Shown: positions 1-59,976 of the stretch, one piece after another
Position numbering within the stretch: the first letter of the stretch is position 1
How the letters are laid out: every line of letters begins with the position of its first letter
Source of the DNA: a virus
Length of the DNA stretch: 59,976 nt
Virus record (IMG/VR): IMGVR_UViG_3300032116_000208
Coordinates: 1-59,976 of that record
Reading direction: 5' to 3' (one strand)
Program-made: the position numbers and the translations under genes
The notes under the pieces: model-generated
The model's database searches: none
Told to the model about the DNA's origin: nothing
The model's input: only the letters and a program-made list of their open reading frames with translations

Positions 1-127
1 AATGAGCCATAATCCACCCATGCCCCACCTTGTCTACGACCAAAAAGAACGCATCGGCGCATGGGTCGCTGAGCAGGTCAACCAGAACGCTGACTGGGGC
101 AGCTTCTACGCTATTGGCGTTGTGAGT
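1..127. repeat. Terminal duplication, left copy
   Basis: The first 126 bases are identical to the last bases of the window (59850 onward); base 127 is T here and A at the window end. This is the overlap expected from assembling a circular or circularly permuted molecule, giving a unit of about 59,849 bp. It could also be a genuine short terminal repeat; the sequence alone does not decide. Confidence 0.85.
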
Positions 128-436
128 GGTGACGAAGTGCTGGCTGGTGTGGTCATCAACAACTACAACGGGGCCAACGCCACATGCCACATTGCCATCG
201 CTCGGCAGACCAAACAGATTGTGCCGCTGTTTCAAGCGGTGTGCGACTACGCGTTCAGGTATTGCGGCCTCAAAAGATTGACTGGCATGGTTCCATCAAA
301 TGAGCCTAAAATACTGGCATTTGACAAACATCTCGGTTTCGAGGAAGAGTTCGTCATGAAAGACGGTGCCCCCGGTGCCGACATGCATGTTTTGGTAATG
401 CGGCCTGACACCTGTCGGTGGCTGCGCAAGGAGTAA
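2..436 (+). CDS. GNAT-like acetyltransferase-type phage protein
   Basis: The 144-aa product has the compact alpha/beta layout of GNAT N-acyltransferases: a strand pair around GVVSGDEVLAGVVINNY, a helix containing the segment around IVPLFQAVCDYAFRYC, a strand with LKRLTGMVP, and a C-terminal KILAFDKHLGFEEEF element typical of the last GNAT helix-strand. Such proteins often sit beside tail or internal virion genes in podoviruses; their acceptor is unknown. On the circular map its ATG overlaps the stop of the 1349-aa fibre gene as ATGA, so it is the next cistron of the late operon rather than the first gene. The next gene starts 3 bp after its stop. The fold assignment is inferred from pattern; the acetyl-CoA loop is not a textbook match. 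Confidence 0.6.
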   Translation: MSHNPPMPHLVYDQKERIGAWVAEQVNQNADWGSFYAIGVVSGDEVLAGVVINNYNGANATCHIAIARQTKQIVPLFQAVCDYAFRYCGLKRLTGMVPSNEPKILAFDKHLGFEEEFVMKDGAPGADMHVLVMRPDTCRWLRKE

Positions 437-439
437 ATT

Positions 440-1270
440 ATGGGCGGTAAATCTAGTCCTCCACCACCAGACTATGGCCCTATGGCCGCTGCGAGCAGAG
501 AGTCCGCTGAAATCATGGCCGGTCTCGGTCGTGACCAGTTAGCGTTTGCGCGTCAACAGTACGATGAAATGCGTCCGCTGGCGCAACGAGCCGCTGACCA
601 GCAATTTGCCACGCAGAACGAACTCATGCAGATGGGGCGCGAAGACCGGCAGTACCAGATGGAAACCTTCCGTCCGCTTGAGCGAGGTCTCGTGGCTGAC
701 GCAGCGCGGTTCAGTACTGAGGGATTCCGTGAACAACAAGCCCGTGATGCCGCCGCTGCTACAGGCCGTGCCTTTGGCGTGATGCAAGACGCTGCTGGCC
801 GTGCTGCCGCCTCGCGTGGTGTAAATCCGAACTCTGGCGCTGGCATGGCGCTGCAGTCTCAGAACATGCTGGGTCTATCCGCACAACGTGCCAACGCCAT
901 GACAGGCGCTCGCAATCAGGCTGAACAGATGGGCTTCGCCCGACGCATGGATGTCACAGGCCTTGGCCGTGGGTTGAGTGGCTCAGCTCAAGGCGCGTAT
1001 GGCGCTGCCACTGGCGCGGGCTCTGCTGGTGTCAACACATCCATGGCTCCGGGCAACCAATTTACACAAAATATGGTGCAAGGGGCAAACACTATAGGTT
1101 CTGGGCGCACCATGCTTCAGAGTGGTTTGGGCAACATTCTCGGCTCACAGACGTCTGTGTATAACACCGCACAAAGCCAAGCCGATCCGTTTGCTTCTAT
1201 CGTGGGTATGGGCCTTGGCGCTTACGCTGGTGGATTTGGTGGTGCAATGGGCAGAAAAGCAGGTACGTAA
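440..1270 (+). CDS. Internal virion protein A-like (small injection protein)
   Basis: The 276-aa product starts behind AAGGAGTAAATT. It begins MGGKSSPPPPDYGPM, has a long Gln/Arg/Ala-rich helical centre (about residues 15-110) and an Ala/Gly-rich C-terminal half with hydrophobic stretches near residues 220-270. This composition and its place immediately before two larger injection-type proteins fit the T7 gp14-like position, where the protein leaves the capsid during infection and helps form a channel in the host envelope. No enzymatic motif is visible. The assignment rests on composition and gene order. Confidence 0.6.
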   Translation: MGGKSSPPPPDYGPMAAASRESAEIMAGLGRDQLAFARQQYDEMRPLAQRAADQQFATQNELMQMGREDRQYQMETFRPLERGLVADAARFSTEGFREQQARDAAAATGRAFGVMQDAAGRAAASRGVNPNSGAGMALQSQNMLGLSAQRANAMTGARNQAEQMGFARRMDVTGLGRGLSGSAQGAYGAATGAGSAGVNTSMAPGNQFTQNMVQGANTIGSGRTMLQSGLGNILGSQTSVYNTAQSQADPFASIVGMGLGAYAGGFGGAMGRKAGT

Positions 1271-1271
1271 C

Positions 1272-3113
1272 ATGGCAGATTTCTTCAAAGGCCTCACCGG
1301 TGGCTTCCAATCCGGTTTGCAACTTGGCGAAGCTATGCGTGCCAAGCAAGAGCGCGAACGTCTGCGTGAAGCCATGGGGCTTACCCCCCAAGCTATGGAG
1401 CAGCGTCAGGCTACCCCAGAGGAGTTCGGTCGCGCACAGACTTACACGCAATCAATTGCTGCGGACGATGTGCAAACATTTGGTCTGACACCGCAGGATC
1501 AAGCCATGTACGCCCCGCAGATGCCTGTTGAGGGCCAGCGTATCGGGGCAACCCAGTACGGCCTTGGCGGTCAGACGTTTAACCGCATGCCCACGCAGCA
1601 GGAGATTGAGGCTGCGCGTTTCGGTGCTGCTGCCAACGTGATCGCCGAGCGTGACCCCATCGCAGCTATGCGTATGCGCCGCGAGATGGATGAACAGACG
1701 TACCAAGCGCGTATTCGCCCCATCCAAGAAGAGCAGATGCGGCAGCAAGGTATTCTTACTAGCGGCCAAATTACGGAGATGAACCGCAACCAAGCGCGGA
1801 CAAAGAAAATTGATGATGTCGATGCAGATGTTGCGCAATGGCAGTCAAAGAGGCTTCTTGACCCAAATACCAACGAACTTCGCCAACCGACGATGGATGA
1901 CAACATCGCGGCGCTGCAGTACCGCGCTACAGCTTTGCAAAAGGCTGGTCTTGCAAAAGAAGCTACAGACTCACTGCGCGACTACCAAGGCTTTGCGGTT
2001 AACCAGATCAAGCTCGATGAAACACAGCGGAACTCCCAGCTTGGTGCTGTAGCTGCTGCGATTGCAGCGGGAGACCTTAATCCAGCTGTAGCCTTCTATG
2101 ACCGATACGTGCTTGACGGCGCAAAAGTAACGGGCATGAAGACTGATCCAAAGACCGGTGCCATTACAGTTTCTCGCGTGCGAGACGATGGCGCACCTAT
2201 GCCTGACAAGGTAATTAAGGGTGGAGCAAACGAGCTGCTGGCGGCGCTTAACTCTTTCAAAGACCCTATGGCGCTGTATAACTACAGCCAGAACGAGTTC
2301 ACCAACAACTTGAACTTGCGCAAAACTGTAGCTGCCGAACAAACTGCCAAGTCAACCGTTGGTCTCAACAACGCTCGTGCAAGCCAGATCAAACAAATGA
2401 ACGACGCGCTGGCTACAAATTTGAAGAACAGCGAAGAGGCTAAACAGATTCAAACTCAGTTTGCCGCGTTGGACGATAGCAATGATCCCGGTGGTGCCAA
2501 ACGCCAGAGCCTTGTTACGCAGTTCAACATGCTGTCTGTCAAGGCTGGCGGGACAATTCCGACTACTACTGGCGGTGGTAAAAAAGGTTCTGTACTTCAG
2601 ACTCCTGTCGACCTCAAGAAGAACGACGATGGCACATACACCGCGTTTGCCAAAGATGGCGGTCGTGCGCTGTACAACACGTTTAACGGCGAAGAAATTC
2701 CGCTCGGCATGGAAGTTGATACATACAGAAGCATGAAAGCTAACGCTCAGAAGAACGGCGTTGGTCTGGTCACTGGGGAAGAAAATGGTCGGCTGGTTCT
2801 GAAGTTTGTTGGCCCTGATGGTAAGTTCTACGACGACGCTGAAAAAGCCAAGTACGCCAAACCAACTAAGGCAGATACGCAGCCGGGCGGCTTAGATACA
2901 TCACGTACCCCAGTTGTTCAGCCTGCAGCACAGCCTACGGCACCTACGGCTAAACCGGTGCGGGCCCCCGGTGAATCCTTTACGGAGTTCCGAGATCGCA
3001 CAGTTGCTTGGGATAGAAATCGAATTGCTTACGAGAATATGCTAACTGAACAGCGCCTTAGAGGGCAGCTAAGCGGCAACGCTGCCGGACTGCGCCGACC
3101 ACTAGTTGAGTAA
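1272..3113 (+). CDS. Internal virion protein B-like
   Basis: The 613-aa product starts at MADFFKGLTGGFQSG, 1 bp after the previous stop; the longer in-frame ORF from 1122 would overlap gene 2 by 149 bp and is not supported. The protein is Gln-, Ala- and Arg-rich and mostly helical through about residue 400, then has a more beta-like part and a Pro-rich segment (about residues 535-570). It holds the gp15-like position between the small and the giant internal virion proteins. Such proteins are ejected with the genome. No catalytic motif was recognised. Confidence 0.6.
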   Translation: MADFFKGLTGGFQSGLQLGEAMRAKQERERLREAMGLTPQAMEQRQATPEEFGRAQTYTQSIAADDVQTFGLTPQDQAMYAPQMPVEGQRIGATQYGLGGQTFNRMPTQQEIEAARFGAAANVIAERDPIAAMRMRREMDEQTYQARIRPIQEEQMRQQGILTSGQITEMNRNQARTKKIDDVDADVAQWQSKRLLDPNTNELRQPTMDDNIAALQYRATALQKAGLAKEATDSLRDYQGFAVNQIKLDETQRNSQLGAVAAAIAAGDLNPAVAFYDRYVLDGAKVTGMKTDPKTGAITVSRVRDDGAPMPDKVIKGGANELLAALNSFKDPMALYNYSQNEFTNNLNLRKTVAAEQTAKSTVGLNNARASQIKQMNDALATNLKNSEEAKQIQTQFAALDDSNDPGGAKRQSLVTQFNMLSVKAGGTIPTTTGGGKKGSVLQTPVDLKKNDDGTYTAFAKDGGRALYNTFNGEEIPLGMEVDTYRSMKANAQKNGVGLVTGEENGRLVLKFVGPDGKFYDDAEKAKYAKPTKADTQPGGLDTSRTPVVQPAAQPTAPTAKPVRAPGESFTEFRDRTVAWDRNRIAYENMLTEQRLRGQLSGNAAGLRRPLVE

Positions 3114-3159
3114 CCACTTCGTTGGTACAATTCAGCTAAGCTTAATTTAAGGGGTCGCA

Positions 3160-6100
3160 ATGCCTTTCGTACCACTCCGTACTGTTGTTGGAACCGATGA
3201 AGAAGATACTGGTTTCAAGCCGTTGCGGGATGTCTACTTGGGGCCAGCTCCGCAGCGTGGGGCCATTGCTGCCGGTCTTTCGGCTGGTGTAGACCAGCTT
3301 CAGGGGTTGGGTTATAGCGCTCTTGGTGGTGTTGCCGATATTGCGGGGGCAAGTGGAGCTCGTGATTGGGCCAACGAACAAGCCCGCCGTAATCAAGTTG
3401 ACGCTTCTGTTGGCGGTCGCCCCGACCTTGAGCGTATCGAAGATCAGTCGCTTGGTTCTGCGCTGCCGTACTTAGGCTACCAAGTTGCCAAACAAGTTCC
3501 AACGATGCTCGGCATTGCGGGCGCACAGCTTATCCCCGGCGCTGGCCAAGTTGCTGGCGCTGTAGGTCTTACGCGACTTGGTGCTGTTGCACCTCGTATG
3601 CTGGGCGGCGGCGGTTTGCAAGCTGGCTCTAGCGCTGCGGCACGTCGTGCCGCTTTGGCGCAGGGTGAAGTTTTTGGTACAGGCACGCTGGCTGGTTCTG
3701 CCATGGGTTTTGGCTCGCTTTATGGCGAGTCTGTTGAAGGTGGTGACCCAAGCCCATTTAAGTCTTTGGCGCTGGCTCCAATTTATGGCGCTGCTGAAGC
3801 TGTTCTTCCTGCTGTGTTGCAAGGCAGTTTGCGTGCGCCAGCTAGGTACTCCGGCAATATTGGTACTCGCATGGCTAAAGCGGGTGGGGTTGCTGGTGCG
3901 GGCGAAGCCTTAACCGAACTTGGCCAAAACGAACTTGAGATGGGTATGCGGTCAGACTTGACCGCCGAAGAAATGGCGTCTCGCCGCCTTAACGCAGCAG
4001 CAGCTGGCCTGATTGTTGGTGGTAGTTTGGGTACTGTTGGCGGTGTTCGTGGTCCACGACGCCCTGACACAGAGTCAGACCTGACTCAGCCATTGGATAC
4101 CACTACACGCCCAGACCCCAGCCAGTTTGTGACGCAAGACCAGACTGTCGGCCTGAAGAAATTCATTGATGTAAACACTGGGGTGGTGCGTCCATCCCGC
4201 AAAGACTATGAGAAACAGTTTGAGGCTGCGTTTAACGAGCCTAGTGGTCAGTTTGTTGCTGATGCTGCTACTGGCGTTGAACGTGAACTGACTGTCGGTG
4301 AGCTGATGCAGCGTGGCTCTACGGCCATGGACTTGACTCAGGACAAGCCTGCTGACACTGCTGCCGCAGCTACTGCGGCTACTAATGTAGCTACTACGCG
4401 TGATCCACGCGATGTGTTCTTGCGCGATGAGCTCAAGGTAATCCCGAACAACAATAGCCGTCAGCTGTTTACGCTGATGGAAGAGCAGGGTGTTGACCCT
4501 ACGTCCCCAGCCATGGTTCCTGTATGGAACTACGCCGCTGCAAAGTACATGACTCCAAGCCGTCTGACAAAGGCCACAGAGCTGATGGATGCAGCCATCA
4601 TTCAGTCCCGCAAGGAGGCACCAATTGGCACAGGAATTTCTACTGTACAGCAGCCTGCAGGAGGCGTGGGAGTCGGGGGCCCTGTCGTTCAAGGAAGTGT
4701 GGGAAATGCAGGACGCCCTGCTCCTGTCGCAGGAGCAATGGACGGAAGTGCCCCAGCAGCTGGAGCCCCACTTCAACAAGCTGGCATTCTTCCAGTCGCC
4801 CCCGGGCAACCATCTACCACTGTAACCACCGGAGCACCAAGTGGCCCTCAAGCCTCTCAAACCATCCAAACAGCGCCGCAAGGACAAACCGCTACCACCG
4901 TTCCAGCTGCCGCCCCAGTAAGGGCCAATACAACGCTGCGCTTGAACCAGCAGGAAAAGCTGCCCGGTGAAACCGACATTACCAACATCGCGGATATTGC
5001 CCGCATGACAGGTAACGCTGGTGGGATTGATGCTGTTCTGGAAGACGAGGCTGGCTTGCGTGCTGACCAACGCGACTTTACGGACGATGACCTCAACGCT
5101 GTGATTGAAGAGCAGGTAGGCAAAGGCAAGAACGCAGATCGTGACCGTCAGATTTTGCGTGCCTACATCACAGCACGTCGTGCTGTACCGAGCGGCTACA
5201 AGGGCAACATCGCCAAGGAAATCGCTGACTCGTTTGGCATCGCTGAATCGCGGGTACGTCAGATCGGCAACCCAGAAAAGCTGGCTGATATTGCAGTGTC
5301 CATGGGATTTGATCGCGCTCAGGTGTTTGATCGCTTGGGTATCCAGTCAGCCCAAAAAGCCTTGGCTACTGAGTTAGGCAAACTCGAAGGCGAACTGACA
5401 CGCCTGAAGGCCAAAGCCAAACCGACCAAAGCTGACATTGCTCGCATGGCAGAGCTGGATGAGCAGATTACTCGCATCAACGATGAAGTTGAAGCTGGCG
5501 ACATGGCCGCTGCGTTTAAAGAAGCTGGCATCGAAGGCGAAGCCGGGGAAGCGTTTGGCAACTTGGACGACGCTCGTGAATGGCAAAAGGCTAGCACTGC
5601 TGGTAGCCAGATGGCTGTTAAGTTGGTCTCCATTGCAGACACCATTGCTGAGTTGAAGACCGCTGCTGCGGAGTTGAATCAACTGGGTCTGGCCCAAGCT
5701 GAGGCTGCTGCCGCTGAGCGCATTAAAGAACTGACTGCCGAGTACCAAGCAATTGTGTCTGGCTACGAAGCCAAGCCAGAAGCTGCTGCTCCCAAGAAGG
5801 GCAAAGGTAAAGGCAAAGCTGCTGAGAAAGCCTCTGAAGAAAAAGACGCTGCCAAGGAAGCCGAAGCTGCCAAGTTCCGCGCCGAGCGTGCGGCCAAGCT
5901 GCAGGCTGACCGTAACGGCCTTGCCGTTGGCGATACTGTCAAGAACCCCAAGCTGGGCACTGGCGTGGTTAAGAGCTTCGCTGGCGATGGCGATGCAACC
6001 ACTGTTACTGTAGCGTTCCAGAGTGGGCAGACCAAAGAACTGTCAGTCAAACTGGCAAAACTGGAGAAAACCGATGCCGTTCAAGTCGAAAGCCCAGCAG

Positions 6101-9100
6101 GGGTATCTGTTCAGCCAAAAGCCGAAACTGGCGAAAAAGTGGGCCGACAAGTACGGCGTGCCCCAAAGCCTGCCGCAGAAGGTAAAGCCCAAGTCCCAGC
6201 CGTCATCCTCACCCAAGCCGAGCAAGCAGCCCAAGCGTGGGATGTAGTCGCTGCTGACTTCCCAGAGGCTCCCAAGTTTGCTGATCTGACCAAGGCCCAG
6301 CAGAACACATTCATTGGCTTCGGTGAAGGTAACTGGGAGCGTGGTGACGTTGAGCTTGAGCTGACCAAGTTGGCCCGCGCTGCTGCGCCTACGCAACGAG
6401 CTATACGTCTGCGCCACGGAACAACTGCAGCCAACAAGGCGATGATCGAAAAACTCGGTCACATGGACCCAGAAGGCGGTGAGCGCCAGTACACGTACTC
6501 TGAATTTGGTCGTAAAGCCGTGTACCTTACTCGCCCTGAAGGTTGGTGGTTGGACAAAGAAAAAGCCGCCGCTGGGCGTGCCGTTGTTTACGATTCCTAC
6601 GTGGACGTTGAACTGCCAAGCGATGCAAACGTAGTCACCATAAACAACATGGCTGACTTTGAAGCGTTGGCAAAACGCGTCGGCGAGTCCAGTGCAAAGT
6701 CGATGGCTAACAAGCTGGCTGTTGATGGTTTGGATTGGCTATCTCAAGCCAAAGAGCTTCGGTCTATCACGTTAGATCAGGCTGTCCAAAAGTACATACG
6801 CGAGCAGAAAGAAAGCGCCGCCAAGTACGGGGGCTTTGATACTAAGGGGGTCAACACGCTTGGCGAATTGGCGGACTTCCTAAATACCAACGTAAACAAT
6901 CAGTACACCCAAACAACAGAAGCTGAACTGCGTACGCGCATCCGCGACAACTGGCTTGACGCGAAGTCTTACGAACTAGACACGTTTGGCGAATCTGATG
7001 CAATGACACAGAAGCTGATTGACGCTGGGGTGGACGTTATTGACATAGCTCCAGACGCAGACGTTGGCGTTGCTGCAGATCAGGTTGTAGTGTTGCGCCC
7101 AGAACTGGTCAAACTTGCATCGGCTGTAAAACAGCAAGAGGCTTTCTTGCGCAAGTCGCGCCGCAGCGTTCGCACTGCTGACCAGAGCGGTGTGGAGTTT
7201 GAGTCTGTTGAGGCTTCGCTGGACGACCTGTCTAACTACTCCGAGGGCATTGCTGCTGGCATCCGTAGCCTGCGCGACGTTGACATGGGCAACGCTGTTG
7301 ACGCTATTGACTCATGGATGGTCACGTTCTCCCCAGTGTCGTGGGACGCCATCTACACCATGATCGACGGCAAGCGCACCATCATCTACAACGGTGTGAT
7401 TCTCAAGGACAAGGTTCTGTCTACTGTTGCTACTCTGCACGAAGTCGGCCATGGCATTGACGAGGTACAGGGCGGCGCTGGTAAGTTCTCTGGCGGTGCG
7501 GAGTTCAGGATGTCTCGGGTAAACGGCGAGCTGATGTCCATGCGCCCCGGCACGGTTGCAGACGAACTCTTGAACCACTGGGAAGATGCAAGCGAGACGT
7601 CAGCTTTGGGCGGTATGCTCAACTATCCGCTGGACATGACAGACCCGGAAAATCGCTCCCTGACGATGCAAGAGCTGCGTGAGGAAGTCTTTGCTCAGGT
7701 TTGGGCTTTCTCAAATCTGAACGGCGGCATGGATTACCTCCGTGATAACCTGCCCACGACACACGCTTTTATGGAGAAGGCACATGAACAAGTCAAAGCC
7801 ACAAACTACCAACGCGCCCAAGGTGCCCAGCAAGGTGCTCAGTCAGGACAAGTTCAAGCTGGACAGCAAAACGCGCAGCCTGCTGGGGCAGTTCTTAGAG
7901 CCAGCCGTCAAGCCAAACAAGGGCTGATCGACCGCAACATTGCCAAGCTGCCGAAGATGTCTCAGCAACCGGTACGTAACTTGGCCGGTGCTCTTGGTGA
8001 CATTGGAGGTGCTGGTCTGGACTACGTTGTGTTCACCAGTGACTTGGTCAAGCGTGCTGTTGCCGCTGGCCTGCCTGCTGCTCAGACTTTCTCCGACCGT
8101 CTTGCTTCGCGTAACGCCAAGGTCAGTGAAGAGGAACGCAAGATCGAAAAGATTGCAGACCGCTATGCGTCCATTGAGGACGACGCCAAGGGCAGTGGCC
8201 CCGGCTCGGTCAACGAGTTCTTGTTTGAGTCCACCCGCACAGGCAAGTGGGGCTATGGCAAGTTCCGTGACGCCAAGATGGGCGCTGCGTTCGATGCGTT
8301 GGGCCCCAAGGCTCAGCAGTTCGTCAAGGACGTGTTTGCCCATGGTGACGCCACGCTGTCCAACAAGAAGAAGATTGTCTTGGACGCAGCCAACTCTGAG
8401 TACGACGCCATGATTAAGGCAGCTCAGGACGCTGGTGACACCAAGACTGAGGCTACTCTCAAGGCTGAGAAAGCCGCTACGCTCAAGCGCTTTCAGACAC
8501 TGTTCCGCATCCGCGAGGGCATGCCTTATGCGCCCATCAAGCGCACTGGTTCGTATGTGGTAATCGGCGAGTCTGCTGAGTACCAAAAAGCCAAGGCTAA
8601 CAAAGACACCGCCACGCTCAAGAAGCTGGAGTCTGACCCAGACCATTACCATGTGTCGTTCACAGACACCAAGTGGCAAGCCCGTAGCCTGCGTGACAGA
8701 CTAGCAGAGCAAGGCGTGTTCACTGACCCGCAAGTTGTTTCTCGCTCTGAGTCCTTTGACGAGGCGTTCAGTGGTGAGGCCATGCTGCCAGCCCTGACAA
8801 AGATGCGTGCCGCTGTGGATCGCCGTGCTCAGGACTCTACTGGCAAGAAAGACCCGACTGCTGGCAAGCTGCTCAACATCATCAACCAGTTGTACTTGGA
8901 GGCGTTGGCTGAGGGTAGTGCTCGCAAGTCTGAGATGCGTCGTCGTGGTGTAGCCGGTGAAGTGGACATGCTCCAGTCGTTCACCCAGCAAGGTCGTGCC
9001 GATGCCAACTTCTTGGCCAGCGTTGAGTTTGAGCCTAAGATTCAGGATGCCTTGCAACAGATGCGTAACCAGTCACGCACTGGCGACCGCGAACGCAAGT

Positions 9101-10674
9101 CCGAAATCTTCGACGAGTTGACCAAGCGCTACGCAGGTACGCTGGACCCACAGCCAAGCCCGTTCATCAACGGTCTGACCAACATGGCGTCCAAGTTCTT
9201 CTTGGCCTCCAGCCCCGGCTACTACTTGCAGAACTTGACACAGCCGTTCATGATGTCCCTGCCTGCCATGGCAGGTCGTCACGATTACACCAAAGCTGCC
9301 GCTGAGCTGGCCAAGGCGTACGGTGAGTTGGGCCCACTGTTCAAGGATGTGAAGCTGTTCGACGAGCAGTTTGACTTCTCCAAGGTGCCTGCTGACGTGC
9401 GTAAAGCCATCAACGAGTTGGTCAACCAAGGCAAGATTGACATTGGTCTGGCCACTGAGATCAACGAGTACAAGGTAGAAGCCGACAACAAACTCAGCAA
9501 GTTTGCGCAGCGTTTGAACAAGGGCATGCGCTTGGCCGTGCAGAAAGTGGAAGCTACCAACCGCCTGTCTACTGCCATTGCTGCCTACCGTTTGGAGTTC
9601 GCCCGGACTAAGGACGCTGACAAGGCAACCCAGTACGCTGCTGACATCCTGACTGACACCCATGGTGACTACACAGCCTTCAACGCTCCTCGTGCGTTCA
9701 ACACCCAGTGGGGTAAGGTGGCTTTGCAGTTCCGCAAGTTCCAGTTGATTCAGATCGCGTTCTACTCCAAGCTGGTTCGTGACGCGTTCACCAATCCTGC
9801 CGAGCGTGCAGCAGCCATGAAGACTCTGGCCTATTCGCTGAGCCACACTGCCGTGTTCGCTGGCATGATGGGCTTGCCCGGCTACGCTGCCATTTCTGCA
9901 ATCTTGGGCTTCTTCGGTGACGAGGACGAGCCGTACGATCTGACTGCTGAAATGCGCAAGGCGCTTGGCCCTGAGTGGGCTAACATCATCATGCGTGGCG
10001 CTCCAACCGTTGTGGGTATGGACTTGTCCGGCAAGATCGGCGCTGGCAACATGCTGTCCATCATGCCATTCAGTGACGCTGACTTGAGCACCAACGCAGG
10101 TCGCGCCGAAGCTTTCGGTACATTGATTGGTGGTGCAGCTTTGGGGATGACATCCCGCATCATTGACGGCCTTGGCCTGATTGCCAGCGGTGACTACTAC
10201 AAGGGTGTTGAGCGTGTTATGCCAAAGGGTGTGTCCGACGCGCTCAAAGCTGCACGCCAAGGTGCTGAAGGTATGACTCGCCGCAACGGCGATGTGGTCT
10301 TGCCCGACAGTGAGATCAGCTCCCTCGACACAGTATTTACTGCGTTGGGTGTGCCTGCTGTAGAGCAGACTGTAACCTACGAGCGTCAGAACCGCATGCG
10401 CGATTTGACCAAGAACTTCCAAGACCGCACCACGCGTATCAAGAACGACTACGCCAAAGCTGTCCGCGAGAAGGACACTGCTGCCATGGCCGAAGCCCGC
10501 ACTGCATGGACTAAACTCCAGCAGGCTCGCCAGCGTAACGGCTTGACACCACAGCCAGTATCCAGCCTGCTGAAAGCACCGCAGGAACAGAAGGCTCGTG
10601 AGCAGCGCACCGTAGGTGGTGTACAGTACCGCGAAGGCCAGCGTAAACTGGCAGAATCCGTAGCAGCAGATTAA
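3160..10674 (+). CDS. Giant internal virion / polyvalent injection protein with ART-like and HEXXH segments
   Basis: This 2504-aa product is the largest in the genome and starts behind AAGGGGTCGCA. It fits the giant T7 gp16-like injection protein or a large polyvalent protein. Visible parts in order: Gly/Ala-rich hydrophobic N-terminal region (about 30-290), low-complexity linker (about 490-590), helix-turn-helix-like segment around YKGNIAKEIADSFG (about 685), long coiled coil (about 735-900), KOW/Tudor-like unit around VKNPKLGTGVVKSF (about 930), and an ART-like region (about 1085-1320) opening with RLRHGTTAANK and ending AADQVVVLRPE. A metallopeptidase-like HEVGHGID motif begins at residue 1427, with E1508/E1509 possible third ligands. 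The remainder is helical, with a hydrophobic segment near 2230-2250. The enzyme labels are motif-based inference. Confidence 0.65.
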   Translation: MPFVPLRTVVGTDEEDTGFKPLRDVYLGPAPQRGAIAAGLSAGVDQLQGLGYSALGGVADIAGASGARDWANEQARRNQVDASVGGRPDLERIEDQSLGSALPYLGYQVAKQVPTMLGIAGAQLIPGAGQVAGAVGLTRLGAVAPRMLGGGGLQAGSSAAARRAALAQGEVFGTGTLAGSAMGFGSLYGESVEGGDPSPFKSLALAPIYGAAEAVLPAVLQGSLRAPARYSGNIGTRMAKAGGVAGAGEALTELGQNELEMGMRSDLTAEEMASRRLNAAAAGLIVGGSLGTVGGVRGPRRPDTESDLTQPLDTTTRPDPSQFVTQDQTVGLKKFIDVNTGVVRPSRKDYEKQFEAAFNEPSGQFVADAATGVERELTVGELMQRGSTAMDLTQDKPADTAAAATAATNVATTRDPRDVFLRDELKVIPNNNSRQLFTLMEEQGVDPTSPAMVPVWNYAAAKYMTPSRLTKATELMDAAIIQSRKEAPIGTGISTVQQPAGGVGVGGPVVQGSVGNAGRPAPVAGAMDGSAPAAGAPLQQAGILPVAPGQPSTTVTTGAPSGPQASQTIQTAPQGQTATTVPAAAPVRANTTLRLNQQEKLPGETDITNIADIARMTGNAGGIDAVLEDEAGLRADQRDFTDDDLNAVIEEQVGKGKNADRDRQILRAYITARRAVPSGYKGNIAKEIADSFGIAESRVRQIGNPEKLADIAVSMGFDRAQVFDRLGIQSAQKALATELGKLEGELTRLKAKAKPTKADIARMAELDEQITRINDEVEAGDMAAAFKEAGIEGEAGEAFGNLDDAREWQKASTAGSQMAVKLVSIADTIAELKTAAAELNQLGLAQAEAAAAERIKELTAEYQAIVSGYEAKPEAAAPKKGKGKGKAAEKASEEKDAAKEAEAAKFRAERAAKLQADRNGLAVGDTVKNPKLGTGVVKSFAGDGDATTVTVAFQSGQTKELSVKLAKLEKTDAVQVESPAGVSVQPKAETGEKVGRQVRRAPKPAAEGKAQVPAVILTQAEQAAQAWDVVAADFPEAPKFADLTKAQQNTFIGFGEGNWERGDVELELTKLARAAAPTQRAIRLRHGTTAANKAMIEKLGHMDPEGGERQYTYSEFGRKAVYLTRPEGWWLDKEKAAAGRAVVYDSYVDVELPSDANVVTINNMADFEALAKRVGESSAKSMANKLAVDGLDWLSQAKELRSITLDQAVQKYIREQKESAAKYGGFDTKGVNTLGELADFLNTNVNNQYTQTTEAELRTRIRDNWLDAKSYELDTFGESDAMTQKLIDAGVDVIDIAPDADVGVAADQVVVLRPELVKLASAVKQQEAFLRKSRRSVRTADQSGVEFESVEASLDDLSNYSEGIAAGIRSLRDVDMGNAVDAIDSWMVTFSPVSWDAIYTMIDGKRTIIYNGVILKDKVLSTVATLHEVGHGIDEVQGGAGKFSGGAEFRMSRVNGELMSMRPGTVADELLNHWEDASETSALGGMLNYPLDMTDPENRSLTMQELREEVFAQVWAFSNLNGGMDYLRDNLPTTHAFMEKAHEQVKATNYQRAQGAQQGAQSGQVQAGQQNAQPAGAVLRASRQAKQGLIDRNIAKLPKMSQQPVRNLAGALGDIGGAGLDYVVFTSDLVKRAVAAGLPAAQTFSDRLASRNAKVSEEERKIEKIADRYASIEDDAKGSGPGSVNEFLFESTRTGKWGYGKFRDAKMGAAFDALGPKAQQFVKDVFAHGDATLSNKKKIVLDAANSEYDAMIKAAQDAGDTKTEATLKAEKAATLKRFQTLFRIREGMPYAPIKRTGSYVVIGESAEYQKAKANKDTATLKKLESDPDHYHVSFTDTKWQARSLRDRLAEQGVFTDPQVVSRSESFDEAFSGEAMLPALTKMRAAVDRRAQDSTGKKDPTAGKLLNIINQLYLEALAEGSARKSEMRRRGVAGEVDMLQSFTQQGRADANFLASVEFEPKIQDALQQMRNQSRTGDRERKSEIFDELTKRYAGTLDPQPSPFINGLTNMASKFFLASSPGYYLQNLTQPFMMSLPAMAGRHDYTKAAAELAKAYGELGPLFKDVKLFDEQFDFSKVPADVRKAINELVNQGKIDIGLATEINEYKVEADNKLSKFAQRLNKGMRLAVQKVEATNRLSTAIAAYRLEFARTKDADKATQYAADILTDTHGDYTAFNAPRAFNTQWGKVALQFRKFQLIQIAFYSKLVRDAFTNPAERAAAMKTLAYSLSHTAVFAGMMGLPGYAAISAILGFFGDEDEPYDLTAEMRKALGPEWANIIMRGAPTVVGMDLSGKIGAGNMLSIMPFSDADLSTNAGRAEAFGTLIGGAALGMTSRIIDGLGLIASGDYYKGVERVMPKGVSDALKAARQGAEGMTRRNGDVVLPDSEISSLDTVFTALGVPAVEQTVTYERQNRMRDLTKNFQDRTTRIKNDYAKAVREKDTAAMAEARTAWTKLQQARQRNGLTPQPVSSLLKAPQEQKAREQRTVGGVQYREGQRKLAESVAAD

Positions 10675-10683
10675 GGAGTAACC

Positions 10684-10938
10684 ATGGCCAAGACACCTGC
10701 ATGGCAGCGCAAAGAGGGCAAGTCCGAGAAGGGCGGGCTCAACGCCAAGGGGCGTGCGTCTTACAACAAGGCGAACCCCGGCAAGCCGGGGCTCAAGGCT
10801 CCTCAGCCAGAGGGTGGCCCACGACGTGACTCATTCTGTGCCCGCATGGAGGGTATGAAGGAGAAGCTGACCAGCGCCAAGACTGCCAAAGACCCCAACA
10901 GCCGCATCAACAAGTCGTTGCGTGCATGGAAGTGCTGA
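10684..10938 (+). CDS. Small basic protein, DUF6321-like
   Basis: The 84-aa product starts behind TTAAGGAGTAACC, 9 bp after the giant virion gene. It is rich in Lys and Gly and contains GGPRRDSFCARMEGMKEKL and a C-terminal SRINKSLRAWKC, a pattern I associate with a small family found in cyanophage and freshwater phage genomes (DUF6321-like, from memory). Function is unknown. The basic charge and position at the end of the virion operon suggest nucleic-acid contact or packaging with the injection proteins, which is inference. Confidence 0.6.
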   Translation: MAKTPAWQRKEGKSEKGGLNAKGRASYNKANPGKPGLKAPQPEGGPRRDSFCARMEGMKEKLTSAKTAKDPNSRINKSLRAWKC

Positions 10939-10939
10939 C

Positions 10940-11128
10940 ATGGCTACCAAAGCAAAGTCCACAGTAAACGCTGCTGGCAACTACACCAAGCCCGAGCTGC
11001 GCAAGCGGATCGTGTCTCAGGTTAAAGCTGCTGCTACCCAAGGCACTGGTGCTGGCCAATGGTCAGCTCGCAAGGCACAGCTTGTAGCCAAGAAGTACAA
11101 GGCCGCTGGCGGGGGGTACAGAGATTGA
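10940..11128 (+). CDS. Small basic protein, DUF5872-like (first part)
   Basis: The 62-aa product MATKAKSTVNAAGNYTKPEL... starts 1 bp after the previous stop. The YTKPELRKRI and GQWSARKAQLVAKKYK motifs followed by GGGY are shared by a small phage/bacterial family of unknown role (DUF5872-like, from memory). It is strongly basic. Its stop overlaps a TTG start of the next gene by 3 bases (TTGA). Confidence 0.65.
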   Translation: MATKAKSTVNAAGNYTKPELRKRIVSQVKAAATQGTGAGQWSARKAQLVAKKYKAAGGGYRD

Positions 11129-11358
11129 AAGCCCCCCAAAAATCCCTCAAAGACTGGACCAGTCAGAATTGGAAGACTAAAAGTGGAAAACGATCATCTG
11201 ACACGGGCGAAAGGTATTTACCTGAGTCTGCAATCAAGAGTCTTAGCCCTGCTGAATACGCTGCGACAACGCGTGCAAAACGCGCTGGCAAAGCTGCGGG
11301 GAAACAGTTTGTAGCGCAACCCAAAAAGATCGCTGCAAAAACCGCAAAGTACCGTTAA
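11125..11358 (+). CDS. Small basic protein, partner of the preceding DUF5872-like gene
   Basis: The proposed 77-aa product begins at TTG 11125, overlapping the upstream stop as TTGA and sitting behind a GGGGGG stretch; an ATG at 11059 would overlap the upstream gene by 70 bp. It carries WTSQNWKTKSGKRSSDTGE and a repetitive Lys/Ala tail ending KIAAKTAKYR. I recall this motif set occurring beside or fused to the previous protein's motif in other phages, so the two may act together. Function is unknown. The start choice is moderately supported. Confidence 0.55.
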   Translation: MKAPQKSLKDWTSQNWKTKSGKRSSDTGERYLPESAIKSLSPAEYAATTRAKRAGKAAGKQFVAQPKKIAAKTAKYR

Positions 11359-11377
11359 CCCCAACTGGAGAATCCCC

Positions 11378-11527
11378 ATGATGAAAGCAAAGAAGCCGAA
11401 CCCGTTCGGCAAAGGCGAGTCCAAGATGATGGAAGCCAAAGAGAAGAAAATGGCTGGTGGCAAGAAAGCCTACGCTGCCATGGAAAAGAAGTACGAGGGT
11501 AAGAAGTCCACCTCGAAGATGAAATAA
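11378..11527 (+). CDS. 49-aa lysine-rich peptide
   Basis: An ATG behind ACTGGAGAATCCCC opens a 49-codon frame encoding MMKAKKPNPFGKGES... and ending KYEGKKSTSKMK. About a third of the residues are Lys and the sequence reads as one helix with Met/Ala faces. It belongs to the run of tiny basic genes after the internal virion proteins. No family was recognised. The consistent ribosome-binding site and tight spacing support translation. Confidence 0.55.
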   Translation: MMKAKKPNPFGKGESKMMEAKEKKMAGGKKAYAAMEKKYEGKKSTSKMK

Positions 11528-11538
11528 GGAGAACCACC

Positions 11539-11676
11539 ATGATGTACGGAAAAATGATGATGGCCAAGGCCCCCGCAAAAGGCGGTAAGAAAGCTGCCCC
11601 TTTCAAACCCTGCCCCGGCTGCAAGAGCCCTGCTAAGTGCAAGGCTGCTGGCAAGTGTTTGGCCAAGTCCAAGTGA
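11539..11676 (+). CDS. 45-aa Lys/Cys peptide
   Basis: The frame starts behind TAAGGAGAACCACC, 11 bp after the previous stop. The product MMYGKMMMAKAPAKGGKK... ends with CPGCKSPAKCKAAGKC, four cysteines in a C-x2-C-x5-C-x4-C pattern that could bind a metal ion. It is the last plus-strand gene before the convergent terminator. The peptide family is not known to me. Confidence 0.55.
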   Translation: MMYGKMMMAKAPAKGGKKAAPFKPCPGCKSPAKCKAAGKCLAKSK

Positions 11677-11684
11677 CGTAAAAA

Positions 11685-11712
11685 AACCCCCGGGCCTTTC
11701 GACTCGGGGGTT
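11685..11712 (-). terminator. Rho-independent terminator between convergent arms
   Basis: AACCCCCG (11685-11692) pairs with CGGGGGTT (11705-11712) around a 12-base loop. Read on the minus strand the stem is followed by a run of T, so it mainly terminates the early arm after the primase-helicase gene. On the plus strand no T tract follows, but the hairpin may also slow late transcription. Confidence 0.75.
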
Positions 11713-11758
11713 AAGGTTCCTCAACACAAAGGAGCTGACATGACAATCAGCGGGGCGA

Positions 11759-14700
11759 TCATACCTCGTTGGCTGCTGCATCGTCAAACTGGCTCGTCAC
11801 CAACGTCAACACTGGCGTGGCTGAGTCTGCGTTCAAGCGTCGTGTGTCCACGACAATGCAACGTGTCTGCTGCGACGTGCAGTCAGTACCACGCGTGATG
11901 ACAAACTTCTCACCCTGAGACACAAGCGCGTTGGCTTCCTTGATGCTGGCCACCATTGAATGGTAGTCCATGCGGTGAGCCATGCACCATTCCCGCACTT
12001 CCTTCTGAGACAAGATCAAGCGACCAGCTAGTTCTTTGCTGTTGGCCGTACCTAGGATGTAGCGCCCAGCGATAGGGCCATTGACTCTGTTGCGCGGGGT
12101 CTCAGGGCCACGTCCATCACGGCTGTCACGGCACTCGGTAGTGACAATAATTCGCTGGCTCAGCATGCTAATCATGCGCTGGAACGCATCTTCAGACGAC
12201 ACGGTGTTGTTCTCTTCAACCGAATCAGACAGCTCACGCAGCAGGTTCACGGTGAATTTGTACAGCTCACGGATATCAAACTCCACAATGCCCAGCTTCT
12301 TGGCGATCTTGGCAATCACGATGGTACATGCGCTGTGAGCCCGGTAGAAACGGAACTTGGGATTGGACAGCACCTCAGTGAACTTGCCCAGCATGGTCTG
12401 CATGTCGCGGTAGACCTCGGCTTCATTGGCCAGAATGTACTTGACCATGGCCGCACCAGCATGGCCAGAGTTGGCAGTCATCTTCTTGATGTTCTCGGCA
12501 GCTACCATGGCAGACGCTGACCTCCATGCATCCTCACCCTCTTCTGTGTCCGGGTACAAGCCTCGGTCTACCAGCATCAGCGGGTCGTAGCGGTCCACGT
12601 TGAGCTGAATCAGGCGCACGGCCTCGGCCTGTGAGTTGGCTTGGTTAGCCGCCAGCAACCCGTAGAAGTCACGGTTGCCAGTCACGTATACGTTCAGCCG
12701 CCACTCGGATGACTTGGCGAACACCACACCGCCGCCCTTGGATGTAAGGCGAACCTTCTCTTGGCCGTTGGATACGCCATAGGCTACGTCACTGAACACG
12801 CCAGCTTCCATGTTGGTCAGCTCATCAGCCAGCACAGGGATGTTGTTGTACACACCCAGCGTAGCCCACAGCGCGTTGGTGGTGAAGCCCTCCTTGGAGT
12901 TGAGCGTCATCTTCTCAGGGTTGCCGAACGCAGCCAGCGCGGCGTGACATGCGGTAGTCTTACCCCGGCCAGACTTGCCGCCTTGCAGGGCCAGAATCAA
13001 GCCCTTGTACAGGTCTTCGCAGTGGTGCGATACCAGTGAGCCCCAGCCAGCGCATACGGTGTATTGCCAGTGAACGGCCTCCGGTCTGTTGTACATAAAG
13101 TTCATGGCCTCGGCGTAGCCTTCCAAGCTGCCACGGCCATTCTTGAAAGCGTTGGCACGCTCCTTGGCGTTGCCACCCACCAGTACTTTGCGCTCTGTGC
13201 CGTCTTGGGCGAACAGCGTCTCACCGATAAGGAACGACTTGTGGTCATCCTTCCAGCCAAAGGCTGTCATGGTGTTGGTCTCAGTGATGCTGCGCTTTAA
13301 GGACTGCAGTTGGTCCAGCAAGTATGCCGCCATGTGCTCTCCAGCGTTTTTGTGGTTGCTCTTCGTGAGCTCGTATCGGGCCATAGCCCTCAGCAAATCC
13401 GTTGGTGATGCCACGGACTCACCTGAAATCTCAAAGTCACGGATGCGCTTGTCTGGTAGGTGCAGCCGGATGCCATAACGGAACGTGCCGTCTTCGCCAC
13501 GGATACGGGTGGTTGGGTAGAACAGGTTCTCACAGAACGGGAAAATCTGCATGACCCCTTCCTTGTCGGGGATGAGGCGGCTCAGCAGCCCAGCGTCCCA
13601 CTGGTATCCGCGAGGCAGCGCTGGTATGGTCGCTTGCTCTGCAACACCTTCCTCAGTAACAGTCTCAGCAGTAGTTTCTTCTGGCTCCGGCATCACCCGG
13701 CCCAGCACCAGCGGGGTCTTGACCTTGTCTTTGAACGAGCAGCCCGTGCAGCCGTCAGGGTTGCACTTGCTGAAGAACTCGCACGTCGTTGGTCCAGCAG
13801 TCCATGTGTCGTAGCGGATGTCCCAGTCAACTTGGCCATGGCCAGTTTCTTCGCGCTTGGAACTCCATGACTGAGCTAGCTCACGACCGTCAACGCAGTG
13901 GGTCAGCAGACCGATAACGCCGCGCCAAGTCTCGTAGTCCACGTCACCCATGGTGTCGCGCATCTTGCCAGCCTGCAGACACTTGTCAGCCATGACGTTG
14001 GCGTCTACCGGGACTTCAGGGTATTGGGTCAGGTGCGCCGTCAGGTCTGAGTTCAGGTCAGTCGGCTGATACTGTTTCTTGGGTGTCTCTTTGACAGGCT
14101 TGACGCCATTGGCTTTGGCGTAGTCAAACAGCGTTACAGCAAATTCTTTGGGGTCAATCGGCTCGCATGTAGCTATGACCTTGACCGTCTTAGCGTCGCC
14201 GTTCTTGCGGTTTGTAGAGCCCGCAGGGCGCAGGATAGAACTGAAGTCAGCCGTACGTGTAGGGTCAGCGATGACCTTGGCGTGGGCCAGCGTAGCCTTG
14301 AGGACTGTAGCCACCTTGCGCCACAGCTCATGGCCGATCTCATGGGTCAGGGGCCAGTAGGCATGGATGCCGTTGCCCGAATCCACCAGCATGGGGCGTG
14401 GGATACCGACGTCTTTGGCGAACTTGGCCATGGCCACACAAGCGTCTTTCTTGGTCAGGTAGCCCTGCCCCTTGTCGAACTTGTCTTGGCCGCAGTCAAC
14501 GTCCACCCAGAACGCCTTGGCCTTGTCCCAGTTCTCAGGTATTCGATACTTGCGCTTGGGGTTGCCTTTGATGTCGAGCTCTTCCAACTCGATCACGGCT
14601 TTTTGATACGTCGCACACGCATGGTACACAGACAGCTGCTTGCTATCAGCCATACCATCAATGGCTTCGGCCATTGTCTCAAGGTCAGTGTAGACCTTGT

Positions 14701-14791
14701 GTGCTGGGAATTTGTAGCCCTCTTTGAACAGGGCGAGGTAATGGATGCCGAACTCCGGCAGTATCGTCTTGAGAAACTCAAGGGTGTTCAT
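11759..14791 (-). CDS. Bifunctional AEP primase / SF3-DUF927-like helicase
   Basis: The 1010-aa product starts behind AAGGGGTGAAGC. The N-terminal third is an archaeo-eukaryotic primase: metal ligands D97 and D99 in FWVDVDC, an SGNGIHAYW element with H143, and ILRPAGSTNRK near R188. A PriCT-like segment (YETWRGVIGLLTHC, about 287-300) and four cysteines (337, 343, 348, 351) able to bind zinc follow. The C-terminal half has Walker A GGKSGRGKT (604-612) and Walker B IPVLADE (651-657) of a DUF927/SF3-like helicase. It is likely the sole replicative primase and unwinding enzyme; no DnaB-like or separate primase gene is present. It is the last gene of the early arm. Confidence 0.85.
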   Translation of the reverse strand: MNTLEFLKTILPEFGIHYLALFKEGYKFPAHKVYTDLETMAEAIDGMADSKQLSVYHACATYQKAVIELEELDIKGNPKRKYRIPENWDKAKAFWVDVDCGQDKFDKGQGYLTKKDACVAMAKFAKDVGIPRPMLVDSGNGIHAYWPLTHEIGHELWRKVATVLKATLAHAKVIADPTRTADFSSILRPAGSTNRKNGDAKTVKVIATCEPIDPKEFAVTLFDYAKANGVKPVKETPKKQYQPTDLNSDLTAHLTQYPEVPVDANVMADKCLQAGKMRDTMGDVDYETWRGVIGLLTHCVDGRELAQSWSSKREETGHGQVDWDIRYDTWTAGPTTCEFFSKCNPDGCTGCSFKDKVKTPLVLGRVMPEPEETTAETVTEEGVAEQATIPALPRGYQWDAGLLSRLIPDKEGVMQIFPFCENLFYPTTRIRGEDGTFRYGIRLHLPDKRIRDFEISGESVASPTDLLRAMARYELTKSNHKNAGEHMAAYLLDQLQSLKRSITETNTMTAFGWKDDHKSFLIGETLFAQDGTERKVLVGGNAKERANAFKNGRGSLEGYAEAMNFMYNRPEAVHWQYTVCAGWGSLVSHHCEDLYKGLILALQGGKSGRGKTTACHAALAAFGNPEKMTLNSKEGFTTNALWATLGVYNNIPVLADELTNMEAGVFSDVAYGVSNGQEKVRLTSKGGGVVFAKSSEWRLNVYVTGNRDFYGLLAANQANSQAEAVRLIQLNVDRYDPLMLVDRGLYPDTEEGEDAWRSASAMVAAENIKKMTANSGHAGAAMVKYILANEAEVYRDMQTMLGKFTEVLSNPKFRFYRAHSACTIVIAKIAKKLGIVEFDIRELYKFTVNLLRELSDSVEENNTVSSEDAFQRMISMLSQRIIVTTECRDSRDGRGPETPRNRVNGPIAGRYILGTANSKELAGRLILSQKEVREWCMAHRMDYHSMVASIKEANALVSQGEKFVITRGTDCTSQQTRCIVVDTRRLNADSATPVLTLVTSQFDDAAANEV

Positions 14792-14843
14792 GCTTCACCC
14801 CTTGTTGTATTTTTGCAACTCATGGCCACTCCAGAAAGCGAAA

Positions 14844-14861
14844 AAGCCCGCTGACGGGCTT
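14844..14861 (-). terminator. Rho-independent terminator after the SSB-like gene
   Basis: AAGCCCG and CGGGCTT form a 7-bp stem with a 4-base loop. On the minus strand the stem is followed by TTTTTCGC. It separates the SSB-like gene from the primase-helicase gene and may lower expression of the latter relative to the former. Confidence 0.75.
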
Positions 14862-14909
14862 GGAAGAGTAGGGCCAGTGTACTTCAACGCCACTGACCCC
14901 ACAAGTTGC

Positions 14910-15836
14910 TTAGTCGTCGAAACTGATACCGTCGAGGTCGAGGTCCATGTCGTCGTCCACAGGCTTAGGAGCTGGCTTGGCAGCTGCCTTGGGCTTGGCC
15001 GCAGGCTTAGGCGCTTCTTCCTCAGCAGGCTCTTCCACTACAGGCTTGGCTTTAGCCTTGGGCGCTGGGGCTTCCTCTTCTGGCTCAGCAGGAGCTTCAG
15101 CAGCAATGGCAGCAGCCACGGACGAACCTAGGATGTTAGACACCACGTCAGACGCAGCGATCTCTTGGACTTCAGCAAAGCCGTCATCGTCCAGCAAACC
15201 AACAGCGGAGAATGTCAGCTTGGGGGATTCAGCTTGCAAGTCGAAGCCAACCTTGGTGACAACCATGTTGTAGCCAACACCGCGCTTGGCCAACATCTGA
15301 CCGTACTCGCCCAGTGCCTTAATGGACGCTGGAGGCACACGCAGCAGCATGGCGTCGTTGATCTGACCAGCAGGGGCCACGGCCATACGAACAGCGTCAG
15401 CGCAAGCCTTGCCCTTGGTAGCACCCTTCTCGGAGACACGCGAGCCCCACTGGTTGTGTGGGCAGGTAGCGCACTTCTTGGCCTGCTTGTTCTGAGCGTC
15501 AGCCGCTGGCTCAACACCATCGTTGGAGTAGCAGTCAGGCTTCTGGCCTTCGCTGGAGTCCTTGTCGTAGCCCTTGATGTAGAACACCTTGCTGGTGCCC
15601 TTGTTGGCTTTGAGCAACACCACGTTCAGGCTGGTAGCAGCGCTGTCCGGGTCTTTGGGGTTCATCTGGATTTCGCGCTCACCATCGCGGACGACTGCAA
15701 AGACTTTGCCCTTGATGGAGATGACAGGGAAGCCGCCACCTGCGTGGGCGGTCAGGTCGGAGTTGAGCGCAGCGACGTCAACTTTTTTGAGGAAGGCTGG
15801 CAGTTTGCTGCCGGAGTCGAATGGAATAATGTTCAT
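14910..15836 (-). CDS. Single-stranded DNA-binding-like protein with acidic tail
   Basis: The 308-aa product has a beta-rich N-terminal core (about 1-215) with four cysteines around CYSNDG and KKCATCPHNQWG, then a long Ala/Pro/Glu/Lys linker and a final acidic tail DDDMDLDLDGISFDD. That build, a globular core and a flexible linker ending in an acidic hydrophobic tip, is typical of SSB-type proteins that recruit replication partners, and the gene stands between the helicases and the primase-helicase. The core fold itself was not recognised, so SSB function is inferred. A strong terminator follows. Confidence 0.6.
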   Translation of the reverse strand: MNIIPFDSGSKLPAFLKKVDVAALNSDLTAHAGGGFPVISIKGKVFAVVRDGEREIQMNPKDPDSAATSLNVVLLKANKGTSKVFYIKGYDKDSSEGQKPDCYSNDGVEPAADAQNKQAKKCATCPHNQWGSRVSEKGATKGKACADAVRMAVAPAGQINDAMLLRVPPASIKALGEYGQMLAKRGVGYNMVVTKVGFDLQAESPKLTFSAVGLLDDDGFAEVQEIAASDVVSNILGSSVAAAIAAEAPAEPEEEAPAPKAKAKPVVEEPAEEEAPKPAAKPKAAAKPAPKPVDDDMDLDLDGISFDD

Positions 15837-15863
15837 GGTTTTCTCTGTGATGGGAGGAGGAGT

Positions 15864-16250
15864 TTATGCCGAACGGCGGATGTTGACAACGCGCTCTGAG
15901 CGAATATTTATGCCCGGTGGTAACTCGTTGTCGTTGTTGTCGCGGAACTGCTCAATGGCGGTCTTTGCAGCCCGCACCTCAATCAAGCTCCACTCTTCGT
16001 TGGCCTTCACAAATTCCATGAAGGCTTCACGATCTGCCACGCTGGCGGTTGTACGCACAGCGGTGTAAGCCGTACCAAACTCAGTCTTCACTGAGTCCAT
16101 GCCGGTCTTGTTGAATACGTCCAACAGCTTGGCTTCGAGCTTTTCCATCTTGTCATTGATGGGGGCAACCGAGGCGTCGAAGTCGGACTTCATCTGCGCT
16201 TTCTTGTCACGTAGCTGTATGTACAGCGTGACGGCTTCTGATAATTTCAT
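15864..16250 (-). CDS. Conserved phage protein with coiled coil
   Basis: The 128-aa product opens with a helix and coiled coil (about residues 10-50, with KMEKLEAKLLDVFNKTG), then a strand-rich middle with TEFGTAYTAVRTTASVADR and a C-terminal helix before ELPPGINI. The shape recalls Gam/Gp157-type phage proteins that bind DNA ends, but no decisive motif is visible. Its ATG overlaps the helicase stop as ATGA, and it lies between helicase and SSB-like genes, so a replication or recombination role is plausible. Confidence 0.55.
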   Translation of the reverse strand: MKLSEAVTLYIQLRDKKAQMKSDFDASVAPINDKMEKLEAKLLDVFNKTGMDSVKTEFGTAYTAVRTTASVADREAFMEFVKANEEWSLIEVRAAKTAIEQFRDNNDNELPPGINIRSERVVNIRRSA

Positions 16251-17818
16251 TGGTCTATCCGCTCTTTCATCATGTCGAGTAACACACCCTGCATAGACTG
16301 TTTGTCTTGCAGTCTCTTATACACACGCCGCTCAACATCCGTACCTGCAATGTGAACGATCACTGTGGTTCTTGTCTGGCCCGGTCGCCTTACGCGAGCA
16401 CAAGCCTGTTCGTAAGTCTCATTCGAGTGAACCGGGGCGTACCACACGATGGTGGTTGCTGCCGTCAGTGTCAGCCCATGGCTCATGGTCGATGCGTTAG
16501 CCACCAACACACGAGGGTCAAGGCCTCGTTGAAACTCACTAAAAATTCTGTCGCGCTCGGACTTGCTAGTCCCGCCATGCACCGTTTCTACCGCCCAGTC
16601 CTTACGCAGTTCTGACGCCACGCTTTCCAAGGCTCCGGTCAGTGGCACGAATACGATGACTTTGCCCTCAGACTCCTCAATGATTTCCTTGAGAACGTCC
16701 ATGCGAGGCTTGGATGGGATGACAACCTCTTCGCCACCTGTCCCGTACGCGACACCACATGCGATCTGGATTAACTTGTTGGCCTTGACAGCCTCGTTAA
16801 CCGCAAGAATCTGCCCACCGGAGTACTCGGTAGCCAGCTTGTTCATCATGTCCTTGTACGCCTTATCCTGCTCCTTGGTGAGGGCCACATCACGGGTGAT
16901 GAACGTCTGCTCGGGTAAGTCCACGCAGTCATCCAGCGAGAACCGGATAGCTGGCTGCATCATCTGATACACGGCGTCGTTGGCGTCCTGCCTAGGTGCC
17001 CACTTGAATGGTGTGATCTGCCGCATCACGCGGTCACGGAACGCACTGAAGTACTTGGGTACGCTGGAGTTATCAGGTGTCACCAGCTTGCATTGCGCCC
17101 ATGCGTCGGTAGGAGCGTTGGGAGTCGGAGACCCCGTCATGCCCCACACACGGCGTGTGGACTGCTTGTTGCAGATGGTGTTCAGAATCTTCCAGCGGTC
17201 AGTACCAGAGTTACGTGCCAACGCAAGTTCGTCTACAACGATCAGGTCAATGTCATCTCGCTTGGCCAGCTCGTCTTTGATGGTAGCCAGCCCGTCGATG
17301 TTGATGACGTAGACATGCACGTCTTGCTTGAGCAGCTTGTTGCGTCTGTCCCGTGAGCCATGCAGCACCACGCAGTCTAGGTGCGGGAACGTCTGGAACA
17401 CTGAGTCAGCCCACGTACGCTCCATGGTAGACAGTGGACATACAACGAGCATCTTCTTGACTGTCTTGGTACGACGCAGATAGTCGTACGCCCACAGTGC
17501 GCTGTTGGTCTTGCCAGTGCCCATGCCGTTGAGGCAGAACGCACGGCTGTTCATGGACAGAAATGAAGCCGTCTCCAGTTGAGCGGAGAACGGACTGTGC
17601 CTACCACTGACCTTGGGCCAGTCATAGTGCATGGGCATGGGGTCAGGAACCTCGAAGCCCAAGTTACGCAGCACCCGAGTTTCATCGGGTCTGTGTGGCA
17701 CTGCTACCAGTGTCGCGCCTTTGTGTTCGACCAACACTGAGGTTGGTATGACAGTCGTTACTCTTGTCGGGTTGCGAAGCTTGAGTACGACTGCTTTTTT
17801 GTCTTTGTGAATCAGCAT
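16247..17818 (-). CDS. SF2/SNF2-type DEAD-like helicase
   Basis: The 523-aa product starts at MLIHKDKKAV; the longer frame to 18031 would read through the upstream gene and is rejected. It shows Walker A GMGTGKT, motif II LIVVDELALA, motif III GMTGSPTPNAP, a second RecA-like domain with KVIVFVPLTGAL, and motif VI ARVRRPGQTRT, which is SNF2-like. Phage helicases of this class remodel forks or assist recombination. The start overlaps the upstream HTH gene by 7 bp, so translation is probably coupled. Confidence 0.85.
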   Translation of the reverse strand: MLIHKDKKAVVLKLRNPTRVTTVIPTSVLVEHKGATLVAVPHRPDETRVLRNLGFEVPDPMPMHYDWPKVSGRHSPFSAQLETASFLSMNSRAFCLNGMGTGKTNSALWAYDYLRRTKTVKKMLVVCPLSTMERTWADSVFQTFPHLDCVVLHGSRDRRNKLLKQDVHVYVINIDGLATIKDELAKRDDIDLIVVDELALARNSGTDRWKILNTICNKQSTRRVWGMTGSPTPNAPTDAWAQCKLVTPDNSSVPKYFSAFRDRVMRQITPFKWAPRQDANDAVYQMMQPAIRFSLDDCVDLPEQTFITRDVALTKEQDKAYKDMMNKLATEYSGGQILAVNEAVKANKLIQIACGVAYGTGGEEVVIPSKPRMDVLKEIIEESEGKVIVFVPLTGALESVASELRKDWAVETVHGGTSKSERDRIFSEFQRGLDPRVLVANASTMSHGLTLTAATTIVWYAPVHSNETYEQACARVRRPGQTRTTVIVHIAGTDVERRVYKRLQDKQSMQGVLLDMMKERIDQ

Positions 17819-18087
17819 TGGTTGAGTGAGTCGTTCAGGAGAATCGCTTCGTCTGTAACGTGATCCCCCCATGTTTGAAGCCAGTATTTCTCCTGCAATT
17901 CCAACTCGCGTTGGGTGTGATGGCACACACGCTCGTACTTTAGAGCTAGCTGCCGTGCTCGCGCCGTTGTCACCCCGAGAACTTTTCCTGCTTTCTCGTA
18001 AGTAAGGCCCTGCGTGTGCTTTAGATTCCATGCAAGGCAGTACCGCATGGCTGAGTAGTCCTCACTTGTCTGGGTTGTATGAGCCAC
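17812..18087 (-). CDS. Small HTH protein, sigma-region-4-like
   Basis: The 91-aa product carries LTYEKAGKVLGVTTARARQL (about residues 30-50), a helix-turn-helix of the sigma-70 region 4 / response-regulator type, followed by a Glu/Gln-rich helix. A GTG at 18087 sits behind GGAGGAAAGGCA and is preferred over the ATG at 18105, which lacks a ribosome-binding site. It overlaps the upstream gene by 26 bp and the helicase by 7 bp. It could control late transcription by contacting host polymerase or DNA; this is inference. Confidence 0.6.
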   Translation of the reverse strand: MAHTTQTSEDYSAMRYCLAWNLKHTQGLTYEKAGKVLGVTTARARQLALKYERVCHHTQRELELQEKYWLQTWGDHVTDEAILLNDSLNQC

Positions 18088-18328
18088 TGCCTTTCCTCCA
18101 TCCACGGTTGGTTGTTCGGTCTTGCACAGCTACGTTGCCCTTGTGGTTGCCGCCGCCGTTCTCCAGTGACTTCTTGTGCGCAACGTCTTTACCATCGCCT
18201 ACCTTGGCCTTGCCATCTTTGATAGCTTCGCGCCGTGCAGCGTTGTTCTTCACACGCTTGGCCACTTCTTCAGGGCGAGCGTTGTATTCCTTCTGGTACT
18301 TAAGTTTTTGGGGTGTCGACTTGGTCAT
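18062..18328 (-). CDS. Small basic HNH-fold-like protein, degenerate motif
   Basis: The 88-aa product matches the layout of very small phage HNH-type proteins: basic N-terminal region (KEYNARPEEVAKRVKNNAARR), GDGKDVAHKKSLENGGGN, and an NRGWRKG tail. In family members I recall, the first motif reads D-V-D-H; here the second Asp is Ala (VAH), while His and the GG-x-N turn remain. It may be a nicking enzyme or a DNA-binding remnant. Its ATG overlaps the upstream stop as ATGA. Confidence 0.55.
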   Translation of the reverse strand: MTKSTPQKLKYQKEYNARPEEVAKRVKNNAARREAIKDGKAKVGDGKDVAHKKSLENGGGNHKGNVAVQDRTTNRGWRKGSGSYNPDK

Positions 18329-19248
18329 GCTAGTACTCCTTCTACGATGTAAGCCTTACGTTGTTTGAGTTCGCCAGTCCCACGAATGAACGGGCTCCAC
18401 CAGTACACTCCGCTGCTTCGCCGCTTGAAATGTCCGCGCACAAGGTGAGCTTCTACGTCAGCGCGTTGGCTAGTAGTTCCTTTGCAGACAGTTTCTACTG
18501 CGGATAGGGAGACTACAGTGTACTCAGTGCTAGCCAGTATCTTCTTACGCCGACCAAGCATGGTACCTACACCTTGCCTTGGGCCAACTTTTGTTCTGGC
18601 AATACCTGACTTGCAGTTAATGACTGACTCCCAAATAAACATCAACGGGCTAACTTCTTCAAGAACCTCTTGCTTAAGTTTAGGAGTCATGCGTAGCAAA
18701 CCTTGCACAAACTGATTGGTATTCGACGTCGCGGTATTTGCCTGACTAAGAATGTGGCTGCTGATTGCATACGCCATGGGGCTCGGGGAAAAAGCACATT
18801 GCGTGGTTGCAGTTTGTTGGTCTGTGAATATATTAGCCATAAATGCGCCGCCACCTAAAGTGCCGTTATCAAACTCCCAAAATGGCCAAAACTCAAACGC
18901 AGGCTGACCGCTAATAGCAGTACGTCTAATTCGCGCTGCGACTCTGCGAATACTCAGCTTGTTCTCACCTTCAACAGCGTTTCGTAAAGTAGCGATCTCT
19001 GGGGTAATAGGCATTTCTACGACCAACGAGTCGTATGGCATGTGCAGCTCTTGCGCCTCGACTAACTCCCCAGCTTTCTTTTTGGATAGCTTTTGTATTT
19101 CCAGTGCCGTTTTGGGGGACATGACGAATATGGCGTCTACTTTAAATTCACTCGCCGGTATACGCAACGTTTCTATCTTTTCAGTGCTCATGGCAACAGC
19201 AGCCAAAGGCGAAAAGCCCTTGTCATCAGTTGTGAACGCTCTAGTCAT
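18325..19248 (-). CDS. Conserved hypothetical protein, 307 aa
   Basis: No function was recognised. The first half contains a hydrophobic strand VDAIFVMSPKTALEI and a helical Arg-rich part (SIRRVAARIRRTA); the C-terminal end VRGHFKRRSSGVYWWSPFIRG resembles a motif in other phage hypothetical proteins, where an H-x-K/R tail followed by YWW-x-P-x-x-RG recurs. It lies between the HNH-like and VRR-NUC genes with ATGA-type overlaps on both sides, placing it in the DNA-processing block. Confidence 0.6.
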   Translation of the reverse strand: MTRAFTTDDKGFSPLAAVAMSTEKIETLRIPASEFKVDAIFVMSPKTALEIQKLSKKKAGELVEAQELHMPYDSLVVEMPITPEIATLRNAVEGENKLSIRRVAARIRRTAISGQPAFEFWPFWEFDNGTLGGGAFMANIFTDQQTATTQCAFSPSPMAYAISSHILSQANTATSNTNQFVQGLLRMTPKLKQEVLEEVSPLMFIWESVINCKSGIARTKVGPRQGVGTMLGRRKKILASTEYTVVSLSAVETVCKGTTSQRADVEAHLVRGHFKRRSSGVYWWSPFIRGTGELKQRKAYIVEGVLA

Positions 19249-19565
19249 TTTTTAGGCTCCAATTTTGAATAAACGTCGATCACGTCGAACAACATCGGCA
19301 TGTCATCAGGATTGTCCACTACCCAAGCAAATCCGTCAGCATTTCTGATAGCGTCAATTACTCTTTCTTGGTTTGACGTAATGTTCTTTTTCTTGCCGGG
19401 GGCCTTGGTCTCAAGGGCTATGAACAGCCCACGGTAGCAGCAGATGATGTCGGGGATGCCGACCTGTCCCATGCCGTTGGATACAGGCATGAAGTACCAT
19501 GCGCCACGCTCTTTGAGAAACTTCTTGCAAGCGTCTTTGACCTTGCCTTCTGGTGTACTAGCCAT
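19245..19565 (-). CDS. VRR-NUC domain nuclease
   Basis: The 106-aa product is a single VRR-NUC domain of the PD-(D/E)XK superfamily. The metal-binding D39 lies in GIPDIICCYRG and the E52-x-K54 pair in FIALETKAPG, followed by the helix TSNQERVIDAIRN and the final strand GFAWVVDN. Phage proteins of this size can cut branched DNA such as Holliday junctions. It overlaps the upstream nuclease by 8 bp and the downstream gene by 4 bp. Confidence 0.85.
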   Translation of the reverse strand: MASTPEGKVKDACKKFLKERGAWYFMPVSNGMGQVGIPDIICCYRGLFIALETKAPGKKKNITSNQERVIDAIRNADGFAWVVDNPDDMPMLFDVIDVYSKLEPKK

Positions 19566-20214
19566 TCTTCCTCCCGTTGAATTCGCAGCTCAATACTGAG
19601 CACCACGCCTTACACAACCCTGACGTTTTGGCTGGCCATTTGTCACGCTCGTATGCAGATTCCAGCTTGGCCACACGGGGCACGAACCCCTGCCAGATGA
19701 TGGGCACTTCCTTGCGCTCCACAGGCTTCCAGTCGATCTTCTTTTCCTTGAGCCAGATGAAACCCGTAGTGACCTTCTGTACTTCAGGGTGATGGGCAAA
19801 CACGTAGTTGGCGTACAGGTCTAGCTGCTCGGTGGGTTTGCGCTTGCCAGTCTTGTAGTCCGCGACCACAGCGTTCTTGCCATGGATGACAACCAAGTCA
19901 GCGATGCCGCGAGTCCATGAGCCTTTCCATTCGGTGGGCTGGAAGTTACGGTCAAGGGCGTATTCCTCCTCACACAGCTTCTGGCCCGGTAGTGCGGCCA
20001 GCTTGAACGCCAGCTTCTGCCACTGAGTCATGCCTTCTGGCAGCATGACACCGTCCTTGATGAAGTCTTCAAAGGCAGTGTGTACCTTTGTGCCCCACTC
20101 TGTGTGTATCGTAGGCGGCTCAACCACGTCTCGTTTGACCTTGAGGTGGTAGAACTTACGCGGGCAGGTCTCGAACGTATCCAATTGCGAGTACGTCCAT
20201 GCTGGGTTTGTCAT
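19558..20214 (-). CDS. PD-(D/E)XK nuclease, Cas4/AddB-like
   Basis: The 218-aa product begins AWTYSQLDTFETCPRKFY, the usual opening of RecB/AddB/Cas4-type nucleases. GTKVH gives H45, and D106 (GIADLVV), D119 and K121 (VADYKTGK) form the active site; Q130-LDLYANYV is the Q-x-x-x-Y helix. C17 with C201, C205 and C210 could ligate an iron-sulphur cluster as in Cas4/AddB. A single-strand exonuclease role in replication or recombination is likely. Confidence 0.85.
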   Translation of the reverse strand: MTNPAWTYSQLDTFETCPRKFYHLKVKRDVVEPPTIHTEWGTKVHTAFEDFIKDGVMLPEGMTQWQKLAFKLAALPGQKLCEEEYALDRNFQPTEWKGSWTRGIADLVVIHGKNAVVADYKTGKRKPTEQLDLYANYVFAHHPEVQKVTTGFIWLKEKKIDWKPVERKEVPIIWQGFVPRVAKLESAYERDKWPAKTSGLCKAWCSVLSCEFNGRKNG

Positions 20215-20233
20215 GTCATTCCAATGCGGTGAC

Positions 20234-20262
20234 GCCCCAATACGTCATTTGACGGTTGGGGC
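20234..20262. other. Composite hairpin between polymerase and nuclease genes
   Basis: GCCCCAA (20234-20240) pairs with TTGGGGC (20256-20262), and inside it CGTCA pairs with TGACG around a 2-base turn. The 97-bp gap between the nuclease start (20214) and the polymerase stop (20312) holds nothing else obvious. A short T-rich stretch follows only on the plus strand, so on the minus-strand operon it is more likely an attenuator, RNA-processing site or protein-binding palindrome than a simple terminator. Confidence 0.55.
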
Positions 20263-20311
20263 TTTGTGTTCTGAAGCTCTATGGTAGCAGCATGGTGAGT
20301 GGTGTCAACGA

Positions 20312-22267
20312 TTATTTCACTTCGCCGTAGGTGTCACCTAAGTCACCCTCAGACCATGTGATTAGCTCTGGCCACCACGACACACCGCTACGCATAATGC
20401 CCTGCAATTCGTCAAGAACGTCTTGCGCCACAGTCTCTGGAACGATGTAAACCAACTCGTCATGCACCGCCAGTGACGGACGGAACTTCGTGCGCTGGAA
20501 CATACGCTGGGCATGCTCGGCGATCACGTCACGGGCAAGGGCTTGCACCAGATTCTCAACGCCTTTTCCGGCATAGATACGGGCTCGTGCGCGGCCACTG
20601 CCGTACCACCATTCGGTCTTGCCGTTGTCGGACTCTTTGGTCAGGCCGGGGTAGTAAATCTTGCGCCCGGACGGTAGGCGCACAGCATGTTTTTCTGTAA
20701 CGCACAGACCCCACGGGTCAATGGCTACCTCTGTACCTTGCTGGATGTTAGGCAGGCTGTTCTGGAACGCCTTCCAGCCCTTAACGATGTCATGGTATGT
20801 GTCACGCCATGCAGTCACCACCTCAAGCGACTCAGCCTCTGACAACTCCAGACCGCCCATCAGCTTGGCCACCTTGCGGAACGTAGGCGCACCAGCACCG
20901 AAGCCCAGACCCAACTGAGCGATCTTGGCCAGCTGTCGCTGGTCTTTGGACACGTCGCTCTCGTCGATGCCGTAGCGTGCAGCAGCAAACGATTTGTACA
21001 GGTCAGCCTCAACGTCGGACGCATACAAGTCCATGGACTGCTTGACCTTCCACAGGAAGTGGTTGACCCGCAACTCGATGCCGGACAAGTCAGCTACGAC
21101 AACCTTGTGCCCCTTGGGTGCTCGCAGTGAGTTACGCAGCGCATCAGAGGGCTTGGGCACCTTGGGGTTGATACGTGGCAGGTTCTGCATGTTGTACTGC
21201 TCACCAGACCAGCGGCCAGTGGTGTCAGCGCCAGCGTACTTGAGTGGCACGGGAATACGCCCGTCGCATGCGTCAGCGGCCTTGATGAACGCTTGCAGCC
21301 TTGTCTCCAGCAGGGTTGACTTAACCTCTAGGCGCACACGGGCAGCAGCAGCGATGATCGGGTCTTCGTGGTCTTGCAGTGCGATGAACGCATCGTCAGT
21401 CTTGGCCAGTGCCGGTGTCATCTTGGCCGGGTTGGTGGGCGACTGCTTCATGGGTACATCCACGCCACGGGACTTAAGCAGGTCACCAAACTTGGCAGCG
21501 CTTGCCATGGTCATGCGTACATACTCTTCGGGGTCGGTGGGGTCGCCTTCCAGCTTACGGGCCACTGATTCAGCTTGCGTAAACAGCAAGTCGTACAAGT
21601 CGTTGAGTGACTTGGCCTTCTCAGCCTTCACATCTTCCAGCGCCTTGTTCACCAGCTTGTAGTCGAGCTGGAACTTAGGCTCCACAAGCATGCGTGTAGT
21701 CATGTCGATGTGCAGCAACTCTGCCTTGGGAAATCCCTTGGCCAGCTTCTTGAACAACTCAGCGCACAGGTCAGTGTCCACCTTGTTGTACTCTTCCATG
21801 TCAGCCAGCTCATCAGGGGTGAAGTCGCACAGGTGCTTGCCCTTGGTGTTAGTGGCTTCTAGGTCTAGCTTCGCACCGACCTTCAACTCAGCGGCCAGCT
21901 TCTTGAGCGACACGCCGATGAGGAACTTGCCACCAACGGACGTGCCTGTCTTGGAATACTTGGACCGCGCCATGGCAGCAGTGCAGCCGTACATCTTGGG
22001 CTTGATGTTGAATCTCCATGCAAGGATCATGGAGTCGAAGCCGGACATGTTGTGGCCAACGACGATCTTGTCGTCCCAATCCATGTCTTGCAGGTGCTCA
22101 CGGATTACCTCCTCACCAAACAGTACGTATGTAGGCTCGTCGCCAACACGTATAGCCACAGAGATGATCTCGGTCTCAGGGTGTGTGATGTACTCGGTCG
22201 GAGACATACGACTCAGCGTGTGGGTCGTGCTCCAGTAGGATTCAAAGTCAATGTAGACGGGTGTCAT
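20312..22267 (-). CDS. Family A DNA polymerase with 3'-5' exonuclease
   Basis: The 651-aa product has a DEDD proofreading domain: motif I YIDFES near the N-terminus, motif II GHNMSGFDSM, motif III EEYNKVDTDL. The polymerase domain shows motif A VVADLSGIELRV (about residue 390), motif B-type RQLAKIAQLGLGFGAG and motif C LAVHDELVYIV (about residue 600). All catalytic carboxylates are present. The ATG shares a base with the upstream MazG-like stop (TGATG), indicating coupled translation. This is the replicative polymerase. Confidence 0.95.
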   Translation of the reverse strand: MTPVYIDFESYWSTTHTLSRMSPTEYITHPETEIISVAIRVGDEPTYVLFGEEVIREHLQDMDWDDKIVVGHNMSGFDSMILAWRFNIKPKMYGCTAAMARSKYSKTGTSVGGKFLIGVSLKKLAAELKVGAKLDLEATNTKGKHLCDFTPDELADMEEYNKVDTDLCAELFKKLAKGFPKAELLHIDMTTRMLVEPKFQLDYKLVNKALEDVKAEKAKSLNDLYDLLFTQAESVARKLEGDPTDPEEYVRMTMASAAKFGDLLKSRGVDVPMKQSPTNPAKMTPALAKTDDAFIALQDHEDPIIAAAARVRLEVKSTLLETRLQAFIKAADACDGRIPVPLKYAGADTTGRWSGEQYNMQNLPRINPKVPKPSDALRNSLRAPKGHKVVVADLSGIELRVNHFLWKVKQSMDLYASDVEADLYKSFAAARYGIDESDVSKDQRQLAKIAQLGLGFGAGAPTFRKVAKLMGGLELSEAESLEVVTAWRDTYHDIVKGWKAFQNSLPNIQQGTEVAIDPWGLCVTEKHAVRLPSGRKIYYPGLTKESDNGKTEWWYGSGRARARIYAGKGVENLVQALARDVIAEHAQRMFQRTKFRPSLAVHDELVYIVPETVAQDVLDELQGIMRSGVSWWPELITWSEGDLGDTYGEVK

Positions 22268-22698
22268 CAGTACATGCCCTCAAGGTTAGGTGGTGCATAG
22301 TCCGGGCCTTTGGCAATCTTGCCGCTGTCGTTGAAGATGGGATAGCCGTTCTTGTCGAACTTGCTGTAGTTGCTGCGGTTCACGGCAGTCACAGCCTCGG
22401 CTGTCTTCATGCCAGCACAATGGCCTACGCCCACAGATGTAACGATCTGGTCAGCCAGCGAGTCAAGGAACTCTTTGCGGTCAGTGATGTACGCACTAGC
22501 ACTGCCGTTCTTTAGATTGTCAGCCAGCCAGCTCAAAGCTGTACGCGCCCGTACCAAAGCGTCAGCGTGTGTTGTGTTGATGACCGACAGCATCTCTACG
22601 ATCTCCTCTAAGTGACAGCCAAGCTGCACGTTGAAGTTCTCTTCGTTGGGGTTAGGTCTGGCACGTTTGTGCCACAGTTCAATTTGATCTACGCTCAT
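22267..22698 (-). CDS. MazG/PRA-PH-like nucleotide pyrophosphohydrolase
   Basis: The 143-aa product has an all-alpha NTP pyrophosphohydrolase pattern: CHLEEIVEML supplies E31, E32 and E35, and EFLDSLADQIVT supplies D79 and D83. The C-terminal extension with NRSNYSKFDKNGYPIFN and KIAKGPDY matches phage members of the phosphoribosyl-ATP pyrophosphohydrolase-like group. It probably trims the nucleotide pool for the polymerase encoded next. No PurZ-like gene is present, so there is no case for 2-aminoadenine DNA. Confidence 0.75.
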   Translation of the reverse strand: MSVDQIELWHKRARPNPNEENFNVQLGCHLEEIVEMLSVINTTHADALVRARTALSWLADNLKNGSASAYITDRKEFLDSLADQIVTSVGVGHCAGMKTAEAVTAVNRSNYSKFDKNGYPIFNDSGKIAKGPDYAPPNLEGMY

Positions 22699-22970
22699 TA
22701 CTGCTCCAATGCGTTTATTGCCATGATCCGGGCGATGACGTCCGGGATTTTCTCGTCGTCCTTGACGATGTAGAGGTGGTGCTGCCAGTCAGGGCCGCGC
22801 TGCTGCGGCTTGTATTGTGATGCCTTAACGATGTAGCCGTTGGTGGCTTTGATGATGGAAAAACTCAGCATAGTATCTTCCTCGGATACTCTGTTTGCTT
22901 TAACCACGTCCGTCGCGAGCGCTACGTCATTTGACATGAGCCAGTTACGCAGCCATTGTTTGATACTCAT
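22698..22970 (-). CDS. Hypothetical protein, 90 aa
   Basis: No known family. The product has a Trp-rich N-terminus (KQWLRNWLM), two short strands around NGYIVKASQY and HHLYIVKDDE, and a helix ending NALEQ. The NGY(I/V)V unit and the -LEQ end resemble the neighbouring 108-aa protein, suggesting a related pair. The codons for the final LEQ stop form the GGAG ribosome-binding site of the next gene, and the stop and start share a base as TAATG. Confidence 0.5.
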   Translation of the reverse strand: MSIKQWLRNWLMSNDVALATDVVKANRVSEEDTMLSFSIIKATNGYIVKASQYKPQQRGPDWQHHLYIVKDDEKIPDVIARIMAINALEQ

Positions 22971-23296
22971 TACTGCTCCAGTTGGAATGCGACCATCGCT
23001 GCTGCAATGATCTCGTTGACTTCGGTGATTGTCTGCGCGATGTGCGTCGTGTACTCGTAGCCTTCCTTGGTGCCGATGTTGACTACGTAGCCGTTGGACA
23101 CCTGCTGCACTTCAATGTTGCCGCTGAAGATTTTCTTGCTACGTGTTTGCCTAATTTGGGATTGATAGCCCTGTATGGCACCCTGTAACCCAGAACTGGT
23201 CAAGGTACTGGCATTCACTGCGTTAATGTTGATAGCGCCCTGCGCTGCGTTATGCAACGGGCTACCAGTGATGGTGTGCATTAAGTTTCTGAACAT
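22970..23296 (-). CDS. Hypothetical protein, 108 aa, related in part to its neighbour
   Basis: The start at 23296 lies behind GGAGACACGCAC and is preferred over Met-6. The N-terminal half is Ala/Ser/Asn/Gln-rich, the C-terminal half has VSNGYVVNIG, YTTHIAQTITEVNE and a final helix ending FQLEQ. The second half resembles the 90-aa protein encoded next. Function is unknown. Confidence 0.5.
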   Translation of the reverse strand: MFRNLMHTITGSPLHNAAQGAININAVNASTLTSSGLQGAIQGYQSQIRQTRSKKIFSGNIEVQQVSNGYVVNIGTKEGYEYTTHIAQTITEVNEIIAAAMVAFQLEQ

Positions 23297-23589
23297 GTGC
23301 GTGTCTCCAGTTCGATTAGTAGTTCGATGTAGTGCTTGGCTTTCTCCAAGTCTTTGATGCCATGCTTGGCTCTCCAGCGCGATACGTACTTGATGACGTT
23401 GCCCTCCATGTAGCCAATGTTGTTGGCATGGATGTACTCCACAGGTTGAATGGCTAAGTCCTTGTAGTGGTTGCCAGCTACTTGCACGTCTAGGGCGCTC
23501 GTGCCGTTCAAGCCTGCGCGTAACATATCCTGCATAACTTCCTCCTCTTGGTTGGTCCAGTCAATTCCTAGGTTGTCGTTCTGGTTCAT
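23281..23589 (-). CDS. DUF3310 (SaV-like) protein
   Basis: The 102-aa product contains the full short domain VQVAGNHYKDLAIQPVEYIH, then NNIGYMEGNVIKYVSRW and KDLEKAKHYIELLIE, typical of DUF3310. This domain is also found in T7 gp1.7, which acts as a nucleotide kinase, so a role in nucleotide metabolism is possible but unproven here. It overlaps its neighbours by 16 and 4 bp. Confidence 0.85.
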   Translation of the reverse strand: MNQNDNLGIDWTNQEEEVMQDMLRAGLNGTSALDVQVAGNHYKDLAIQPVEYIHANNIGYMEGNVIKYVSRWRAKHGIKDLEKAKHYIELLIELETRTCSET

Positions 23590-23792
23590 TCGTCTCTCCT
23601 AAAAGTTGGTAGGGGACACCAGTGTGTCCAGCCGTCTGAGTCTCGCCATGAGCCAAGCACTGCAACGCCCAAGCGTTTGTCGATCATCAGCATCTTCACG
23701 CTCTTTGGTGGTGGATACTCTTTGGCATCCAGCCACTTGTTGTTCACGTCCACCACAGCGAACTGGTCGTGGGTGAGCTTGATGTTGGTCAT
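23586..23792 (-). CDS. DUF551-like small protein
   Basis: The 68-aa product follows the DUF551 plan: W-LDAKEYPPP near residue 20, strands VKMLMIDKRL and VAVLGSW, then DGWTHWCPLP at the end. Function of the family is unknown; members are common among small phage early genes. It overlaps both neighbours by 4 bp. Confidence 0.6.
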   Translation of the reverse strand: MTNIKLTHDQFAVVDVNNKWLDAKEYPPPKSVKMLMIDKRLGVAVLGSWRDSDGWTHWCPLPTFRRDE

Positions 23793-23974
23793 TTGATCTC
23801 CTCTATGCGTACTCTGACGCGGATTGGTACTGCTGTTATGTCACTGGTCTTCTCGACCCTCATGGCAACAACGGAAGCGTCTGCTCTTGTAGTGTAGAGA
23901 ATCGGAAGTCCACTAAGGCTGCGAAAGTTTCGGCCCCTGAGTTTGATCGCCCAAGCCTTGGTGTCTTTCTTCAT
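23789..23974 (-). CDS. Hypothetical protein, 61 aa
   Basis: The start at ATG 23974 overlaps the upstream stop as ATGA and is preferred over a GTG 15 bp upstream. The product is basic and strand-rich (KAWAIKLRGRNF, ITAVPIRVRVRI). No family was recognised. Confidence 0.5.
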   Translation of the reverse strand: MKKDTKAWAIKLRGRNFRSLSGLPILYTTRADASVVAMRVEKTSDITAVPIRVRVRIEEIK

Positions 23975-24150
23975 GACAACGACTTCCACTTGCTTTTGGG
24001 TTCATTGGCCCGCTCCATGTAGAAGTGAACCAAGAAGTTGAAGACCTGCGTGTAGGTCATGGTGATGCCCGTGTCGGCAGCTAAGCGGTCACGAATCTTG
24101 TCAATGTCTGTGCTCACCGGGATGGTGATGCGTTTGATCTTGTCGGTCAT
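23971..24150 (-). CDS. Ribbon-helix-helix-like protein, 59 aa
   Basis: The ATG at 24150 has AAGGAGCAACAC ahead of it. The product starts MTDKIKRITIPVSTDIDKIR, a strand of alternating residues followed by two helices (IRDRLAADTG and TQVFNFLVHFYMER), the plan of MetJ/Arc DNA-binding proteins. It is a candidate early repressor or antitoxin-like regulator. No operator site could be linked to it. Confidence 0.55.
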   Translation of the reverse strand: MTDKIKRITIPVSTDIDKIRDRLAADTGITMTYTQVFNFLVHFYMERANEPKSKWKSLS

Positions 24151-24377
24151 GTGTTGCTCCTTGCTCGGATGGCATCTGCACAGTCCAAAGTAACACACTC
24201 ATAAAAAGATTCGCTGTCTAGCGACATTCGCTCAGGAGCGGGTAAGTCATCACACACCTTTGCACACGCCTCACGCTCGTCAGCACGGACAAGGGCTTCA
24301 AAGCGTTCAAGTCCTCGCGCATATACCGGCCCACCTACCAAACCAGCCTCCCGCGCCATTTCAATTACGGTCTTCAT
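24147..24377 (-). CDS. Small phage protein with RADEREACAKV motif (copy 1)
   Basis: The 76-aa product MKTVIEMAREAGL... contains LERFEALVRADEREACAKVC, then an acidic middle and a DCADAIRAR tail. The motif recurs in many Burkholderiales phage and prophage hypothetical proteins. A second copy is encoded at 24868-25191. It starts on the shared overlap GGAGAACACATGA. Function is unknown. Confidence 0.6.
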   Translation of the reverse strand: MKTVIEMAREAGLVGGPVYARGLERFEALVRADEREACAKVCDDLPAPERMSLDSESFYECVTLDCADAIRARSNT

Positions 24378-24550
24378 GTGTTCTCCTTGATTGCATAGTC
24401 TTCACACTTGCGCTTCCAGCCCCATGTGTCTTTCATCCAGTACACCGGCGCATAAAAGCGCGGCTTGTGCAGCATGGCGCAGATCAGTACAGGCTTTGGC
24501 AGCGCTCTCATGGTGGCGTGCTTGCACTCGTCGCAGTGCTGGGTCTTCAT
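24374..24550 (-). CDS. Zinc-ribbon-like small protein, 58 aa
   Basis: The ATG at 24550 lies in the junction GGAGAAGAACACATGA; the longer frame upstream crosses two genes and is rejected. The product opens MKTQHCDECKHATM and has further cysteines in LICAMLH and KRKCEDY, so a four-cysteine metal site is likely. It ends AIKENT, using the same junction as its neighbours. Function is unknown. Confidence 0.55.
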   Translation of the reverse strand: MKTQHCDECKHATMRALPKPVLICAMLHKPRFYAPVYWMKDTWGWKRKCEDYAIKENT

Positions 24551-24756
24551 GTGTTCTTCTCCTTGAGTTTGACCACTCTTGGCTCGTGAGCACAAGCGTC
24601 TTCGTACTCCAGCACATCTTGCATCTTGTAACGGATTAAGCCGCCAATCTTCAAATATCGACAACCCTGCTTGAGCGATCTGTCTCGCTCCAGTGTCGCC
24701 TCGCTGATCTTCCATCGGAAGGCCAACTCCTCTTGTGTCATCAGTTGCTCGCTCAT
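24547..24756 (-). CDS. Excisionase/MerR-like HTH protein, 69 aa
   Basis: The product carries LMTQEELAFRWKISEATLER, then GCRYLKIGGLIRYKMQDVLE, the winged-helix plan of AlpA/Xis-like proteins. No integrase is encoded, so a regulatory role is more likely than excision. It ends VVKLKEKNT across the shared junction sequence. The start is behind GAGGAGAAACCACA. Confidence 0.65.
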   Translation of the reverse strand: MSEQLMTQEELAFRWKISEATLERDRSLKQGCRYLKIGGLIRYKMQDVLEYEDACAHEPRVVKLKEKNT

Positions 24757-24875
24757 TGTGGTTTCTCCTCGTCATCAAACGCCATGTCTGGGTGCGGCAC
24801 GTTGTCATGCACCACCACACCATCAACGGCCTCGATGTACCGCCCACAGATAACGCAGTAATAGCCGTCATCCAT
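24753..24875 (-). CDS. 40-aa zinc-knuckle-like peptide
   Basis: A short frame begins at ATG 24875 behind AAGGAGAAGAACA and ends in an ATGA overlap with the HTH gene. The product MDDGYYCVICGRYIEAVDG... has a C-x2-C pair followed by two spaced histidines (VVHDNVPHPD) and an acidic end. The C-x2-C and His residues could form a small metal site. The junction pattern on both sides supports it as a real gene. Confidence 0.5.
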   Translation of the reverse strand: MDDGYYCVICGRYIEAVDGVVVHDNVPHPDMAFDDEEKPQ

Positions 24876-25191
24876 TGTTCTTCTCCTTGAGTTTGGCTTC
24901 GATGGCTCTCATCATTTCCATATGGGCATACCTACCCCAAAGGGCTTGCATCTCCTCATCCGTCAACCCAACCCATTCCCGTTGTGCCGCAGGCAAGGCG
25001 GTGCAAACCGGGTCGCTCATTGTTCGAATGGCTTTAACGAGTAACGTAACATCTGCACCCCATTTTCGCCATGATTCAATCACCTTTGCACACGCCTCAC
25101 GCTCGTCAGCACGGACAAGCTCAGCAAAATGTTCGATGTCCCCATGCAGGGTCAGGCCATGCTCTTCAATTAATTGGAATGCGGTCTTCAT
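24868..25191 (-). CDS. Small phage protein with RADEREACAKV motif (copy 2)
   Basis: The 107-aa product begins MKTAFQLIEEHGL and contains HFAELVRADEREACAKV, closely matching the 76-aa protein at 24147. Its second half is different, with a segment REWVGLTDEEMQALWGR seen in other phage proteins and a helix ending AKLKEKNNG. The two genes look like an old duplication with divergent C-termini. Function is unknown. Confidence 0.6.
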   Translation of the reverse strand: MKTAFQLIEEHGLTLHGDIEHFAELVRADEREACAKVIESWRKWGADVTLLVKAIRTMSDPVCTALPAAQREWVGLTDEEMQALWGRYAHMEMMRAIEAKLKEKNNG

Positions 25192-25661
25192 GTGTTCTTC
25201 TCCACAATAGGTGTCATCTTACGTAGCCTGTACTCCTCTTGGACAAGGGCAATGGCTGCGTCCATATCTTTCAGTGTCACGACATCCATCTGGGCATCGT
25301 GTAGCTCCATCGCAGCGTTGAGTGCGTTCATCTCATGAGCCTTGAGAACAAAGCTGCCAGAGGCTGCGCCGCGCTTACCTACATCACGCAGGGCTTGCAA
25401 GCCGTCACGCACTACATCGCTGTAGTCTTTGCCGAAGCCAAGACGCGCAAACGCTTCAGTCATGTTGACCATGGAAATTAGCATGTCAATGTCAGTATGC
25501 TTGGCTTTACCTTTTGTCAGTGAGTCCATCGCACCATGGTTCTTGATCTTGAGGTCAACCATGAACGACGTGTGACTGTTGACTGGCGATAGGTTCTCCA
25601 GTACGTACCCTACTGGGTTTACCAAGACGTGCTTGGGTCTGTATTTGCTACGCTTACGCAT
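25188..25661 (-). CDS. Conserved phage protein, 157 aa
   Basis: The ATG at 25661 follows AGGAAGTGACC and gives MRKRSKYRPKHVLVNPVGYV, a basic opening common to a phage family found in Burkholderiales phages. The rest is helical (about 45-150), with DIDMLISMVNMTEAFARLG and a final MTPIVEKNT at the shared junction. Function is not known; the basic N-terminus suggests nucleic acid binding. Confidence 0.6.
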   Translation of the reverse strand: MRKRSKYRPKHVLVNPVGYVLENLSPVNSHTSFMVDLKIKNHGAMDSLTKGKAKHTDIDMLISMVNMTEAFARLGFGKDYSDVVRDGLQALRDVGKRGAASGSFVLKAHEMNALNAAMELHDAQMDVVTLKDMDAAIALVQEEYRLRKMTPIVEKNT

Positions 25662-25663
25662 GG

Positions 25664-25792
25664 TCACTTCCTATTGGCGTACCTTGTCCAGCATCTAGTG
25701 CATAGCCATTTGCCACGCACCTCTACGCCACCTAGTGGTTCTGCGTCTTTGTTGCATTGGTCACATGTCCTGAGTCTGTGCATACGGGCCAT
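25664..25792 (-). CDS. 42-aa zinc-ribbon peptide
   Basis: The ATG at 25792 is preceded by GGAGACAGCA. The product MARMHRLRTCDQCNKDAEP... has C-x2-C early and WLCTRCW near the end, a classic four-cysteine ribbon. It overlaps the upstream gene by 32 bp. Function is unknown, perhaps DNA or RNA binding. Confidence 0.55.
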   Translation of the reverse strand: MARMHRLRTCDQCNKDAEPLGGVEVRGKWLCTRCWTRYANRK

Positions 25793-26072
25793 TGCTGTCT
25801 CCGGCGTCTCTTGGAATAAGTTTGTCGAAGGCAGTCGCGGTGGTTTGGAATTCATCGAGTATCTGTGGGTTGGTTGTTGCAATCCAGTTCAGGAGTTGCA
25901 TGAGGTGCTTGTTGATAGTCTGGAGTTCAGCGTTGCGTATCGTTTGGCTGTGAACGCGCATTTGAATCTCGTTGAAGTTGCGGTTCATGTCGTCGAACGC
26001 TTTTTGCAAGAGCACATAGTCAACAATGTGCCCCGAAGTGTGTACGGGATTCTGTATTGACTGCAAGTACAT
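25761..26072 (-). CDS. Hypothetical helical protein, 103 aa
   Basis: The ATG at 26072 follows GGGAGCTGAT. The product is mainly helical (KAFDDMNRNFNEIQMRV, TINKHLMQLLNWI) with a coiled-coil tendency across about residues 20-75. No family was recognised. Confidence 0.5.
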   Translation of the reverse strand: MYLQSIQNPVHTSGHIVDYVLLQKAFDDMNRNFNEIQMRVHSQTIRNAELQTINKHLMQLLNWIATTNPQILDEFQTTATAFDKLIPRDAGDSNGPYAQTQDM

Positions 26073-26073
26073 A

Positions 26074-26586
26074 TCAGCTCCCAAAGATTTTCTTGAGCTC
26101 GTCGTACATTGCACGAGCTTGCGCTACAGACATGGTGTCCAGAAGTTCAGGGATGCTGGCCGTAAACCGAACATTGGGTGGCAGTGGAACGCTTGTTGTC
26201 TCTGGCACCTTGGCAGCTTTGGGGGCTGCAACTTTAACTGGCTTCTTGGCTTGCTTCACGTAACCGGGCTTGTATTTCTGAAGAACATTAAAGTAAATAA
26301 AACCGCTGGCGGAATGTTCTTTACGAATAAGTTTTCGCTTGAGAAACTGCGTAACCAAAGATGAGGACGAAGCATTACCTATGTTAGCTTTTTGAGCCAA
26401 CTCCATGAGTTTTTTACGATTGCAACCGGGGTTGTCTCTGATGATGTTAAAGAATCTAAAAGATATACCACCTTGCTGGTCGTCAGGCAGTGCCACAGCT
26501 GGTTGTAATGTAATCACTGTTGTATTTCCATCATCGTCAAATTTCAGGGCTTCGAGTTTCTTCAGTTCAGATTTCAAGTCAGGCAT
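26074..26586 (-). CDS. Winged-helix-like protein, 170 aa
   Basis: The ATG at 26586 follows GGAGGAAGAAT. After a coiled N-terminus the product has SFRFFNIIRDNPGCNRKKLM and SSSSLVTQFLKRKLIRKEHS followed by GFIYFNVLQKYKPGY, the helix-helix-wing pattern of wHTH proteins. A Lys/Ala/Pro linker (about 110-135) leads to a short C-terminal helical unit around PELLDTMSVAQARAMYDELK. It is likely a DNA-binding early regulator. Confidence 0.6.
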   Translation of the reverse strand: MPDLKSELKKLEALKFDDDGNTTVITLQPAVALPDDQQGGISFRFFNIIRDNPGCNRKKLMELAQKANIGNASSSSLVTQFLKRKLIRKEHSASGFIYFNVLQKYKPGYVKQAKKPVKVAAPKAAKVPETTSVPLPPNVRFTASIPELLDTMSVAQARAMYDELKKIFGS

Positions 26587-27226
26587 ATTCTTCCTCCAGT
26601 TCGTCAATGATTTCGTTGAGCATGTCGTTGGTGTCCAATGACTCCAACACGGATTCGTCAGATGTAAGGTGGTCGTACTCGGCTTCGAGTCGGTTGTACA
26701 GCGAACGCATGTGGCGCTTGAACTCTTCCTCGAACTCATCCTTCAGAGTGTCGTAGTCGTAGCCCTGCAAGTTTGCTAGGAACACTGCGTCCTGAATCTC
26801 TGTGTTGTAAGGACTGTAGGCATGGACGAACTCGTCCAACTCGGAATAGCAGTAGTCACTAGGGCACGCCATGTCAGAGTAGAACGACGTACAGTTCTCG
26901 TGGTAGTAGTGACCTCTATGCTCGACACGAAAAACCCAAGCTTGCTCAGCCAGCGTTATGAGTGCTGGGTCTGCGCGGTAGATTGACGGCAAGAAGTTTC
27001 CCCATGAAAACACACGACCCTCGAAGCATGCACCGTCACCCTGCGAACTAAAGCCGCTGAAGTACATGCGCTCTACCTCAATGCCAATGTCGTCCATGTC
27101 GCGCTTGAAGTCGTCGTACACAGCATCCCACCATTCGATGTGGTCTACGTTCCAGTGGCGACGCTTGTCCAGTATCTCGTCGCGTACTCTAGCGGGTAGC
27201 GCATTGAATCTTTCGAGAGGTGTCAT
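26579..27226 (-). CDS. Conserved acidic protein, 215 aa
   Basis: The protein contains WWDAVYDDFKRDMDDIGIEV and FSGFSSQGDGACFEGRV, motifs of a family widespread in phages and sometimes labelled antitoxin-like. The C-terminal 70 residues are very acidic (EFEEEFKRHM, NEIIDELEEEYA). Function is unproven; the acidity would fit a DNA-mimic or inhibitor, which is speculation. It overlaps the wHTH gene by 8 bp. Confidence 0.6.
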   Translation of the reverse strand: MTPLERFNALPARVRDEILDKRRHWNVDHIEWWDAVYDDFKRDMDDIGIEVERMYFSGFSSQGDGACFEGRVFSWGNFLPSIYRADPALITLAEQAWVFRVEHRGHYYHENCTSFYSDMACPSDYCYSELDEFVHAYSPYNTEIQDAVFLANLQGYDYDTLKDEFEEEFKRHMRSLYNRLEAEYDHLTSDESVLESLDTNDMLNEIIDELEEEYA

Positions 27227-27318
27227 AGTGGTGCGTCCTCATGGTTGTCTGGGTTGAACTTGGGCACTCTCGTGCCACTGTCTTTTGGATTTGGAAAAGC
27301 AGGGAACGGCCATGTCAT
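27223..27318 (-). CDS. 31-aa proline-rich peptide
   Basis: A short frame starts at ATG 27318, behind GGAGAGTCAA, and ends in CTATGA overlapping the next start. The product MTWPFPAFPNPKDSGTRVPK... is proline-rich with no predicted helix. Overlap on both sides and a good ribosome-binding site support it; no family is known. Confidence 0.45.
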   Translation of the reverse strand: MTWPFPAFPNPKDSGTRVPKFNPDNHEDAPL

Positions 27319-27506
27319 TTGACTCTCCAATACTTACGTGTGTCTTGCACGATCTCAGGTTCCTTGGGCGGGATGGGATCAATCTTGTTGCCGAATGGTG
27401 GTGTCCACCCGAAGCGCCGCCACGTAGCCTGCACGTCAGCGCCTGACGTCCACTTGTAGTCTGGGTGGCCGACAGGGATGGTTGGTAATGTCTTCTTTGC
27501 TGTCAT
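27315..27506 (-). CDS. Hypothetical protein, 63 aa
   Basis: The product has HPDYKWTSGADVQATWRRFG and WTPPFGNKIDPIPPKEPE, a proline- and tryptophan-rich composition common among short phage early proteins. It starts at a junction related to the EKNT type (ENT stop/ATG). Function is unknown. Confidence 0.5.
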   Translation of the reverse strand: MTAKKTLPTIPVGHPDYKWTSGADVQATWRRFGWTPPFGNKIDPIPPKEPEIVQDTRKYWRVK

Positions 27507-27751
27507 GTATTTTCTCCTTCTAGTTTTTTAATCGCGTTGTACTGTGCAACACAGCCGGGGTAGTACTCCTCAGCGAACCGAACAAAGTCTTCTAGTTGCA
27601 GCTTTTGAGTTCTTAGCTGGTCAGCTACTTCGTTGGTCATGCGAACAGTTCTCTTGAGATTGTCAATGTGCTCATTCAACATATCAATGTGCTTGGAGTA
27701 ACTGTCAGCCTTGGCCTTGGCAGCTCTGGCTTCTAGTTGATGCCCATTCAT
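27503..27751 (-). CDS. Coiled-coil protein, 82 aa
   Basis: Nearly the whole product is heptad-like helix (SKHIDMLNEHIDNLKRTVRM, ADQLRTQKLQLEDFVRFAEE), then an AEEYYPGCV turn and an IKKLEGENT end. It probably oligomerises. Family unknown. Confidence 0.55.
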   Translation of the reverse strand: MNGHQLEARAAKAKADSYSKHIDMLNEHIDNLKRTVRMTNEVADQLRTQKLQLEDFVRFAEEYYPGCVAQYNAIKKLEGENT

Positions 27752-28419
27752 GATGCCTCGGCTAGCTTAGCCGCAATGGCTGCGGCTGTAAGTCCCTCTG
27801 TGTCGTACGACTCAACGATTGCTTTGCGCTGCGTTGCACGCTCGACCTTGCGATTGAGGCGCTCCATGTCTTCTGAGTGGATATACATGGTCACGTTGGG
27901 GAACAGCTTGACTGCCTCGTTGAGTGACTTGCACTTCTTGAGAAACTCGGTGATGTCTGTCTCTACCTTGTTCCACTTGGCATCAATGTCCATGGCGATA
28001 ACAGCTTCGTCCCATCGTTGCAGTAACTCTGTACGGCCTACTGTATCTTCTGGCAGTGAGCGAATGTAGTCGAGCGGCAACTCGGAGTCTGACTTGTTGT
28101 AGTAGCCTTCTCTCGGACGAGAGTACGCATACTTCATGCCGTTGAACCTAGCAGTGGTAGCTAGGGTACGACCATCATCTAACTTGCCGTTGATGGTAAT
28201 GTTGCCATCTTCGATGCGGCTAAGCCATTCCTTGGGGATTTGATTGACGAGGTGTACGTGCTGCACACCCCAGCATCCGATGTTGAATAAGTGGCTGGCG
28301 TCAACAAGAATGTTCTTGTCGAAGTTGGGTAAGTCAGCACTGCGCTCAGACCTACGCATTGCGCTGATTCTTGACGAGACACGGTTGATAAGTTCTTTGG
28401 TGATGTAAACGGTAGCCAT
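27748..28419 (-). CDS. Possible Nmad5-like protein, 223 aa
   Basis: The product starts behind CAAGGATAAACC. N-terminal helix-rich part, a middle with PKEWLSRIEDG and FNGMKYAYSRPREG, then a helical segment FLKKCKSLNEAVKLFPNVT leading to a coiled tail. The last element resembles the 'Tvk-x-LL-x-x-WPE' turn of Nmad5-type phage proteins (nucleotide-modification-associated domain 5), recalled from memory. A DNA-modification link is therefore only a weak suggestion. A leader repeat precedes it and a terminator ends the operon upstream, so it begins its own unit. Confidence 0.4.
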   Translation of the reverse strand: MATVYITKELINRVSSRISAMRRSERSADLPNFDKNILVDASHLFNIGCWGVQHVHLVNQIPKEWLSRIEDGNITINGKLDDGRTLATTARFNGMKYAYSRPREGYYNKSDSELPLDYIRSLPEDTVGRTELLQRWDEAVIAMDIDAKWNKVETDITEFLKKCKSLNEAVKLFPNVTMYIHSEDMERLNRKVERATQRKAIVESYDTEGLTAAAIAAKLAEAS

Positions 28420-28426
28420 GGTTTAT

Positions 28427-28440
28427 CCTTGTGTGTTGAA
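28427..28440 (-). promoter_or_regulatory. Leader repeat upstream of 28419
   Basis: TTCAACACACAAGG precedes the start codon by about 8 bases and includes the ribosome-binding site. The same TCAACACACAAGG string is found before the AAA gene (32923-32935) and in shorter form (CAACACAAGG) before the 164-aa gene (35226-35236). It is a shared translation or transcription leader. Confidence 0.5.
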
Positions 28441-28476
28441 GTTGTTACCAATGCTTCTGCGAGCATTTGGTGAAAG

Positions 28477-28494
28477 ACCCCGCCGAAGCGGGGT
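28477..28494 (-). terminator. Terminator after the VWA operon
   Basis: ACCCCGC (28477-28483) pairs with GCGGGGT (28488-28494) around CGAA; on the minus strand the loop reads TTCG and CTTTC follows. It ends transcription from the AAA-VWA operon before the Nmad5-like gene. The 80-bp gap 28420-28499 otherwise holds the leader repeat only. Confidence 0.75.
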
Positions 28495-28499
28495 GTGGG

Positions 28500-28649
28500 T
28501 CACTCGCCTAGGTGTTCAGCGATTGATTCTCTGAGAGCATCACGGGTAGCTTGCGGTACATCTGCAGCTAGCGCGTCGTAGCATGCACGAAGCACGTCGT
28601 CGTATTGCTTAGCCAGTTTGTCGATTGTGTCGTCGATGGTAGTTGCCAT
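28500..28649 (-). CDS. 49-aa helical peptide
   Basis: The ATG at 28649 sits behind TTGGAGCAATGAC. The product MATTIDDTIDKLAKQYDDVL... is an amphipathic acidic helix pair ending IAEHLGE. It is the last gene of the AAA-DUF3150-VWA operon. Function is unknown; it could be a small subunit. Confidence 0.5.
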   Translation of the reverse strand: MATTIDDTIDKLAKQYDDVLRACYDALAADVPQATRDALRESIAEHLGE

Positions 28650-28650
28650 G

Positions 28651-29757
28651 TCATTGCTCCAAGGTAAAGTGGATATTGTCGCCGTAAGGAGCCACGATGT
28701 CACTAGAGATACACCAGACGACTGGGTACTCGGGCTCGTTGGCTGTGTTGAAGTCTGTGTAACCGTCGGTGAGGCACACGAACACCTCGGGCTTGATACC
28801 CTCCTTGGCGATGTAGTTGAAGCCCTCCTCCATGTCAGTGCCACCGCCACAGTAGAACGTCAGCGCCACCTCCTCGCCCTGCTCGAACACCTCGTGCTTG
28901 GCTACGCTAGTGTCAACATACAAGACATGGACGCGGGTGGGGTTGCACATAGACACGATGCGCTGTAAGTGGCCGTTGTAGTGGTCAAGCTCGACCTTGG
29001 AGATAGAGCCAGACACATCGACTTGGATGACAACCTCGCCCATCTCAGGGGACTTGCCTGTGGATGGAAGATAGCAGTCAACGAAGCGGCGGTTAGGACG
29101 CGACCATGTGTAGTCACCACGGGTGAATGTGGTCATGTAGCGCTCAAGAATGTCGTGCCATGGTGTCTGTGTGTCGATGAGGTCAGCGACGATCTTGGCC
29201 AGCGCACCGGGCATCTTGCCCTGAGCCTTGGCTGCTTGGGCAGCTTGGGCAATCTCTACGCGAGTCTCGGCGTCGATGCGGTCAGCCTCCTCTGGAGTGA
29301 GTGGTGTGCCACGCTCAATCAAGTCATCACCAGTACCACCGGGGCCATGGCCGTCAGGCTGGTCAGGCAGCTTGTTGTAGATGACGTCTACTGTCTCGTC
29401 CTTGGAGCCGGGCATATTGACACAGCCCTCGATCTGCTGACCGATGCCAGCATCCTTGAGCATGTCGTTAATCCATGCGTCACCAGCGATGTTCCACTTC
29501 TTGGCGTTACGCGCACCACGTCGCAGTGCATGCTGACCGATGACATGGCCGACCTCATGGCACAGCAAGAACACAAGCTCGTCAACAGACAGCTTGTCAA
29601 CGAAGTCCTTGTTGTAGTAAATCTGACCGCGCTGGTCAACAGCTGCAGTCTTGATGGTGTTGTCCTCGATGAGCTTGCGCTTCATGAGGATGGATGCAAA
29701 GAACGGATGCTGTGTGACAACAGCAACTTTGGCTCTGTCAAGTGTGGTAACTGCCAT
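28651..29757 (-). CDS. DUF2201-like VWA / putative metallopeptidase protein
   Basis: The 368-aa product joins two parts. The N-terminal part has a zinc-binding HEVGH (H67, E68, H71) within LVFLLCHEVGHVIGQHALRR, typical of DUF2201-like metallopeptidase modules. The C-terminal part is a von Willebrand A domain with MIDAS D247-x-S249-x-S251 (VIQVDVSGS), CGGGTDMEEG and CLTDGYTDF. Such proteins pair with MoxR/CobS-type AAA ATPases as in cobalt chelatase-like systems. Here the AAA gene lies upstream in the same operon. The protein target is unknown. Confidence 0.8.
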   Translation of the reverse strand: MAVTTLDRAKVAVVTQHPFFASILMKRKLIEDNTIKTAAVDQRGQIYYNKDFVDKLSVDELVFLLCHEVGHVIGQHALRRGARNAKKWNIAGDAWINDMLKDAGIGQQIEGCVNMPGSKDETVDVIYNKLPDQPDGHGPGGTGDDLIERGTPLTPEEADRIDAETRVEIAQAAQAAKAQGKMPGALAKIVADLIDTQTPWHDILERYMTTFTRGDYTWSRPNRRFVDCYLPSTGKSPEMGEVVIQVDVSGSISKVELDHYNGHLQRIVSMCNPTRVHVLYVDTSVAKHEVFEQGEEVALTFYCGGGTDMEEGFNYIAKEGIKPEVFVCLTDGYTDFNTANEPEYPVVWCISSDIVAPYGDNIHFTLEQ

Positions 29758-29766
29758 GATTACTCC

Positions 29767-30306
29767 TTAGAAAGTGATGAGGTGGATAGGCTCAGTGCCT
29801 CTGAGTAGGTCTGCTACTTGTTTCGATTTGTCTTTCATCTCCTGTGTAGTGTGCTCGGTCAAGATTTCTACAACCTTACGAATTGATTCTTTGTCGTGCA
29901 CGGTGATGTAGAAGTTCTGGTCGCATGCGTCTATGCGCTCCATAGCTTCGTCGTACTTGTCCTTGTAGTACCCTTTTCGATACTCCGGGCGCTCCAACAA
30001 GAATGCAGCCCAGTCAGCGTGAACAGCTTCTCGGATGCGCGGTGCTGCCTCGGTGCATAGACCTAGGACTTGCATGCCGTTCCAGTGGTGGTTGCTGCAC
30101 TGTATGCCGTGCTTCTCAGCTATGGCCAAGGCCAGCCTGCGTGACTCTGACGACCAGCCACCTTCGACGACGCGGGTCTCCAGCATGCGGATGATGCGGT
30201 TACGCATCCTTACACCTAGTCGTTGTGGGTGCAAGGTCACAGATACCTCAGTGCCGGGCATACCAGTCATACGCCCACGTTCGTTATTTCCTATCGGCTT
30301 TCTCAT
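29767..30306 (-). CDS. Hypothetical protein, 179 aa
   Basis: The product has an Arg-rich N-terminus with RMRNRIIRMLETRVVEGGWS, then ESRRLALAIAEKHGIQCSNH and a C-terminal part with DQNFYITVHDKESIRKVVE, which looks like a strand-helix unit. No family was recognised. It lies inside the AAA-VWA operon between a membrane peptide and the VWA gene, so it may serve that system. Confidence 0.5.
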   Translation of the reverse strand: MRKPIGNNERGRMTGMPGTEVSVTLHPQRLGVRMRNRIIRMLETRVVEGGWSSESRRLALAIAEKHGIQCSNHHWNGMQVLGLCTEAAPRIREAVHADWAAFLLERPEYRKGYYKDKYDEAMERIDACDQNFYITVHDKESIRKVVEILTEHTTQEMKDKSKQVADLLRGTEPIHLITF

Positions 30307-30500
30307 TTGCTCTCCTCGAAGTAATATCCATCGTCTTTTTGCACAATCTTCCCCTTGTTTTCGTACACGCCCATCAGCCAGTTGGCATACTTGTTCGCTC
30401 GTGCCTCCTCCCGCATTGCGTTTAAGTTAGCTGCTGTGTTGCGCCATAGCAGTGCGAACACTGCGATCATCAGCACGTACTCAAGGTCAGTGAAGTTCAT
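30303..30500 (-). CDS. Single-pass membrane protein, 65 aa
   Basis: The product begins MNFTDLEYVLMIAVFALLWR, giving one transmembrane helix (about residues 5-20) followed by a charged helix REEARANKYANW and a GYYFEESK end. It overlaps both neighbours by 4 bp within the AAA-VWA operon and could anchor that system at the membrane; this is inference. Confidence 0.5.
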   Translation of the reverse strand: MNFTDLEYVLMIAVFALLWRNTAANLNAMREEARANKYANWLMGVYENKGKIVQKDDGYYFEESK

Positions 30501-31369
30501 GCGAACGCTCCCATCCTTGCAGCGACTTCTTCCAGCTTGCGCTTGGCATCACTGCGCTTGTTAGGTGAACCCTTAATCATCTCAACGTCTGCCAAGTAAC
30601 CCTGCGCTGATTCCTCCAGTGCAGTAATCTCGTCAAGCAATTCTTGCGTTGGGTTGATTGCCAGCTTGCGTGCCAGCTTGCATCCCTCGATGACGTTGTC
30701 GATGAGGCTGTTATGGAAGCGCTCACCCTTGGCACCTTGGTACTCGGCCAACTTAGTCACAAGCGATGCGATGGGCTTGAGCATGCGCTGTATGGTGTCG
30801 GCGTTGACTGCGGCTGCTGCCTCGTCTTCTGCACGTTTGAACGCTGCCAAGTCATCGTCTGACAGGTCGAACAGGAAGTGGGACGCATCTGCCATGGGCT
30901 GGAACCTGAGCTCGGCTGACATGGACAGCTTGAACTGCTCGGCACTGGGGTACTCGGATGCGTTGGCACGCCCTGCTGCATGGCCGGAGTTGCGGTACAT
31001 AACGTCGTCATTCACTAGCTGGTCATACATTGGCATGTAAGTGTTGAGCAGTTGGTCAACCTGAGCGATGCGGTGCTTCATCTCCTGCGTGTACTCCATG
31101 TACATATCGTTCGGCAAGATACGTGGGCCAGCATCAACGTAGGGCAGCGTGTGCTTCTTGTGGTAGGCGTAGACCTCGCCATACTTGGACATGATCTGGT
31201 TGATCGCTGAGTCCTTGTTCTTGAACAGCTTAGTCAGCACAGTGAGGCTGGTATCGTTCTCCTGCTGTTGTAAGGTTGCCGTAAGTCCATGGTCGCGCTT
31301 GGTGAGTGCTGCGCGACGAATAGTCAGCTTGACTAGGACTGCCTTGTCAGATAGTTTGGTGTGTGTCAT
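30497..31369 (-). CDS. DUF3150-like protein
   Basis: The 290-aa product starts at MTHTKLSDKAVLV behind GGAGCAATGAC. It contains HTLPYVDAGPRILPNDMYM, ADASHFLFDLSDDDLAAFKR and FHNSLIDNVIEGCKL, elements of a family (DUF3150-like, from memory) that accompanies MoxR-type ATPases and VWA proteins. The rest is long helices. Its place between the AAA and VWA genes strengthens the call. Function is unknown, probably an adaptor between ATPase and substrate. Confidence 0.6.
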   Translation of the reverse strand: MTHTKLSDKAVLVKLTIRRAALTKRDHGLTATLQQQENDTSLTVLTKLFKNKDSAINQIMSKYGEVYAYHKKHTLPYVDAGPRILPNDMYMEYTQEMKHRIAQVDQLLNTYMPMYDQLVNDDVMYRNSGHAAGRANASEYPSAEQFKLSMSAELRFQPMADASHFLFDLSDDDLAAFKRAEDEAAAAVNADTIQRMLKPIASLVTKLAEYQGAKGERFHNSLIDNVIEGCKLARKLAINPTQELLDEITALEESAQGYLADVEMIKGSPNKRSDAKRKLEEVAARMGAFA

Positions 31370-31370
31370 G

Positions 31371-31658
31371 TCATTGCTCCAGTGTGATGATTGCCACGGC
31401 ATATGCCTTGGCTGCTTTCAGGGAGCGGAACGTCCGGCTCCCGTCGTGGTTGACGAATTGACAATCCCACTTGCGTTTGTCAACCTTGGTTACCCATGCC
31501 ACGGTTACTTTCCATTGGCCACGCAGTGGTACGTCAAACTTGTGGGACAGCGGGTCTTTATCCCAGACCTTCTTGAGGTGGTGCTGTACTTGCCATACCA
31601 AGTTGTCATAGGCGTCGTACTTGCTGGGTTGCAGCTCGGTTTCCCATTCGTAGCTCAT
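31371..31658 (-). CDS. Small protein of the AK-A-(Y/W) family, 95 aa
   Basis: The ATG at 31658 overlaps the upstream stop as ATGA. The product has strands LRGQWKVTVAWV and KWDCQFVNHDG, then TFRSLKAAKAYAVAIITLEQ. The last unit resembles the ends of two other proteins here (31655-31921, FAHVHEAKAWVDTVV; 33026-33298, TFDTIEQAKAYVEEQ), so they form a divergent paralogous set. No function is known. Confidence 0.5.
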   Translation of the reverse strand: MSYEWETELQPSKYDAYDNLVWQVQHHLKKVWDKDPLSHKFDVPLRGQWKVTVAWVTKVDKRKWDCQFVNHDGSRTFRSLKAAKAYAVAIITLEQ

Positions 31659-31921
31659 GTCTCTAACCTCACAACAGTATCCACCCAAGCCTTGGCTTCA
31701 TGGACATGGGCGAACTCCGGTATGTCTTCTGGGTTGTCAATCCAGTAGCGGCGGTCTGTTACCTTCCAGCGCAGGGGGCCCCCGCCCCGACCGCGCCCTA
31801 GGTACTTGACTTCAAACAGCCTGCGTACTACGCCAGCGGCGTCTAAGCCTTTGTAGTCCCCGCTCAACGCCCATGTCTCGCCGTCGTCGCGGGTGTGCCA
31901 CTTAAGGTCTGTTACGGTCAC
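31655..31921 (-). CDS. Small protein of the AK-A-(Y/W) family, 88 aa
   Basis: The GTG start at 31921 overlaps the AAA gene stop (GTGA) and has AGAGGTG ahead of it. The product MTVTDLKWHTRDDGETWALS... continues with VKYLGRGRGGG and RYWIDNPEDIPEFAHVHEAK. It shares the terminal strand-helix unit with its neighbours. Function is unknown. Confidence 0.5.
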   Translation of the reverse strand: MTVTDLKWHTRDDGETWALSGDYKGLDAAGVVRRLFEVKYLGRGRGGGPLRWKVTDRRYWIDNPEDIPEFAHVHEAKAWVDTVVRLET

Positions 31922-32916
31922 ATCAGCACCTCTGCGTTCTTGCTTGCCCACTCGACGAATGCACGGCTGTGCTTGATCGTAGGCTGCAACTTGATTGCGT
32001 CCTTGGTTGCCATGACGTTGAACTCTGGCGACATACGTGACAGGTACTTAGACACACGGTCGAAGTTATCCTTGGTCGACTTACGAGCCAGCGCACCAGT
32101 CAGAGCGTACAGAGTCGCAGGGTCTTGCGGCACGTCAGCACCAGCAGGGTCGAGCAAGATAGAGTCAACGTCAGGCAGTGACATGTAGATGCGACGGAAG
32201 CCAGTGAACTCAGCAGCAGCGCCCTCGCCTACCTCACCAGCGCAGTTGTCGAAGAACAGGCCAGAGTCAAGGCTGTCAGGGATGAGGTTGACACGCTCCC
32301 ATGCACGAGGCGTAGGGTTGGCGAAGCGATTGGCATCGAAGTCAGACAGCAAGCCGGGACGGAAGCGCAGGAACTGAATCAACACAGGGTCAATGTCGTT
32401 GTCGAGCGCCCACTCAGTCCAGTCGTCGATGTTCTCTTGGAAGTCGAAGCGCCGTGTGCGGTTGGCCAGCTTGGATGTGATGCGGTTGGCACCAGACTTG
32501 TCCTCGGTACGGTTGCCAGTGGCGATGATGAACAACTCGTCAGACAGCTTGAGGTTGCCAGCACGACGGTCGTAAATCACGCCACACAAGGCGTTCTGCA
32601 TGGGGACAGGTGCATCGCTGAGTTCCTCCAGAATGAGTGCTGAGCGTCCAGTACCCTCGCGCAACTGATAGAACTCTTGGGGTGGAACCCAGCGTGTGAA
32701 GTCGCCAGTGTTGTCAGGTACACCGAGCACGTCAACAGGGTCACGCAGTGACGCAGTGAACTCGACGACATTCTCGATGCCAAGTGACTGCACAATGTCA
32801 CGGGCACAGGCTGACTTGCCACCGCCCGGCGCACCGAGGATGAATGGAACAACGGCGTTACCACCGTCTACGCTGAACTGAGAGAGCACGGATGTGCGGA
32901 TGTTGCTGTATCGCAT
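31918..32916 (-). CDS. MoxR/CobS-like AAA+ ATPase
   Basis: The 332-aa product starts behind CAAGGAAAATC. Walker A GAPGGGKS (28-35), Walker B SALILEELSD, sensor segment LFIIATGNRTED and an Arg-finger region ANRTRRFDFQE are all present, and the small domain follows with PTPRAWERVN. This is the MoxR/CbbQ/CobS type, which works with VWA partners in assembling or remodelling complexes. The VWA protein and a DUF3150-like protein are encoded in the same operon. The gene opens the unit behind a leader repeat. Confidence 0.8.
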   Translation of the reverse strand: MRYSNIRTSVLSQFSVDGGNAVVPFILGAPGGGKSACARDIVQSLGIENVVEFTASLRDPVDVLGVPDNTGDFTRWVPPQEFYQLREGTGRSALILEELSDAPVPMQNALCGVIYDRRAGNLKLSDELFIIATGNRTEDKSGANRITSKLANRTRRFDFQENIDDWTEWALDNDIDPVLIQFLRFRPGLLSDFDANRFANPTPRAWERVNLIPDSLDSGLFFDNCAGEVGEGAAAEFTGFRRIYMSLPDVDSILLDPAGADVPQDPATLYALTGALARKSTKDNFDRVSKYLSRMSPEFNVMATKDAIKLQPTIKHSRAFVEWASKNAEVLM

Positions 32917-32922
32917 GATTTT

Positions 32923-32935
32923 CCTTGTGTGTTGA
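32923..32935 (-). promoter_or_regulatory. Leader repeat upstream of the AAA gene
   Basis: TCAACACACAAGG lies directly before the AAA start codon and contains its ribosome-binding site, matching the copies at 28427-28440 and 35226-35236. The remaining 110-bp gap holds the hairpin at 32960-32987 and no gene. Confidence 0.5.
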
Positions 32936-32959
32936 GGATGTGTGCGTCTGGATGCCTGC

Positions 32960-32987
32960 CCCCATGCGTGACGCATGAACGATGGGG
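32960..32987. other. Hairpin in the AAA-gene leader
   Basis: CCCCAT (32960-32965) pairs with ATGGGG (32982-32987), and inside the loop ATGCGT and ACGCAT (32964-32976) form a 13-base palindrome with one central base. It may terminate the upstream unit or act on translation of the AAA gene. No T run follows closely. Confidence 0.5.
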
Positions 32988-33025
32988 TAGCCTGAATACT
33001 GTATCTATGTAAGCTGTCGTGGTGC

Positions 33026-33298
33026 TTACACGTTGAGTCTGTTTACTGTAAGGCCGATGAGGGATTGCTCCTCTACATATGCCTTGGCTTGCTCGATGGT
33101 GTCGAATGTCTTCGGGTGTACAGGTGACACAGTGCCGTAGATGTGCCCCTCGTATCCGTCCATGCGTACTCGCACGAACCCAACTGAGTCGGCCCATATG
33201 GGTACGAAGTTACCATCCCACTCTTTTGTCTTGATGCGTACCTTGGGGCGTACGGTGCATCGACAGTACACCTCGCCGTTCTCCCATATGAAGTTCAT
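33026..33298 (-). CDS. Small protein of the AK-A-(Y/W) family, 90 aa
   Basis: The ATG at 33298 overlaps the upstream peptide stop as ATGA. The product MNFIWENGEVYCRCTVRPKV... has several strands (FVRVRMDGYEGHIYGTV), then TFDTIEQAKAYVEEQSLIG. It belongs with the two proteins at 31371 and 31655. Function is unknown. Confidence 0.5.
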   Translation of the reverse strand: MNFIWENGEVYCRCTVRPKVRIKTKEWDGNFVPIWADSVGFVRVRMDGYEGHIYGTVSPVHPKTFDTIEQAKAYVEEQSLIGLTVNRLNV

Positions 33299-33387
33299 CC
33301 CGGCCTCCATACCTTCAGGTCAAGGTAGAGTACGGCGAACAGGGCCACATACAGCAGGGCCAAGGCTGTCAGTCTGAGTTTTCTCAT
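33295..33387 (-). CDS. 30-aa membrane peptide
   Basis: A frame starting at 33387 behind GGAGGGAACT encodes MRKLRLTALALLYVALFAVL... ending LKVWRPG. The first 22 residues form a basic N-tip and one transmembrane helix. It overlaps both neighbours. The clear ribosome-binding site and hydrophobic design support a real gene, perhaps a small membrane effector. Confidence 0.5.
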   Translation of the reverse strand: MRKLRLTALALLYVALFAVLYLDLKVWRPG

Positions 33388-33509
33388 AGTTCCCTCCATC
33401 CCGATTCGATTCGGGCAATGAGTTGCTGAAAGTTTATACGGCGCAGTGTCCCGAACCCGTCGTCTTGCCATACGGATGGGATGCTGCCTCTGTCAGTGTG
33501 TCTGGTCAT
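33384..33509 (-). CDS. 41-aa hypothetical peptide
   Basis: The frame begins at 33509 behind GAGGAGAAGAA, overlapping its upstream neighbour as ATGA. The product contains SIPSVWQDDGFGTLRRINFQ and ends IESGWREL. No family is known; ribosome-binding site and overlaps support translation. Confidence 0.45.
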   Translation of the reverse strand: MTRHTDRGSIPSVWQDDGFGTLRRINFQQLIARIESGWREL

Positions 33510-33748
33510 TTCTTCTCCTCTTGAAGTTGCTTGATGCAGTCAAAGACCACAGTCGATTTGTATTTCTTGAGTAGGTACAGGATTGAACGCACGTAGTCTG
33601 GGTTTGTCACTGCGCTCGTTTTTGAAGCGGACATGAGCACCCGCAGGATTACCCAGTCAGACTCAGTCATGGCTTTGCCCTCCACCACCTCACGCATGGC
33701 ATGGAAGTCTTCGTGTTTCTTGATGAACAGTAGCTGTGCTTCGGTCAT
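33506..33748 (-). CDS. Hypothetical helical protein, 80 aa
   Basis: The ATG at 33748 follows GGAGGAAGCC. The product is helical, with FIKKHEDFHAMREVVEGKAM and YVRSILYLLKKYKSTVVFDC. No family was recognised. Confidence 0.5.
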   Translation of the reverse strand: MTEAQLLFIKKHEDFHAMREVVEGKAMTESDWVILRVLMSASKTSAVTNPDYVRSILYLLKKYKSTVVFDCIKQLQEEKK

Positions 33749-33939
33749 GGCTTCCTCCATTCTCGCTGGGTGGTGATGATGTTGTACCCAAGTCCGGCTA
33801 TGCGTAAGAGTGTCATATCTGTCAGGACTTTGGTTCCCGCTATGTCTGCAAATATCTTGGCGTTGGTGCATACGGGATATGCGACCTGCTTGCCATACTG
33901 GTCTTTGAGTTCGATGCGAATGGTGAGTGGTGATTCCAC
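33745..33939 (-). CDS. Hypothetical protein, 64 aa
   Basis: The product alternates strands and a helix (LTIRIELKDQYGKQVAYPV, KIFADIAGTKVLTDMT) and ends QREWRKP. Function is unknown. It overlaps the downstream gene by 4 bp. Confidence 0.45.
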   Translation of the reverse strand: MESPLTIRIELKDQYGKQVAYPVCTNAKIFADIAGTKVLTDMTLLRIAGLGYNIITTQREWRKP

Positions 33940-33942
33940 GGA

Positions 33943-34023
33943 TTACTCCTTGAAGATGAAGTACAGCCAGCAAGTGATGCCAGCCCCTATGTACATGAGG
34001 ATGAGTAGGTCGATGACGTCCAT
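33943..34023 (-). CDS. 26-aa single-pass membrane peptide
   Basis: The frame from ATG 34023 encodes MDVIDLLILMYIGAGITCWL... ending YFIFKE, a single hydrophobic helix. The ribosome-binding site is weak (AAAGG at a long distance). It is the first gene after a 149-bp gap to the operator-bearing region. A real but tentative gene. Confidence 0.4.
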   Translation of the reverse strand: MDVIDLLILMYIGAGITCWLYFIFKE

Positions 34024-34143
34024 GATGATTGAGCCTTTTAATGACTTGCTCAGGTCGTGATGGTGGTTGTGGCGAATTGATGGGTTAAGGGGATGCCACC
34101 CCCAAGCTGTTGCCCACACTCTATGTGTGCGCCTAGCCCCGAT

Positions 34144-34157
34144 GTATGTATACACAC
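34144..34157. promoter_or_regulatory. Palindromic operator-like site 1 (one mismatch)
   Basis: The 14-mer GTATGTATACACAC differs at one base from the repeated palindrome GTGTGTATACACAC. It overlaps a second palindrome, ACACACC-TATA-GGTGTGT (34152-34169). The 149-bp gap 34024-34172 around it has no gene. Confidence 0.65.
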
Positions 34158-34172
34158 CTATAGGTGTGTAGG

Positions 34173-34343
34173 TTATCTACTGAATCGTTCGGCCAAGTAT
34201 TCGCGGTATGCGAACTCGGGGTCGTCCATGTCCAATGGACTTGTGTCTGTTGAGGCCTCGAAAACGAACGGCTCATCGAGGGGTTCGTCCATGTGCGTAT
34301 ACACACGTTCGGTTGTTGGCAGGATGAAATAGTGTCGGGACAT
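34173..34343 (-). CDS. Acidic peptide with operator in its coding sequence, 56 aa
   Basis: The ATG at 34343 follows AGGAGTCATC, and a perfect GTGTGTATACACAC lies directly upstream of that ribosome-binding site (34359-34372). The product MSRHYFILPTTERVYTHMDE... is very acidic in its second half and ends YLAERFSR. A one-mismatch operator copy (34293-34306) lies inside the gene. Function is unknown; it may be the first early product under RHH control. Confidence 0.5.
   Translation of the reverse strand: MSRHYFILPTTERVYTHMDEPLDEPFVFEASTDTSPLDMDDPEFAYREYLAERFSR
34293..34306. promoter_or_regulatory. Palindromic operator-like site 2 (inside gene)
   Basis: GTGCGTATACACAC has one mismatch to the repeated palindrome and lies within the coding sequence of the 56-aa gene. 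Confidence 0.5.
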
Positions 34344-34358
34344 GATGACTCCTATGGT

Positions 34359-34372
34359 GTGTGTATACACAC
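34359..34372. promoter_or_regulatory. Palindromic operator-like site 3
   Basis: A perfect GTGTGTATACACAC immediately upstream of the ribosome-binding site of the 56-aa gene on the minus strand. The same placement is seen before the RHH gene (35996-36009). Confidence 0.75.
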
Positions 34373-34391
34373 CTATCCAAGGTTGATGGGG

Positions 34392-34425
34392 TAATTAGAC
34401 AGAATTTATTGGGCTTGTCTAATTA
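34392..34425. repeat. Inverted repeat TAATTAGACA / TGTCTAATTA
   Basis: TAATTAGACA (34392-34401) and TGTCTAATTA (34416-34425) are exact inverted repeats around a 14-base AT-rich loop. Related TGTCTAATTG and GGATAATT units follow at 34485-34704, so this belongs to an iteron-like region. Confidence 0.6.
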
Positions 34426-34484
34426 GGTGGGCGCTCGAAACCCGCATGGATACTGGGCTAGCGGGGTGATGTTAAGGTTTACCC

Positions 34485-34704
34485 TTGTCGAATTATCCAA
34501 GTCGGAAAAAGGGGGTCAGGAATTTTAGGGGGCTTCATGATGTGTGGCGCTTGGCGCTTCATGCACGAACAAACACACGCATCGTCATGTGCATCCTAAA
34601 TACTTGGATAATTGGATAATTGTCTAATTGCAGATGTAACCCCTTGATTTTAAAGAGAAACCTAATTATCCAAGGGCAAAAGCCCCTTGGATAATTGGAT
34701 AGTC
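34485..34704. repeat. AT-rich iteron-like region with repeated TTGGATAATT units
   Basis: TTGGATAATT or its complement occurs repeatedly: GAATTATCCAA near 34490, TTGGATAATTGGATAATT at 34604-34621, CTAATTATCC at 34662-34671, and CTTGGATAATTGGATAG near 34687-34703. AATTATCCAAGGG (34664-34676) and CCCTTGGATAATT (34684-34696) form a 13-bp hairpin with a 7-base loop. The 380-bp stretch 34344-34723 has no gene. Such spacing and composition suit an origin or an initiator-binding site. Confidence 0.6.
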
Positions 34705-34708
34705 AGAT

Positions 34709-34722
34709 GTGTGTATACACAC
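34709..34722. promoter_or_regulatory. Palindromic operator-like site 4
   Basis: A perfect GTGTGTATACACAC extended to an 18-base palindrome with AT at both ends (34707-34724). It abuts the stop of the 164-aa gene. Confidence 0.75.
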
Positions 34723-34723
34723 A

Positions 34724-35218
34724 TTAGGCAGTGATAGCGGCTTGCTTGGCTTTGGCATCGGCAGAATACGCCTCAGCATCGGCAACCATGTCAGTGGCGA
34801 CTGCCTTGAGTTCCATCAATTTGGCCAGTGTCGCACCTGCCTTGAGTGCGCCAGTCTTTTTATCGGTAACCATACCGCCAGTCTTGGACAGCTTGGCCTT
34901 CATGATACGTGCCTCGAATTGGTCAGGCAGTGACTCGAAAGCCGCACGATTGGAGATAACCATTGGCTCACCGAGTTGTGCGGCAAAGTATTCGCCAACT
35001 GGACGATAGTTGCATGAAGGCCATGCGGCTTGCTTGGCCAGAGCTTGGACACCACCATTGGCGATGCCATTACGTGCGGCTACACCAAGTTTGCCCTTGG
35101 CATTGGCGAGCGCCATTTTGGTGTAAGGGCTTGAGTCTTGCACGACAGACAGCTGTCGCTCAGTCTTGGTTTTGCCAGTTACGTTGATGATTGCGGGAGT
35201 GTAAGTTGCGAGTTCCAT
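34724..35218 (-). CDS. Hypothetical protein in the control region, 164 aa
   Basis: The ATG at 35218 follows CAAGGAAATATC. The product MELATYTPAIINVTGKTKTE... continues with PYTKMALANAKGKLGVAARN, WPSCNYRPVGEYFAAQLGEP and a Lys/Ala-rich helical C-terminus (AEAYSADAKAKQAAITA). No family was recognised. It stands alone between the iteron region and the divergent intergenic region, so it may be the first minus-strand gene expressed and could act in replication or early control. Confidence 0.5.
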   Translation of the reverse strand: MELATYTPAIINVTGKTKTERQLSVVQDSSPYTKMALANAKGKLGVAARNGIANGGVQALAKQAAWPSCNYRPVGEYFAAQLGEPMVISNRAAFESLPDQFEARIMKAKLSKTGGMVTDKKTGALKAGATLAKLMELKAVATDMVADAEAYSADAKAKQAAITA

Positions 35219-35225
35219 GATATTT

Positions 35226-35236
35226 CCTTGTGTTGA
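35226..35236 (-). promoter_or_regulatory. Leader repeat upstream of the 164-aa gene
   Basis: TCAACACAAGG, a shortened version of the TCAACACACAAGG leader seen before two other minus-strand genes, overlaps the ribosome-binding site. Confidence 0.45.
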
Positions 35237-35797
35237 ATGATTGAACGGTGACAATGCACCACATAGCCCACTGGTGCCAATGAGCTATAGGTTGAATTGG
35301 TTTTGCGACTTGCTGTTCTTGGTGTCGCCCGAGACCTCACCGGCCCTTGTTCATAGGTGACCGTTACCTGCGACCGTGATTCAACGGTGCGTCTGACTCT
35401 AGGGTTCTTGCCTAGTCCGTCCCGCAGATGCTCAGATACTCGGTTTTGTGGGTGGCCTAATGATTCGATCACGGGTTGTCTCTCGACAAAGCGTTCGCCC
35501 TGTGTGTTGCCCGCCAATGGACAGCGCACACTCAAGCGTTATCGGGTTAATTCGCCCCTTACCACAAACCCACCGAAGTGAGATGCGATTGCGTGCCCTC
35601 GACTATTCACACGCACCTATTCACGCCACTGAATAGGGATTCCAATACGAATTTTTAAAGACCGGATTCCATCAAAAGCCCCTTACCATGTGACCGCATC
35701 AACCCTGAGGTATCCGCACGCACCTGTCCCTAAGTCCAGCCGCTAGTCGATAAAGAACAATCTCACACGGAGCGAACGGTGCGATCACCGCTCAATG

Positions 35798-35848
35798 TAG
35801 GCAACCTTGATAACTCAGAGTCCCTACACAATAGGCAACCTTGATAAC
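35798..35848. repeat. 17-bp direct repeat TAGGCAACCTTGATAAC
   Basis: Two exact copies (35798-35814 and 35832-35848), 34 bp apart start to start, in the divergent intergenic region. They may bind an initiator or regulator. Confidence 0.65.
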
Positions 35849-35936
35849 CGACCACCCCCCACAGGCCCCCCAACGGGCCACCCCGCCCCCCGACTGCTTA
35901 CGACGCGCTCAATCATCATGAGCAAAAAATCAAGAC

Positions 35937-35950
35937 GTGTGTATACACAC
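35937..35950. promoter_or_regulatory. Palindromic operator-like site 5
   Basis: Perfect GTGTGTATACACAC, 59 bp upstream of site 6. The two bracket the probable promoter of the late arm. Confidence 0.75.
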
Positions 35951-35995
35951 CTGTTGCGTAAAAACCACAAAAAATACGAAAAAACCCGGTAGAAT

Positions 35996-36009
35996 GTGTG
36001 TATACACAC
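35996..36009. promoter_or_regulatory. Palindromic operator-like site 6
   Basis: Perfect GTGTGTATACACAC ending 2-3 bases before the AAGGAC ribosome-binding site of the RHH gene, so binding here would directly block the late arm or RHH autoregulation would result. Confidence 0.8.
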
Positions 36010-36025
36010 CTTTTAAGGACCAAAA

Positions 36026-36217
36026 ATGAAGCGCTGGAACCTGTTTTTGCCCCCCGAACTCATCGAAAAATACAAGCAAATGGCCACCAAAAAGGGCGTT
36101 TCGTCGGCAGAAATGGCCCGAATTGCCATGGAAAAGTACGCTCAGGCCGTGGAAAAAGCTAAAGCGCGAGGTGACGAGACGCAAAAACAGGCTGCGGAGA
36201 CTGCAAATGCTGGCTGA
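36026..36217 (+). CDS. Ribbon-helix-helix (CopG/Arc-like) DNA-binding protein
   Basis: The 63-aa product starts behind TTAAGGACCAAAA. KRWNLFLPPELIEKYKQMAT gives the antiparallel strand and first helix, and KKGVSSAEMARIAMEKYAQ the second helix, the standard RHH plan; a Lys/Ala/Glu tail follows. RHH dimers bind short palindromes, and two perfect GTGTGTATACACAC copies lie just upstream. Autoregulation, and control of both arms, are likely by inference. It is the first gene of the late operon, and its end overlaps the TerS gene by 11 bp. Confidence 0.75.
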   Translation: MKRWNLFLPPELIEKYKQMATKKGVSSAEMARIAMEKYAQAVEKAKARGDETQKQAAETANAG

Positions 36218-36719
36218 TGACACCCCAATGGACGATACGCCTCTGGAGTACAAGCCAAAAAACACCTCATTCCCGCAGATAAGCGAGGAGATGGTAGCCT
36301 CGGTAGCTTTGGGGCTGGAAGATGAGCTGATCGTGGCCAGTCGGCACGGTCTGTCGGTCGAGCAGTACCAAGAGTTGGCCGCGCAGCCGTGGTTTCAGCT
36401 CCAAATTCAGGTAAAACGGTCCGAGTACGAGAAAAATGGCGTCACGTTCAAGGCCAAGGCTGCATGGATGGCCGGGGAGTTGCTCGATCAGGTGTACGTC
36501 ACTGCGGCGTCCCAAGATGCCAGCTTGAACCAGAAGCACGAAGTCCTCAAGACGCTCATCAAGGCCGCAGGTCTGGAGCCCAAGGAGGAAAAAGTCAAGG
36601 ACACTGGGCCGGGATTCAGTATCAGCATCGACTTGGGAGGTGGCCAGTCCATATCCCTGAGCAACCAGCAGACCCTCACGCCGGTTACACTGGACGCAGA
36701 GGTCAAGGAGATTAAGTGA
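36207..36719 (+). CDS. terS: Terminase small subunit
   Basis: The ATG at 36207 follows GGAGACTGCAA and is preferred over an in-frame start at 36123 that runs inside the RHH gene. The 170-aa product is helical with an HTH-like N-terminal part (SVEQYQELAAQPWFQLQIQV) and a coiled part (AWMAGELLDQVYVTAA), then a beta-type C-terminal end. The position directly before TerL, with a GTGA overlap, identifies it. DNA recognition for packaging is the expected role. Confidence 0.7.
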   Translation: MLADDTPMDDTPLEYKPKNTSFPQISEEMVASVALGLEDELIVASRHGLSVEQYQELAAQPWFQLQIQVKRSEYEKNGVTFKAKAAWMAGELLDQVYVTAASQDASLNQKHEVLKTLIKAAGLEPKEEKVKDTGPGFSISIDLGGGQSISLSNQQTLTPVTLDAEVKEIK

Positions 36720-38191
36720 GCAGCACATACAAACCGACAGAGACCCAGCGGAACTTCATGCTGGATGAATCCTATGTTCGGGTGCTGGCTGGGCCCGTCG
36801 GTGGCGGTAAGTCCGTTACTTGCGTACATGAGCTGGTGCGTCTGGCCTGTGGCCAAGCGCCGAACGCCAAGGGTGTGCGCAGAACTCGGGCGATCATCGT
36901 GCGTAACACCGCCGACCAGCTGGCGCTGACGACACGTAAGACGGTGTTCGACTGGCTGCCGCCCGGTGAGGCTGGTATCTGGAAAGCCGTGGAGAAGACG
37001 TTTATCCTGATGGCCAAACTGCCAGATGGGACACAGGTTGAGTCGGAATGGATTTTTATCCCGTTGGATACGCCGGACGACGTGCGTAAGGCGCTGTCAC
37101 TGGAGACCACGTTCCTGTGGGGCAACGAGAGTCGAGAACTCAACAGCGAAGTTGTGGACGGCCTGCTGTCACGTCTGAACCGATATCCGTCAGCCAAGGA
37201 CGGGGGGCCCACCCGGTCGTGTGCGCTGTTCGACACCAACATGCCAGACGAGGACACGTGGTGGCACGACAAGATGGAGAACCCGCCGAGCAACTGGGCC
37301 ATACATAAGCAGCCTGCGGCGATCCTCAAGCCAGAGGTGTACCTTGAGCGGTTCGGCGAAGAGCCTGAAGAGGTGCTGCTGGACAAGGACGATAACGAGT
37401 GGGCGGTCAACCCCGAGTGCGACAACTACAACCACCTGCCCAAGCAGTACTACCCCAACATCATCCCGGGTAAGACTGAGGACTGGCTGCGGGTGTACCT
37501 GCGCTCGGAGTATGGGCGCAGCCTGTCCGGCACCCCGGTGTACGAGAAGACGTTCACGCATGAATTCCACGTATCCAAGGACAAGATCAAGGCTATACGC
37601 AGCGAAGAGTACCCGGTCATCATCGGTCTGGACTTCGGGCGCACTCCGGCAGCCGTGTTCAAGCAGCGCGACCCACGCGGGCGCGTAGTGACTCTGGCCG
37701 AGCTGACGTCGGAGAACATGGGCATCGAGACGTTCCTGCGGACGAAGCTGAATCCGTTCATTGCGAACAACATGCAGGGGTGCTCGTTCCTCGTAGCTCC
37801 TGACCCGGCTGGGTACGCCAAGCAGCAGCAAGGCGAGATGTCGTTGGTGGATATCGTCAAGCAGGCTGGGTTCAAATGTCAGCGACCACCAACAAACGAC
37901 CCGGAAAAGAGGATTCAGGCAGTTGAGCGCTTGCTTGTACAACAGTTGGAAGGTAAGGCGATGTACCTTATCGACCCGGGGTGTACCCAGCTCATCAAGG
38001 GTTTCCGGTACGGTTACCGGTACAAAATCAAAAAGTCCGGGGAGATGGAAGACAAGCCGGATAAGAACGCGTTCTCCCACGTCCACGACGCCAACCAGTA
38101 TGCCGATGCCATCATTGATATGAACGTCCGTGGGGCTACGGTTAACAACGCCCGACGCGAAATCAAGAAGTCCGGTTATTCGTACTCTTGA
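36716..38191 (+). CDS. terL: Terminase large subunit
   Basis: The 491-aa product begins at GTG 36716 overlapping the TerS stop. Walker A GPVGGGKS (26-33) and a Walker B-type ETTFLWGNESRE are visible in the ATPase, and the RNase H-like nuclease has VIIGLDFGRTPA followed by VAPDPAG and HVHDANQYADA. It packages DNA into procapsids, with headful or cos cutting not decidable from this sequence. All key motifs are intact. Confidence 0.92.
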   Translation: MSSTYKPTETQRNFMLDESYVRVLAGPVGGGKSVTCVHELVRLACGQAPNAKGVRRTRAIIVRNTADQLALTTRKTVFDWLPPGEAGIWKAVEKTFILMAKLPDGTQVESEWIFIPLDTPDDVRKALSLETTFLWGNESRELNSEVVDGLLSRLNRYPSAKDGGPTRSCALFDTNMPDEDTWWHDKMENPPSNWAIHKQPAAILKPEVYLERFGEEPEEVLLDKDDNEWAVNPECDNYNHLPKQYYPNIIPGKTEDWLRVYLRSEYGRSLSGTPVYEKTFTHEFHVSKDKIKAIRSEEYPVIIGLDFGRTPAAVFKQRDPRGRVVTLAELTSENMGIETFLRTKLNPFIANNMQGCSFLVAPDPAGYAKQQQGEMSLVDIVKQAGFKCQRPPTNDPEKRIQAVERLLVQQLEGKAMYLIDPGCTQLIKGFRYGYRYKIKKSGEMEDKPDKNAFSHVHDANQYADAIIDMNVRGATVNNARREIKKSGYSYS

Positions 38192-38215
38192 CCGCTCACC
38201 CGCTGGGGGTACAAT
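38188..38215 (+). promoter_or_regulatory. Sigma70-like promoter after TerL
   Basis: TTGACC (38188-38193) and TACAAT (38210-38215) are separated by 16 bp. The predicted start lies about 17 bp before the next gene, which has AAGGGGACTGT ahead of its ATG. Confidence 0.55.
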
Positions 38216-38238
38216 CCCGGTAACTGTAAGGGGACTGT

Positions 38239-38793
38239 ATGAGCCAGATGACGACGAATTACTTGAACGCGGAAAGAGACTCGTTCGAGCAGGTTCATGG
38301 TTTGAATGGGCGTATGTTCGTTGACTGTGGTGGTTTGAGTCCGACCAGCAATAGCCAGTATTTCATGTTCCACGAGTTTTCTTTGGCTGCAGCCGCTGTA
38401 GAAATAATCAAAGTTGCCGTCGTCGGTGACACCATCCTGAACGCCTTTTCTGTAAAGATCATGTCTGGAACAGCGCGAATTGAAATCGTCTCTGGCGGTA
38501 CTGAAGGCGGCACTTATAACCAGAGTATCCCTAAGATGCCTGTGAACGGCATGTCTACAGCAGTACCTCGTGCGTCGACCAGTACATTTACGTCTGGTGG
38601 AACACTTACTGGTGGGACTACCAATGACCTGTTTCTAGTGAACACCGGGGATAACGCGAACCAGTCCTCTGGCATCGTAAGCGGCGAAGACTTTGCCATC
38701 GGCTACCCAGCGGGTACATACTACATACGAATCACAAACACCGATAACTCTACGACTGCTGGCTTGGTCAAAGCTCTGTGGACTGAGTTGTGA
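38239..38793 (+). CDS. Probable virion structural protein, 184 aa
   Basis: The product MSQMTTNYLNAERDSFEQVH... is beta-rich (Gly, Thr, Ser) with strands such as IKVAVVGDTI and YYIRITNTDNS. Its location between terminase and portal and its preceding promoter suggest a head decoration or neck-associated protein. No family was recognised, so the structural role is by position. Confidence 0.5.
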   Translation: MSQMTTNYLNAERDSFEQVHGLNGRMFVDCGGLSPTSNSQYFMFHEFSLAAAAVEIIKVAVVGDTILNAFSVKIMSGTARIEIVSGGTEGGTYNQSIPKMPVNGMSTAVPRASTSTFTSGGTLTGGTTNDLFLVNTGDNANQSSGIVSGEDFAIGYPAGTYYIRITNTDNSTTAGLVKALWTEL

Positions 38794-38808
38794 TCTAAAG
38801 GTACAAAC

Positions 38809-40899
38809 ATGGCAACAGGCATCGCACTCATCCCGGTAGCTCGCAGTTCAGACCTTGAGCGCGAGTCTCAGAAACGCAACTCGGACATGCAGGCTCAGCC
38901 TGTGATCCAAGGGCTGGCCGCTCATGCACGCAAGCGCTGGGAGTCTTCACGCGAAGCCAAACGTACCATCGAAGAGCGCATGCTGCAGTGTCTGCGCCAA
39001 CGCAACGGCGAGTACGACCCTGACAAATTGGCCGACATCAAACGCCAAGGCGGCTCGGAAATTTACATCCAGCTGTCCTCAGTGAAGTGCCGCGCCGCGA
39101 CAAGCTGGTTGCGGGATACCTTGCTGGGTACTGGCACTGACAAGCCGTGGAGCCTCGAAGCGACACCTGAGCCCACACTGCCCCCTGAGCTGATCCAAGA
39201 GCTGATGGCCAGCATGCAGCAGCAGTTGCAGGCCATGATGGAGCAGGGCATGCCCATGCCAGACCCCACACAGTTGCGCGAGACCGCAGCCCAGATGAAA
39301 GACGCAGCGATGCGCCGTCTGCGCGAGGAAGCCAACGAGCGTGTCGACCGCATGGAACTCAAGATGGAGGACCAGCTCATTGAGGGTAACTGGACCGACG
39401 CGCTGAACGCGTTCTTGGACGACATCGTGACATTCCCCTTCGCTGTGCTAAAAGGCCCGGTGAAGCGCAAGCGCAAGACCATGGCTTGGCAGAACGGCCA
39501 GCTGGTGCCGTCTGAAGAGATTCGCAACGAGTGGGAGCGTGTTGATCCGTTCATGCTCTACTGGGCACCGTGGGCCTCTGACATTCAGGACGGCTTCATC
39601 GTTGAGCGCCACCGCATGACCCGCGAAGACCTGCAAGCTCTGATGGGCGTGCCCGGGTACAACGACGACGCGATCCGCTCAGTGCTCAACAGCTTCGACA
39701 TGGGTAACCTGAACGAGTGGCTGTGGACTGACAGCGCCCAAGCTACGGCTGAAGGCAAGGACACCACGCAGACCATCTTCACAACAGACCTGATCGACGC
39801 CCTGCAGATGTGGGACAGCGTCAAGGGCAGCGACCTGCTGACTTGGGGCCTGTCGAAGAAAGAGATTCCTGACCCAGACCTAAACTACCCCTGCGAGGTG
39901 TGGCTGGTCGGCTCCACGGTGATCCGCGCTGTGCTGAACTACGACCCGCTGGGCCGCAAGCCGTACTACGTGACGTCGTACGAGAAAGTCCCCGGTGCTG
40001 TTGCTGGTAAGGGCGTGACTGACCTGTGCCGTGATTCTCAGAACATGGTGAACGCCGCTGCTCGCAGCTTGGCCAACAACATGGGCATCAGCTCTGGCCC
40101 GCAGGTGGGTGTGAACGTGTCGCGCCTGCCCCCGGGCGAGGACATCACAGAAATGTACCCTTGGAAAATCTGGCAGTTCCAGAGCTCTGAGTTCAACGAC
40201 GGCTCGCAGCCGCTCCAGTTCTTCCAGCCTAACAGCAACGCTCAGGAACTCATGGCCGTGTTCGAGAAGTTCTCTGCCCGCGCTGATGAGGACACCATGA
40301 TCCCGCGCTACATGACTGGCGACCCCTCGGGTGGCGCTGGCCGTACGTCGTCTGGCCTGTCGATGCTGATCTCCAACGCTGGCAAGGGCATCAAGCAGGT
40401 TATCAGCAACATCGACCGCAACGTGATCGTGCCGTCTATCGAGCGTTTGTACCAAGACAACCTGCGCTACAGCAAAGACCCAGACCTGATCGGTGACGTC
40501 AAGGCTGTGGCCAAGGGCGCTACCAGCTTGGTGGTCAAGGAAGCCGAGGCAGTGCGCCGCAACGAGTTCTTGCAGATCGTGCTCAACAGTCCAGTGGCCC
40601 AGCAGATCGTGGGTATGGACGGTGCAGCGGAGCTCCTGCGCGAGCAGGCCCGCAACCTAAGCGGCAACGTGAATCGCATCGTGCCAGACCGCCCAACGCT
40701 CACAGCTATGCAGACTCTGCAGCAGCAAAACGCTCAGCTCCAAGAGCAGCTAGCCATGATCGCTGGCGAGCTCCAAGGTGGCGCACCGGGTGCTCCGGGC
40801 ATGACGCAAGGCCCAGCTCCAAAGAATATGCTGCCTGACGGTAGCCAAGTTGGGGGTCGTGAGGGAAATATGATTTCTCCGCGCCCTAACGGCGTTTGA
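38809..40899 (+). CDS. Portal protein
   Basis: The 696-aa product has the size and order of podovirus portals: helical N-terminus, strand-rich wing with EVWLVGSTVIRAVLNYDPLG and PYYVTSYEKVPG, a stem region near VNAAARSLANNMGISSGPQV, and a C-terminal long coiled barrel ending in LQQQNAQLQEQLAMIAGEL. It forms the dodecamer through which DNA is packaged and ejected. It sits before the scaffold and capsid genes. Confidence 0.85.
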   Translation: MATGIALIPVARSSDLERESQKRNSDMQAQPVIQGLAAHARKRWESSREAKRTIEERMLQCLRQRNGEYDPDKLADIKRQGGSEIYIQLSSVKCRAATSWLRDTLLGTGTDKPWSLEATPEPTLPPELIQELMASMQQQLQAMMEQGMPMPDPTQLRETAAQMKDAAMRRLREEANERVDRMELKMEDQLIEGNWTDALNAFLDDIVTFPFAVLKGPVKRKRKTMAWQNGQLVPSEEIRNEWERVDPFMLYWAPWASDIQDGFIVERHRMTREDLQALMGVPGYNDDAIRSVLNSFDMGNLNEWLWTDSAQATAEGKDTTQTIFTTDLIDALQMWDSVKGSDLLTWGLSKKEIPDPDLNYPCEVWLVGSTVIRAVLNYDPLGRKPYYVTSYEKVPGAVAGKGVTDLCRDSQNMVNAAARSLANNMGISSGPQVGVNVSRLPPGEDITEMYPWKIWQFQSSEFNDGSQPLQFFQPNSNAQELMAVFEKFSARADEDTMIPRYMTGDPSGGAGRTSSGLSMLISNAGKGIKQVISNIDRNVIVPSIERLYQDNLRYSKDPDLIGDVKAVAKGATSLVVKEAEAVRRNEFLQIVLNSPVAQQIVGMDGAAELLREQARNLSGNVNRIVPDRPTLTAMQTLQQQNAQLQEQLAMIAGELQGGAPGAPGMTQGPAPKNMLPDGSQVGGREGNMISPRPNGV

Positions 40900-40923
40900 C
40901 TTTTTTTGAATTTGTTGTATAGA
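40896..40923 (+). promoter_or_regulatory. Sigma70-like promoter giving a leaderless start
   Basis: TTGACT (40896-40901) and TATAGA (40918-40923) are 16 bp apart. The start codon of the next gene is at 40932, so transcription would begin about at the ATG and the mRNA would be leaderless; no ribosome-binding site is visible there. Confidence 0.6.
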
Positions 40924-40931
40924 ATCCACAC

Positions 40932-41174
40932 ATGAAGATTTTTGTAGGCCAAAAGCCTGATCGGCAGCACATGCAAGCGTTGATTCGCTGCAAGCTGCAA
41001 GAAAACGAAGCGCTACTGGCGCTGTTCCGAACCAAGCTGGAGGAGACCAAAGTCTCCTTGATGCAGGCAGAAGAACCGCACCGCTTGTACCGCCTTCAAG
41101 GTCAGGCTCAGGTCTTATCAGATTTCCTCGAAGCGGTTGAAAAATCGTCAGAGGTTTTCGACCGGATCAAATGA
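40932..41174 (+). CDS. Small helical protein before the scaffold, 80 aa
   Basis: The product MKIFVGQKPDRQHMQALIRC... is a charged amphipathic helix pair (LLALFRTKLEETKVSLM). A terminator overlaps its stop, separating it from the scaffold and capsid genes. Function is unknown. Confidence 0.55.
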   Translation: MKIFVGQKPDRQHMQALIRCKLQENEALLALFRTKLEETKVSLMQAEEPHRLYRLQGQAQVLSDFLEAVEKSSEVFDRIK

Positions 41175-41184
41175 TCCGTTTTTT
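41163..41184 (+). terminator. Terminator after the 80-aa gene
   Basis: CGGATC (41163-41168) and GATCCG (41173-41178) pair around AAAT, followed by TTTTTT (41179-41184). The loop includes part of the stop codon of the upstream gene. It limits read-through into the scaffold. Confidence 0.7.
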
Positions 41185-41263
41185 GTAAATCCGAGCAAAC
41201 CATTATGTGAACGGCAGACCGCAGTAGGAGCCTGAAGCAGAGTTGGAGCCCAAGGAGAATTGA

Positions 41264-42223
41264 ATGGCATTGCCAAGACAAGTAGAAGCTCAGTTACGTG
41301 AACTGGAAGCACTGGAAAAGCAGCTGACCGACGCGCAGAACCCTGCCCCCGCAGACCCTGCGCCAACCCCAGCAGAGCCTCCCCAAGACCCACAGCCCGC
41401 GCCTGCAGAGTCAAAGCCTGTCGAGCCAACGCCGACACCGACTGAACCAGTCGTAGCGGAAGAGAAATGGGAGCAGAAGTACAAGACCCTCAAAGGTATG
41501 TACGACGCCGAAGTTCCTCGCTTGCATGCAGACTTGCGTGACCTCAAGGCCCAAGTGGATAACCTCCGCAAAGCCAGCGAGACCAAACCGGTTGAGCCTG
41601 TGAAGCCCGCAGTCGCTGAGAAGTTGGTGACTGATGCTGATGTTGAAGCATTTGGTTCGGACCTCATTGAAGTCCAGCGCAAAGTTGCCCGCGAAGTGGC
41701 AGCAGAGTTTCGTGGCGAACTAGACGCCATGCGTGCCGAGAATGAGAAACTGCGCGAGCAGTTGACCAACACTGGCACCCAAGTGTCTGAAGCCAGTTTT
41801 GAGCAGCGCCTGTACCGTATGGTGCCGGACTTTGAAGCAGTCAATGCTGATCCCAAGTGGATTGCTTGGCTGAACGAAGTGGACCCGCTGCTCCGAGCTC
41901 CACGATCTTCTGTTGCACAACAAGCGTTTAACCGAGGCGACGCTGAAGGAGTAGCACACTACGTGGCGATGTTCAAAAAGAGCGTTGCGCCAGTAGAGCC
42001 CACTGCCGACAAAACCGAAGAGCTTGAGCGTCAAATTCAGCCGAATCGTAGTGCCACAAGCACACCCCCTACCTCTCAAAAAGGTAAGGTCTACACCAAC
42101 GCAGACATCGAAAAAATGTTCCGCAAGGCGACTGATCTGGGTGTCAAAGGGCGCGTCGACGAGGCAAAGAAACTTGAAGCTGAAATTGATGCTGCGTTCA
42201 TGGAAGGTCGCGTAACTGCGTGA
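41264..42223 (+). CDS. Scaffold protein
   Basis: The 319-aa product starts behind AAGGAGAATTGA. A Pro/Ala/Thr/Glu-rich N-terminal linker (about 25-65) is followed by a long coiled coil (about 70-180, with LHADLRDLKAQVDNLRK) and a helical C-terminus ending KKLEAEIDAAFMEG, which would bind capsid. Direct position before the capsid gene supports the call. No protease signature was seen. Confidence 0.8.
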   Translation: MALPRQVEAQLRELEALEKQLTDAQNPAPADPAPTPAEPPQDPQPAPAESKPVEPTPTPTEPVVAEEKWEQKYKTLKGMYDAEVPRLHADLRDLKAQVDNLRKASETKPVEPVKPAVAEKLVTDADVEAFGSDLIEVQRKVAREVAAEFRGELDAMRAENEKLREQLTNTGTQVSEASFEQRLYRMVPDFEAVNADPKWIAWLNEVDPLLRAPRSSVAQQAFNRGDAEGVAHYVAMFKKSVAPVEPTADKTEELERQIQPNRSATSTPPTSQKGKVYTNADIEKMFRKATDLGVKGRVDEAKKLEAEIDAAFMEGRVTA

Positions 42224-42273
42224 CCAGTGACACAGCGTTGAAACCCAACCTGTTTTATTTTTAGGAGGCCAAC

Positions 42274-43272
42274 ATGGCTGCAGTTTATCCCGTCCAATCG
42301 CCGTTCAATACGAACCCTTCGTACTCCGGCGCTTTCATCCCCACCCTGTGGTCCGGCAAATTGCTGGCCAAGTTCTACCAGAACACCATGCTGTCGGAAA
42401 TCGCTAACACCGATTACGAAGGCGAGTTGAAGAACCAAGGCGATACCATCCGTATCCGCTTGGCCCCTTCGATCAGCATCTCCGACTACACCGTTGGCCA
42501 GAACCTGTCGTACGAAGTCCCCACTCCTATCTTCCAAGATATGCAAGTGAACAAGGGCAAGTACTTCGGCGTGCAAGTCAACGACGTGCTGGCCTATCAG
42601 TCCGACATGAACTTGATGAACATGTTCACTGAAGACGCCGCCAAGCAGTTGAAGATCGCCATCGAAAACGAAGTGTTCTTCAACAACATGGTCACTGAAG
42701 GCCCTGCCGCTGCCAACGAAGGCGCTACCGCTGGTGCTATCTCTGCTGCCTACAACTTGGGCACAGACGTTACCCCCATCGACCAAGCCACTCCTGAGAA
42801 CGTCTTGAAGGCTATCCTGCGTATGTCTACAGTGTTGGACGAGCAGAACGTGCCTGAAGATGGTCGCTGGCTGGTTATCAGCCCCTTCGACCGTCATCTG
42901 CTGATGCAATCCAACATCGCTCAAGCCTACTTCACTGGCGACGCTCAGTCGACCATCCGTAGCGGCAAGATCGGTATGCTGGACCGCTTCACTGTGTACG
43001 TGTCCAACTTGCTGCCACGCGGCGCTGCTGGCAAGGCATTGGTTGCTGGTTTGACCGACCCCGCCACTGGCGGTGCTGTGTCTAGCGCTAAGGCTCGTCG
43101 TTTGATGGTTGCTGGTACAAAGGCTGCAATGTCTTTCGCCATGACCGTGAACAAGACTGAGCCTCTGCGTAACCAGACTGACTTCGGCGACATCGTCCGT
43201 GGTTTGGCTGTGTACGGTCGCAAGACTGTCAAGCCAGAAGCTCTGGTCGTTGCCCAAGTCGGCACAGCCTGA
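42274..43272 (+). CDS. Major capsid protein
   Basis: The 332-aa product starts behind TTTTAGGAGGCCAAC, the strongest ribosome-binding site in the region. It has an N-terminal arm (SGAFIPTLWSGKLLAKFYQN), strand NQGDTIRIRLAPSI, spine helix region (TEDAAKQLKIAIENEVFFNN), a second domain with EDGRWLVISPFDRHLLMQ and DRFTVYVSNLL, and ends VRGLAVYGRKTV, a pattern of HK97-fold coat proteins of podoviruses. It forms the icosahedral head. Terminators lie both upstream and downstream. Confidence 0.9.
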   Translation: MAAVYPVQSPFNTNPSYSGAFIPTLWSGKLLAKFYQNTMLSEIANTDYEGELKNQGDTIRIRLAPSISISDYTVGQNLSYEVPTPIFQDMQVNKGKYFGVQVNDVLAYQSDMNLMNMFTEDAAKQLKIAIENEVFFNNMVTEGPAAANEGATAGAISAAYNLGTDVTPIDQATPENVLKAILRMSTVLDEQNVPEDGRWLVISPFDRHLLMQSNIAQAYFTGDAQSTIRSGKIGMLDRFTVYVSNLLPRGAAGKALVAGLTDPATGGAVSSAKARRLMVAGTKAAMSFAMTVNKTEPLRNQTDFGDIVRGLAVYGRKTVKPEALVVAQVGTA

Positions 43273-43278
43273 TGAACT

Positions 43279-43306
43279 GGGCCCCTCCGGGGGCCCTTTC
43301 TTTTTT
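43279..43306 (+). terminator. Rho-independent terminator after the capsid gene
   Basis: GGGCCCC (43279-43285) and GGGGCCC (43290-43296) pair around TCCG, followed by TTTCTTTTTT. The stem begins 6 bases after the capsid stop codon, a common device to raise capsid expression relative to later genes. Confidence 0.9.
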
Positions 43307-43324
43307 ACCCTTTTGGAGATTCTC

Positions 43325-43663
43325 ATGCCTAATACCACTTCCTTTCCCCGCAGCATTGGTGGCTACGAAGCCGTCACAGCTGGTACAACTCAAACTCAAG
43401 CCGGTGCTACCCAGCTCGCAGGCGCTATCAGCTTCGTCACAACTGGCAATGCCAGCGATGGCGTGCGTCTGCCTGCTGACTTGGCTCTCGGCGACGTTAT
43501 CTACGTCGTGAACAGCTCTGGTGTGGCTTTGAACGTGTACCCAAACACTGGTGGCAAGATCAACAACGGCTCTGCCAACGCTGCTAAAGCCTTGGCCGCT
43601 AACATGTCTGGTGCTTACATCAGCTTGGGCGGTGCTGACTGGGCCGCTGTTCTCAGCGCCTAA
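43325..43663 (+). CDS. Head decoration-like protein, 112 aa
   Basis: The start at 43325 follows TTTGGAGATTCTC. The product is small and beta-rich (YEAVTAGTTQTQAGATQLAG, DVIYVVNSSGVALNVYPNTG) and lies between two strong terminators behind the capsid. This setting suits a decoration or capsid-binding protein. No catalytic motif. Confidence 0.6.
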   Translation: MPNTTSFPRSIGGYEAVTAGTTQTQAGATQLAGAISFVTTGNASDGVRLPADLALGDVIYVVNSSGVALNVYPNTGGKINNGSANAAKALAANMSGAYISLGGADWAAVLSA

Positions 43664-43676
43664 TCGGTGGCACAAT

Positions 43677-43702
43677 AAAGGGGCTCTTCGGAGCCCCTTT
43701 TT
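43677..43702 (+). terminator. Rho-independent terminator
   Basis: AAAGGGGCTC (43677-43686) and GAGCCCCTTT (43691-43700) form a 10-bp stem around TTCG, followed by T residues. Confidence 0.9.
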
Positions 43703-43719
43703 ACATTTTGGAGCACACT

Positions 43720-43992
43720 ATGAACGTGATTGACCTGCTGGTTCGCCTCAACGGCGAAGTCTTGTCCAACAAAGCCCGAGCAGTAGTTGACGGCAAGATT
43801 GTCATCTTGGCCCGCATGAATGGCACTGAGTGGGAATACACACCGGAAGGCCAAGAGCTGGCCAACGCGCATTCCAACCAAGCTGTCGCCGAAGCCGAGG
43901 CAGAAGTAAAAACTACCCGCACACGCAAGCCAAAAGATGTACCAGCTGAGCCCGTTGCGGTAGAATCGGCTGATGTAGAGCCTGAACTGTGA
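43720..43992 (+). CDS. Hypothetical protein, 90 aa
   Basis: The ATG at 43720 follows TTGGAGCACACT; an in-frame ATG 12 bp upstream lies inside the ribosome-binding sequence region. Compact N-terminal part (VIDLLVRLNGEVLSNKARAV) and an acidic, Pro/Ala-rich tail ending VESADVEPEL. Function is unknown. Confidence 0.5.
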   Translation: MNVIDLLVRLNGEVLSNKARAVVDGKIVILARMNGTEWEYTPEGQELANAHSNQAVAEAEAEVKTTRTRKPKDVPAEPVAVESADVEPEL

Positions 43993-44000
43993 GGTAGACC

Positions 44001-44678
44001 ATGGCCACCGCAAAAGTTGTAGACCTTATCTCTCGGGCGCAAACTCTGCTCCAAGATACCACATCTGTCCGGTGGCCTGTTTTGGAGCTGCAAAGCTGGC
44101 TCAACGACAGCTACCGTGAAGCCGTTAACATCCGACCTGACGCCAACACTGCGACTGGCGAATTTACCTGTGTAGCAGGAGCACGACAAGTTGTAACCAC
44201 GACGTTTGCTTCAGCACTTCGCGTGGTTGAAGTTGTGCGCAACACGGCTGCATCCTCTGCAAGAGGCGCAGTTCGTTTGGTTAACCGCCGCATGCTCGAC
44301 GACCAGCGCCGCAACTGGTACGCAGAGACTCAGACTGTGGACATTCAGCACTACATGTTTGACCCACGTCTGCCCAAAGAATTTCTGGTGTACCCGCCAG
44401 CTACGACTGCGGCTCGCCTTGAGGTGATTTACTCATCGGTGCCACTGGCGCACACGCTAACCGAAGCTCAGTTGCTTAACACTGCCACAGCCGAAGTCAT
44501 CCGCATTGACGACAGCTACTTCAACGCCCTGCTGGATTATGTGCTCTACCGCGCATACAGTAAGGACGCAGAATATGCAGCCAACGCGCAGCGTGCTGTG
44601 GCGCACTACCAAGCCTTCCAGACCGCTTTGGGCGCATCCGCTCAGGCTAACGCTGCATCGCAGCCGGGAGTTGCGTAA
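44001..44678 (+). CDS. DUF6682-like head-tail adaptor
   Basis: The 225-aa product has helix ISRAQTLLQDTTSVRWPVLE, a beta-core with VVTTTFASALRVVEVVRNT, and a helix bundle with DDSYFNALLDYVLYRAYSKD, matching a podovirus adaptor family I recall as DUF6682. It would sit beneath the portal and join head to tail. It shares a base with the next gene start (TAATG). Confidence 0.7.
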   Translation: MATAKVVDLISRAQTLLQDTTSVRWPVLELQSWLNDSYREAVNIRPDANTATGEFTCVAGARQVVTTTFASALRVVEVVRNTAASSARGAVRLVNRRMLDDQRRNWYAETQTVDIQHYMFDPRLPKEFLVYPPATTAARLEVIYSSVPLAHTLTEAQLLNTATAEVIRIDDSYFNALLDYVLYRAYSKDAEYAANAQRAVAHYQAFQTALGASAQANAASQPGVA

Positions 44679-45289
44679 TGGCAAAATTGTGGGCCGACTT
44701 TCTACCACTGCTGGCCCCGCATTTGCCCGGGTGCCCAGACCCCAGCTTGAAGTTGTATCTGGCCTCTACAGCTTCTGATTTCTTCGCCCGCACGTACCTG
44801 TGGCGCGAGCAGATTAGCGGTATCACCGTTGTAGCTGGCACGGTCGACTACGACCTCGACCCGGATACAGGCCTTGTGGAGAACGTCATCTCTGTGGTGT
44901 ATGGAGAAGCGACTCTCACACGCACTGACCTGCGCTTGATTGGCGCTGAGAAACTGTCCGAGGTTGGCGAGCCACGTGAGTTCTGGGTTCAGGCCGACAA
45001 CAGCATCCGCATCTTCCCAATACCGGAGGAGCGCACCACGCTCAAGGTCTATGCTGTGCTCAAACCTAACCGCAACGGAACAGGTGTCGAGGACTGGATT
45101 TATGAGACATTCGCTGACACGATCGTGAGCGGAGCCATTGCGCAACTCGCCATGATCCCCGGCAAAGAATGGTCTGATGTGGCTCTGGCTGGTATGCACA
45201 AGGGCTTGTATGAGCGGGCCATTACCAACGCCCGCATTCGTGATTTTCGTGGCGTCCACATGATGGTGCGTCAACGCCCAGCGGCATAA
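44678..45289 (+). CDS. Second adaptor/tail-tube-type protein, 203 aa
   Basis: The product has a helical N-terminus (WADFLPLLAPHLPGCPDPSL), strands DYDLDPDTG and IRIFPIPEERTTLKVYAVLK, and a final helical pair with ETFADTIVSGAIAQLAMIPG. The same adaptor fold type as its neighbour is likely. Position supports a head-tail connector role. Confidence 0.6.
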   Translation: MAKLWADFLPLLAPHLPGCPDPSLKLYLASTASDFFARTYLWREQISGITVVAGTVDYDLDPDTGLVENVISVVYGEATLTRTDLRLIGAEKLSEVGEPREFWVQADNSIRIFPIPEERTTLKVYAVLKPNRNGTGVEDWIYETFADTIVSGAIAQLAMIPGKEWSDVALAGMHKGLYERAITNARIRDFRGVHMMVRQRPAA

Positions 45290-45298
45290 GGAGCTCAC

Positions 45299-45631
45299 AT
45301 GGCCGAAAAAATTCGACTGGTTCAGGGCGACACCGCCCCAGCGCTCACGGTGACACTGACAGATACCATAACTAACACCGCTATCAACATCACTGGTGCT
45401 ACTGTGCGCTTGAAGTTTAGGGCTGTGGGCGCTGAAACGCTGCGCGGTACTTTGACTGGTACTGTGACCAACGGCGCAGGCGGTGTGGTGGTGTTTTTCT
45501 GGTCTAACGAGCCGACGATTCTCGACGGCGACCCCGGGGACTATGAGGGCGAGATTGAGATCACGTTCGCAGACACTACGATCCAGACTGTTTACGACTT
45601 GCTGAAGTTCAAGCTCCGTCAGGACTTCTGA
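45299..45631 (+). CDS. Ig-like / BppU-N-type tail protein, 110 aa
   Basis: The product opens KIRLVQGDTAPALTVTL and continues AINITGATVRLKFRAVGAE, the opening strands of BppU-type baseplate N-terminal domains. It ends LLKFKLRQDF. It probably joins fibre parts to the tail. It overlaps the next gene by one base. Confidence 0.55.
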   Translation: MAEKIRLVQGDTAPALTVTLTDTITNTAINITGATVRLKFRAVGAETLRGTLTGTVTNGAGGVVVFFWSNEPTILDGDPGDYEGEIEITFADTTIQTVYDLLKFKLRQDF

Positions 45632-46596
45632 TGACCAAGGCTACCGTCAGCACTGTCCAACTGGGTGCTGACCTCGGCGTTGTTACGCCTGTAGCTGAGG
45701 CTAGTGCGGTAAAGATAGGGGCGGAAGTAGCCGCAGTGTCTCCACTTGCGACGGCAAGTTATGTAGCCGCTGCTGCCACACCAAGTTTTGTAAACGCTGG
45801 GTTTACCGTTACGTACGTGGCAGCAGCCGCAATAGCTGTGCTTGATGAGCGCGGGCTAAACAAACGGTTTAGGGACACTACAACTGCTGTTGACGCAGCT
45901 GTATGGGTTTTTGGCAAATCTGTGGTTGACTCCATAGCCGCTTCTGACGCAGTGCGGAGAGTGATAACAAAACGTCTGGCTGACACGATCTCTGTCCCAG
46001 ACGTCATCAACATCGTCAAAATTGCCATACGCACGTTTACTGAGACTGTGACCATATCAGAAGCTGTGGCACTGACGCCGGAAAAGCTGCTTCAAGAGAC
46101 CGTAGCCACAAGTGACACTGTAGGCAGGACGGTGGCCAAACTTCTAGCCGATGCGTTTGCTCTGAACGACGGCACGAGTGTAGGCGACGGCAGCACTTAC
46201 ACGTTTGACAAGTACATCAACAACATCGCCTCAATCGCCGACGCTCAGTTCTTCGATGTGGCCACGGTTCTTGTGGACTCACTGGGTGTCCCGGACGATC
46301 AGGCGATTGAAGTAGCCAAGGCGCTAGCTGACGCGTTTAGTATGTCTTCGGCAACTAGGGCTAGCTTTAGCAAGGCACTTGCGGATACACTAACGGCTGC
46401 GGATGTTACGGCTGTAGCGTTCACAAAAATTCTGTCTGACACGGCGGGTACAGCGGATTCAGCGGTACGGTCTACCACCAAAGCAGTCGCAGATTCGTTT
46501 GGTTTTACGGAGTCTGGTTCAGTTATCTCCCAAGGGTACTGTGACTTGACATATTTTGAAGCAGACTACGTCGGTGAGTACCGCACGTTCGCATAG
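45631..46596 (+). CDS. Repetitive tail-fibre protein, 321 aa
   Basis: The product has at least eight imperfect repeats of about 18-20 residues based on K-x-L-A-D-(T/A)-x-x-x-x-D: TKRLADTISVPD, VAKLLADAFALND, VAKALADAFSMSS, FSKALADTLTAAD, FTKILSDTAGTAD and TTKAVADSFGFTE among others. This pattern is common in elongated phage tail proteins. The N-terminal 70 residues are Val/Ala-rich. Its copy number could vary between related phages. Confidence 0.65.
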   Translation: MTKATVSTVQLGADLGVVTPVAEASAVKIGAEVAAVSPLATASYVAAAATPSFVNAGFTVTYVAAAAIAVLDERGLNKRFRDTTTAVDAAVWVFGKSVVDSIAASDAVRRVITKRLADTISVPDVINIVKIAIRTFTETVTISEAVALTPEKLLQETVATSDTVGRTVAKLLADAFALNDGTSVGDGSTYTFDKYINNIASIADAQFFDVATVLVDSLGVPDDQAIEVAKALADAFSMSSATRASFSKALADTLTAADVTAVAFTKILSDTAGTADSAVRSTTKAVADSFGFTESGSVISQGYCDLTYFEADYVGEYRTFA

Positions 46597-46605
46597 GAGA
46601 ATGAG

Positions 46606-47043
46606 ATGATTCAAGAAACAGTCAAAGCCACAGGTAAGCTAAACATCAAGTTGTTTGGTCCTGATGGCCAACTCAAGAGCGAAAAGACTGTCCCTAACTT
46701 AGTTGTTACGGCGGGAAAGGGTTACATCGCTGCACGCATGGTTGGCACCCCCACAGCTATGAGTCACATGGCCATCGGCTCCGGCACAAATGACCCTGCT
46801 CCCGGCGACAATGTACTGGGCACCGAACTTGGACGACAAGGTCTTACTTCCAGCGGCGTTTCCGGTGCTGTGGTGACTTACGTAGCTTCTTTTGGGCAAG
46901 GTGTCGGCACTGGCGCTGTGACTGAGGCTGGCATTTTTAACGCATCTTCAGGAGGAACATTGTTGTGCCGTACTGAGTTTGCCGTGGTCAACAAAGGTGC
47001 AGATGACTCTTTGAGCATTACTTGGACAATCACAGTAAGCTAA
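46606..47043 (+). CDS. Tail-fibre-type protein, 145 aa
   Basis: The product follows a known fibre plan: LNIKLFGPDGQLKSEKTVPN, then LVVTAGKGYIAARMVG and SHMAIGSGTNDPAPGDNVLG, and a beta-rich C-terminus with AVTEAGIFNAS. The G-x-G-T-x-D/P element recurs in phage tail-fibre proteins. Host-facing role is inferred. Confidence 0.65.
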   Translation: MIQETVKATGKLNIKLFGPDGQLKSEKTVPNLVVTAGKGYIAARMVGTPTAMSHMAIGSGTNDPAPGDNVLGTELGRQGLTSSGVSGAVVTYVASFGQGVGTGAVTEAGIFNASSGGTLLCRTEFAVVNKGADDSLSITWTITVS

Positions 47044-47079
47044 TTTGTTCCCGCCGTTAGTAGAACAGGAAGGTAGATC

Positions 47080-48993
47080 ATGAGCACCATCGTATTGCGC
47101 AGTGTCAAGGGCTCACCCTTGACCAACACCGAGGTCGACACAAACTTTAGCAATCTGAATACGGATAAAGTTGAGAAGACCGCAGCTGCTATTACCGGTG
47201 GAACGATCAACGGCACTTCTGTTGGTGCAACCACTGCAAGCACAGGTGCGTTTACATCGTTGACAGCAACCAGTGGCGTTGTCTCTGCAAACTCATCTAC
47301 TGACGCTCTGCGGATCACGCAAATAGGTGCAGGCAATGCGCTGGTGGTGGAGGACTCTACCAATCCCGATTCAACACCGTTTTTGGTGGACACAAACGGG
47401 CGTGTAGTTTTTGGAAACACAGTTTCAATTAACTTCCCCGACACTCAAGGCACACAGCGAACAATTGCAACAGAGGTATTGGGAAATACTTACGCAAACT
47501 CTTCCTCGGGAATTGCTTCTTTTATAAATTCCTCAAACAGCGGTGCAGCTTTGACGCTGGCCCAATCGCGTAATACAACTGTTGGAAGCCACACTATTGT
47601 CAATTCAAACGATGCGGTTGGAGCAATACAGTTTGCGGGTTCGGACGGAACGGCGTTTATTCGTGCTGCAAGGATTGAGGCAGAAGTAGACGGCACACCC
47701 GGCACAAATGATATGCCCGGTCGCTTGTTGTTCAGCACGACCGCTGATGGGGCTAGTACGCCTACTGAGCGTGTACGCATCACCAGTGCAGGCAAGACAG
47801 GCTTTGCTACATCGGCCCCAGCAGCAACAGTCCATGTAGCTGGTGACACCATTCTGAGCAACGTCAACGTGATTGGTGCAAGTTACGACAGCGTGTTTTT
47901 CTCTGTTGCGGGGGAGGAGCTTACCGCTCACTCTATATTTTTTAGCCCTGACGGGTTAAAGATGTATGTGTCTGGTACGACAGGGGACGATGTCAACGAA
48001 TACAACTTGTCAACGGCTTGGGTGGTTTCTTCTGCGGTGTATTCCACTACGTTTTCTGTTTCTCAAGACGGAACTCCACAAGGTTTGTATTTCCGTGCTG
48101 ACGGATTAAAAATGTACGTTGTTGGCGCAACAAACGACAGCGTTTTTCAATACACACTGAGCACTCCTTGGTCTGTTGCAACAGCGTCCTACGACAGCAT
48201 TTCTTTTTCCGTTGCAGGACAAGAAACAACTCCCACTGGAATTTTCTTTAAGCCTAACGGCCTGTCTATGTATGTGACTGGTTCAACTGGCGACTCTGTT
48301 TACCAATACACACTGTCAACCGCTTGGAACGTATCAACCGCAACATTCTTACAATCTTTTTCAGTGTCGGGCCAAGAACTTACATCCGCTGACCTATCGT
48401 TTACTGGTGACGGTTCTCGGATGTTTGTTTTGGGTACAACAGGTGATGACGTTAACGTCTACAACCTGACAACACCTTGGGACGTCAGCACCGCAGCTTT
48501 TGTCAACTCTTTCAGTGTTTCTGGTCAAGACACAAGCCCTGTTGGTATTTACATCAAGCCTGACGGCACAAAGATGTACATGGTTGGCTCAACCAACGAT
48601 GCCGTCTACCAGTACACAGTACCAAGCATTGACATCCAACTGACAGGCCCAACCTCTGTTGCGGCTTTAGACGTACAGCAAGACCTGAATGTCTACGGCA
48701 GCACCACAGGCTTTTTCCGAAATAATGGTTTTAGAGAAAACATTGGCGGGCAATATTTCAACTTGGTTAGCCAGGCAGACATTGGTACAGCACCTAATGA
48801 GGTTCCACTAAACCAGTATTTGGGTGATATGGCCTACATGAACTCCGAGTCGGTGGTCATTCAGCCACAAGCATCGGTCACTCCTAACGGCATTGGTGAC
48901 ATGGTGTTTGAATTAACATCCAATACATCATTGCTTATTAAAGTCAAAGGCTCTGACGGCACTGTACGCTCTGTAACACTGACACTCGCATAA
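47080..48993 (+). CDS. Tail fibre with beta-propeller-like repeats, 637 aa
   Basis: The N-terminal 70 residues (STIVLRSVKGSPLTNTEVD) resemble phage fibre anchoring ends. A beta-helical or fibre part follows to about residue 260. Residues about 266-516 consist of five repeats of about 50 residues with SFSVSGQ, SPDGLKMYV-x-G-(S/T)-TGD, QYTLST-x-W-x-V and ATA elements, resembling blades of a YncE/NHL-like propeller. The final 120 residues have a compact beta end. It is a likely receptor-binding protein; the propeller assignment is inferred. Confidence 0.65.
   Translation: MSTIVLRSVKGSPLTNTEVDTNFSNLNTDKVEKTAAAITGGTINGTSVGATTASTGAFTSLTATSGVVSANSSTDALRITQIGAGNALVVEDSTNPDSTPFLVDTNGRVVFGNTVSINFPDTQGTQRTIATEVLGNTYANSSSGIASFINSSNSGAALTLAQSRNTTVGSHTIVNSNDAVGAIQFAGSDGTAFIRAARIEAEVDGTPGTNDMPGRLLFSTTADGASTPTERVRITSAGKTGFATSAPAATVHVAGDTILSNVNVIGASYDSVFFSVAGEELTAHSIFFSPDGLKMYVSGTTGDDVNEYNLSTAWVVSSAVYSTTFSVSQDGTPQGLYFRADGLKMYVVGATNDSVFQYTLSTPWSVATASYDSISFSVAGQETTPTGIFFKPNGLSMYVTGSTGDSVYQYTLSTAWNVSTATFLQSFSVSGQELTSADLSFTGDGSRMFVLGTTGDDVNVYNLTTPWDVSTAAFVNSFSVSGQDTSPVGIYIKPDGTKMYMVGSTNDAVYQYTVPSIDIQLTGPTSVAALDVQQDLNVYGSTTGFFRNNGFRENIGGQYFNLVSQADIGTAPNEVPLNQYLGDMAYMNSESVVIQPQASVTPNGIGDMVFELTSNTSLLIKVKGSDGTVRSVTLTLA
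47875..48628 (+). repeat. Five ~50-residue repeat units encoded in tandem
   Basis: Within the 637-aa fibre gene five consecutive repeats each carry an FSV-x-G-x-E/D pair, an F-x-PDG-x-KMYV element, and an x-YTLST-x-W stretch. Repeat ends are approximate. Confidence 0.75.
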
Positions 48994-49002
48994 GGACACA
49001 AC

Positions 49003-50853
49003 ATGAGCATCCAATCCAATTTCCCCGCGATTTCTCCATCACTGCTGCTTGATTTTGCAAACGTCCAGCAACTCGATCCCCGCATCACATTTACCAGAGC
49101 CAGCACAGCCACCTATTACGGTACGCAAACTGCCAAGGCCGAGGAAAATTTGCTGTTGCAGAGCCAAGACATCACTACGAGTTGGTCAACAGAAGGTGTT
49201 ACCAGAACAGCAGACACAAACACAGCGCCAGATGGAACTGCAACTGCTGACACACTTACTGAGACTACAACAACTTCAGCACACCGAATTGACCAAGCCG
49301 TATCAACGTCTGGAACTTTGACATTAAGCGTATTTGCAAAACTTGGTTCTGGAACTCGATTTCTAACGATAGGAGTTAGTCGGGACTTAACACACAACAG
49401 TTCAGCAACTTTTGATTTGTCTCTTGGTACAAATACACAAACGCAAGTCAACGGCGGCATTTACTCATCATTGTCTGCAACCATTACAGCAGTCGCGCAA
49501 GGGTTTTATCGTTGCACACTTACAGTTACAACAGATACAGCAACTTTAGTCAGGGTTGGTCTAAACAACACAGGAACTCCGACTACAGGAAACCGTGGTT
49601 TTGGCGTAAGTTACGCTGGTGATAACACATCAAGCCTCATCCTCTGGGGCGCACAGCTTGAACTCCGCTCCACCGTCACCGCCTACACCCCCACAACTAC
49701 ACAGATCATCACCAACTACATCCCTCAGATGCTTACAGCCGCATCAGGCGTGGCACGGTTCGACCATAACCCCACCACGTTTGAGAGCTTGGGGCTGGAG
49801 ATTGAGGAGAGTCGGACGAATCTGATAATTTACTCTGAGCAGTTCCAGACCAATTGGACAAACGAACGCTCATCGGAGCAGGTCGATGTAATTGTTTCAC
49901 CTGCTGGCACATTAACTGGCGACAAACTTGTTGAAGACACAACCGCTACCAACTCGCACCTAATATTTCAAGGTTTATCTGGTTTGGTATCTGGGTCAAC
50001 GCTTACATTTAGTGTGTATATAAAAGCAGCCGAGCGAACTTCGGTGCGGCTTCAGATCAATGATGGGGGTTCTACAGCAAACGCTGTATTGGCAAACTTT
50101 GATGCTTCTACTGGAGTTGCTTCGGCCACCCAAAGTACTGGAACATTTACGGGCGCAAGTTCAACAATCACCCCCGTTGGGAACGGATGGTATAGGTGCT
50201 CTATCAGTGGTGTTGCTACGGGAGTCACAGCGGTGCAGTGCCGTATTTTCCTGCTTAGTGGTGGCAGCAGCTCCTACACAGGCGATGGCTACTCCGGCCT
50301 TTACATCTGGGGCGCTCAACTGGAAGTCGGAGCCTTTGCCACCAGCTACATCCCTACAGTAGCAAGCCAAGTCACTCGTGCGGCTGATGCTGCAAGCATG
50401 ACAGGGACGAACTTCAGCAGTTGGTATAACCAAACGCAGGGTACGTTTTACGCTCAATTCAGGCCACTGGCTGCAGATTTTGGCGGCAACAGAAATATGT
50501 TTTTGGCAACTGATGGAACCGCAAACAATTTTGTTGGTTTGCGTTACGCTTCAACTGGAACACAAGCAGCACTAGCCGCCACCACACTTGGCGTGTCTCA
50601 GGCCAACATAGCAACAGGAACAATGATTGCTGGAACCAGTTACAAAATTGCTGGCGCTTACAGATTCAATGATTTTGCAGCAAGTAGGGATTTAGGCGTA
50701 GTTGGAACAGACGCCAGCGGGACTTTACCTGCTGTCACGCAAGCGGAAATTGGTATTTTGGGAGGCGTTTCTATTGGCTCTCAACATATTGCAAAACTAG
50801 CCTACTACCCACTGCGAGTAACCAACGCTCAACTGCAAGCATTGACAAGCTAA
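49003..50853 (+). CDS. Tail spike/fibre with two carbohydrate-binding-like domains, 616 aa
   Basis: An N-terminal LLLDFANVQQLDPRITFTRA element leads to two similar beta-sandwich units (about 45-245 and 265-465), each containing NLL/NLI-x-x-S-(Q/E)-x-x, a D-x-L-x-E-(T/D)-T element, SGTLTLSVFAKLG or GSTLTFSVYIKAA, and a terminal WGAQLE-x-x-x-x-x-(A)Y-P/IPT. This duplicated CBM-like module is typical of phage fibres binding cell-surface sugars. The C-terminal 100 residues form a LamG-like end. The two units clearly arose by duplication. Confidence 0.65.
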   Translation: MSIQSNFPAISPSLLLDFANVQQLDPRITFTRASTATYYGTQTAKAEENLLLQSQDITTSWSTEGVTRTADTNTAPDGTATADTLTETTTTSAHRIDQAVSTSGTLTLSVFAKLGSGTRFLTIGVSRDLTHNSSATFDLSLGTNTQTQVNGGIYSSLSATITAVAQGFYRCTLTVTTDTATLVRVGLNNTGTPTTGNRGFGVSYAGDNTSSLILWGAQLELRSTVTAYTPTTTQIITNYIPQMLTAASGVARFDHNPTTFESLGLEIEESRTNLIIYSEQFQTNWTNERSSEQVDVIVSPAGTLTGDKLVEDTTATNSHLIFQGLSGLVSGSTLTFSVYIKAAERTSVRLQINDGGSTANAVLANFDASTGVASATQSTGTFTGASSTITPVGNGWYRCSISGVATGVTAVQCRIFLLSGGSSSYTGDGYSGLYIWGAQLEVGAFATSYIPTVASQVTRAADAASMTGTNFSSWYNQTQGTFYAQFRPLAADFGGNRNMFLATDGTANNFVGLRYASTGTQAALAATTLGVSQANIATGTMIAGTSYKIAGAYRFNDFAASRDLGVVGTDASGTLPAVTQAEIGILGGVSIGSQHIAKLAYYPLRVTNAQLQALTS

Positions 50854-50862
50854 GGAACAAAC

Positions 50863-51162
50863 ATGGACTTGTATCTCAAATTCACAGACGAAGCAGCAGC
50901 CACTGCTGTCCTCTACACCCAAGAGCCAACAGCATGGGACGAGGAAGGCAACGTCACTGCCAGTGAGCCAAGACAGGCTTACGCCAACATAAGCACCATT
51001 GGCATCATCTACAAGCCCACAGGCGAGACAGATGCTGAAGGCAATCCTGTAATGGCCGCATTAGATGGTTGGCACGTTAACGTCCGTGTGGTTGATGAAG
51101 ACCCGACACCCCTTGAGCAATACGCTGTGACACCCGCTGTGCCTGTGCGCGTGTGGGGTTAA
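50863..51162 (+). CDS. Small protein after fibre gene, 99 aa
   Basis: The product MDLYLKFTDEAAATAVLYTQ... ends AVTPAVPVRVWG and is similar in plan to short phage proteins found beside fibre genes. It may be a fibre assembly chaperone or a small virion protein. No motif decides it. Confidence 0.5.
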   Translation: MDLYLKFTDEAAATAVLYTQEPTAWDEEGNVTASEPRQAYANISTIGIIYKPTGETDAEGNPVMAALDGWHVNVRVVDEDPTPLEQYAVTPAVPVRVWG

Positions 51163-51176
51163 CTTTGGAGCAGTAG

Positions 51177-51383
51177 ATGAGCGAACAAATCGACGCAACG
51201 GAGGCCAGATTGACTACCCACGAACAGGTGTGTGCCCACCGTTACGAAGGCATCCAGAAAAGTTTTGAGTCAGGCTCCAAACGTATGGCTAAGATTGAAT
51301 ATCTGCTGTACGCCGTAATTGCTGCTGTTTTACTTGGCCCCGGTGTTGCAGCCGAGGTGGTCAAGAAAGTCTTTGGACTCTGA
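51177..51383 (+). CDS. XhlA/hemolysin-like membrane protein, 68 aa
   Basis: The ATG follows TTGGAGCAGTAG. A charged helical N-terminus (ATEARLTTHEQVCAHRYEGI) is followed by one transmembrane helix (about 41-60, YLLYAVIAAVLLGPGVAAE) and a short basic tail. This plan fits small lysis-associated proteins. It opens the lysis cassette. Confidence 0.6.
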   Translation: MSEQIDATEARLTTHEQVCAHRYEGIQKSFESGSKRMAKIEYLLYAVIAAVLLGPGVAAEVVKKVFGL

Positions 51384-51385
51384 GC

Positions 51386-51478
51386 ATGAAAGACTGGGCT
51401 GTTAGCTTTATTGCTGCGGTCCTCCTAGTTGGGCTGGTCATTTGGTGCGCCAGAGTTTTCATCGTAGTGCTGTCATGA
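51386..51478 (+). CDS. 30-aa membrane peptide
   Basis: The ATG at 51386 lies 2 bp after the preceding stop. MKDWAVSFIAAVLLVGLVIW... is a single transmembrane helix, with its stop overlapping the next start as ATGA. Likely a lysis-associated peptide; function is unproven. Confidence 0.5.
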   Translation: MKDWAVSFIAAVLLVGLVIWCARVFIVVLS

Positions 51479-51558
51479 AGGTTAAAATTGCCATCGGCAT
51501 AGTTGCTGTGTGGTGGCTCCTACAAGCCGCCTTATTTGTTGTCAGGGGGCTTCAATGA
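51475..51558 (+). CDS. 27-aa membrane peptide
   Basis: The frame starts at 51475 and ends in an ATGA overlap with the next gene. MKVKIAIGIVAVWWLLQAAL... is hydrophobic with an Arg near the end. It is part of the same run of short membrane genes. Confidence 0.5.
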   Translation: MKVKIAIGIVAVWWLLQAALFVVRGLQ

Positions 51559-52043
51559 TTGATCCGATAAGCGCTATGGCCGCAGTGAGCGCAGCGGTAA
51601 ACATGATTAAGAAAGCGTCGGCTACGGTCGATGATGTGTCTAGTCTTGGGCCGCTGATCGGCAAGTACTTTGATGCCAAGCACACGGCTACCAAAGCCGC
51701 CAGAGAGGCCAAGCAGTCTGGTGGCTCCAACATGGGCAAGGCCATTGAGATTGAGCTGGCTCTGAAAGCTCAGAGGGACTTTGAGGAACAACTCAAGGGC
51801 ATGTTCTTTTCCACCAACAACATGGACGTTTGGAACTCCATCCAGCAGCGTGTGATGGAGATGAACAAAGAAGATGTGGCCGAGCAAAGGCGCGAAGCTG
51901 CGCGTGCGCTCAACGCATCCAAGAGGCGTAAAGAGGTGATCGAATTGACCATTGCCATCACATTGGTTTCGGTCATTGCAATCATCATTTTCTGGGGTGT
52001 CCTTGAATTTATCTTCTACTGCTCTGACTACGGATGCGGTTGA
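51555..52043 (+). CDS. Lysis-region protein with C-terminal membrane helix, 162 aa
   Basis: The ATG at 51555 is preferred over an upstream in-frame start at 51510. A hydrophobic Ala-rich N-terminus (ISAMAAVSAAVNMIKKASAT) leads to a charged helical middle and a C-terminal transmembrane helix (about 129-155, TIAITLVSVIAIIIFWGVLE). The middle, with VMEMNKEDVAEQRREAARAL, recalls other podovirus lysis-region proteins. Function not established. Confidence 0.55.
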   Translation: MIDPISAMAAVSAAVNMIKKASATVDDVSSLGPLIGKYFDAKHTATKAAREAKQSGGSNMGKAIEIELALKAQRDFEEQLKGMFFSTNNMDVWNSIQQRVMEMNKEDVAEQRREAARALNASKRRKEVIELTIAITLVSVIAIIIFWGVLEFIFYCSDYGCG

Positions 52044-52044
52044 T

Positions 52045-52203
52045 GTGGACAAGTGGAAAGAAGTCAAGGACGGTTTTGACAAGTGGCTCAAAATCAACTG
52101 CTATCTTGCCTTCGTTTGGGTGGGGTTCAAGGTACTTGTGCTCTTGCCCCCAGACATTGCCGACCGCGTCATTGAAGCACTTTTGGGAAAGCTAGGCATA
52201 TGA
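52045..52203 (+). CDS. 52-aa membrane protein
   Basis: The GTG at 52045 begins 1 bp after the upstream stop. The product MDKWKEVKDGFDKWLKINCY... has a transmembrane segment LAFVWVGFKVLVLLPPDIA and an amphipathic tail. The start rests on translational coupling, since the ribosome-binding site is weak. Confidence 0.5.
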   Translation: MDKWKEVKDGFDKWLKINCYLAFVWVGFKVLVLLPPDIADRVIEALLGKLGI

Positions 52204-52373
52204 AAGCTGAGATGCACCAAAGACACCTGCAAAACCTGCAAGAGCGTTTTAGGCTGAACCACGAGCAAAACTTGAAACAGTTGCAGTCAGATACGCGGCA
52301 AACGAAAGAGCATAACGCCAAGCTAATCGAGGCGGCTAAGCCTCAACAACACATGGTGGATGTACGCGCATGA
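52200..52373 (+). CDS. 57-aa charged helical peptide
   Basis: The ATG at 52200 overlaps the preceding stop as ATGA. The product MKAEMHQRHLQNLQERFRLN... is Gln/Lys/His-rich and coiled-coil-like, ending MVDVRA. It precedes a lipoprotein gene with an ATGA overlap. Function is unknown. Confidence 0.45.
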   Translation: MKAEMHQRHLQNLQERFRLNHEQNLKQLQSDTRQTKEHNAKLIEAAKPQQHMVDVRA

Positions 52374-52585
52374 AATACTTTTTGCTGGCTACTTTAATTT
52401 TGCTTGCTGGTTGCGAAGACCGATACCGGTATCCGTGCCAGAATCCTGACAACTTCCACAAGCCTGACTGCCAAAAGCCAAAATGCCTGTTCACGCAGCA
52501 GTGCCCTGAGTATTTAGTGGCCCCTATCTTGGAGAAGCAAATTGACCAAACTAGACAACCTACTGACACCAAAGCTGACCGCTGA
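52370..52585 (+). CDS. Small lipoprotein, 71 aa
   Basis: MKYFLLATLILLAGCEDRYR is a lipoprotein signal with lipobox LLAGC and lipidated C15. The mature part has Cys in PCQNP, DCQKPKC and QCPEY, which may form disulphides in the periplasm. It overlaps the following TTG-started gene by 44 bp in another frame. A possible outer membrane or spanin-like function is inference; a second, clearer o-spanin candidate lies downstream. Confidence 0.6.
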   Translation: MKYFLLATLILLAGCEDRYRYPCQNPDNFHKPDCQKPKCLFTQQCPEYLVAPILEKQIDQTRQPTDTKADR

Positions 52586-53060
52586 AGAGCTGGAGGTGCG
52601 GGTGTGGGGCTTTGTAGTCGTGATGATTACATTGATCCTTGCTGGCATCGTCTTTGCCTTGCTGTACTCGGTGACCTTTGTGACGCAGCCGATCAAGTCG
52701 ATGGCCCCCATCGACCAAGCGTACACCAAGATGCTCAACGACATCGTGCTGTTGATAGTAGGTGGCATTGGCGGCATTGTTGGCAAGCGTGCAGTCAGTG
52801 GTGTAATTAACAAGCAGCCCCCGCCGACCAACTCAGCTGTGGCTACCAACACAGCAACGCAGACCACCAATGCAGCGCCACAGGCTTACTGCGCCCCATC
52901 GACTACGGTATCAATGCCTGACTTCAACTGGATGGGATACAAGAATCCAGAGCTGGACGAAACGTGGACACCCGGCCCACCACCTACAACGCCCCCAGAT
53001 CATCAAGAGCCTGAAGAAGATCGTGCAGAAATTGCAGCGGCTCGTAGGGAGGGAGCATGA
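52542..53060 (+). CDS. Holin-like two-helix membrane protein, 172 aa
   Basis: The TTG start at 52542 lies behind GGAGAAGCAAA. Two hydrophobic segments are present (about 21-44, VWGFVVVMITLILAGIVFAL; and 67-81, DIVLLIVGGIGGIVG), followed by a Thr/Pro-rich tail. This is a class II holin layout, but the tail is long. It lies immediately before the spanin and endolysin genes. Holin identity is by position and topology. Confidence 0.6.
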   Translation: MTKLDNLLTPKLTAEELEVRVWGFVVVMITLILAGIVFALLYSVTFVTQPIKSMAPIDQAYTKMLNDIVLLIVGGIGGIVGKRAVSGVINKQPPPTNSAVATNTATQTTNAAPQAYCAPSTTVSMPDFNWMGYKNPELDETWTPGPPPTTPPDHQEPEEDRAEIAAARREGA

Positions 53061-53560
53061 GCCCAATGACCCTGTACCCAACGCTGGCGCTGGTAGCCGC
53101 TCTGGCGATGGGAGGGTTTTACAAGTACGGCTACAGTAACGGCTGGGGTGACCGCGACACTGAAATGCAAGTGCAGATTGCGGCCAAGAATGAACACGCA
53201 CGACAGCTTGAGCAAGAGATGGCTAAGGCTGTATCCGACAAAGACGCTGAACTTCGAAAGGCAAACGATGTTGTCAACAAAAAGCAAACTGACCTTAATC
53301 GCCTCATTGCTGCTGGCAGGGTGCGCCTCCCCGCCGCCAGTTGTGTACAAGCCAGCCCAAGTCCCGCCCCTGCCGCTGGAGATAGCAACCAAGCGCGAAG
53401 TGAACCTGACAGACCGGCTGACCCAGCTCCTGATGCCGAGCGAGCAACCCTCCAAGCCATCGCAGAAATAGTGGCTCAGGGTGACAAGAACACTGCCCAG
53501 CTCAACGCCTGCATCGACGCGTACGACCAAATGAGGAGAATCGTGAATGGTAACCCCTGA
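53057..53560 (+). CDS. Rz: i-spanin (Rz-like)
   Basis: The product has an N-terminal transmembrane anchor (about 5-20, TLYPTLALVAALAMGGFYK) and a long periplasmic coiled coil (NEHARQLEQEMAKAVSDKDA) followed by a Pro/Ala linker and second helix (RATLQAIAEIVAQGDKN). This is the Rz plan. An o-spanin gene is embedded in another frame. The pair fuses inner and outer membranes in the last lysis step. Confidence 0.75.
   Translation: MSPMTLYPTLALVAALAMGGFYKYGYSNGWGDRDTEMQVQIAAKNEHARQLEQEMAKAVSDKDAELRKANDVVNKKQTDLNRLIAAGRVRLPAASCVQASPSPAPAAGDSNQARSEPDRPADPAPDAERATLQAIAEIVAQGDKNTAQLNACIDAYDQMRRIVNGNP
53268..53471 (+). CDS. Rz1: o-spanin (Rz1-like), nested within the Rz gene
   Basis: The 67-aa frame within the Rz gene, +1 relative to it, begins MLSTKSKLTLIASLLLAGCA, with lipobox LLAGC and lipidated C19, then SPPPVVYKPAQVPPLPLEI, the proline-rich stretch of Rz1 proteins. 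No strong ribosome-binding site is visible. Embedded Rz1 architecture supports the pairing. Confidence 0.8.
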   Translation: MLSTKSKLTLIASLLLAGCASPPPVVYKPAQVPPLPLEIATKREVNLTDRLTQLLMPSEQPSKPSQK

Positions 53561-54179
53561 GCAACTTAAAAAGCTGCACATTGACCCTGTGTGGACTGAC
53601 CCACTGAACGCCACGTTTGCACGGTTTAATATCCTGACGCCACGCCAGCAAGCTGCGTTTATCGGTCAGTGTGGCCATGAGAGCGCCAACTTTCGGGTAC
53701 TGGAAGAAAACCTGAACTACCGTGCTGCCACGCTCCTGAAGCTGTTCCCTCGCACACCCAAGCGTTCATGGGGCTTTACGCCTGAAGAGGCTGCAGCCTA
53801 CGAGCGCCAGCCCAAGAAGATCGCCAACCGCATCTATGGCAATCGCATGAACAACCGGGATGAGGCTTCTGGCGACGGTTATCGTTTTCGTGGCCGTGGG
53901 TGCATCCAACTTACTGGTGCCGCAAATTACCATCATGCTGGCAAAGCCCTTGGTGTGGACTTCATCATGGAGCCTGACTTGGTGGCTACACCGCAGTACG
54001 CTGCCTTGACAGCTGGCTGGTTCTGGGACACACAAAAGCTCAACGCCATTGCTGAGACCGGAAATAATCTGGCGCTGACCAAGAAGATCAACGGTGGCAC
54101 AATCGGCCTAGATGACCGTATCAAGCACACCAACGAGGCTCTGGCCCTACTAAGCGATCCCAACTACAATCTGGCGTAG
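53547..54179 (+). CDS. GH19 endolysin
   Basis: The 210-aa product is a glycoside hydrolase family 19 enzyme: GHESANFRVLEENLNY holds catalytic E45 and E54, and GDGYRFRGRGCIQLTG is the conserved substrate-binding segment. It cleaves peptidoglycan or chitin-like beta-1,4 linkages. No signal peptide is visible, so it depends on the holin. It overlaps the Rz gene by 14 bp. Confidence 0.9.
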   Translation: MVTPEQLKKLHIDPVWTDPLNATFARFNILTPRQQAAFIGQCGHESANFRVLEENLNYRAATLLKLFPRTPKRSWGFTPEEAAAYERQPKKIANRIYGNRMNNRDEASGDGYRFRGRGCIQLTGAANYHHAGKALGVDFIMEPDLVATPQYAALTAGWFWDTQKLNAIAETGNNLALTKKINGGTIGLDDRIKHTNEALALLSDPNYNLA

Positions 54180-54192
54180 TGAGGAACATAGC

Positions 54193-55812
54193 ATGGCAGC
54201 ACTTCAGATCAAATCGTTTGGCGGGATTTCTCCCAAGGTGCCGCCGCGCTACCTTCAGGACGCGCAAGCGCAGACTGCGCTGAACACGGATGTGTTCCAA
54301 GGGTCACTCAAGCCCATCGCAGCTCTTGGCTCCACTGTAGCCACACTGACTAAGTCTGGCACCCCGCTGACCATCTACCGCTTTGGGCAAAACGCCATTT
54401 CGGACTCAGAGTATTGGTTCCACTGGACCACTGATGTTGACGTGTGTCGCAGCCAGATCGCAGGGGATGTGTCCGAATGGACGTTCTACACAGGCGACGG
54501 GGCACCAAAAGCCACGTACAACACCATTGCACTGTCTGGTAGCAACTACCCCACTGTGTCGCGTCCGCTGGGCGTTCCCGCCCCCTCTACAGCGTCTACG
54601 GTATCGGTTACAGGTACACCTACAGAAGCAACTGACATCCCAGAGACTAGGGTTTATACCTATACGGTCGTCAACAAAGAGTCCGGGTTTGATTTTGAGT
54701 CTGCTCCAGCCCCAGCGTCTGCTGAGGTCAGCGTGCGTATTGGCCAGAGTGTGACTGTTGGTGGATTTGCCTCAATTCCATCTGGGTACACCATCACCCA
54801 CCGCCGTATTTACCGTGCGACTTCGGGTGTGTTTCTGTTCGTGGCGGAAATACCGGTAGCCAACACCTCATACTCGGACAGCATCGTAGCCGAAGACCTT
54901 GGCGAAGAGCTGCCGTCCCTGACATGGCTCCCTCCACCAGACACACTCAAGGGGCTCATCAACCTACCCGGTGGCATCATGGCTGGGTTCACTGGCCGGG
55001 ACGTGTACTTCTGCGACCCCTATCGCCCTCATGCTTGGCCCGTGCAGTACATGCAATCTCTGGACTTCCCCGTGGTTGGCCTTGGCCGCATGGACACTAC
55101 GCTGGCTGTGATGACCACAGGAACGCCTTACTTTATCCAAGGCAGCTCTCCCGACTCTATGGTAGTGGTCAAGTCCGATTTGGAACAAGCATGCGCCTCC
55201 AAGCGCAGCATCGTGAGTTTCAACGGCGCAGTAATCTACGCCAGTCCTGACGGTCTGGTGTCTTTGTCGCCCAGCGGCTCCAAGATCATCACAGAGAAAT
55301 ACTTTACACGCGCACAGTGGCAAGCGCTGTTTGTGCCCAGTACGATCTACGCGTATCAGCACGACATGAAGTACTTCGGGTTTTACAACAACGGCGTGAC
55401 ATCTGGCGGCTTCATCTATGACGCGGCTACTGGCGAGTTCGTGACCCATGACATTTACGTGGCTGCGGGTTACAACGACTTGCAGGTGGACAAGCTCTTC
55501 CTTGCTGGCGCTGACCGGGCGGTGAAGGTGTGGGGCGCTGGTTCTCTGAAAACTGTGACATGGAAGTCCAAGAAATTCACCCTGCCACAAGTCATGAGTT
55601 TCTCTTGCGCACAGCTCGAAGCTGAGTCGTATCCGATGACGGCTAAAATCTACGCAGGTGGTACGCTTGTCCACACGCAAACTGTAGCAAGCCGGGACTT
55701 TTTCCGCTTGCCAGCGACACCCAGCCGTGACTGGGAGTTCCAGTTTGAGGGCGGCGCTGAGGTGTTCTCGTTCGCAATAGCGCAGTCTGTGCAGGAGTTG
55801 GCTAGTGTCTAA
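54193..55812 (+). CDS. Tail nozzle / tubular protein B-like
   Basis: The 539-aa product is beta-rich throughout, with HRRIYRATSGVFLFVAEIP, GIMAGFTGRDVYFCDPYRPH and FNGAVIYASPDGLVSLSP elements that suggest propeller-type blades, as in podovirus nozzle proteins (T7 gp12 type). It is placed before the fibre-like gene with an 8-bp overlap. It is the tail tip through which the injection proteins and DNA exit. Confidence 0.65.
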   Translation: MAALQIKSFGGISPKVPPRYLQDAQAQTALNTDVFQGSLKPIAALGSTVATLTKSGTPLTIYRFGQNAISDSEYWFHWTTDVDVCRSQIAGDVSEWTFYTGDGAPKATYNTIALSGSNYPTVSRPLGVPAPSTASTVSVTGTPTEATDIPETRVYTYTVVNKESGFDFESAPAPASAEVSVRIGQSVTVGGFASIPSGYTITHRRIYRATSGVFLFVAEIPVANTSYSDSIVAEDLGEELPSLTWLPPPDTLKGLINLPGGIMAGFTGRDVYFCDPYRPHAWPVQYMQSLDFPVVGLGRMDTTLAVMTTGTPYFIQGSSPDSMVVVKSDLEQACASKRSIVSFNGAVIYASPDGLVSLSPSGSKIITEKYFTRAQWQALFVPSTIYAYQHDMKYFGFYNNGVTSGGFIYDAATGEFVTHDIYVAAGYNDLQVDKLFLAGADRAVKVWGAGSLKTVTWKSKKFTLPQVMSFSCAQLEAESYPMTAKIYAGGTLVHTQTVASRDFFRLPATPSRDWEFQFEGGAEVFSFAIAQSVQELASV

Positions 55813-58800
55813 AAAGCTCCCATTCGTCAAGTCGGACATCCCCCGCGACCTGCGGATGTTTCTGGATCGCGTGCGTGAGCTCGTATCGGGCTCTGGCGCT
55901 GACCGGCTCATCAGTCTTGACGACCTGACTTCTGCAGGGCTTGCTGGCAGTGACTCTTCAGGCTCATTGGTCGCACCAACACAGCCGTTTGTGGCTTCGC
56001 CACCGGCACCGACCAACGTCACTGCTACTGCCGCAATTCGCAATATCATCGTAGCTTGGGACGCTCCGGCCTACCCCGGACATGCGTACGCTGAAGTGTG
56101 GGGGGCAAGCACGAACTCGTTGGCCGCTGCTGTCTTGCTGGGTATGACCCCCGGAGCCATCTACGTGGATGAGACGGGTCCAAGCACTACACGCTTTTAC
56201 TGGGCGCGGTTCGTCAACACCAACGACGTCAAAGGTCCGTACAACGCCACCAGTGGCACTTCAGCTACTACAGGCCCAGAGGTTGACTACCTGCTCGATC
56301 AGCTCGCAGGTGAGATTACAACGGCGGAGCTCAGTACATCCCTGAACAGCCGTATCAATTTGATTGACGGGCCAGCGACAACGATTGGCACAATCCCCAA
56401 CCAGCTAGCCTTCTTGCAGGGGCAGGTGGACGCCATCACGTCGTACCCAGACTACGACAACGCAACGACCTATGCAGCGGAGGACATTGTCAAGTACGAC
56501 GGTGGTCTCTATAAGGCGATCAGTGCCACGACTGGTAACCTGCCAACCAACACCACATACTGGCTCAAGATTGGTGACTACTCGTCGCTGGCTGACGTCG
56601 TTGCCGCCCACACAGCAGAGATCGCTACGCTGACAACGGACTTGGGTGGAGAAGTCACAGCTCGGGAAACTCTGGCCACGCAGATGCGTGGGACGTATAC
56701 GGGTACTGACTTGGCGTCTGTAACGTCTGGCCTGATTTTTTCCGAGCGCACGGCGCGTACTACGGCTGATGAGGGCTTGGCGACTAGCATTTCGACCGTG
56801 AGCGCCACCGCTGCTGGCAAGAACCGTATCTTTCGCCAACCTACGACACCGTCATCACCACAGGTCAACGACATCTGGGTAGACACGAAGATCAGCTACG
56901 CCGAGACTTACTTTGAGGGTGAATACTCTAAGGTAAAAAACAAACAGTTTCAGTGGGATGGCGCTTCGTGGCTGGACATAACAGACATTGACATCCAAGA
57001 AAACTACGCCTTGCTCGTGCTTGAGCAAACAGCCAGAGCCACAGCTGATGATGCTCTTGCCCAAGAAATTGTGACCCTTAACGCAGGTGTCAACGCCAAT
57101 GATGTAGCCATCCGTGCGGCCTTGCAAGTCGAGACTACTGCCCGAGCTGATGAAGACGAAGCGTTGGCAGGGTTGATTACAACGCTGGACTCACAGGTCA
57201 ACAACCCCACCACAGGTTTGTCAGCGACGCGGGCTACGCTCGTCAACGATTATTCGACGACAGCTACAGTAGATGGGGCCATCGCGTCTAGCACCACAAC
57301 GCTCAAGGCCTACACCAACACTACAGCTTCTCGTACGTTTAGGCAGAACGACGCGCCCACTAGGCGCGGCGTAGACGAAGGAACGAACATCCCCTTGCAG
57401 ACTGGCGATGTGTGGGTGGACATCAATGACCAGAACAAGATTTACCAGTGGGACGGTACTGAGTGGGTGTATTCGCCAGATGGCTCTATTGTTGAGTCGA
57501 TTACAAACCTCGGCGCTACGCTGACGAACGACTACCTGACACAGACTGACACTGAGAACGCCATCGCCCAGAGCAGCACGTTCTTGCGTGCGTATGCAGA
57601 CATTCAGTCCAAGGTGTTTCGCACAGCTGACACTCCTACCAAGCGTGGTGTGGACCCAGAAACTTCCGATGATGTGCCATTGGAAGTAGGAGATGTTTGG
57701 TACGACACCAACGACGGAAACAAACTGTACTTGTGGTCTGGTGCAGAGTGGTTGTACTCACCCGACGCCGACATTACAAACTCTGTGACGGCAGTAGACG
57801 CCCGTGTCACAACGGTTGAGACCACACAAATTGGATACTGCACGATTGGCGGCATTGCATCTGATGATACAAACCGCGCTGACTGCCAAGCCGCAGGTGG
57901 TGTGTGGAACGTAGGCATTCCACTGGCTACAGCGGTCAAACAAGTATCAGTTAGTGACGGCGCGGACTCGGCCACGCTGGAGCAGCGCTTTACAGCACAG
58001 AAGACTCTGAACGATGGACTCAAAGCTGAGTACACCATCAAGCTCGATGTCAACGGCAACGTGTCTGGGTATGGTATTTACGGCGATGACGGCGGTTCAG
58101 AGTTTGTAGCCAACGTCGACCGATTTGCTGTCACAACACCACAGTCTTCCATTCAGCTTCGTGCCGACAGCACAACGTACGGTGTGGGGGCCATCGCTCG
58201 TGTTGCGGGTGCGGACGACAGAACACTGGTGTGTAAGGTAGGCGGTTCTACAGGGGCTTCCGCGCCCATCATTGGCGGTATTGGCACCATGGTTACTGAC
58301 GGCACTTTGGTGTGGCAGGTGGCCAGCCGAGTTCCGTTCGCAGTCCAAGCCGTGCCGACAGAGATCAATGGTCAACCAGTCCCTGCTGGTGTGTATGTCG
58401 ACGCAGCTTACATCCTAAACGCCACAGTGCAGAACACCCAGATTGCTGACTTGGCTGTGGATGACTCAAAGATTGCAAACTTGACTGTAGACAAACTCAT
58501 TGCGGGTTCTATTGCTGCGGATCAGTTCATACAAAGCAGCAACTATGTACCGAATGTAAGCGGATTCCGCCTAGATGCGAATGGCAACGCTTACCTGCAG
58601 AACGCTGTGGTTCGCGGGACTGTGTACGCTACGGACGGTCAGTTTGTAGGCGAGGTAATAGCTGAAGACTCTGGCGGTAACAAAGCCCGTATGTGGTCTG
58701 GCAACTTTGAGGTTTACAAACAAGTTCCGTCTGTCGGACTCGTTCTATATAAAGCGCTGTCTCGTGTCGAGACTGGAGTCGGCACGAATAACGTGTTGGT

Positions 58801-59854
58801 AAACATACCGGGGTACTTTACAGCGCAACCTCGTGTCATTGTGTCGCCAGCAAATATGACGCTGTACGACAAAAACTTTGCTAACCAAAATCAAGCTATA
58901 CAGTGTGAAGCCCGTGACCTCGTGGAGACTTCTACTGGATCAATGTCTTGGAGCTTTACTCCGGTGGCGACGCTCAGCCTTGCAGCCAACACGGGCCAGA
59001 CCGTCGTCAATCAGACCAGCGGCTCACTATCTACCGGCTGGACGAGCTCTCAGTACACTACACCAGCAAATACGATTACCATAACGCCAAACATTACACT
59101 CACGTCTTCACGTGGCACTGGTACATCTGGTAACTTTTATCGCCGCACGGTTCGCTGGAGAGTTGAGTATCTTAGCGGCGGCGGTTTCGTGGCTGGTAGT
59201 TGGAACACTACAGCGCTAGGCGATGCCGCTCCGGCCACTGTTACTACTAACGGCACTTTCTCGTTTCCAAGCTCTGGCACTTGGGTTTTTCGCATTGTCA
59301 CCGAAGCGTTTGACTCTGGCGGCACCTTTAACACGGGTACTTCATTTGAGACAGTTGTAGACAGTATTTCTCGCACAAGCGCGGTTACGCAGACTGTGGG
59401 TCCATTTGAGAACGCAACAAGAACGCTAGACTACACGCCAAGCTACACGCTTCCATCTGGTTGGACATTTGTCTCTGTTACATACACGTATAACTATAGC
59501 TACAACATTGCATATGGTGGCTTTAACCCTCCGACTGCCAGCATAACTGGAAGTGGGTTGTTCTTCACCAGTGGTTCAGGTACATCACTGGTTAGGTCAC
59601 ATACGCGCAGTAGTAACTTGCTATCTTTTTCAGTTACAGCTGGTTTTATACCGGGTTCCGTCGGGACTCCCGGTGCTGGGTCTAGTGCTAGCCTTACACT
59701 CAATAGTGTCACAGGTTCAGTCACACGCCAAAGACCGCTTACAAACTCAACAACAGCGGCCAACTCGTTCTCGTTCAACTATTACGACTTCACTTTGACT
59801 GCTGCACAAGTGTTGGCGACTGGGTCGCTCAACTGGATTGCCATTGGCGAATGA
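55805..59854 (+). CDS. J-like host-specificity fibre protein, 1349 aa
   Basis: An Fn3-like unit around APTNVTATAAIRNIIVAWDA (about 65-80) follows a short N-terminal helix. Three related segments begin near residues 335, 498 and 590, with F-R-x-x-x-x-P, VGDVW-x-D and (F/Y)-x-WDG/SGA-x-W units. A cysteine-bearing insertion (IGYCTIGGIASDDTN) precedes a lambda gpJ/DUF1983-type domain (EYTIKLDVNGNVSGYGIYGD, about 740-965) and a KIANLTVDKLIAGSIAADQ trimer-type segment. The last 350 residues are beta-rich. J-like domains are typical of siphovirus tail tips, so their presence here is notable. Likely receptor-binding protein. Confidence 0.75.
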   Translation: MSKKLPFVKSDIPRDLRMFLDRVRELVSGSGADRLISLDDLTSAGLAGSDSSGSLVAPTQPFVASPPAPTNVTATAAIRNIIVAWDAPAYPGHAYAEVWGASTNSLAAAVLLGMTPGAIYVDETGPSTTRFYWARFVNTNDVKGPYNATSGTSATTGPEVDYLLDQLAGEITTAELSTSLNSRINLIDGPATTIGTIPNQLAFLQGQVDAITSYPDYDNATTYAAEDIVKYDGGLYKAISATTGNLPTNTTYWLKIGDYSSLADVVAAHTAEIATLTTDLGGEVTARETLATQMRGTYTGTDLASVTSGLIFSERTARTTADEGLATSISTVSATAAGKNRIFRQPTTPSSPQVNDIWVDTKISYAETYFEGEYSKVKNKQFQWDGASWLDITDIDIQENYALLVLEQTARATADDALAQEIVTLNAGVNANDVAIRAALQVETTARADEDEALAGLITTLDSQVNNPTTGLSATRATLVNDYSTTATVDGAIASSTTTLKAYTNTTASRTFRQNDAPTRRGVDEGTNIPLQTGDVWVDINDQNKIYQWDGTEWVYSPDGSIVESITNLGATLTNDYLTQTDTENAIAQSSTFLRAYADIQSKVFRTADTPTKRGVDPETSDDVPLEVGDVWYDTNDGNKLYLWSGAEWLYSPDADITNSVTAVDARVTTVETTQIGYCTIGGIASDDTNRADCQAAGGVWNVGIPLATAVKQVSVSDGADSATLEQRFTAQKTLNDGLKAEYTIKLDVNGNVSGYGIYGDDGGSEFVANVDRFAVTTPQSSIQLRADSTTYGVGAIARVAGADDRTLVCKVGGSTGASAPIIGGIGTMVTDGTLVWQVASRVPFAVQAVPTEINGQPVPAGVYVDAAYILNATVQNTQIADLAVDDSKIANLTVDKLIAGSIAADQFIQSSNYVPNVSGFRLDANGNAYLQNAVVRGTVYATDGQFVGEVIAEDSGGNKARMWSGNFEVYKQVPSVGLVLYKALSRVETGVGTNNVLVNIPGYFTAQPRVIVSPANMTLYDKNFANQNQAIQCEARDLVETSTGSMSWSFTPVATLSLAANTGQTVVNQTSGSLSTGWTSSQYTTPANTITITPNITLTSSRGTGTSGNFYRRTVRWRVEYLSGGGFVAGSWNTTALGDAAPATVTTNGTFSFPSSGTWVFRIVTEAFDSGGTFNTGTSFETVVDSISRTSAVTQTVGPFENATRTLDYTPSYTLPSGWTFVSVTYTYNYSYNIAYGGFNPPTASITGSGLFFTSGSGTSLVRSHTRSSNLLSFSVTAGFIPGSVGTPGAGSSASLTLNSVTGSVTRQRPLTNSTTAANSFSFNYYDFTLTAAQVLATGSLNWIAIGE

Positions 59855-59976
59855 GCCATAATCCACCCATGCCCCACCTTGTCTACGACCAAAAAGAACG
59901 CATCGGCGCATGGGTCGCTGAGCAGGTCAACCAGAACGCTGACTGGGGCAGCTTCTACGCTATTGGCGTTGTGAGA
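59850..59976. repeat. Terminal duplication, right copy
   Basis: This end repeats positions 1-126 exactly, with a final mismatch (A here, T at 127). It includes the first 42 codons of the acetyltransferase-like gene from ATG 59851 and should not be annotated twice. Confidence 0.85.

What the first reader, a model, noticed from the sequence alone, without database searches (positions are those of the whole stretch)
34144..36025. Six-copy GTGTGTATACACAC palindrome array around the arm switch, with an RHH gene directly behind one copy
Four perfect and two one-mismatch copies occur only between 34144 and 36009. In two cases the palindrome sits immediately before the ribosome-binding site of a gene on opposite strands (34359-34372 for the 56-aa gene, 35996-36009 for the RHH gene). 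The RHH gene is next to two copies. I infer a shared repressor that controls both arms and itself; the number and position of copies seem more extensive than a usual single-operator switch.
Basis: partly seen in the sequence, partly recalled or inferred. Interest (0 to 1): 0.65.

Follow-up and report, generated by a model that had tools for sequence, protein, structure and literature searches.

The report
Phage repressor with many-operator control hub
A family of uncultured tailed phages keeps up to eight near-identical copies of a 14-base palindrome in one 2-kb control region and almost nowhere else in the genome; the copies very probably bind a small ribbon-helix-helix protein encoded as the first gene of the packaging operon, which would let one repressor control itself and both halves of the genome.

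Summary
GTGTGTATACACAC occurs as four perfect and two one-mismatch copies, all within 34144-36009, and nowhere else in the 60-kb record. The array is conserved: in 20 of 23 related IMG/VR records searched whole the 14-mer (up to one mismatch) occurs, with up to eight copies in the same 2-kb interval. A -10 box followed directly by the palindrome (TANAAT+14-mer) occurs 32 times in 2.9 million viral contigs, all 32 directly upstream of an RHH gene of this family; the same string plus CT is absent from 84,980 bacterial and archaeal genomes. The RHH gene (36026-36217) is the first gene of the terminase operon and overlaps the next gene in nearly all relatives. Best reading: a phage-encoded RHH autorepressor that covers its own start site and also sits at gene junctions, and inside one small gene, of the opposite, replication-side arm. 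Binding and repression are inferred, not shown. It is a new variant of a known kind (viral RHH autorepressor with several operators). The hub also contains an iteron-like repeat block and a ~700-nt conserved, probably structured RNA region with no Rfam match; both deserve separate study.

The parts
34144..34157 (.). Operator copy (GTATGTATACACAC, 1 mismatch), just past the stop codon of the 56-aa gene
   Evidence: counterparts in L010, L011, L014, L015, L016, L020, L022
34173..34343 (-). 56-aa left-arm gene (unknown function) that carries an operator inside its reading frame
   Evidence: homologues in 19 related loci; codons
34293..34306 (.). Intragenic operator copy (GTGCGTATACACAC, 1 mismatch), 66 bp from the next copy; the 66-bp spacing recurs in L010, L011, L014, L015, L022
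34359..34372 (.). Operator copy (perfect) directly before the ribosome-binding site of the 56-aa gene
34373..34708 (.). Non-coding block between two operators with iteron-like 8-bp tandem units (TTGGATAA/TTGTCTAA) and a 13-bp hairpin (34664-34696); candidate origin or second regulator's target (inference)
34709..34722 (.). Operator copy (perfect) abutting the stop codon of the 164-aa gene, before the terminator-like hairpin
34724..35218 (-). 164-aa left-arm gene, unknown function
   Evidence: relatives 68-100% identical; no significant Pfam, PHROG or GenBank phage match
35222..35936 (-). Conserved ~700-nt non-coding region, probably a structured RNA read leftwards; its first ~150 nt are conserved in nearly all relatives
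   Evidence: no Rfam match
35937..35950 (.). Operator copy (perfect), 59 bp upstream of the next one, between the two arms
35990..35995 (+). -10 box TAGAAT of the RHH/terminase promoter, directly abutting the operator; TANAAT in most relatives (TATAAT in L012, L032, L034, L035)
35996..36009 (.). Operator copy (perfect) that should cover the transcription start of the RHH/terminase operon (predicted near 36002)
   Evidence: start site inferred from the -10 box
36026..36217 (+). 63-aa ribbon-helix-helix protein, proposed repressor; N-terminal strand MKRWNL(F/Y)L nearly invariant
36207..36719 (+). 170-aa probable small terminase subunit (by position only); start overlaps the end of the RHH gene by 11 nt
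   Evidence: no GenBank phage match, no significant family match
36716..38191 (+). Large terminase subunit

Best explanation
The 14-mer is the operator of the 63-aa RHH protein encoded at 36026-36217. RHH dimers bind the two halves of the palindrome (extended form ANGTGTGTATACACACNT). At 35996-36009 this covers the start site of the promoter for the RHH gene, the terminase genes and what follows, giving negative autoregulation of the packaging operon. The other five copies lie between the arms (35937) and along the first genes of the opposite, replication-side arm (34709, 34359, 34293, 34144), where the same protein would shut down or throttle left-arm transcription by blocking starts or elongation. 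The net effect would be one protein that sets the level of the packaging operon and times the shut-off of the other arm in what looks like a purely lytic phage. Shown here: the sites, their confinement, conservation, linkage to the RHH gene and its -10 box, and the RHH relationship of the protein. Inferred: binding, repression, timing.
For: Six copies in 1.9 kb and none elsewhere. Up to eight copies in the same layout in relatives. TANAAT+14-mer occurs 32 times in all IMG/VR contigs, 32 of 32 directly before an RHH start; the same string plus CT occurs 0 times in 84,980 cellular genomes. Most operator columns are invariant (2 bits) against 0.68 bit on average for the upstream flank in 34 distinct contexts. 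RHH relationship: Pfam RHH_5 E=7e-5, PHROG CopG-like repressor E=2e-5, profile match to CopG E=2e-4, Foldseek top hits VapB, StnY, CopG, Arc. The DNA-contacting strand is nearly invariant, as is the operator. In the small left-arm gene a palindrome with the GTATAC core is kept although the encoded peptide and reading phase differ between clades (RVYTH versus MYVYI). RHH is the first gene of the terminase operon with an overlapping start in nearly all of 45 loci.
Against: No binding or expression data. The Pfam score is below the curated cut-off (22.9 versus 26 bits). No convincing -35 box at the RHH promoter and no clear promoter for most left-arm copies (and reading of the sequence). The three most distant RHH genes (L047-L049) lack the full palindrome and have only half-sites such as CATACACAC upstream. 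F7/Y7 in the protein goes with ACAC/ATAC in the RHH-side operator, but this is one clade and other sites do not follow it, so it is not independent proof.
Confidence: 0.8

Rival explanations
1. The RHH protein binds the array, but along the left arm it works chiefly as an elongation roadblock (stoperator-like), not as a classical promoter repressor. This is a variant of the best explanation, not exclusive of it.
For: Left-arm copies sit at a stop codon, inside a gene and before ribosome-binding sites rather than on -10 boxes, much like L5 repressor sites in short intergenic spaces (PMC9283540).
Against: Sites are symmetric, so they cannot be oriented with transcription as in L5; candidate -10 boxes (TCTAAT, GATAAT) lie within about 25 bp upstream of the 34359 copy and several of its counterparts.
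Confidence: 0.3
2. The array marks a packaging or replication site and the RHH protein is an accessory of the terminase or of the origin rather than a gene regulator.
For: The RHH gene overlaps the probable small terminase gene; an iteron-like block and a GC-rich tract lie inside the array.
Against: The best-conserved copy abuts a -10 box and start codon; copies are spread over 1.9 kb and one is inside a gene; contig ends cluster near the GC-rich tract but at different bases, so no fixed genome end is seen.
Confidence: 0.1
3. A partition (centromere-like) array bound by a ParG/Omega-type RHH protein of a phage-plasmid.
For: RHH proteins of this size do bind repeat arrays next to their gene (established knowledge of ParG and Omega).
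Against: No ParA-type ATPase (AAA_31) in the record although the control search rang in 14 of 14 genomes; irregular spacing; sites tied to gene borders.
Confidence: 0.03
4. The palindrome is the site of another protein, of host or phage, and the RHH gene is only a neighbour.
For: Linkage within one phage family cannot by itself name the binding protein.
Against: 32 of 32 linkage; the promoter-operator string is absent from cellular genomes; RHH is the only DNA-binding protein recognised next to the array in the searches made.
Confidence: 0.07

Closest known systems
CopG / Arc-type RHH autorepressors (plasmid pLS1 CopG, phage P22 Arc)
   Same: Short RHH protein and symmetric operator on its own promoter; profile and fold matches. 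By eye, strand residues R3, N5, F7 line up with Arc Q9, N11, R13 (own alignment from memory of Arc, a lead only).
   Different: Few operators in those systems; here six to eight copies over 2 kb, and the gene heads the terminase operon.
SvtR and AvtR of archaeal viruses
   Same: Virus-encoded RHH regulators; SvtR represses its own gene and binds three other viral sites, most strongly a structural-gene promoter (PMC5569661).
   Different: Archaeal viruses with imperfect inverted repeats as sites; here a perfect palindrome repeated in one cluster.
Mycobacteriophage L5-type repressor and stoperators
   Same: One phage repressor with many sites in promoters and short intergenic spaces (PMC9283540).
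   Different: L5 sites are asymmetric 13-mers spread over the genome and bound by a monomer with an HTH domain in temperate phages; here sites are symmetric and clustered, the protein is RHH, and no tyrosine integrase was found.

Membership tests
Ribbon-helix-helix (MetJ/Arc/CopG) DNA-binding proteins | N-terminal strand followed by two helices, recognisable by profile | tested here: met
   RHH_5 E=7e-5 (below curated cut-off), PHROG CopG-like E=2e-5, CopG structure E=2e-4; helices predicted at 10-23 and 27-61, strand not formed in the monomer model
Ribbon-helix-helix (MetJ/Arc/CopG) DNA-binding proteins | Dimer that binds DNA through the paired strands | not testable with these tools
   needs protein and DNA; strand MKRWNL(F/Y)L nearly invariant
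Autoregulating phage repressor | Conserved operator on the promoter of its own gene | tested here: met
   TANAAT directly abutting the palindrome before the RHH gene; 34 distinct contexts; 32 of 32 linkage
Autoregulating phage repressor | Protein binds the operator and lowers transcription | not testable with these tools
   needs experiment
L5-type stoperator system | Asymmetric sites distributed over the genome and oriented with transcription | tested here: not met
   sites are palindromic and confined to 2 kb
RHH-based partition system | ParA-type ATPase in the element | tested here: not met
   no AAA_31 match in the record, control positive; other motor types not tested
Type II toxin-antitoxin (RelB/CopG antitoxin) | Toxin gene next to the RHH antitoxin | tested here: not met
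   next gene is the conserved probable small terminase subunit followed by the large one; no toxin family match; RelB-like match of the window protein is weak (E=0.019, 15 of 50 bits)
Temperate-phage immunity repressor | Integrase or prophage state | tested here: not met
   no tyrosine integrase; no RHH relative in 84,980 cellular genomes; serine integrases not tested

The most novel reading that the evidence does not exclude
A lytic-phage master switch in which one RHH protein, made from the head of the packaging operon, is spread over six to eight operators that bracket an iteron-like replication block and a ~700-nt structured RNA, coupling terminase level, shut-off of the replication arm, replication and a large non-coding RNA.
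Probability: 0.25. Interest if true: 0.65.

Novelty: new variant of a known kind. Interest (0 to 1): 0.45.

Why it matters
It gives a clear, testable regulator-operator pair for a widespread uncultured phage family with no close GenBank relative, and a case where the first gene of the packaging operon probably controls both genome arms. The operator is specific enough that a 20-base string retrieves the family from millions of contigs. The hub also exposes a conserved long RNA region and an iteron-like block for which I found no description.

Tried and rejected
Protein-operator covariation (F7/Y7 with ACAC/ATAC): one clade only and not followed by all sites, so not used as proof. Extra half-site operators in the window: none of the extended form found. 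RNA-hairpin reading of the palindrome: the predicted start site falls inside it, so the full hairpin would not be in the RHH mRNA. Rfam and tRNA searches: nothing above threshold. DNA similarity to GenBank phages: none; RHH, probable small terminase and 164-aa proteins: none; only the large terminase has distant relatives, up to 39% identity. Cohesive-end reading of contig breaks: ends do not coincide. Literature search for the 14-mer: no paper. A possible leftward promoter just left of the 35937 copy (conserved TTG...GTCGTAAGC) is too weak to claim.

Full report
Observation. The four perfect and two one-mismatch copies of GTGTGTATACACAC are at the stated coordinates, and no other site with one mismatch or fewer exists in the 59,976-base record. 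A weight matrix from 106 sites (distinct 40-bp contexts) finds exactly these six in the window, against 0.2 expected in shuffled sequence, and shows a symmetric extension: A two bases outside each end, giving ANGTGTGTATACACACNT.

Relatives. A search with the RHH protein gave 45 related loci in IMG/VR, 55 with its alignment, none confirmed in 84,980 cellular genomes and none in GenBank phages. Of 23 related records searched whole, 20 have the 14-mer with up to one mismatch, with up to eight copies; the three without it are the most distant (L047-L049). In seven other full-length or near-full records the strong sites lie in the same interval; only isolated weak matches occur elsewhere. The layout is stable: one copy about 30-40 bp before the RHH start, one or two at about -70 to -170, one or two near -1200 to -1450, and up to four at about -1520 to -1960. 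One clade (L008, L021-L029) uses the variants GTGTGTATACATAC and GTATGTATACATAC next to the RHH gene. L047-L049 have half-sites only.

Link to the RHH gene. The string TANAAT followed by the 14-mer was sought in all 2.9 million viral contigs: 31 stretches, 32 occurrences, every one directly upstream (within about 60 nt) of an RHH start of this family. TANAATGTGTGTATACACACCT occurs nowhere in the cellular genome collection. In 34 distinct contexts most operator columns are invariant, the -10 box is clearly conserved, and the 44 bases before it average 0.68 bit. The -10 box places the start site inside the palindrome, so a protein bound there should block initiation (inference).

The protein. 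It is a short RHH protein: RHH_5 E=7e-5 though under the curated cut-off, CopG-like PHROG E=2e-5, profile match to CopG structures E=2e-4, and Foldseek hits led by VapB, StnY, CopG and Arc, with E-values near 0.1 (monomer model, pLDDT 74). The strand MKRWNL(F/Y)L is nearly invariant over 31 sequences. The gene is the first of the terminase operon: in nearly all 45 loci its end overlaps the start of the next gene, a probable small terminase subunit, with the large subunit behind it (terminase).

The left arm. One copy (34709) abuts the stop codon of a 164-aa gene, one (34359) precedes the ribosome-binding site of a 56-aa gene, one (34293) lies inside that gene and one (34144) just after it. The intragenic copy is kept in relatives, mostly with the same 66-bp spacing; in the Y7 clade a palindrome with the GTATAC core is still there although the peptide and reading phase have changed. 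This argues for selection on the DNA. No strong promoter was found at most of these copies, so how they act is open.

Mechanism. I infer a negatively autoregulated RHH repressor that sets the level of the packaging operon and turns down the left, replication-side arm (DNA polymerase, helicase, primase, exonuclease). No tyrosine integrase and no ParA ATPase were found, so a lytic life style is likely and a partition role unlikely. Closest known are CopG and Arc for the protein, SvtR for a viral RHH regulator with several sites (PMC5569661), and L5 stoperators for many-site repression (PMC9283540), from which it differs by symmetry and clustering.

What else the hub holds. Between operators 34359 and 34709 is a 336-bp block with 8-bp tandem units TTGGATAA/TTGTCTAA; TTGGATAATT occurs 4-8 times there and nowhere else in seven of eight genomes compared. 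Between the 164-aa gene and operator 35937 is a ~700-nt non-coding region conserved in relatives, with 22 predicted pairs showing two-sided changes, a lower consensus energy than shuffled alignments on the leftward strand (z about -4.5 from 12 rough shuffles; -2.8 on the other strand), and a hairpin whose two arms change together (for example GCGGTG/CACCGT, AAGGG/CCCTT, GATGG/CCATC). No Rfam family matches. These are leads, not conclusions.

Noticed in passing
window 35222-35936 (- strand): About 700 nt of conserved non-coding sequence with compensatory changes, probably a structured RNA or leader of the left arm; two alternative versions of its parts are shuffled among relatives. No Rfam match.
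   Followed up: partly
window 34373-34708: Iteron-like 8-bp tandem units (TTGGATAA/TTGTCTAA) with a 13-bp hairpin, confined to this block in seven of eight genomes; candidate replication origin or site of a second regulator.
   Followed up: partly
window 35798-35848: Two 17-nt direct repeats (TAGGCAACCTTGATAAC) 34 bp apart whose sequence changes in concert between relatives, next to a very GC-rich conserved tract (about 35858-35877).
   Followed up: partly
L009, L026, L034, L047, L048, L083, L086 (contig ends): Many related contigs end 100-280 bp before the RHH gene, near the GC-rich tract but not at one base; an assembly break rather than a fixed genome end is likely.
   Followed up: partly
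window 28651-29757 and 31918-32976: A MoxR-like AAA ATPase and a VWA/metallopeptidase-like DUF2201 protein lie close together on the left arm, like cellular MoxR-VWA pairs.
   Followed up: no
window 3160-10674: A 2504-aa protein whose C-terminal part matches DarB-like antirestriction proteins (PHROG 10089).
   Followed up: no
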